A stretch of DNA of 20,706 nt from IMG/VR virus record IMGVR_UViG_3300029266_000968, positions 1-20,706 of that record. One strand, given 5' to 3'. Below the pieces are notes generated by a model, which made no database searches, was not told the DNA's origin, and was given only the letters and a program-made list of their open reading frames with translations. Source of the DNA: a virus. The position numbers and the translations under genes were made by a program. This document shows, in pieces, positions 1-20,706 of this stretch (position 1 is the stretch's first letter; each line of letters starts with the position of its first letter).

Positions 1-463
1 ATAAAGTATCTTGATCTACTACATCTACATTAGTATTAGATAAGAACTTCCAATAAGGTGCATTATCCTCAGTAATAACTTTCTTTAGTCTTTGTTCATC
101 TGTTTTAAGAGACTGGAAAAGGTTTAAAGTTTTTAATGATTCTAAGGCCTGTATCTCACATAGATCTAATGTTTCTGCATTAGTATGAATAGACATATCT
201 TTCATTACTTTTCTAATGTTATCACTAGGTGCTTTACCTGGTACAACATTAAACTTTTCTGTAACGTTTTCAGGTTCAAATAATAAACAGTGTACAAGTT
301 TCCCTTCTACTAAATGTTTATCTGTTCTAACCTCACGATCAAATAATATATACTCCTTATAAAATAAGGATGGTGAAAATAATAATTTGTTTAAAGAAGA
401 ATAGCTAAAGCAAAAATCTTTCTTTGCATAAAACACATCTTCTTTTTCTTTGTTTCTAATCAT
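1..463 (-). CDS. PD-(D/E)XK phage exonuclease (RecE/Cas4-like), 3' part cut off by window edge
   Basis: The ORF starts with ATG at 463 and runs leftward off the window; 154 residues are visible. Residues about 19-60 read FSYSSLNKLLFSPSLFYKEY, then EGKLVHCLLFEPENVTEKF. This order (YSSL, SP..YY/FYK, then G..vH.lLfEPe) is the typical N-terminal signature of phage PD-(D/E)XK exonucleases related to RecE and Cas4. The catalytic Asp and Glu-x-Lys motifs would lie beyond the window, so activity cannot be judged. Such enzymes resect double-stranded ends for phage recombination, which fits the Sak4-like ATPase, SSB-like protein and RusA upstream in the same direction. It follows a 42-aa ORF (stop at 469) with a 5-nt gap. 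The family call rests on motif recognition only. Confidence 0.72.
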   Translation of the reverse strand, partial: MIRNKEKEDVFYAKKDFCFSYSSLNKLLFSPSLFYKEYILFDREVRTDKHLVEGKLVHCLLFEPENVTEKFNVVPGKAPSDNIRKVMKDMSIHTNAETLDLCEIQALESLKTLNLFQSLKTDEQRLKKVITEDNAPYWKFLSNTNVDVVDQDTL

Positions 464-468
464 TTATT

Positions 469-597
469 TTAATCATTAATTGAATCAAGTTTCTGCTGAA
501 GCTTTTGAATTGCTAATATTACTTCAGCAGTTTGATTCACTTTTTGTTTATACAGTAATATTGTCGCTGTAATTACTTTCTTTGTATCTGACTTCAT
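469..597 (-). CDS. Small 42-aa helical protein
   Basis: An ATG at 597 opens a 42-codon frame ending TAA at 469. It overlaps the end of the 409-aa gene by 50 nt in another frame and ends 5 nt before the exonuclease start. The N-terminus is basic (MKSDTKK); the rest (VNQTAEVILAIQKLQQKLDS) has leucine/isoleucine spacing suggesting one amphipathic helix or short coiled coil. Its position filling the gap between two same-strand genes favours a real gene, but it is short and no family is recognised. The DNA of its second half also forms a long inverted repeat (482-538), so the stretch could instead be mainly a structured RNA element. Confidence 0.5.
   Translation of the reverse strand: MKSDTKKVITATILLYKQKVNQTAEVILAIQKLQQKLDSIND
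482..538 (-). repeat. Imperfect inverted repeat just upstream of the exonuclease start
   Basis: On the plus strand, GAATCAA (482-488) and CTGCTGAAG (493-501) are matched by CTTCAGCAG (522-530) and TTGATTC (532-538). That gives 9 bp plus 7 bp separated by an asymmetric internal loop (4 nt against 1 nt), with a 20-nt apical loop. In the leftward mRNA the hairpin would end about 20 nt before the exonuclease start at 463. There is no U-tract, so it is not a classical terminator. Translational control or RNA processing is an inference. Confidence 0.55.
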
Positions 598-1777
598 ACT
601 CATCTGCTTTTTCTTTAATTAGGTTATCAGTTAAGTTATCCTTTAATTTAACATTATCCAAGCTAATAGAGAAAACATTAGCATTATTACCACCTATATC
701 ACGTAGAACGTTTTTATATAATCTTTCTCTAGTATTATCTAAAGCAAATTTAGTTAATTTTTTATCTTTAATTAAATTTTTTATATAGTTGTCATAAGAA
801 TATATCATTGAAAGATTTACTCCACCTTGATACTTTTTAAGCCTTTTTCTTAAAGCTTTAACATTTACAGTGTTCCAGTTACTTGTGTCTTTTAACCAAT
901 CATATTGCCAATAAAACAGATTAGATACAACATCAAAAGATTTATCAATATTACAGTTAGCAAGCATTTCTAGCGCAAGTGTCCTGTTTTCTCTATCATT
1001 GCTTGTTACCATAGAGTGTATGTTTTTAAGCTCAGAGTTATTAAGTATAGCTAATTCATTATCAATTATATTAATAACATCTACATCATAAACAATCACA
1101 GCACTAGAATTTAAAACATTTTGATAGCTGATTAAATTTTTATCATAAAGAAGTATATCTCTGGTACCTGAATGAACAGAACTTTCCATTTTTAAATTTA
1201 AAACATCTTGTATATCATCTTTAAAACTGCTAGTGTGAGCGCTAAAACCACCATGATAGTTATTATTATGACTATATTGATAAGGCATTTTAACTTTAAC
1301 CATAGAGTCTGTACCTAAAATAGCTATCATTTCTCTATTCTTCTCTAATGCACATTGAGATAATAAACCCTTTGCTTTTAATTCAGTTACAAAACTAAAG
1401 TATTTTGCAAATGGCTTAGCAGCATTCCATTCAAACTCAAATAAGTTATCAAATAATTGATCTGATACAATATGTATATCAGCTTTATTAATATCTCTTA
1501 TAACTTTACAATTATATTTATCTTTTAATAGATCTACCTTTTGTCTAGGTAAATCTAGCTTAGGAAATCTATATAAGGTTTTATCTTGTACAGTAAAGTT
1601 TTCAGGAGGTGTAAAATCTATATTTAAGTTTTTTCTTTCTGATTCATTCATACCATAATTATCAGTAGAGCACATCCAATGTCCTATATACTCATGCTTA
1701 AATGCATCTCCCGTAAGTTGTCCTTCTACTACAGTATCATCATTTACAATTATATTAATATCATATCTTTTTTTCAT
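548..1777 (-). CDS. Unknown 409-aa protein of the MoxR-VWA cassette (paralog A)
   Basis: I do not recognise a named family. The gene starts with ATG at 1777 and overlaps the 348-aa gene by 4 nt (1774-1777), implying translational coupling. Residues 71-104 (FPKLDLPRQKVDLLKDKY, then a D...ADIHIV block) resemble residues 71-94 of the 348-aa neighbour (ILPR..., then D...ADLIV). A second match lies near residues 259-277 against 220-238 of the neighbour (S.n.e...lA...i pattern). I infer two divergent paralogs. There is no signal peptide, membrane segment or zinc motif, so the protein is probably cytoplasmic. Being fourth in a row with a MoxR ATPase and a VWA protein suggests it is a substrate, adaptor or effector of that ATPase; this is inference only. 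Confidence 0.85.
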   Translation of the reverse strand: MKKRYDINIIVNDDTVVEGQLTGDAFKHEYIGHWMCSTDNYGMNESERKNLNIDFTPPENFTVQDKTLYRFPKLDLPRQKVDLLKDKYNCKVIRDINKADIHIVSDQLFDNLFEFEWNAAKPFAKYFSFVTELKAKGLLSQCALEKNREMIAILGTDSMVKVKMPYQYSHNNNYHGGFSAHTSSFKDDIQDVLNLKMESSVHSGTRDILLYDKNLISYQNVLNSSAVIVYDVDVINIIDNELAILNNSELKNIHSMVTSNDRENRTLALEMLANCNIDKSFDVVSNLFYWQYDWLKDTSNWNTVNVKALRKRLKKYQGGVNLSMIYSYDNYIKNLIKDKKLTKFALDNTRERLYKNVLRDIGGNNANVFSISLDNVKLKDNLTDNLIKEKADEYEVRYKESNYSDNITV

Positions 1778-2820
1778 TCTTTTGTATCTTTTAAGTATTG
1801 TTGATATTCTTTTTTTACAGCAACTTTAAATGTATAAAGATCTCTATTGCTTATTCTAATCTCTTGTCTAACAATAGGCTCTAAATATTTAAAGGATATT
1901 CTATTAAGCTCTTCCTCTTTTTCTAACCAAAGAATCATATCCTGAGCTGACTTCCTACTAAACTGATTAAACTTAGATTCTTTAAGCCAGTGTTGAACAT
2001 CTTTATCTCTATTAAATTTATAGATGTTGGTGTCACATTCTTGAGCAAACTTCCATAACAAATGATAGTTTGTAGTATAATCTATACAAGGTATTAGCTT
2101 AGCTGCAATATCTAAGTCTTCTTGATTGTATGAACGAAACTGTGTAACTAAATCAAGTAACAACTGCTCATCCATAATCATCTTATTAGCAGAGCTATGT
2201 AATACTGTATTAGCATCAATAACACCTAGATCATCTGTAGTATCTATTAGGTGAGCTAAATTTATAGCCAAACCTGTTAGCATCCACTCATCATAAAGAC
2301 TGCTTTCTACATCTAAATCATAATAACGTATCTTTTCTGTAATTTTTGCTGTTATTAAAACATTACCACCATATGATTTAATAAGGCTAGACATGTCACA
2401 TACTTTAGATGCTCCACTAGTAGTTTCATAATTCCATAGTTTAGCCATCATTAAAGTTGTCAATATATTTCCACCATTTTGACATCTATCAGATATATCT
2501 TGATGCCCCACTATTAAATCAGCTAGAGTATAGTCATTAGTTACTGTAATACCGTGTTCTTTTAAGGCAGCTTTAAGTCTGTCTTGAGAAACGCTACACC
2601 TAGGAAGAATAAAAGCTTTCTTTTTATTTGAAAAAGTTGTCCCTGATTCAGTAGCTGTAGTTAATATAGTCTCTATTTTTTCATATGTAGTTTTATCTTG
2701 AGTCACTAACACGTCTTCTATTACCTGGCCTACAACATGCCCTACTTTAGGACATGCTGCTAGGTCAAAGTAATTTAGTGCAGCAATATCAAAATGTTGA
2801 TATACTGATTTTTTTGCCAT
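1774..2820 (-). CDS. Unknown 348-aa protein of the MoxR-VWA cassette (paralog B)
   Basis: The ATG at 2820 lies 1 nt after the stop of the MoxR-type ATPase gene, and the 3' end overlaps the next gene by 4 nt. No named family is recognised. Residues 68-94 contain KAFILPRCSVSQDRLKAALK followed by a V..D...ADLIV segment, the same layout as in the 409-aa downstream protein. The C-terminal third is charged and probably helical (WLEKEEELNR; KEYQQYLKDTKE). There are no transmembrane segments or Cys clusters. Tight packing behind the ATPase makes co-expression, and perhaps a physical complex, likely. The paralog claim needs a profile comparison; function is unknown. Confidence 0.87.
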   Translation of the reverse strand: MAKKSVYQHFDIAALNYFDLAACPKVGHVVGQVIEDVLVTQDKTTYEKIETILTTATESGTTFSNKKKAFILPRCSVSQDRLKAALKEHGITVTNDYTLADLIVGHQDISDRCQNGGNILTTLMMAKLWNYETTSGASKVCDMSSLIKSYGGNVLITAKITEKIRYYDLDVESSLYDEWMLTGLAINLAHLIDTTDDLGVIDANTVLHSSANKMIMDEQLLLDLVTQFRSYNQEDLDIAAKLIPCIDYTTNYHLLWKFAQECDTNIYKFNRDKDVQHWLKESKFNQFSRKSAQDMILWLEKEEELNRISFKYLEPIVRQEIRISNRDLYTFKVAVKKEYQQYLKDTKE

Positions 2821-2821
2821 T

Positions 2822-4096
2822 TTATTTCATTGTCATTTTAATTATTAATGGATTCATCATCATCTTATTAAACTTTTGCTTATTACCGTTAAAGATTGTA
2901 CGCACAACTAGATACTTAAGATCATTAGTAAAATAATCTTTAGTACATAGGCTTATTAGTCTATCAGTAATTTTTTGGCTAACTGTGTTTTCTTTTGAAT
3001 AAACAACAGAAAAGTTAGCTAAACGTGTAGCAAGTGTAGATGCAATATCTGCACGGTATGAATCATCCTGTCCAATACAACTACGTAACTCTCCTAAGAT
3101 ATATGATTCATTTTCATGAGTCAATAAGTCTTTAGGTGTTACTAGCTTATCTAGTTTGTTATTAATAAACGTAGTAAACATAGAAGCAAACGCATCTCCA
3201 ACTGAACCTTCACCAATCATTTGTATTAATGATAAGTTATCTTCAAAATTATCAAAACTTGATATTGAATTAAAGAATGTTGTAATTGATCTTGCATTTG
3301 TTTCTTGAGTTACAAGCTCAGGGTGAAGTAACAGGAAGTTAATACATCTAGTATCAATCCCTGCACTTTCTGCCCATTCGGCCCAAACATTAACATCAAA
3401 CTTGAGGTTTGCGGTCACATATCTAGTTTTCTGTGCAGAATCCACAGAGTTAACCATATAGTCACCGTTATCAGGGTTTGCTGTTAGCATAATGTGCCAG
3501 TCTTTTGGTAATGTCCAAGAAATATAAGTTTGTCTATCTATTAATTCCATGACCGCTTGAATAAATCTTGTGTCAGCTCTATTCCAGTCATCTAATAATA
3601 GGATGCCACCTTCTTTAGCATCTGCTATCCATTCAGGAGCACAATAAGACATTCTATTTTTACCTGTCATTTTGTATCCATTCTTTAAATACTCTTGCAC
3701 TGCTAACTCATCTACCCACATACCAACTTTTTTAGTTAGTGTTGTAGGCATCTTTGCTAAATCTGCTGAAGCGGCAGATCTTTGTGCTGCAGTATAGTTT
3801 AGATCATTAACTGGTTTAGGGGCATTTACTTTCTTTTCCTTATACATTTGGAATTGTCTTACAGGAAAACCTACTAGGTCACCTAACTCTTCTATCTGTG
3901 CAAGGTTTAGTTTAACAAATTTTAATTTGTTTTCTTCAGCTAATTCTACTATAGTTGAAGTTTTACCAATTCCTGATTCACCTACTACTTCTATAGATAC
4001 AGGGCTTTTATTATTAGCCTGCAGGTATCTGTTGTTTGTAATTATATGATTTACAAATCCTTTTAATTCTGTTACATTTAAATTTACTTGTGCCAT
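2822..4096 (-). CDS. MoxR/CobS-type AAA+ ATPase
   Basis: This 424-aa protein has a full AAA+ core. Walker A is GESGIGKTS (39-47), Walker B is GILLLDDWNRA (164-174) with the helix after it, sensor 1 is the Asn of LTANP (near 207), and a likely arginine finger is R225 in QKTRYVTAN. The insert-rich layout and the D-x-x-N-R-A after Walker B are typical of MoxR ATPases, the class often annotated as CobS in phages. MoxR proteins usually work with a VWA partner to remodel or load other proteins. Here the VWA gene lies directly upstream (4101-5267), 4 nt away, giving the expected pair. Cobalt chelation is unlikely because no cobalamin gene is near. Two unknown genes follow and are probably clients or cofactors. 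Confidence 0.9.
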   Translation of the reverse strand: MAQVNLNVTELKGFVNHIITNNRYLQANNKSPVSIEVVGESGIGKTSTIVELAEENKLKFVKLNLAQIEELGDLVGFPVRQFQMYKEKKVNAPKPVNDLNYTAAQRSAASADLAKMPTTLTKKVGMWVDELAVQEYLKNGYKMTGKNRMSYCAPEWIADAKEGGILLLDDWNRADTRFIQAVMELIDRQTYISWTLPKDWHIMLTANPDNGDYMVNSVDSAQKTRYVTANLKFDVNVWAEWAESAGIDTRCINFLLLHPELVTQETNARSITTFFNSISSFDNFEDNLSLIQMIGEGSVGDAFASMFTTFINNKLDKLVTPKDLLTHENESYILGELRSCIGQDDSYRADIASTLATRLANFSVVYSKENTVSQKITDRLISLCTKDYFTNDLKYLVVRTIFNGNKQKFNKMMMNPLIIKMTMK

Positions 4097-4100
4097 CTTC

Positions 4101-5267
4101 TTAGTTTAATTTTATTACTTGTCCTGGTAACTCATCATTCATCTCTGATATACTACTTAAACACCATAAGGTATTCTTTGGGCAGTCATCAGGTGCATAT
4201 GCTTCACCATCTGTTAAATATATAAGTGCCGTGTATGACCCTTTCTTTTCATTGTAGTGGTCAATAACTGGTTGGAATGATGTCCCACCACGACCATGTA
4301 TTTCCCAATCCTGCTTTGGATTAAATTCTGTTACACTTCTTAATCTTGTATCACATTGTGCAACTGATATCTTATGGCCTGTTTTAGTCATGTGTGCTAA
4401 TTCATTAAAGAATTCTTTTAGCTCATCATTATTTACAGATCCACTGGTATCTACACCAACAAGAATGTGATTTTTAAATTTAATCTTTAAGCCGGGACTA
4501 GCTGAATAACGTTTATTGTATTTACGCCTTAGCTTTTTAGTATATACTATACTAGAATTACCAACAAACCTTTTCAAATATCCTTTCCAATCAAACTTAG
4601 CCGGTTCTATATGGAATAACCTATCAATTATATCTTTAAATTCACCAGGTATGCTTCCACTTTTTTTAATTGTAGTTTCAGCAGACTGTTTTAGCTGATG
4701 ATCAACTTGCTTACTCATCAGTTTTTTATCTGGTTCAGATAAATCATCAAATTCATTCCATGTTTCATGGCAATACTCTGATTCTCCATCCATCTTATCC
4801 ATAAGACTATCTAATGAGGGAGCAGTACCATCTTCTTCAGCTTGTTCTAAAAGATTGTAATAAACTTTTGTCCCTGCTTTTCTAGGAAGATTTAATTCTG
4901 GAAATGAGCTAAGTAATAGCCCGCCATCTGGCAGGTTACTTTCCAGTATGTACTGGTTAATCTCTAAATCAGCAGCAATATTAAACAGCTTATGATTAGT
5001 ATATAGATCTCTCATTAACAAATGACCAAATGCTATGTGCAATAGTTCATGTTTAATTAAACCAATCCGGTGAGGATTACTTAAGTTTATATAAAACTCA
5101 GGGTTTATAGTCAATTGCATACCAATACCGTGCTTACTAACTCCTGCTGTAGGAATTTGATCTGTAAACTTCTTATTGATACCAATTAAAAAGAGCCCAT
5201 AAAAAGGCTCTGTTAAAATTAATTCTTTAGTTGTTTTAGCAACTAAATCCTGTATGTTATTCATCAT
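4101..5267 (-). CDS. Metallopeptidase-like plus VWA-domain protein, partner of the MoxR ATPase
   Basis: 388 aa. The N-terminal half holds a zincin-like HExxH in IKHELLHIAFGH (H73, E74, H77), followed by NIAADLEINQYI (96-107), a pattern seen in putative metallopeptidases of the DUF2201 type. The C-terminal half is a VWA-like domain: MIDAS motif DTSGS (273-277) after a hydrophobic strand (ILVGV), a later Thr in GRGGTSF (near 329), and LTDGEA (near 353). All three metal-site segments are present, so the VWA fold looks intact. This architecture is commonly encoded next to MoxR ATPases, as here. The start is one of two adjacent ATG codons (5267 or 5264). Whether the HExxH site cleaves protein or is only structural is unknown. 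Confidence 0.88.
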   Translation of the reverse strand: MMNNIQDLVAKTTKELILTEPFYGLFLIGINKKFTDQIPTAGVSKHGIGMQLTINPEFYINLSNPHRIGLIKHELLHIAFGHLLMRDLYTNHKLFNIAADLEINQYILESNLPDGGLLLSSFPELNLPRKAGTKVYYNLLEQAEEDGTAPSLDSLMDKMDGESEYCHETWNEFDDLSEPDKKLMSKQVDHQLKQSAETTIKKSGSIPGEFKDIIDRLFHIEPAKFDWKGYLKRFVGNSSIVYTKKLRRKYNKRYSASPGLKIKFKNHILVGVDTSGSVNNDELKEFFNELAHMTKTGHKISVAQCDTRLRSVTEFNPKQDWEIHGRGGTSFQPVIDHYNEKKGSYTALIYLTDGEAYAPDDCPKNTLWCLSSISEMNDELPGQVIKLN

Positions 5268-5268
5268 T

Positions 5269-5556
5269 TTACGTATTCATTATTCTATAAAGTATTTGTT
5301 TATATAATTTATTATTGCCGTTAGCTTTGATATGATTAAAAAGATTCCTACCTATTAACATAGGATCATTTCTATTAGACTTTACAAACCTTGTTCTTTT
5401 ATCTAGAAACAGAGCTTTGGTAAATAATAAGTTTATAATCTTTTCATCTTTAAACTTAAGATTCTCTAAATTAGATACTGCAATCTGATAATCTTCATTA
5501 GAACCATTTAATAAACTAACTATAGAAAAGAAATCATCAATTGTTATCTTTATCAT
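5269..5556 (-). CDS. Unknown 95-aa protein
   Basis: The ATG at 5556 overlaps the end of the RusA-like gene by 20 nt, and the stop is 1 nt before the start of the VWA gene, so it is embedded in the operon. The sequence is mostly helical by eye (DDFFSIVSLLNG; DEKIINLLFTKALFLDKRTR) with a basic C-terminal half. No domain, membrane segment or metal motif is recognised. It could belong with the resolvase or with the MoxR-VWA cassette; position alone does not decide. Confidence 0.72.
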   Translation of the reverse strand: MIKITIDDFFSIVSLLNGSNEDYQIAVSNLENLKFKDEKIINLLFTKALFLDKRTRFVKSNRNDPMLIGRNLFNHIKANGNNKLYKQILYRIMNT

Positions 5557-5920
5557 CTGGTAATATTTCTATCCAAACACCTGGTTTAGACTTATCATAA
5601 CTATATTTATCAAAGACAGGTAGAATAAATTCTGCATTATCATCTTCAATCCATCCTGCTTTAACCATATCATCTTGCACGGTTTGTGCAGGATTTATAT
5701 AGTCAAACTTATGACGGCTACCTCTGATAAACTCAAAAGATATTTTTGCTGGCAATGAATGTTTAGCTAGCTCAGCTTTAAACTCATCTGCATACTTAGC
5801 ATAATAGTCTTTGGCTACTTTTCTATAGTTCATTACAGCTTTACTAGCTATAAAGTATTTACCTGTCCAGCGTCTTCCGTTTTTTGAACTGGGTACGGAC
5901 CCTGGTATAAACCATCTCAT
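5537..5920 (-). CDS. rusA: RusA-family Holliday junction resolvase
   Basis: 127 aa, the usual size for RusA. The N-terminus (IPGSVPSSKNGRRW) matches the family opening, G.p.sKn..r. The acidic metal-binding residues are present in order: D73 in KFDY, D83/D84 in QTVQDDMVKAGWI, and D93/D94 in IEDDN. RusA cuts four-way DNA junctions symmetrically, resolving recombination or replication intermediates before packaging. The gene starts 2 nt after the primase stop and lies within the replication/recombination operon, alongside the Sak4-like ATPase and exonuclease. All expected catalytic acids are seen. Confidence 0.88.
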   Translation of the reverse strand: MRWFIPGSVPSSKNGRRWTGKYFIASKAVMNYRKVAKDYYAKYADEFKAELAKHSLPAKISFEFIRGSRHKFDYINPAQTVQDDMVKAGWIEDDNAEFILPVFDKYSYDKSKPGVWIEILPDDKDNN

Positions 5921-5922
5921 AT

Positions 5923-6900
5923 TTATTTATTTAAGGTTTCCTTGAGTAATGGTTTTAGCATAGCATGTACTTTATCAAATCCATGTAACTTCATGGCATC
6001 TGATACGTCCTTGCATATAGTTGGTACAAATCCATTAATATTATATACTTCTGCATATTTATTAACGGCCTTAATACCTGCTTCATCATTATCAAAGAGA
6101 GTTATCACTTTCTTATAACGTTTCTTTAAATGTTCTATTACATAAGCTTTTATCATTGTATTTTCACTATCTGGAGCTAATACTTCTATATTATATCCTA
6201 TACCTTTCAAGCATAGAGCATCTTTAAGAGAAGAACATATTACCAAATAAGGTTTATCAAACTTTAGTTGATCATAACCCTGGAGGTATTGCTTTACTTT
6301 GTGAAATTTATGTTTATTGCTAGTAGGTTGATATATCTTAGATACTTCCCCCGCTTTGTCAAAGTATCCATAAAGACTGTTGTTTTTTATAGTAAGTGAT
6401 TCAACATTCTCTTTTTCTACTTTAACTATATTATAATATTCTATAGGTTTAACGTTATATTCTACTAATATAGACATACCTATTCTAAATGATAACCAAT
6501 ACTTACTATCAGTCTCATTCCAAGGCCTTGTTTTAATAAAGTCTACTTTCCACTTTGCCTCCGGTTTAAAGTTAATTTCTTCAAAACCATTAGTCTTTAC
6601 ATGTGAATTGTAATCTCTTACTATCTTCCTGGCCGCTTCCGGGTATTCTATATTAAATAGCATCTTTACTAAATCCACCTTATTACCATTTTTTCCTGTT
6701 GAGAAGTCTTTAAACTTATATTGCCTTATCTTTTTATCTACATAGATGCAAAAGCTTGGCGTTTTCTCAAGAGGGTTGAATATAGATGTTAGCTTTATAT
6801 CCTGACCAGTCAATGGTTCAGATAAATTTAAGTAATACTGAAATACCCAATAACTAGGTATATCTTGTTCCTCTAGTACTAAATTTTTTGTGTTAAACAT
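5923..6900 (-). CDS. DnaG-like TOPRIM primase with zinc-less N-terminal domain
   Basis: I chose ATG at 6900 (325 aa, MFNTKNLVLEEQ). A longer reading would start at a TTG at 6933 inside a terminator hairpin. Residues about 35-85 resemble the CHC2 zinc domain of DnaG (FNPLEKTPSF, then FKDFSTGKNGNKVDLV, then EAARKIV), but the zinc-binding Cys/His residues are absent. The TOPRIM domain follows: VICSSLKDAL (220-229), APDSEN (E246) and LFDNDEAG (268-275). The usual Glu of the first TOPRIM motif is replaced by SSLKD, a variant I associate with some phage primases, with E246 a possible substitute. The enzyme would make primers for the DnaB-type helicase encoded upstream. An internal terminator (6924-6949) sits just before this gene. 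Confidence 0.82.
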   Translation of the reverse strand: MFNTKNLVLEEQDIPSYWVFQYYLNLSEPLTGQDIKLTSIFNPLEKTPSFCIYVDKKIRQYKFKDFSTGKNGNKVDLVKMLFNIEYPEAARKIVRDYNSHVKTNGFEEINFKPEAKWKVDFIKTRPWNETDSKYWLSFRIGMSILVEYNVKPIEYYNIVKVEKENVESLTIKNNSLYGYFDKAGEVSKIYQPTSNKHKFHKVKQYLQGYDQLKFDKPYLVICSSLKDALCLKGIGYNIEVLAPDSENTMIKAYVIEHLKKRYKKVITLFDNDEAGIKAVNKYAEVYNINGFVPTICKDVSDAMKLHGFDKVHAMLKPLLKETLNK

Positions 6901-6923
6901 AAAGGCTAAAATTAAATAAAAAA

Positions 6924-6949
6924 AAGGGGACAACCTAGATCATCCCCTC
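6924..6949 (-). terminator. Rho-independent terminator between SSB-like gene and primase
   Basis: Read leftward, AGGGGATGA pairs with TTGTCCCCT (one U-G and one G-U pair, loop TCTAGG), followed by a T8 tract (6918-6925 region on the plus strand as A's). It lies 19 nt after the SSB-like gene ends and 24 nt before the primase ATG. It should partly terminate transcripts after the upstream genes and so lower expression of everything downstream in the operon. Confidence 0.82.
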
Positions 6950-6968
6950 TTAATGTTATTTAGTTGAC

Positions 6969-7643
6969 TTACAAATCAAAATCATCACCTGCTGTTGCAG
7001 TTGGTTCAAATGCATTTGTCATTGGTACATCTTTCTGAACTATAGGTCTGTAATGGTTCTTATCAGTAGGATTATATGTAATTAATCTAGAATTTTCTAC
7101 ACCTAAAGCCTCAAGAGGAATTCCCGCTTTGCTCATCTTTGGTAGATATAAATCATTGTTCACATAACCTTCTTTGTTTTCCCATTCACGTGTACCAAAA
7201 CACATATTCATAAAGGTTGGTCCTGACAATACTTCATTACACTTAAGCATAAAGTCTTCAATAGTATTTGCTTGAATAGCATCTAGCTCAGTTCTCTTAC
7301 CAATTTGTTCTGATAAAAAGATCATTGCTTTCATTACTTCAGTATCTCTACTGATCTCATTACCGTTTGGTAAGATAGTATCTTTATATGCATACTGAGA
7401 AAATCTAATTCTACCTACTTGACCTGCATAACGCGGGCTATCTGGATTATTTGCATCTACTAAGAATCCTTGGAATTCTCCTTCCATAGGTTCTGATTCT
7501 ACATGTAACATAATATTAAATGCATCTGCTGCATATGGAGTTACATCAAATGTAATTGAGTTGATTTTAACAACTTGATTTCCTGGTCCAATTACTGGTT
7601 TTTCTTTGCCGCTTGCTGCTGACATTCCGCTTGTACTTAACAT
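6969..7643 (-). CDS. Probable single-stranded DNA-binding protein
   Basis: 224 aa, ATG at 7643. The protein has a beta-rich N-terminal half (NQVVKINSITFDVTPYAADA, then FNIMLHVESEPM) that could be an OB-like fold. It ends in an acidic tail, DDFDL, resembling the C-terminal tip by which SSB proteins bind partner enzymes. It lies between a Sak4-like ATPase and the primase, a place where phages often encode SSB. A terminator right after it is consistent with a need for more SSB than downstream enzymes. The DNA-binding role is inferred from tail and context; no classical SSB signature is seen. Confidence 0.6.
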   Translation of the reverse strand: MLSTSGMSAASGKEKPVIGPGNQVVKINSITFDVTPYAADAFNIMLHVESEPMEGEFQGFLVDANNPDSPRYAGQVGRIRFSQYAYKDTILPNGNEISRDTEVMKAMIFLSEQIGKRTELDAIQANTIEDFMLKCNEVLSGPTFMNMCFGTREWENKEGYVNNDLYLPKMSKAGIPLEALGVENSRLITYNPTDKNHYRPIVQKDVPMTNAFEPTATAGDDFDL

Positions 7644-7668
7644 AATTTTTCTTTTATTAGTTTATTAA

Positions 7669-8352
7669 TTATTCTTCATATTTTTTCATACAGTCTTTTA
7701 CGTACTGCAGGTTGTTTGGAATGAAGCTATCTTCAAACATACCTTGGGGTGATTTACATGTGTTCTCTCCATTGTTTTGAGTTTCAAAACCATATTCAAG
7801 TTCACCATCATCATTTTTATTTACTTTACCAAATAATACAATTGAGAATAGTCCTTCCAAAGTTAAAGTATTGTCTATCATCTTACCTATAGTTTTAGCT
7901 TTAACTTTTCTATTTCCATTTATGTCAGTTGAATCTTCTGAATGAGTTAAGAAAATTACAGTCAAGTCTTCTCTTAGATCTTTAGGTAACTTTGCAACCT
8001 GTGCTAAGTTAGCGGCTATCTGAGTAAACTTATCATAACCTTTCTCATTTGCTCTATCAAAATACTCAAAAGAACTCATATATTGCCAGTCATCAACTAC
8101 AAGAGTTTTAATTCCGGGCATTTTCTGATCTACATGATTTATTGCTTTAATAATACCTGCAGCAGATGATGCTGATGCTAAGTTACCTTTAGGATTTTCT
8201 TTACTAATTAAAGTATAGTTTTTCTTCCAACCTTTAAAAGGTAAGGGCTTGTTAGCAATGTTTATAATAAACGTTTCATCTGGATTTAAATTTCTAATAG
8301 CAGTGGATTTTCCAGTTCCTGAGTCTGCTATGACTAATACACTTTGCGCCAT
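7669..8352 (-). CDS. Sak4-like RecA-fold ATPase (single-strand annealing recombinase)
   Basis: 227 aa. Walker A is ADSGTGKST (9-17) at the very N-terminus and Walker B is TLVVDDWQYM (83-92); the polar strand FLTHSED (near 134-140) fits a sensor position. A minimal RecA core of about 225-250 aa starting almost directly with the P-loop is typical of phage Sak4-type (AAA_24) ATPases, which promote annealing together with an SSB. The SSB-like gene is immediately downstream (25 nt), matching known Sak4-SSB pairing. The alternative is a generic phage NTP-binding protein. There is no SD sequence; the start lies in an A/T-rich context. Confidence 0.75.
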   Translation of the reverse strand: MAQSVLVIADSGTGKSTAIRNLNPDETFIINIANKPLPFKGWKKNYTLISKENPKGNLASASSAAGIIKAINHVDQKMPGIKTLVVDDWQYMSSFEYFDRANEKGYDKFTQIAANLAQVAKLPKDLREDLTVIFLTHSEDSTDINGNRKVKAKTIGKMIDNTLTLEGLFSIVLFGKVNKNDDGELEYGFETQNNGENTCKSPQGMFEDSFIPNNLQYVKDCMKKYEE

Positions 8353-8358
8353 ACTTAT

Positions 8359-8901
8359 TTATCTATATTTAGTTATTACTTTGGTTAATGTTATTAATGT
8401 TTGATTTATTTCTTCTAGCTTACTTACTAATAATGATCCTGTAGTTTCATCTGGATCATCTAAATCAAATAAAGTTATAGCCTTAGCTGTAGTATGAGCA
8501 TCATTCTTCATCCCTGCTGTAGACAGCTTACTTTTATTTCTATCAGTAACGTCATTAATAACTTTTAATTCACTAACAGGAATCATATGTCTTTGAAATC
8601 CTGAGTTAGAAGTAATTAATTCATACTCTGATTTCCAGTGTGGATTATAACGTAAGAGATATAATGTTCTCTTTGGGTCCTCACTTACATAGTCTATACT
8701 TACAAACTCTGTATATACATCTTCTTCCTTTTCTAATTCACTAGGAAAGAAACTAACATGTAGTTCATCCTTACCAGAAGGCCTGTAAGCCATCTTAGGA
8801 ATGTATAATGCATTCTTCTTACCTTCTACTTGAAAGTAATTATCATGCTCTGTCTTTAAATCAGAGACTCTTTTCTTGCGCTCTGTAGTTGATATTGCCA
8901 T
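8359..8901 (-). CDS. Unknown 180-aa replication-operon protein
   Basis: It lies between the DnaB-type helicase (16-nt gap) and the Sak4-like ATPase (6-nt gap). The N-terminus is charged (TTERKKRVSDLKTEHDNYF); the middle is beta-rich (DELHVSFFPSELEKEEDVYT); the last 35 residues (GSLLVSKLEEINQTLITLTK) look like an amphipathic helix that could mediate oligomerisation. No family or motif is recognised. Location suggests a replication or recombination accessory role, but nothing in the sequence proves it. Confidence 0.8.
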   Translation of the reverse strand: MAISTTERKKRVSDLKTEHDNYFQVEGKKNALYIPKMAYRPSGKDELHVSFFPSELEKEEDVYTEFVSIDYVSEDPKRTLYLLRYNPHWKSEYELITSNSGFQRHMIPVSELKVINDVTDRNKSKLSTAGMKNDAHTTAKAITLFDLDDPDETTGSLLVSKLEEINQTLITLTKVITKYR

Positions 8902-8917
8902 ATTTTAATTGTTAATG

Positions 8918-9874
8918 TTAACGTCTTTCTTGTTGTGCAGGTGTAAGCATTTCTTCTATTTTCATTTGCTCAAACTTAGCTTTAAAGAAACTCATCCTAG
9001 CATCACCGTTTCTTGCTTTAAGAAAGTGTAATACTAATGTTTTGTCATCTTCTATAATATATCTATCAGGACCATAGTATCTAATCTTTTGCTTAGCCGG
9101 TCTGTTAATACCTATAAGCATATCCGCATGCTGTAACATAGCATCTGAACCAAAGATATCTGACTCTAATATATAGTTACCATACTTACCATCAATAGCT
9201 CTATCTGGGCTATCTATGTTCCTGTTAAGTTGTGATAATGAAATAAATAGACAAGGATAATCTCTCTTACATTGTGTAAAGAATTCACCTAGCTCAAACA
9301 TCATATCTAATGTGTTGTTCTGATAGGGTGCTCTCTTTACAAGCATAGTATGATCTAAAGTTATTATTGTCTTTGCACCTTTATGTAATGTCATATACAT
9401 ATCAACTTGCTCACGCATCTGATTAACAGTTAAAGGTGTGCTAATTATATCTACGGGATTCTTAACTCTTTCCCTAGCATACATTAAACACTTATTTAAC
9501 ACATCAGGCTGTAAAGTACTACCTGCACTACACAACTCTTTATAAGTCTTACCAGTCATAGAACTAAATTCTCTAATAGCTGATGTTCTACCAACCATCT
9601 CAAACTGAAATTCTAAGACTCTAAACTTATCATGAGGATTAAGTGCAAATGATTCTCTTATTATTTGATCTTTTATTAATGTTTTACCTGAACCAGGCCT
9701 ACCACCAATTACAGTTAGAGTATTCCATTCTAAACCATCGGTAGCAGCATCATTAAATTTAGGCCAAGGTGTGTATATAGATTTCTCTTCACCTTTCTGC
9801 CTAGCATTCATATATTTTAATGCTTCACTAAATGCAGCATGTTGTCCTACCCACGATTTATTTGTTTTAGCCAT
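8918..9874 (-). CDS. DnaB-type replicative helicase (RecA-like domain only)
   Basis: 318 aa. Walker A is GGRPGSGKT (57-65), the H1a region is EFQFEM (88-93), Walker B is IITLDH (170-175), and the DnaB H3 region ISLSQLNRN (211-219) is followed by a glycine-rich segment and HFLKARNGDARMSF, the DnaB C-terminal arginine-finger/K.RNG signature. The protein is shorter than cellular DnaB (about 450 aa) and lacks the N-terminal primase-interaction domain, as in several phage helicases. It would unwind DNA as a hexamer at the fork, working with the TOPRIM primase (5923-6900). The stop of the upstream winged-helix gene overlaps its ATG by 1 nt. Confidence 0.9.
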   Translation of the reverse strand: MAKTNKSWVGQHAAFSEALKYMNARQKGEEKSIYTPWPKFNDAATDGLEWNTLTVIGGRPGSGKTLIKDQIIRESFALNPHDKFRVLEFQFEMVGRTSAIREFSSMTGKTYKELCSAGSTLQPDVLNKCLMYARERVKNPVDIISTPLTVNQMREQVDMYMTLHKGAKTIITLDHTMLVKRAPYQNNTLDMMFELGEFFTQCKRDYPCLFISLSQLNRNIDSPDRAIDGKYGNYILESDIFGSDAMLQHADMLIGINRPAKQKIRYYGPDRYIIEDDKTLVLHFLKARNGDARMSFFKAKFEQMKIEEMLTPAQQERR

Positions 9875-10470
9875 TATACTACTTTTTCTTTAAAGTTCTT
9901 CTCTTCTGTATCTATACCATCTCTAATCATATCACAATAGTCCGCTAATGTAGAGTGCTTAACCCTATGCTTATCTTGCTTGCATATAAAGTACTGACTT
10001 GTCTGCATATACAGGTATTCAGCATCTCTGTACTCATTAACGTACATTTTAGAGGCCTCAATGACATCTTTCCACGTATAATCATATGTTTCAAAGAACC
10101 ATCTGAATGACTCTGATAGCATTTTAACATTAACTCTTGCAGGTTTACCGCTAGGCAACCTTATATTAGGAAATGTCTCTCTATAGATGTTTATATTATC
10201 AGCAAAGTCTTTACCCATCAATTGTATATCAGTTTTCTTCTTTGCTTTAATAAAATAATTATCAAGCTTAGCACAGAATGCTTTAGCTACTGCTGTCATG
10301 ATATATTTATCATCCACCAGTTCCAAATAACCTAATTTCTTAAGTTTATCTTTATCATCTTGACTAGTGTTGGTTGATGAAACGCCTTGCTTGATCCCAA
10401 ATAGGATCAGAGCTTGATTTGGTGTCATCTTTTCTTTTAATATCTTTTGTAATAATTCCCACATATCCAT
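9874..10470 (-). CDS. Winged-helix protein upstream of DnaB; possible replisome organiser or helicase loader
   Basis: 198 aa, ATG at 10470 (a second ATG at 10464 is also possible). Residues 15-70 (KMTPNQALILFGIKQG, then KLKKLGYLELVDDKYIMTA) have the helix-turn-helix then beta-hairpin layout of a winged-helix domain. The C-terminal part contains several aromatic-rich helices (FRWFFETYDYTWKDVIEASK). It ends on the first base of the DnaB gene. A DNA-binding protein directly before the helicase gene suggests origin binding or helicase loading; this is inferred from position. Its first 107 nt overlap the DnaA-like gene in another frame, and both readings look protein-like. Confidence 0.8.
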   Translation of the reverse strand: MDMWELLQKILKEKMTPNQALILFGIKQGVSSTNTSQDDKDKLKKLGYLELVDDKYIMTAVAKAFCAKLDNYFIKAKKKTDIQLMGKDFADNINIYRETFPNIRLPSGKPARVNVKMLSESFRWFFETYDYTWKDVIEASKMYVNEYRDAEYLYMQTSQYFICKQDKHRVKHSTLADYCDMIRDGIDTEEKNFKEKVV

Positions 10471-10876
10471 CTATTTTTTTTTGTAATTTTTCAAGTATTT
10501 TGCAGAAAGTTTTATCTTTGGTTTCTATACCATTACTAACTGTTTTACAAGAGTTAATAATAGTAGCATGACCTCTAAAGATAGCCTTACCGATAGAAGT
10601 TTTAGAATAACCATCATTAAAAGCTAAGAAACTCATTACCTGAATATACATTATAAAATCACGTTCTCTAGTTCTAGTCTTAAAATCATAGTTTTTATAC
10701 TTAGGATGATCTTCAACTATAGTATGTAAAGTCAATTCTTTATAAATTGCTAATGTTAAAGTAGATTTAGATGTTACAGGAGTTAAAACATAAAGTTTTA
10801 TATCATGTTCTCTATAGAATTTCTTCTTAAAGCGCTCTATCTGAGCTTTTTGTTTAATCTTTTGATTATCAATCAT
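10364..10876 (-). CDS. DnaA domain IV-like DNA-binding protein
   Basis: 170 aa, ATG at 10876. Residues about 68-125 match the layout of DnaA domain IV, the part that binds DnaA boxes: TRERDFIMYIQVMSFLAFN corresponds to the R.iamYL.reLt helix, SKTSIGKAIF to s...IG..Fg, and RGHATIINSC (101-110) to the GRDHTTV.HA signature. There is no AAA+ domain (no P-loop), so it cannot act like full DnaA. It is the first gene behind a near-consensus promoter (10898-10928) and precedes winged-helix and DnaB genes, so it may recognise the phage origin. Alternatives are a transcription regulator or a competitor for host DnaA boxes. The last 35 codons overlap the next gene by 107 nt. Confidence 0.75.
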   Translation of the reverse strand: MIDNQKIKQKAQIERFKKKFYREHDIKLYVLTPVTSKSTLTLAIYKELTLHTIVEDHPKYKNYDFKTRTRERDFIMYIQVMSFLAFNDGYSKTSIGKAIFRGHATIINSCKTVSNGIETKDKTFCKILEKLQKKIDGYVGIITKDIKRKDDTKSSSDPIWDQARRFINQH

Positions 10877-10897
10877 TTAGTTACAGTTACGGGGTTA

Positions 10898-10928
10898 CAA
10901 ATATACTTATTATTACCAGTTTATACAA
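10898..10928 (-). promoter_or_regulatory. Bacteroidota-type promoter for the replication operon
   Basis: Read leftward: TTG (10926-10928), 20-nt spacer, then TATATTTG (10898-10905), a perfect match to TAnnTTTG with the normal TTG element and spacing of the Bacteroidota primary sigma factor. Transcription should start near 10891, about 15 nt before the ATG of the DnaA-like gene at 10876. It lies mostly inside the 3' end of the uracil-DNA glycosylase gene. Confidence 0.82.
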
Positions 10929-11605
10929 GCTTTATCTTGCGTATTTAATATTTCATTTGCTTTATCAAAAACATCATTTGAATCCCATTCACCTCCTCTA
11001 TAAGCAGCGGAAGCCGGATGAGAACATTTAAGAATTTTACAGTTAGGAAGTAAAGTTTGCCATGCTTCAGCTTTCTTACCCATCAATATAAATATTGTAT
11101 CTGGGTTATGTCTATTGATATTATCAAAGACATGTTCTGTAAAGCTTTTCCATATACCATAGTGTGAACCAATCTTATTAACTTCACAAGTAAATGCAGT
11201 ATTAATAAGTAGTACACCTTGGTTAGCCCAACGTCTTAAATCACACTCTTCAGGTGTATATACTGTTTTGCCAGTAGTCTGTTTCAGTATATATTGTAAA
11301 GACTTCTCAGCTTTACCTTTTACACTACAGCTAAATGCTATACCATCAGCTACACCTAACTGTGGATACGGATCTTGTCCTACTATAACTACCTTTAGAT
11401 TATCATAAGGGCATTCATAAAAACCATTAAATACATCTTTAAATTTAGGAGTAAAACGCCTGCCTTGTTCTACATTTTCAATTAGTGTATTCATTATATG
11501 ATCAAAGCTTAAACCATTAACATATGGTGACAGCATTCGGTCCCAACTGCTGTCTTTCAGCTTGTTGTTTAAATTATCTCTTAATAAATTAATGTCTATG
11601 TCCAT
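10913..11605 (-). CDS. ung: Family 1 uracil-DNA glycosylase
   Basis: 230 aa, the normal full length. Family 1 motifs are all present: GQDPYP (76-81) with catalytic D78, FSC (91-93) with the uracil-stacking Phe, LLINTAFTC (132-140) with N135, and HPASAAYRGG (196-205) with H196 in the minor-groove loop (normally HPSPLSAYRG). The enzyme removes uracil from DNA, which implies this phage does not replace thymine with uracil. The ATG at 11605 is divergent from the rightward gene at 11650, leaving only 44 bp for both starts. The 3' end carries the promoter of the replication operon. Confidence 0.95.
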   Translation of the reverse strand: MDIDINLLRDNLNNKLKDSSWDRMLSPYVNGLSFDHIMNTLIENVEQGRRFTPKFKDVFNGFYECPYDNLKVVIVGQDPYPQLGVADGIAFSCSVKGKAEKSLQYILKQTTGKTVYTPEECDLRRWANQGVLLINTAFTCEVNKIGSHYGIWKSFTEHVFDNINRHNPDTIFILMGKKAEAWQTLLPNCKILKCSHPASAAYRGGEWDSNDVFDKANEILNTQDKACINW

Positions 11606-11624
11606 TTTTTGTTGTAAATTATAG

Positions 11625-11632
11625 TATATTTG
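11625..11632 (+). promoter_or_regulatory. -7 promoter element for the lone rightward gene
   Basis: TATATTTG is a perfect TAnnTTTG box 17 nt before the ATG at 11650, predicting a leader of roughly 10 nt. No TTG at the usual 17-23 nt spacing is present; the nearest TTG triplets are 10 and 13 nt upstream. The box is identical to the one at 10898 on the other strand. Confidence 0.6.
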
Positions 11633-11649
11633 TTATTAAATTATTTATT

Positions 11650-12078
11650 ATGGCTGATCAAGAAGTACACTCAAGAGTAACATATGACTTTACCAAGGAT
11701 ATTACAGGAGTAAAAATTAATCCTGCTTATATACACGGTTTAGAAAGAATTACTAATAAGATAATTATTCAAAATAGTGATAAGGGTTCTGAGTTACCTA
11801 CCATCTTTGCCAAATTTGATAAAATTGTTGATAATGCTAAATTACCTCTTGAAGAACAAGAAAAAATACAATTAGATGAATTTGAATCTGATATCTACAC
11901 CTTGTTCTCTTTAATACAGCTACTTAAGTATATGGCTGTAGAACAAAATCTAGAGATTAAAACAGAAACAACTGCAACTAAAGAAGAATTAGCAGAGCTT
12001 TCTAAAATGATTCAAAAAGGAGCGGATGTATCAGAAAAAATTAAAGATATAAATGCTAAAATGACTATTGTTAAGTAG
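11650..12078 (+). CDS. Unknown 142-aa acidic protein, lone rightward gene in the early block
   Basis: ATG at 11650 in the context TTTATTATG. The middle is acidic and helical (LPLEEQEKIQLDEFESD), followed by a hydrophobic helix (IYTLFSLIQLLKYMAVE) and a C-terminal amphipathic helix (KEELAELSKMIQKGADVSEK), so oligomerisation is possible. No known family is recognised and there is no membrane or signal segment. It is the only confident plus-strand gene among leftward genes between 463 and 19628, has its own -7 box, is divergent from the glycosylase gene, and its stop directly abuts the stop of the 127-aa gene on the other strand. Separate timing or regulation is likely. Confidence 0.85.
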   Translation: MADQEVHSRVTYDFTKDITGVKINPAYIHGLERITNKIIIQNSDKGSELPTIFAKFDKIVDNAKLPLEEQEKIQLDEFESDIYTLFSLIQLLKYMAVEQNLEIKTETTATKEELAELSKMIQKGADVSEKIKDINAKMTIVK

Positions 12079-12462
12079 TTATCTTAGATTCATATTATTA
12101 AAGTTTCCTATCTCTACACATGCTTGTATTACAAGGTTTAACTCTTCTTTATCACAATCTCCAAAAGATTTACAATACTCTTGTTTGTTTCTTACAAAAC
12201 ATAGTCCTGCGGCTCTTTTTACTTCTAATTTGGCTTCTACAAACGTGTAGCCAATTTCTTGTGCTATTTCTCTAATCATAGCATGTATTCTAGCCAGTTG
12301 AGGGTTACTACCTTTGTCACCACCAACTCCTATAAATATTTCTAATCTAGAGTCATCAGGTAATTGGCTTAAGAATTTCTTAAACCTAGTACCCACTGCT
12401 TTTGTAGGAAAATATAACTCACCATCTTTAATAGATGCTTTTATAAATAAGTTATCTTTCAT
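12079..12462 (-). CDS. Possible NinB-like recombination protein
   Basis: 127 aa, ATG overlapping the upstream stop by 4 nt (12459-12462). The layout resembles NinB/Orf-type phage recombination mediators: an N-terminal beta segment, then SNPQLARIHAMIREIAQEIG (similar in place to the s..QN...ha....ia...g helix), a middle segment ending KQEYCKSFGDCDKEELN, and a last helix LVIQACVEIG. The similarity is in pattern and length rather than exact motif, so the call is tentative. The NinG-like HNH gene upstream in the same operon supports it, because ninB and ninG often travel together. It could also be an unrelated small phage protein. Confidence 0.4.
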   Translation of the reverse strand: MKDNLFIKASIKDGELYFPTKAVGTRFKKFLSQLPDDSRLEIFIGVGGDKGSNPQLARIHAMIREIAQEIGYTFVEAKLEVKRAAGLCFVRNKQEYCKSFGDCDKEELNLVIQACVEIGNFNNMNLR

Positions 12463-12728
12463 CCTGCCATAACTTTACTTAACCATAATATTAGTTCCCA
12501 AAGTCCTGCTCCTAAAATTAATACAAATCCAAATCCAGCAGTCCATATACAACCTTGGTATTTACTTTCCATATCTTGTGGAGATCTACCCTGGTTACTT
12601 CTATACTGTCTATATTTCTTGCTTCTTTTCTTTTTAGCTCTGTATGATTCTTGATCTTTTAACTCTTTAGCTTTTCTATGAAGCTCAGTGTGGTCTTCTA
12701 ACTGCTTTTTGCTTTTTTTATTTGCCAT
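12459..12728 (-). CDS. Small basic protein with one C-terminal membrane segment
   Basis: 89 aa. Residues 1-45 are strongly basic and charged (KKSKKQLEDHTELHRKAKEL; YRAKKKRSKKYRQYR), and residues about 62-85 (WTAGFGFVLILGAGLWELIL) form a single transmembrane helix. With a basic N-terminus and C-terminal helix it would sit in the inner membrane with the charged part in the cytoplasm, possibly touching nucleic acid. The stop/start overlap with the next gene is 4 nt. No family is recognised; a holin cannot be excluded, but the basic domain is unusual for one. Confidence 0.72.
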   Translation of the reverse strand: MANKKSKKQLEDHTELHRKAKELKDQESYRAKKKRSKKYRQYRSNQGRSPQDMESKYQGCIWTAGFGFVLILGAGLWELILWLSKVMAG

Positions 12729-12729
12729 T

Positions 12730-12870
12730 TTATATTGGTTCTATATCCCATGCTATACGATAATCTGGGTCATGAGGATCTAACTCAACATTAGATTTCT
12801 CATTAACCCACTGATTATTACTAAAAACATAAGTTCTATTATTAATTACTTTTACTATTCTATCATCCAT
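12730..12870 (-). CDS. Small 46-aa unknown protein
   Basis: An ATG at 12870 opens a 46-codon frame ending TAA at 12730, filling the space between two same-strand genes. It overlaps the upstream gene by 8 nt (ATGGATGA) and ends 1 nt before the next ATG. The sequence starts MDDRIVKVINNRTYVFSNNQ and has an acidic, Trp-containing end (DPDYRIAWDIEPI). The snug fit and balanced composition support it as real. No function is recognised. Confidence 0.68.
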   Translation of the reverse strand: MDDRIVKVINNRTYVFSNNQWVNEKSNVELDPHDPDYRIAWDIEPI

Positions 12871-13144
12871 GGTTGTTTCTTAGTATTTCTTCATGATATT
12901 CTATTATATCTTGTTCTATAGACGTCTCATAAAATATACTAGATACATCTACCATCACTGTACGTCCTTCATTGCTTTCTAACTCCACCCAAATTCTTGT
13001 TATCTCTATAGATGGTCCAATACCAGGTGTTCCGGGATCTCCGTTAGATTCAGTATGCACTTCAGGTTCTCCTGGATCAAAAGTATATTCTACTTCTGCA
13101 TCATGGCCGTGGTAATCCACTTCTGCCATATGACACTGACTCAT
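12863..13144 (-). CDS. Unknown 93-aa acidic protein
   Basis: ATG at 13144, overlapping the upstream stop by 4 nt. The protein is acidic with a Gly/Pro-rich middle (FDPGEPEVHTESNGDPGTPG) followed by IGPSIEITRIWVELESNEGR, a layout I associate with small uncharacterised phage proteins carrying a y.pG...p...G.PG.p..veI block. The N-terminal HMAEVDYHGHD is His-rich but no full metal site is clear. Probably a cytoplasmic early protein; function unknown. Confidence 0.75.
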   Translation of the reverse strand: MSQCHMAEVDYHGHDAEVEYTFDPGEPEVHTESNGDPGTPGIGPSIEITRIWVELESNEGRTVMVDVSSIFYETSIEQDIIEYHEEILRNNHG

Positions 13145-13374
13145 AAGAATCTTAATGCATCACCTACATAAACAAATTCTTGGCTACACTCTAAACATTT
13201 AGCGTTGCCTTCATTGCGTAATAAGGTTGGTTGACTACAGTTAGGACAAGGTGTATCACCTTCTGTTATATATTCTTCTATAGCACGCCTAGACATACTA
13301 TGTATAAAAGCATCATGACTTCCTTTGTGCTCTTGATTGTACTGATCTATAAATATTTCTTTCATTCTACCCAT
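13141..13374 (-). CDS. Small zinc-ribbon protein
   Basis: 77 aa, ATG at 13374 (a second ATG at 13365 is also possible). Four cysteines form a zinc ribbon: CPNC (43-46) and CLEC (60-63), with FVYVGDALRFL closing the fold. The N-terminal half is a charged helix (EIFIDQYNQEHKGSHDAF). Such proteins usually bind nucleic acid or protein partners. It starts 2 nt after the stop of the 55-aa membrane protein and couples to the next gene by a 4-nt overlap. Confidence 0.75.
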   Translation of the reverse strand: MGRMKEIFIDQYNQEHKGSHDAFIHSMSRRAIEEYITEGDTPCPNCSQPTLLRNEGNAKCLECSQEFVYVGDALRFL

Positions 13375-13376
13375 GA

Positions 13377-13544
13377 CTATATAGATTTAAAGTTATTTCT
13401 TTTGTGTTCTAGCATCTCTCTAACAGTTAAGTCATTTAAAGATTCTTTTAGATTTTTAGAGCCCATGTGTTTACCTATCATATAGACAATAGCAATTCCA
13501 CACATTTCTGCAAGTACGAATAAAATAATTAATAATGTTTCCAT
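13377..13544 (-). CDS. Small 55-aa single-pass membrane protein
   Basis: An ATG at 13544 lies inside the last codons of the SF2 helicase gene (16-nt overlap) and the frame ends TAG at 13377. Residues 3-23 (TLLIILFVLAEMCGIAIVYM) form one transmembrane helix at the N-terminus; the rest is charged and helical (KESLNDLTVREMLEHKR), probably facing the cytoplasm. It fills an otherwise empty gap of about 150 nt in the operon. No family is recognised. Confidence 0.68.
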   Translation of the reverse strand: METLLIILFVLAEMCGIAIVYMIGKHMGSKNLKESLNDLTVREMLEHKRNNFKSI

Positions 13545-14650
13545 AGTTTTTTCTGGTTATTTAACGGGTTATGATATTTAATTTTTGTTGGTTCAAACTC
13601 TTTAAGGGCATTTTTAACCCATATCTCATCTTGTGTGCCTACATAACATAATATATGACATACAGCAGTTTCACTGGGATTAAGCCTAAGCAGTCTTCCT
13701 ATTCTTTGTGATGATTTTCTCTCATTACCATAAGCATGCATGATTATACCTTGTTTTAAGTCAGGTATAGTTACACCTTCACTTAACTGCAGTACACATG
13801 ACAACCTATCTATTCTGCCATCAGAGAATAACTCAAGGTTATCTTCTGACTTTGGATTCTTAGAATGATAGCTATGCTCACACAATCTATCTGCTTGCTT
13901 CTGGGTATTTGCAAATATAATACATTTTGTACCAAGACTCTTTGCTAATGACTTAGCATATAATTCTTTAGTATTGTATTCCATTAATGCTCTCATTCTC
14001 ATGATAGCTGCAAACTGCTTTTGTTTAGGTGTTTGTGCATCAGCAACTCTACTACTTGTATAATTATAATCTTTAAGTTCTGAAGTATACCACTGACCAC
14101 CTGCCTTGTTTTTCTTCTTTAAGGCTGCTGTCTTTGATAAAACTAATTGATGAACTATAATTTTATAATTATTTAAGATATTAGAATCTGTTGCTTGATC
14201 TACAGAAAACTTAAACTTGATTGGACAATACCTATTAACCATTATCCCTTTAAGTGAACTATCATCTTTTGGTGGAGTTCCTGTTAATCCAAGAATCTTA
14301 CCTGTAAAAGCTGATAAAAACTTATCATGATTAGGTAACAGACTATGACATTCATCTAAATAGACTACATCAAACTCCGTAGGTTTATGTTTATTGATGG
14401 ATAGGTAAGTTGTAAACGTTATATGTTTAACTAAACTTTGCAAGTTCATCTTTTCCAATTCATCTATCCAAGATTGTGCTACAGAGTGTTTAGGAATTAC
14501 AACTAAAGCTTCTACCAACGCGTGATAGTTCCTTTGTAAATGTTGTATTGCTATTCTTGTCTTACCAAGTCCCATAGATATGGCTAGTCCACATCTCTTA
14601 TGTTGTGATGCTATTGATAATGCATCTGCTTGTACTACTTCTCTTGTCAT
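13529..14650 (-). CDS. SF2 DNA/RNA helicase (DECH type)
   Basis: 373 aa with all main SF2 motifs: motif I MGLGKT (26-31), Ia VIPKHSVAQSW (51-61), II DECH (99-102), III TGTP (123-126), IV CIIFANTQ (243-250), V LSEGVTIPDL (289-298) and VI QRIGRLLR (315-322). This is the compact type found in many phages, close to Snf2/UvsW-like helicases; it may remodel branched DNA during recombination. The ATG at 14650 overlaps the HNH gene by 4 nt. No extra domain is fused and no key residue is missing. Confidence 0.88.
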   Translation of the reverse strand: MTREVVQADALSIASQHKRCGLAISMGLGKTRIAIQHLQRNYHALVEALVVIPKHSVAQSWIDELEKMNLQSLVKHITFTTYLSINKHKPTEFDVVYLDECHSLLPNHDKFLSAFTGKILGLTGTPPKDDSSLKGIMVNRYCPIKFKFSVDQATDSNILNNYKIIVHQLVLSKTAALKKKNKAGGQWYTSELKDYNYTSSRVADAQTPKQKQFAAIMRMRALMEYNTKELYAKSLAKSLGTKCIIFANTQKQADRLCEHSYHSKNPKSEDNLELFSDGRIDRLSCVLQLSEGVTIPDLKQGIIMHAYGNERKSSQRIGRLLRLNPSETAVCHILCYVGTQDEIWVKNALKEFEPTKIKYHNPLNNQKKLWKHY

Positions 14651-15054
14651 TCCTGGTTTCTTTTTAGTGAGTATCCTAATTCAATTGCTTCATCCGGATG
14701 TTCTTCAATATAGTTATGGCATGGCCTACATACTGATAGCCAAGTACTAACTACTAAATGGTATTCCCCACGTCCTTTTTTATGATGGACATCAGTTGAG
14801 CCACCATTACAACAATGTAATGCTGCTTCACATGTGGGCTTTTCTTCCATGAATTTACGTCTTAACTTAGAATAAGCCAAGTCTAACACCTGCATCTTTT
14901 TAGATTTAGGGTTAATACGTTTTCTAGCAAGTGGTTTAGTAGTCTTCTTTGCTTTATACCAGCAATTCTTGCAATACCGGCTGCCTTTATCATTCTTCCA
15001 AATGAACTGCTCAGTATTGCAATTATTACATAGTTTTCTTTTTTGTTCAATCAT
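14647..15054 (-). CDS. NinG-like HNH nuclease with N-terminal zinc ribbon
   Basis: 135 aa. An N-terminal four-Cys ribbon (CNNC at 9-12 and CKNC at 28-31) is followed by a basic linker (KPLARKRINPKSKK) and an HNH-type fold: C75, CC (81-82), DVHHKKGRGEYH (88-99) with the HH pair, then CRPCHNYI (109-116). The order zinc ribbon, basic stretch, HNH is typical of NinG/Rap proteins, which stimulate phage recombination. 4-nt overlaps at both ends show tight coupling with the 180-aa gene and the SF2 helicase. Confidence 0.72.
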   Translation of the reverse strand: MIEQKRKLCNNCNTEQFIWKNDKGSRYCKNCWYKAKKTTKPLARKRINPKSKKMQVLDLAYSKLRRKFMEEKPTCEAALHCCNGGSTDVHHKKGRGEYHLVVSTWLSVCRPCHNYIEEHPDEAIELGYSLKRNQE

Positions 15055-15593
15055 CCTGGTAAAGCTTGTTGATTAGCATTAGGTTTGAGTGTCAAATAGT
15101 TTTTAGGCAATAAGCCTTTAGACATGAACAATAGTATTACATCTTCATATTCTATTTTTAACTCTTTAAATGTTAACTTGTTATGGTAGTCATCTAGTAT
15201 CTCATCACAAGGAATTGATACAATAAACTCCATAGCAGCACCTGTAAAGGTTCTTGAAAAGAATCCATTAACTCTTTTGTTAGTTATCATCTGTTTCCAT
15301 GAATTAATCTCTTTCTGAGATCTCTTCCATACTTTAGATATTCTACGCTTTTTGTCCCAGTGTAATTTAGCAACTTCATCTTTAGTATAAACATTAAGTC
15401 CGTGTAGCACTCTCTTAAATAAGAAATGCTGATAAGGATTTAACTTCTTATATTCAAATGAATTAATTATTGAGGCTGGATGTAATTGGTATTCTTCCAA
15501 TATTCCATAATAGTGGTAACGTTGTAAGCGTTGAGATAATAAAGATTTACTTTCTTCTTCTTTTAGTTTTGTTATTTGGTTTTGAGTTAGCAT
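15051..15593 (-). CDS. Unknown 180-aa protein
   Basis: ATG at 15593, 3' end coupled to the HNH gene by a 4-nt overlap. The protein is basic and helical in the N-terminal two thirds (LTQNQITKLKEEESKSLLSQ; KLHWDKKRRISKVWKRSQKE), which suggests nucleic acid contact, with an acidic segment after it (IPCDEILDDYHNKL). No motif of a known family is recognised. Its placement at the head of the HNH-helicase subcluster hints at a recombination role; this is inference. Confidence 0.8.
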   Translation of the reverse strand: MLTQNQITKLKEEESKSLLSQRLQRYHYYGILEEYQLHPASIINSFEYKKLNPYQHFLFKRVLHGLNVYTKDEVAKLHWDKKRRISKVWKRSQKEINSWKQMITNKRVNGFFSRTFTGAAMEFIVSIPCDEILDDYHNKLTFKELKIEYEDVILLFMSKGLLPKNYLTLKPNANQQALPG

Positions 15594-15649
15594 AAGACGT
15601 GTGGTTTTAAAGTTTTAAAGTTATTTTAAATTATAAAAATGAATAAGGC

Positions 15650-15684
15650 TACTACAACTAGTAGTATTTAATTCCCTGTAGGGA
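15650..15684 (-). repeat. Two short hairpins in the intergenic gap before the 180-aa gene
   Basis: The 118-nt gap 15594-15711 has no gene. It carries the inverted repeats TACTAC/GTAGTA (15650-15666, 5-nt loop) and TCCC/GGGA (15673-15684, 4-nt loop). In the leftward direction only a broken T-rich stretch follows (CTTATTCATTTTT), so termination would be weak. A TAACTTTA near 15620 is one mismatch from the -7 box and could restart transcription for the downstream genes. Confidence 0.4.
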
Positions 15685-15711
15685 GACCTCAAGCATTCTT
15701 CAGAAATTTAA

Positions 15712-16263
15712 TTATAATTCAAAAGTCTCTTCTTCAAGAACTTCTTCTTCTACCTCTTCAGCTACAACTTCAGAGTTGTCAGCTGTTTCTTCAAAGCCAA
15801 ATGCTTCTGCTGCTGTTGCATTATTAACTTCAACTTGTGTTACTGAACTGTTTGCATCTTTAATGGCTTGACCATTATTATGTGCAATTAATACATCCTC
15901 TGCTGTAGCATCAGCTACAAAGAATGTTTTCCTATAAATAGGTTGTCCGTCAACACAACATATAATACCTGTTTCACCAGCTATCTTTAAATCTCTATCA
16001 GGATCATTTTTACTAAATGCTTCTAATGATTCTTTAATAACTATTTTACCTGGTATAGTATCCATGTTCTCTAAACCTATTTCTTTAAGGTCTTCAAGTT
16101 TACCGTGTAATAATGTACTAATATTGGATTTCTTAACCCAGCCTCCATTACCAAATGTTACTCTGTTTTGTTGTAGTCTTACATGACCGAATTCTGGATT
16201 TGAGCTAGATTGGCGTATAACATTTCCCATGTCATCCGCTAGGATGTTTACTTTACTTTGCAT
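15712..16263 (-). CDS. Unknown 183-aa protein with long acidic tail
   Basis: ATG at 16263 in the context TTTATTATG. The first 130 residues are mixed beta (VNILADDMGNVIRQSSSNPE; GETGIICCVDGQPIYRKTFF). The last 30 residues are almost all acidic (VVAEEVEEEVLEEETFEL). Acidic tails of this type are found on SSB-like and DNA-mimic proteins, so single-strand binding, or masking of a DNA-binding protein, is possible but not shown. It is the second gene of the operon starting at the 16600 promoter. Confidence 0.82.
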   Translation of the reverse strand: MQSKVNILADDMGNVIRQSSSNPEFGHVRLQQNRVTFGNGGWVKKSNISTLLHGKLEDLKEIGLENMDTIPGKIVIKESLEAFSKNDPDRDLKIAGETGIICCVDGQPIYRKTFFVADATAEDVLIAHNNGQAIKDANSSVTQVEVNNATAAEAFGFEETADNSEVVAEEVEEEVLEEETFEL

Positions 16264-16304
16264 AATAAATTGTTTTTGAAATTAATGATTGGTGTGTCTA
16301 TCTA

Positions 16305-16577
16305 TTAGACATCATCCGAGTGAAAATACGGGTCTTCCAATTTCTCATAAGCTTCTATCTCATCAAGGCCAGGTTCATACTCTTGAACTGACTCTAATAT
16401 CTCTGGATCTATTTCTGGACCAGACTTTCCTGAAAACTTATTATAAAATGGATCACCCACTTCTTTGGTATATGAAGTACTTAAGCCGTTTAGATCATTC
16501 ACCTCTTGATCTGTAAGAGACAAATATTGTTCTAAAGAACACTCAACTATTCTACCATTGGGTAACTGTATTATCAT
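16305..16577 (-). CDS. Unknown 90-aa acidic protein, first gene behind the 16600 promoter
   Basis: ATG at 16577, about 15 nt after the predicted transcription start. The N-terminus (MIIQLPNGRIVECSLEQYLS) and the segment YTKEVGDPFYNKF look like a conserved small phage family I have no function for. The C-terminal half is strongly acidic (DPEILESVQEYEPGLDEIEA). No membrane segment. As the promoter-proximal gene it should be strongly and early expressed. Confidence 0.82.
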   Translation of the reverse strand: MIIQLPNGRIVECSLEQYLSLTDQEVNDLNGLSTSYTKEVGDPFYNKFSGKSGPEIDPEILESVQEYEPGLDEIEAYEKLEDPYFHSDDV

Positions 16578-16585
16578 TTTATCAT

Positions 16586-16600
16586 GTTAGTAAGCCTAAC
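16586..16600. promoter_or_regulatory. Perfect inverted repeat over the predicted transcription start (operator-like)
   Basis: GTTAG-TAAGC-CTAAC has 5-bp arms and a 5-bp spacer. It overlaps the last base of the -7 box at 16600 and covers the predicted start site. Its position would suit a repressor site, or a hairpin at the mRNA 5' end. The winged-helix gene next door (16693-16950) is a possible regulator; this is inference. Confidence 0.45.
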
Positions 16601-16626
16601 AAAAATAAATAAAAATAAAGGTACAA
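16600..16626 (-). promoter_or_regulatory. Bacteroidota-type promoter for the 12079-16577 operon
   Basis: Read leftward: TTG (16624-16626), a 16-nt spacer (slightly short), then TATTTTTG (16600-16607), a perfect TAnnTTTG. The predicted start is near 16593, about 16 nt before the ATG at 16577. The 115-nt gap 16578-16692 holds no gene, which supports a promoter region here. Confidence 0.72.
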
Positions 16627-16692
16627 ATGGTCTAATACATAAATGATTTACTTAAATACATAATTTAATAAGCATATATATAGCTAACGTTT

Positions 16693-16950
16693 CTATTTGA
16701 TTAGCAATTTTCTGCCTATTCTCTTGATGAGATTGTTTGTTTTTAGTTCTTTAATCAACCGTTTGATAGTTCTTTCACTAACATTTAAGTCATTGGACAG
16801 TGTTGATATTGAAGGAAAACAAGTTCTCTCTTTGTTTGCATAACAAGCTAATGCAGAATATAATGCTTTGGCTTGTAATGTAATGTTAGGAGCAAGTATA
16901 ATGTCACGTGAGACAATACCAAACCTATGTTGGCTCATCTTTTGTAACAT
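16693..16950 (-). CDS. Winged helix-turn-helix DNA-binding protein
   Basis: 85 aa from ATG 16950 (an ATG at 16938 is also possible). LQAKALYSALACYANKE, then CFPSISTLSNDLNVSERTIKRLIKELK, then NNLIKRIGRKL is the classic winged-helix layout (HTH_36-like): the STLSNDLNVSERTIKRLI segment is the helix-turn-helix and the end is the wing. This type occurs in RepA-like replication initiators and phage regulators. It is only the DNA-binding domain. Being the last gene before the 16600 promoter, it may control that promoter or its own transcript. It overlaps the upstream gene by 14 or 26 nt, depending on start. Confidence 0.82.
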   Translation of the reverse strand: MLQKMSQHRFGIVSRDIILAPNITLQAKALYSALACYANKERTCFPSISTLSNDLNVSERTIKRLIKELKTNNLIKRIGRKLLIK

Positions 16951-17146
16951 GTTTACTCATTAGATGCAACAGTGCAATGTTTTGATCTAGCTCTTCTTCA
17001 AGCACCTTATCTTCTAATTTATATTTAGTTGACATATGCTTTCCAAAGTTCCAGATTTTACCATTAGGTGTCTTATCTATTGCTCTTTTTAATTGCAACC
17101 ACTGTTTCATCTCTGACTTCAGCAGCTCCATACTAAGTTTTGACAT
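16925..17146 (-). CDS. Unknown 73-aa protein
   Basis: ATG at 17146 in the context TTTATTATG. The protein is helical and charged (SMELLKSEMKQWLQLKRAID; KLEDKVLEEELDQNIALLHL), with a C-terminal leucine-rich amphipathic helix suggestive of dimerisation. Its 3' end overlaps the winged-helix gene, so the two are probably made together and might act as partners. No family is recognised. Confidence 0.7.
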   Translation of the reverse strand: MSKLSMELLKSEMKQWLQLKRAIDKTPNGKIWNFGKHMSTKYKLEDKVLEEELDQNIALLHLMSKHVTKDEPT

Positions 17147-17156
17147 AATAAATGAT

Positions 17157-17693
17157 TTAGATTTCTAGGTTAGTTTGATTTGGATCTTCTAATACTTCTT
17201 CAAAGAACTCTAAATGAGTTTTGTCATTGAAGTTTGGTAGATCAGACTTGTCAATAGGTTTTAAGTCAAATGTATTAACAGTTTCTTCCTGAGTAACTAC
17301 GGTATTATCAGTCCAGACATATACCTGCACTTTCATAGTACTGTAGTAAGGATTAAACTCTTCATCATGACTCCATGAACCATCTTGATCCACTATACCA
17401 TAGACATAACCATCTTCACTCATTAACTTTTTATCAATCATTACATCTCTATCATAATGTGATGAGTAAGATGATGGTTTAAAAGTTACATGATCACCAA
17501 TTGATAATGGCTTACGTTCCTTCTTTGCTAGAATAAGACTTATCAGTGCACTTATTGAATGCTCTGGTAGTGTCATTAGCAAGTTTGTGATGTGTTTAGA
17601 GTTTTCCTCTGTTCCTAGACCTTTTGTGTCTACTAATGTGCTTAGAACGTCTTTAATTGAGTCTTGAGCTATAGTGTAGTTTTTTGTTTTCAT
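17157..17693 (-). CDS. Unknown 178-aa protein with SH3-like middle
   Basis: I chose ATG at 17693 (MKTKNYTIAQDSIK). A longer frame would begin at a TTG at 17714 inside the lipoprotein gene and has no better context. The N-terminal 60 residues are helical (IKDVLSTLVDTKG; LISLILAKKERK). The central part (LSIGDHVTFKP, then DGYVYGIVDQDGSWSHDEEF) is beta-rich with the look of a small SH3-like barrel. The tail is acidic (LEFFEEVLEDPNQTN). No catalytic motif or membrane segment is recognised. Confidence 0.78.
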   Translation of the reverse strand: MKTKNYTIAQDSIKDVLSTLVDTKGLGTEENSKHITNLLMTLPEHSISALISLILAKKERKPLSIGDHVTFKPSSYSSHYDRDVMIDKKLMSEDGYVYGIVDQDGSWSHDEEFNPYYSTMKVQVYVWTDNTVVTQEETVNTFDLKPIDKSDLPNFNDKTHLEFFEEVLEDPNQTNLEI

Positions 17694-17701
17694 ATTTAAT
17701 A

Positions 17702-17809
17702 TTATTTGTACCAACCATAAGGTGGGTTAGTTTTACATTTACGAGTTGATGAACATCCTGTTAGGAATGCTGCTAGTAGTATTATACTTACTATTTTCTT
17801 TATTGGCAT
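17702..17809 (-). CDS. 35-aa micro-lipoprotein
   Basis: An ATG at 17809 opens a 35-codon frame ending TAA at 17702, 8 nt before the next gene. MPIKKIVSIILLAAFLTGCS is a textbook lipoprotein signal: basic start, hydrophobic core and the lipobox LTGC, with Cys19 as the lipidation site. Only 17 residues (CSSTRKCKTNPPYGWYK) would remain after cleavage, with a second Cys and a Pro-Pro-Tyr end. It would be exported and anchored in a membrane. Roles such as spanin, superinfection exclusion or envelope change are possible; none is shown. Confidence 0.7.
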   Translation of the reverse strand: MPIKKIVSIILLAAFLTGCSSTRKCKTNPPYGWYK

Positions 17810-17954
17810 CTTGTTGTTATTATAGATTAATAGATACGATGGCCTAACCTATTACGATTAGAACCATCCTACCTTGGTTACCACTAACTTAACCATTGTT
17901 TCTTAGCCTTACTACCTAGTATTATTATAGTATTATATTACTGGTGTTGTTAGG

Positions 17955-17978
17955 GTGTCATGTGTGGCACTATTTTTT
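17955..17978 (+). terminator. Rightward terminator-like hairpin with no rightward gene before it
   Basis: Plus strand: GTGTCA (17955-17960), loop TGTG, TGGCAC (17965-17970), then TATTTTTT. The 6-bp stem has one G-U pair. The T-run includes the reverse of the 127-aa gene's stop codon. No plus-strand gene lies in 17000-17955, so it would end either read-through or a short antisense RNA. The 160-nt gap 17810-17969 contains no convincing ORF. Confidence 0.5.
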
Positions 17979-18311
17979 GAACTTCTTGTTTATCTTAATT
18001 TCTATTACTACGAAAGGTAACAAGATAACTATTAGCGGTTTCATTCTATTCCTATCATAACCAAATGCTAATCCTATTACAGGTACTACCTCAAAGTCTA
18101 TTTCAGGTAACAACCTAGTTTTACTTAGGACAGCACTATAAAAGAATGCATTGAATATTGATAGTATGCTTACTATTACTAATGCTATTATAATTGCTAA
18201 GGAAGTTTCTTCTAGATTATTTATCACTAAATATATACTAGATATGGATACACCTAATGGTAGTATTATTACGAATAGGAGTTTAACGAGGTACTTTAAA
18301 GTATTTTTCAT
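17970..18311 (-). CDS. Small multi-pass membrane protein
   Basis: I chose ATG at 18311 (113 aa, MKNTLKYLVKLLFVIILPLG), because its basic start runs directly into a membrane helix and leaves a 22-nt gap after the upstream gene. An ATG at 18353 would add 14 featureless residues. Hydrophobic segments are at about 9-30, 36-58 (LAIIIALVIVSILSIFNAFF) and near the C-terminus (KPLIVILLPFVVIEIKI), with a basic tail (KINKKFKK). Three-helix topology and size would allow a holin-like or other inner membrane role; no family is recognised. Confidence 0.68.
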   Translation of the reverse strand: MKNTLKYLVKLLFVIILPLGVSISSIYLVINNLEETSLAIIIALVIVSILSIFNAFFYSAVLSKTRLLPEIDFEVVPVIGLAFGYDRNRMKPLIVILLPFVVIEIKINKKFKK

Positions 18312-18333
18312 GTTATTGGTTTTAAGTAAGTGG

Positions 18334-18612
18334 TTAGTTATAACTAGAGACATATGACAAGTAAGTTATATCATCTCTATATTCTGTAGTTACTATATCA
18401 TATTCAGAGGCTAAGTATCTTAGTTCTCCATCACGTGATAGTTTGTACTCTATATCATTTAACGAAGGACTTGTTACGTCTTGTTCTTTGATACGATAAA
18501 TCTTATGGCCTGTACTAAATGTTAGTAAGCCATTCTCATCATGCAATACTACTCCTATCATGGACTTGTATTGTACAATGCTTTCTGGTTTAAGGATAAT
18601 GGTTCTTTGCAT
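18334..18612 (-). CDS. Unknown 92-aa protein
   Basis: ATG at 18612, directly after a leftward terminator (18637-18674), so it probably begins a new transcript. The sequence is beta-rich with alternating polar and hydrophobic residues (SMIGVVLHDENGLLTFSTGH; DIVTTEYRDDITYLSY). No motif, membrane segment or metal site is recognised. No clear promoter is seen between the terminator and the start. Confidence 0.65.
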   Translation of the reverse strand: MQRTIILKPESIVQYKSMIGVVLHDENGLLTFSTGHKIYRIKEQDVTSPSLNDIEYKLSRDGELRYLASEYDIVTTEYRDDITYLSYVSSYN

Positions 18613-18636
18613 GTGGTTTAGGTTTTAGTGGTTTAT

Positions 18637-18674
18637 AAAAAAAAGCCAGTCTATTTTATTCAACTACAACTGGC
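18637..18674 (-). terminator. Leftward rho-independent terminator with no leftward gene before it
   Basis: Read leftward: GCCAGT (18669-18674), an 18-nt loop, ACTGGC (18645-18650), then a T8 tract (18637-18644). The nearest upstream leftward gene (19284-19628) already has its own terminator at 19249-19274. The transcript ended here would therefore come from within 18675-19248, where no leftward ORF longer than about 25 codons is seen. Confidence 0.68.
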
Positions 18675-18870
18675 ATGGCTGTCCTACATGTTTTACAACA
18701 TATAGTTAGAAATAAATCATTTGATTATTAGGAGAGATTAACTCCGACCAATATACTCATTGGTTGATTAGTCACTATGGTTACTACACCATTTCTCGTC
18801 ATGTGTGACACATTAGCCCACCGTTACAGTGTTTTAAACAGGATAATAACTCCTATGAGCTTTCTCCTGG
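18675..18870. other. Hairpin-rich gene-free stretch; possible structured RNA
   Basis: In under 200 nt there is a row of short inverted repeats: ATGTT/AACAT (18688-18701, extended by CTA/TAG), GGAG/CTCC (18731-18745), ACCAAT/ATTGGT (18747-18764), ATGGT/ACCAT (18777-18792), ATGTG/CACAT (18801-18813), and CAGGA/TCCTG (18839-18869). They follow one another without crossing and end at the leftward terminator. No convincing ORF lies in 18613-18955. A noncoding RNA read leftward is the simplest reading, but an origin region is also possible, and some short repeats may be chance in AT-rich DNA. Confidence 0.35.
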
Positions 18871-18955
18871 CACGTTTCTTAAATACTTTTATAATTCCGG
18901 GTAATGTTATACTATTCCTATAGAGGAAGAGACAACAAACTATTATGTTATTGTC

Positions 18956-19105
18956 ATGAGATTCTCTCTTGTATTATTACTTGCGTTAGCTATGTATAGT
19001 AATAAGGGTGATAGTATTTATTTGAGTGGTAATAAGTGGTATTATGTGGTGTATGAGATGTCATATTCACAATGTTACACACACTTGAATATAAATTGTT
19101 TTTAA
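18956..19105 (+). CDS. Possible 49-aa rightward secreted or membrane peptide
   Basis: ATG at 18956, stop TAA at 19105. The start MRFSLVLLLALAMYSNKGDS looks like a short signal or anchor segment, and the rest (YLSGNKWYYVVYEMSYSQCY) is aromatic-rich. It is on the opposite strand to its neighbours, has no recognised promoter, and lies in a long gene-free region, so it may be a chance ORF. No family is recognised. Confidence 0.28.
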   Translation: MRFSLVLLLALAMYSNKGDSIYLSGNKWYYVVYEMSYSQCYTHLNINCF

Positions 19106-19128
19106 TTATACAATTGATCCGTGCAGTC

Positions 19129-19190
19129 ATTAGTTGGGGAGCAGAGAGCAGATAGTAGTAGGAAAGCAGAGAGTAGAGGAACTATTTGCT
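19129..19190. repeat. Purine-rich repeat block
   Basis: The block holds ATTAGTTGGGG (19129-19139, repeated at 19690), two copies of AGCAGAGAG (19140-19148 and 19165-19173), and an inverted pair AGCAGATAGT (19147-19156) / ACTATTTGCT (19181-19190) with one mismatch. The plus strand is almost all purine from 19136 to 19181. No ORF is supported here. Protein binding (iteron- or operator-like), or strand-biased structure, is possible. Confidence 0.5.
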
Positions 19191-19248
19191 GCTGAGTAGG
19201 CCGAATGGACAATAAAAAGGAAATCTGAGTAACAATAATGGTGTAATA

Positions 19249-19274
19249 AAGGGAATGCTTTTACGCACTCCCTT
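19249..19274 (-). terminator. Rho-independent terminator of the 114-aa gene
   Basis: Read leftward: AAGGGAGTGC (19265-19274), loop GTAAAA, GCATTCCCTT (19249-19258), then TATTA. The 10-bp stem has one G-U pair. It begins 9 nt after the stop codon at 19284, so the 114-aa gene is a one-gene transcription unit. Confidence 0.85.
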
Positions 19275-19283
19275 ACCTTTATG

Positions 19284-19628
19284 TTATCCAGCATTCACAT
19301 CATATGCTTCCACCCAGAACATGTTGGTTTCCTCACCAGTTTTCATGTCAATCTGTGCGTTAGATGAGAATCTAAAACCAACCAGTTCATAACCAGGCTC
19401 AAGCTTTGCCATCAACCCTTGTATAGTAGGATGATTAGCACGCATTGTCTTTCCAGTATCTGGGTCCTTAAGGGATAAACTTCCCCATACAATGCTCTGC
19501 GTTGAGGATGCAGCCACCTTGATTCCAGCAATCTCTTGGATGCTGTTAGTTACAGGATGAGATGTGCATTGTAGCACAGCCGACCCTGTAGACTCATTAA
19601 TTTGTACTTTTCTGAAGAATACATTCAT
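19284..19628 (-). CDS. Unknown 114-aa beta-rich protein; composition outlier (moron-like)
   Basis: ATG at 19628. The sequence alternates beta strands and turns (STQSIVWGSLSLKDPDTGKT; YELVGFRFSSNAQIDM; NMFWVEAYDVNAG) with no known motif; a small OB- or barrel-like fold is possible. Hand counts over 19321-19620 give about 43% GC (129 of 300), clearly above neighbouring genes. It has its own terminator, gene-free flanks, and the same 11-mer ATTAGTTGGGG on both sides. This resembles a recently gained single-gene cassette (moron), but strong expression with biased codons could also raise GC. It is the first leftward gene at the divergence point. Confidence 0.8.
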   Translation of the reverse strand: MNVFFRKVQINESTGSAVLQCTSHPVTNSIQEIAGIKVAASSTQSIVWGSLSLKDPDTGKTMRANHPTIQGLMAKLEPGYELVGFRFSSNAQIDMKTGEETNMFWVEAYDVNAG

Positions 19629-19689
19629 AATATTAAGTATTAATTATTAATTTGAGTACCACATTAACGGGGGTACCCTTACCGCAAAA

Positions 19690-19722
19690 ATTAGTTGGGG
19701 GCCAGATAGCAAGATCCCCTCA
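19690..19722 (+). repeat. Second ATTAGTTGGGG copy with stem-loop
   Basis: ATTAGTTGGGG (19690-19700) is identical to 19129-19139, and both are followed within a few bases by CAGATAG. Here TTGGGGG (19695-19701) can pair with CCCTCAA (one G-U) around 19718. A GGGTACCC palindrome lies just before it (about 19666-19673). Neither is followed by a U-tract. Confidence 0.5.
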
Positions 19723-19735
19723 ACAATGCAACACA

Positions 19736-19775
19736 TACCATTTTTTTTGGTAGGAAAATTTTTTTTTTAATTACC
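19736..19775. other. T8 and T10 tracts with competing TACC/GGTA arms
   Basis: TACCA (19736-19740), T8, TGGTA (19748-19752), then AAAA, T10 (19759-19768) and TTACC (19771-19775). GGTA can pair with the TACC on either side, giving two mutually exclusive hairpins in the leader upstream of the rightward genes. It could also simply be an easily melted AT-rich element at the divergence point. Confidence 0.4.
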
Positions 19776-19817
19776 CAAGTTTGGATGTAAATCAAGTTTT
19801 TCTTTTAAATAAATAAT

Positions 19818-19825
19818 TAATTTTG
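19818..19825 (+). promoter_or_regulatory. -7 promoter element for the rightward (late) genes
   Basis: TAATTTTG is a perfect TAnnTTTG match 53 nt before the ATG at 19879. The nearest TTG upstream (19781-19783) is 34 nt away, too far for the usual spacing, so activity may need a phage factor, as expected for a late promoter. Confidence 0.5.
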
Positions 19826-19878
19826 TATATTGTCATATAGAGATAGTTAAGACTACTTTAATAAAAGATATAATTTGT

Positions 19879-20211
19879 ATGGACAATAACGATGCAAGTA
19901 GTGAAGGGTTTGATCCTATGGACGAGATTAGGAAAGCTGAGATACAAGAGTATATGTTAGCTGACGCTTTTAATAACTCATATAAATTATTAATTAAAGC
20001 AATAAGCTTTGATGAAATGATAGAAGATAAATACAGAAATGATTTAGATGCTGTATTAGCATTTGATCCAGAATTGGGTCCAGCATTAAATGAATTAGAG
20101 AATATGATTGAATTTTATATTGCTGAAGAAGATTATGAGAAGTGTGCTAATCTACGTGATATAATGCATACCAGATTTCCACAAAGTATTAACTTAGGTA
20201 TAGAGGATTAA
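19879..20211 (+). CDS. 110-aa acidic protein with UVR-like motif, first rightward gene
   Basis: ATG at 19879. The protein is acidic and helical. Residues about 71-95 (LENMIEFYIAEEDYEKCANL, then RDIM) fit the UVR motif of UvrB/UvrC (L...m..a....dyEkaa.lRD.I), a short helical hairpin used for protein contacts; it is also found in small phage proteins. No other domain is present, so a repair role is not implied. It is followed after 2 nt by the 48-aa basic gene. It probably opens the late/virion operon. Confidence 0.82.
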   Translation: MDNNDASSEGFDPMDEIRKAEIQEYMLADAFNNSYKLLIKAISFDEMIEDKYRNDLDAVLAFDPELGPALNELENMIEFYIAEEDYEKCANLRDIMHTRFPQSINLGIED

Positions 20212-20213
20212 TT

Positions 20214-20360
20214 ATGGCAGGATTATACGCAAATATAAATGCTCGTAAGAAAGCAGGAACATCAAGGTCAAAAAAGAATAGTACTGTTAGCCCAAAGGCT
20301 TACAAAAATATGCAAGCTGGATTTAAGAAAAAAGGCGGATCAATTAAAAAGAAAAAATAA
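20214..20360 (+). CDS. 48-aa very basic protein (GLYANI type)
   Basis: ATG at 20214, TAA at 20360. It begins MAGLYANINARKKAGTSRSK and ends in a Lys-rich tail (GGSIKKKK). Small basic proteins beginning GLYANI... are widespread in marine and crAss-like tailed phages near head/portal genes; function is not established. The strong positive charge suggests DNA or RNA binding. It sits 2 nt after the previous gene and 1 nt before the next, so it is translated in a tight operon. Confidence 0.8.
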   Translation: MAGLYANINARKKAGTSRSKKNSTVSPKAYKNMQAGFKKKGGSIKKKK

Positions 20361-20361
20361 A

Positions 20362-20706
20362 ATGGGAACAATATTACAAGACATGATGGGAATGCTTTCT
20401 AGAAAGAAAGTAGTAACACCTAGAACAGATGATTATATTACACTAGCAAGATACGCAGGTGCTCAAGAAAGAATGAAGCCTCATCCAAAAGTAGAGACAG
20501 AACTTGTTACTATGGGTAGTATTAAAACTTTTACTAATGCAGGAATAGCTAATGAGTATGTTAGTGCAGTATCATATGATGGAGCCACTGATTTACTAAC
20601 TCTAACTAGAGTAGGAGGTACTGCTATTACAGCAGACATGGACCGTAAGGATACCAAAGAATTTGTAAACTCTACTGCTTTAAGTGTTGCAACTGGTGCT
20701 ACTACA
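20362..20706 (+). CDS. Probable virion-operon protein, cut by window edge
   Basis: ATG at 20362, open to the end of the window (115 codons visible). After a short helical start (TILQDMMGMLSRKKVVTPR) the sequence is beta-rich with short repeats of turns (TFTNAGIANEYVSAVSYDGA; LLTLTRVGGTAITADM), as often seen in phage structural proteins. No family can be named from this part. Context (downstream of the basic GLYANI gene) supports a head or connector role, by inference only. Confidence 0.7.
   Translation, partial: MGTILQDMMGMLSRKKVVTPRTDDYITLARYAGAQERMKPHPKVETELVTMGSIKTFTNAGIANEYVSAVSYDGATDLLTLTRVGGTAITADMDRKDTKEFVNSTALSVATGATT

Follow-up and report, generated by a model that had tools for sequence, protein, structure and literature searches.

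Which function does a phage serve by carrying, in four adjacent genes, a MoxR-type AAA+ ATPase, a VWA/metallopeptidase protein and two further proteins (U1 and U2), and do the four act together? The question is raised by the window analysed here, that is, the whole stretch of 20,706 nucleotides of IMG/VR virus record IMGVR_UViG_3300029266_000968 (positions 1 to 20,706), for which a preliminary description had proposed a complete remodelling machine with two dedicated partners. The ATPase/metallopeptidase-VWA pair itself is already known in phages, such as N4 (gp24/gp25) and the jumbo phages. The function of such phage MoxR/VWA-peptidase pairs has been open since N4 gp24/gp25 (PMC2784036, excerpt), and a role in virion assembly has only been proposed (PMC7824862, excerpt). 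New here are two partners strictly conserved beside the known pair, in a replication operon; fixed in that setting with two obligate, expressible partners, the pair therefore offers a concrete route to its client.

Cassette Layout and Co-occurrence

The cassette described earlier at 548-5267, with junctions of 1-4 nt, was re-found as four minus-strand ORFs (5267-548): the VWA/metallopeptidase putative co-chaperone (4101..5267, 388 aa), the MoxR/midasin-type AAA+ ATPase (2822..4096, 424 aa), U1 (1774..2820, 348 aa) and U2 (548..1777, 409 aa), separated in this order by a gap of 4 nt, a gap of 1 nt and an overlap of 4 nt. The four genes keep the same order and strand in 277/297 seed rows, and the remaining 20 are truncated where the contig or locus stops. 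U1 and U2 are thus anything but rare beside the ATPase/VWA pair; rarity is what the preliminary description had named as speaking against its own reading. Overlapping rows reduce to 286 loci (267 with all four genes; 152 distinct DNA spans). In three of the four scans, 331, 324 and 317 relatives were confirmed and the best 80 of each are represented, the fourth (57) being complete. All four genes also occur in order in both of two extra MAG contigs. In 277/277 complete rows U1 and U2 come immediately after the ATPase gene, whatever additional genes sit elsewhere; in this phage lineage they are always the companions of the pair. Rfam returned nothing at gathering scores in the window or in loci L157 and L162.

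The ATPase and Its VWA Partner

The ATPase matches phrog_1297 with an E-value of 3.6e-34, and the best solved-structure match of its alignment profile is midasin (E 3.9e-28). Pfam AAA_5 reaches 19.5 bits, under its cut-off of 22, and the Pfam matches at E <= 1 are general AAA models, with no RavA-specific model among them. The CobS label, previously judged not to fit, was rejected, as phrog_249 matches with E 7.6e-5 over residues 35-76 only (42 residues), far behind phrog_1297. Walker A (GESGIGKT, residues 39-46; 3959..3982, minus strand) is invariant in 71/71 ATPases, the window's included, together with the residues which we take to be the sensor Asn, the Arg-finger Arg and the NARS Arg, these motif names being our assignment to conserved positions. 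Walker B (ILLLDD, residues 165-170; 3587..3604, minus strand) reads LLLDDWNRAD in all 71 ATPases of the lineage, and the corresponding segments of four distant cultured-phage relatives are LDE, LEE, LDE and LDE. The description of the ATPase as intact thus stands for Walker A, sensor Asn and Arg finger, but for Walker B it is partly right at most, because the usual catalytic Glu is Asp in 71/71; the ATPase could be weak or inactive. As to MoxR membership, the core with Walker A, sensor Asn and Arg finger is present and a VWA gene is adjacent, whereas the Walker B Glu is absent; a hallmark of the MoxR clade is a specific insertion within core helix 2 (PMC7159879, excerpt). Family matches and the adjacency of both genes in 277/297 rows agree with the earlier assignment to a MoxR-VWA-type pair.

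The partner belongs to the DUF2201 VWA/metallopeptidases, with both Pfam domains above cut-off (DUF2201_N, 57.4 bits against 23.2; DUF2201, 57.0 bits against 26.4), a match to phrog_1314 at E 1.8e-62, and the HExxH and MIDAS residues present. Its HELLH motif (residues 73-77; 5037..5051, minus strand) conforms to HExxH in 67/67 aligned proteins, a number that includes the window's protein and follows the prior removal of one 183-aa fragment; H82, N96, D100 and N104 are invariant alongside it. The MIDAS motif DxSxS (D273-S277; 4437..4451, minus strand), completed by T329 and D353, is likewise present in 67/67. H73, E74, H77 and H82 are unchanged across four distant cultured-phage relatives, and D273, S275, S277, T329 and D353 are invariant in 14/14 sequences of an alignment including distant phage relatives. 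The co-existence of HELLH and an intact MIDAS in one protein, pointed out in the preliminary description, therefore extends to the aligned family and to the four distant relatives. Judged from these residues, the protein is a putative protease that may cut a client.

Predicted Folds and Probable Relationship of U1 and U2

U1 and U2 had been introduced as unknown partners, and neither gave a convincing score with any PHROG, Pfam, NCBIfam or PADLOC family. Their AlphaFold2 models (mean pLDDT 89.4 and 87.6, respectively) predict a split BRCT-like domain in both, at about 61-213 in U1, followed by ARM/HEAT-like helices (214-291) and a conserved C-terminal tail, and at about 62-242 in U2, followed by HEAT-like repeats (244-318). 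Pfam BRCT scores 14.3 bits against the window's U1, under the cut-off of 21.3, and is listed for 11/54 U1 members at E <= 0.1 (best 0.0083), all under cut-off; it is absent from the Pfam families listed for 48 U2 members. By structure comparison, U2 62-242 matches the PARP1 BRCT (Z 7.2, rmsd 3.1, 78 aligned), with BRCT named in 13/50 rows, and U1 matches BRCT at Z about 3, with BRCT named in 5/50 rows; Z-scores of this size (7.2 or less for U2, about 3 for U1) lie in the range that the comparison tool calls unspecific. The best BRCT match of U1 by Foldseek against PDB has E 0.33 and probability 0.87.

Fourteen residues of U2 are invariant among 48 sequences. In U1, the most striking conservation concerns residues 305-342 (1795..1908, minus strand), where L305, F310, L313, E314, R318, I321, I323, N325, R326, Y329, F331, V335, K336, E338 and Y339 are invariant in 54/54. 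The final 20 residues of this stretch are modelled less confidently (pLDDT blocks of 75, 84 and 72 over residues 321-348), and the stretch is a possible docking segment.

A probable relationship between U1 and U2, missed in the preliminary description, emerged from profiles and folds. The top structure matches of both are the same four viral proteins (E 3.8e-8 to 2.4e-6 for U1 and 1.4e-10 to 5.2e-6 for U2), at TM-scores of only 0.32-0.50. Two of the hits, BFVD proteins A0A8S5TL70 and A0A8S5TKB2, come from a single phage. BLASTP detected no similarity between U1 and U2, and their profiles are weakly similar in the C-terminal part only (E 0.0035 and 0.0084; probability 9.4 and 4.8 percent); among the controls, reversed U2 gave E 0.083, the best of 60 column shuffles 0.031, and unrelated profiles reached 0.044 (primase) and 0.052 (VWA). 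Taken together, profiles and predicted folds make a distant paralogy of U1 and U2 probable. Directly upstream of the cassette, the 95-aa protein G5 (5269..5556, minus strand) weakly resembles the HEAT-like part of U2 (hhalign E 0.0013 over 96 columns), at the level of the U1-U2 score; column shuffles were as good in 0/100 cases for U2 and 1/100 for U1. G5 is thus a possible fifth member of the cassette.

Homologues of U1 and U2 beside the related pair in cultured phages were sought and none was found: tblastn against phages gave no match at E <= 1, the third gene of a Moorella phage did not match either protein (E 0.62 and 0.40), 107 ORFs from six cultured-phage regions (120 aa or longer) yielded nothing below E 0.003, and 52 ORFs from eight such regions (180 aa or longer) yielded a single U2 match (E 0.0047, 16 columns) read as noise.

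Genomic Neighbourhood and Phage Lineage

The cassette sits in a replication operon, between a RusA-like resolvase gene as fixed upstream neighbour (5537..5920, minus strand; phrog_1682, E 5.8e-20) and the start of an exonuclease-VIII-like (RecB-fold) gene as fixed downstream neighbour, which runs off the window (2..463, minus strand; phrog_412, E 2.3e-5) and follows U2 in 106/106 loci with room for it (67 distinct U2 sequences). It is collinear with DnaB, Sak4, primase and RusA genes in a conserved order. Wherever detected (7/12 large contigs, each under the Pfam cut-off), a family-B polymerase gene follows the cassette on the same strand at a distance of about 3.2-4.2 kb, one such ORF matching phrog_1252 at 1.6e-137; DNA_pol_A and DNA_pol3_alpha were each found in 0/12 large cassette contigs. 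This operon position shows co-expression, not function.

Regarding the lineage, TerL of the crAss genome cr115_1 matches 12/12 contigs (E 1e-34 to 1e-40, 26-28 percent), a crAss-type MCP is weakly matched in 4/12, Terminase_6N was found in 0/12, and primase and SNF2 are closest to those of crAss-like and Flavobacterium phages. By sequence, these uncultured phages are best called distantly related to the Crassvirales rather than members, a relation that would fit the earlier guess of a Bacteroidota phage. In cr115_1, the one crAss genome viewed, AAA and Mre11-like genes lie between RusA and the exonuclease, the place held by the cassette here. Replacement of the crAss Mre11 gene by the cassette was considered and set aside: a clean swap is not supported, because Metallophos matches appear in 3/12 cassette contigs (one over cut-off). 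The crAss "CbbQ" gene matches the cassette ATPase profile over a P-loop-sized segment only (30 columns, E 1.9e-4). As a separate observation, the two extra cassette contigs come from MAGs labelled Pseudomonadales and Campylobacteraceae, and one of them, of 114,697 bases, appears to be a complete phage assigned to its bin by mistake.

Proposed Function and Alternatives

Our preferred reading, to which we give a probability of roughly 0.45, is that the four genes encode one MoxR-VWA remodelling machine of phage replication/recombination, with U1 and U2 as dedicated adaptors or scaffolds. By family resemblance, the ATPase is expected to assemble into a hexameric ring of MoxR type, with the VWA/metallopeptidase as its putative co-chaperone, whose MIDAS would grip an acidic side chain of a client or adaptor and whose conserved HExxH site may cut either. 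U1 and U2, with their predicted BRCT-like and HEAT-like parts, would link this ring to the nucleoprotein complexes that the products of adjacent genes (primase, DnaB, Sak4, RusA, exonuclease and polymerase) assemble. ATP hydrolysis, which the Asp in place of Glu in Walker B probably slows, would take such complexes apart or rebuild them, e.g., in passing from replication to recombination or packaging. A replication or recombination role is favoured because of the position and strand of the cassette. Among the targets suggested in the preliminary description, the replisome (with recombination) fits this neighbourhood, whereas host enzymes and counter-defence found no support. If the preferred reading is true, an AAA+ remodeller would be a core replication component in a widespread crAss-related phage group.

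A rather doubtful, though serious, alternative does without any four-part machine: U1 and U2 would be common BRCT-HEAT scaffolds of replication/recombination that simply share a transcript with the pair. Tight packing and collinearity extend over the whole block, which makes the closeness of these four genes nothing unusual; moreover, U2, the fastest-evolving of the four, has a median identity to the window of 39.5 percent, and the ATPase one of 88.1 (DnaB 87.1, Sak4 86.8, VWA 81.0, RusA 79.8, primase 68.8), medians for which part of the loci were chosen by ATPase similarity. The cassette ATPase is thus as conserved as DnaB. The invariable place of U1 and U2 behind the ATPase despite genes inserted elsewhere argues against mere co-transcription, as do cultured phages carrying the ATPase/VWA pair alone, without U1/U2.

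It is unlikely that the cassette is a virion assembly or maturation chaperone with a peptidase, as proposed for the jumbo-phage pair (PMC7824862, excerpt) and shown in part for p618/p892 of the archaeal virus ATV (PMC4124505, excerpt). Structural genes do lie near the relatives in S-TIM5 and XbC2, but the cassette is inside the replication block and on the strand opposite TerL in 12/12 large, hand-picked contigs. Also unlikely is a roadblock-clearing protease, in which the AAA+ ring would unfold proteins trapped on phage DNA or cross-linked to it, HExxH would cut them, and U1/U2 (perhaps with G5) would recognise DNA ends, forks or the replisome. In a bacterial virus, such a protease would be the analogue, reached by another route, of what SPRTN/Wss1 and p97 do together in eukaryotes.

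Quite improbable is a host-directed or counter-defence device dismantling a host complex, as counter-defence genes are typically patchy and the cassette is invariably present and conserved like core replication genes. Bacterial MoxR-vWA ternary conflict systems would give it a parallel (PMC7159879, excerpt). The rapid evolution of U2 would suit it too, but PADLOC gave only a weak match of the ATPase to DolB (E 7.1e-4). A role in activating an enzyme or inserting a metal or cofactor, as in the CbbQ-CbbO and NorQ-NorD pairs, is very unlikely: although these belong, like the cassette, to the wide group in which a motor is combined with a VWA protein, the block contains no client metalloenzyme, and neither system is known to have a counterpart of U1/U2.

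Comparison With Known Systems

Midasin (Rea1/Mdn1), the nearest solved-structure match of the ATPase profile and a protein in which motor and MIDAS co-operate, differs from the cassette in being a single giant polypeptide that contains six AAA units and serves eukaryotic ribosome assembly. RavA-ViaA of E. coli resembles the cassette in joining a MoxR ATPase with a VWA partner, and is without U1/U2. ViaA is not known to have an HExxH domain. In that system, the VWA partner stimulates the MoxR ATPase (PMC9489729, excerpt). The ternary conflict systems of bacteria add to motor and vWA a third component that is likewise fixed, described as VMAP, an inactive STAND, FtsH or a beta-propeller (PMC7159879, excerpt); here, in contrast, two probable BRCT/HEAT-like paralogues are found, in a phage replication operon. 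A viral precedent for MoxR-VWA contact is given by p618/p892 of ATV (PMC4124505, excerpt).

Counting against the preferred reading, a DNA polymerase or helicase is named within the flank examined in only 5 of 12 cultured-phage regions, and in S-TIM5 and XbC2 the related genes lie beside structural genes. The homologous AAA ATPase and vWFA/metallopeptidase of N4 (gp24/gp25, Schitoviridae), whose function is listed as unknown (PMC2784036, excerpt), have counterparts in Pseudomonas phage Ab09 that match the cassette profiles at E 1.6e-7 (gp24-like) and 5.3e-20 (gp25-like). The N4-type pair differs in having the ATPase before the VWA gene, other neighbours, a Walker B Glu (two aligned members) and no U1/U2. 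Finally, the MoxR plus metallopeptidase-vWA pair of jumbo phages equals the cassette pair in architecture by its authors' description (Iyer et al., 2021; PMC7824862, excerpt); virion assembly is the role proposed there, whereas the pair described here stands in a replication block with two further fixed partners.

Gene Order and Conservation of the Cassette

The cassette is real and strictly conserved. It comprises four minus-strand ORFs, encoding a VWA/metallopeptidase protein (VWA, 5267-4101), a MoxR-type AAA+ ATPase (4096-2822) and two partner proteins without family name, U1 (2820-1774) and U2 (1777-548); the spacing between consecutive genes was measured as +4, +1 and -4 nt, in agreement with the 1-4 nt gaps or overlaps of the preliminary description. 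IMG/VR was scanned with four seeds (U1, the ATPase, a divergent U2 and a divergent U1), three of these scans covering the best 80 of 331, 324 and 317 relatives respectively, the nearer part of the family. The order VWA-ATPase-U1-U2 on one strand was found in 277 of 297 seed rows (rows overlap, and represent 286 loci, 267 of them complete, and 152 distinct spans); a member was missing in the other 20, all of them with the contig or locus end too near according to a distance rule. The expected co-occurrence of both unnamed genes with the ATPase/VWA pair was thus borne out. Outside these scans, all four genes in the same order, together with the replication block, are also present in two further genome contigs, WLWP01000004.1 (L301) and CAKZOX010000136.1 (L302); both belong to bacterial MAGs and appear to be phage sequences placed in bacterial bins.

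Small extra genes are tolerated between cassette members. Eleven of the 13 distinct VWA-ATPase gaps longer than 50 nt are filled by a 128-aa phrog_33624 gene with no function given (L083:7592-7975 and ten other gaps); of the remaining two, one stems from a multi-frame VWA gene (L030) and one has no frame of the 128-aa type. The ATPase-U1 interval holds a very short Cys-rich, zinc-ribbon-like frame in a few phages (L063:8566-8676; also L065 and L027). The VWA gene is broken into several frames in a single contig (L030:5539-6715), and the ATPase gene into two in another (L247:5701-6990), owing to decay or sequencing error.

Catalytic Sites

Across 71 distinct ATPases, the window's included, no variation occurs in Walker A, the sensor Asn, the Arg finger or the NARS Arg, and Walker B reads LLLDD. 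The earlier view of intact ATPase motifs therefore stands for Walker A, sensor Asn and Arg finger, and needs correction at Walker B, where Asp replaces Glu; since four distant phage relatives read LDE, LEE, LDE and LDE, this is a lineage change. The HELLH motif and intact MIDAS site first noted in the VWA protein are a family trait: HExxH and MIDAS are intact in 67/67 VWA proteins, and H73, E74, H77, H82, N96, D100 and N104, together with D273, S275, S277, T329 and D353, are invariant with four distant relatives included.

In two sequence types, an insertion sits precisely at an active site of the VWA or ATPase gene. A 282-aa frame interrupts the HELLH codons of the former (L157:1859-4198; identical DNA in L153 and L158), and a 242-aa frame interrupts the latter after DDWNRA, right after Walker B (L162:3481-5876; identical DNA in L160). 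They look like homing-endonuclease introns, their frames containing motifs that we take to be of homing-endonuclease type; at gathering thresholds, Rfam matched nothing in L157, L162 or the window. Homing-endonuclease elements favour immutable codons, so insertion at the HELLH and Walker B sites agrees with function at both.

Replication Setting

Directly upstream of the cassette lie G5 (95 aa), RusA, a primase, an SSB-like gene (phrog_378 at E 0.28 only), Sak4, a 180-aa gene without assignment and a DnaB-type helicase. Farther upstream are a 170-aa protein (10364-10876), a candidate replication-initiation factor whose match to the C-terminal region of DnaA models (E 3.8e-6) falls far short of the curated cut-off; a gene with a match to phrog_12143, a family without given function (10913-11605), presumably a uracil-DNA glycosylase; and an SNF2-like helicase. 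An exonuclease-VIII-like gene occupies the downstream end of the window, and follows U2 in 106/106 loci that extend far enough to show it (67 distinct U2 sequences). Judged on the gene orders listed for 81 distinct loci, DnaB - 180-aa gene - Sak4 - SSB-like - primase - RusA - (G5) - VWA - ATPase - U1 - U2 is a collinear block. Among 12 large cassette contigs, seven show a weak DNA_pol_B match, under the Pfam cut-off, on the same strand 3.2-4.2 kb farther downstream, and one such ORF is a DNA polymerase by phrog_1252 (1.6e-137). Median identities to the window (ATPase 88.1, DnaB 87.1, VWA 81.0, RusA 79.8, U1 61.9, U2 39.5) indicate that motor and co-chaperone are held like core replication enzymes, and that the adaptor-like proteins drift.

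The Partner Proteins U1 and U2

No convincing family name for U1 or U2 was found in Pfam, PHROG, NCBIfam or PADLOC, and 54 U1 and 48 U2 members gave scattered weak family matches only. Their AlphaFold2 models are good (U1, pLDDT 89.4, pTM 0.79; U2, pLDDT 87.6, pTM 0.70), and share their top four viral structure matches: A0A8S5QMV2 (crAss-like ctYsL76), A0A6J5LXR8, and A0A8S5TL70 and A0A8S5TKB2, both from phage ctz6O13. These are the sole viral matches at E <= 0.001 in either list (U2 1.4e-10 to 5.2e-6, U1 3.8e-8 to 2.4e-6), with TM-scores of just 0.32-0.50. Residues 62-242 of U2 align to BRCT domains (PARP1 Z 7.2; BRCT named in 13/50 rows) and 244-318 to HEAT/ARM proteins, while U1 aligns to BRCT at 61-213 (Z about 3) and to ARM/HEAT proteins at 214-291 (Z up to 5.9), values which, as the comparison tool warns, may reflect common arrangements. 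Profile comparison of U1 with U2 gave E 0.0035 (reverse direction 0.0084; C-terminal part, low probability), 0.0002 for the HEAT-like pieces alone and 0.0023 over 22 columns for the BRCT N-halves; 0/60 column shuffles reach 0.004. U1 and U2 are probably distant paralogues and, a little less surely, both carry a BRCT-like domain. G5 (5269-5556), directly upstream of the VWA gene, may be a further module member, being similar to the HEAT-like region of U2 (E 0.0013; 0/100 shuffles equal it) and, less surely, that of U1 (1/100 shuffles as good).

Proposed Function

The cassette is best read as an AAA+ remodeller that U1/U2 would tie to replication or recombination complexes. The order of the genes, their active-site residues, their position and their strand are established; on this reading the ATPase would form a ring, the MIDAS site would grip, and U1/U2 would serve as adaptors for a putative client that may also be cut. 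For docking, the natural candidate is the U1 tail (305-342), which is highly conserved and is modelled with lower confidence in its final part. The DD form of Walker B suggests that the motor is regulated or turns over slowly. It may instead reflect a ring with almost no activity, and the remodeller reading would then be weaker.

Comparison With Known Systems

The TerL of the crAss phage genome cr115_1 matches 12/12 large contigs and its MCP 4/12, weakly; the nearest records of TerL, primase and SNF2 are from crAss-like and Flavobacterium phages. The replication block of cr115_1 itself (L292:11582-13536) has an AAA gene with a CbbQ/NirQ/NorQ annotation, and the 268-aa gene after it is annotated likewise. 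In 12/12 large contigs the cassette lies on the strand opposite TerL, resembling the Crassvirales, whose replication and structural halves are placed on opposite strands in an excerpt of a review (PMC10136315).

The pair itself is widespread, VWA matching 324 phage records at 1e-5, many of them N4-like; its metallopeptidase/VWA family, phrog_1314, is misnamed "HNH endonuclease", a label now in many phage records. Excerpts of the literature give the function of N4 gp24/gp25 as unknown (PMC2784036), propose virion assembly for the MoxR/metallopeptidase-vWA pair of jumbo phages (Iyer et al., PMC7824862), and provide a viral precedent with measured interaction, ATV p618/p892 (PMC4124505). A DNA polymerase or helicase is named nearby in five of 12 cultured-phage regions (Moorella, Ab09, SP-058, RHph_TM27A and pYD6-A, Ab09 being counted via N4 gp37/gp39-like names), and structural genes in S-TIM5 and XbC2; given these mixed neighbours, the role of the pair may differ between lineages. 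The pair was thus already known; as far as our searches reach, what is new is its replication setting and the presence of two partners.
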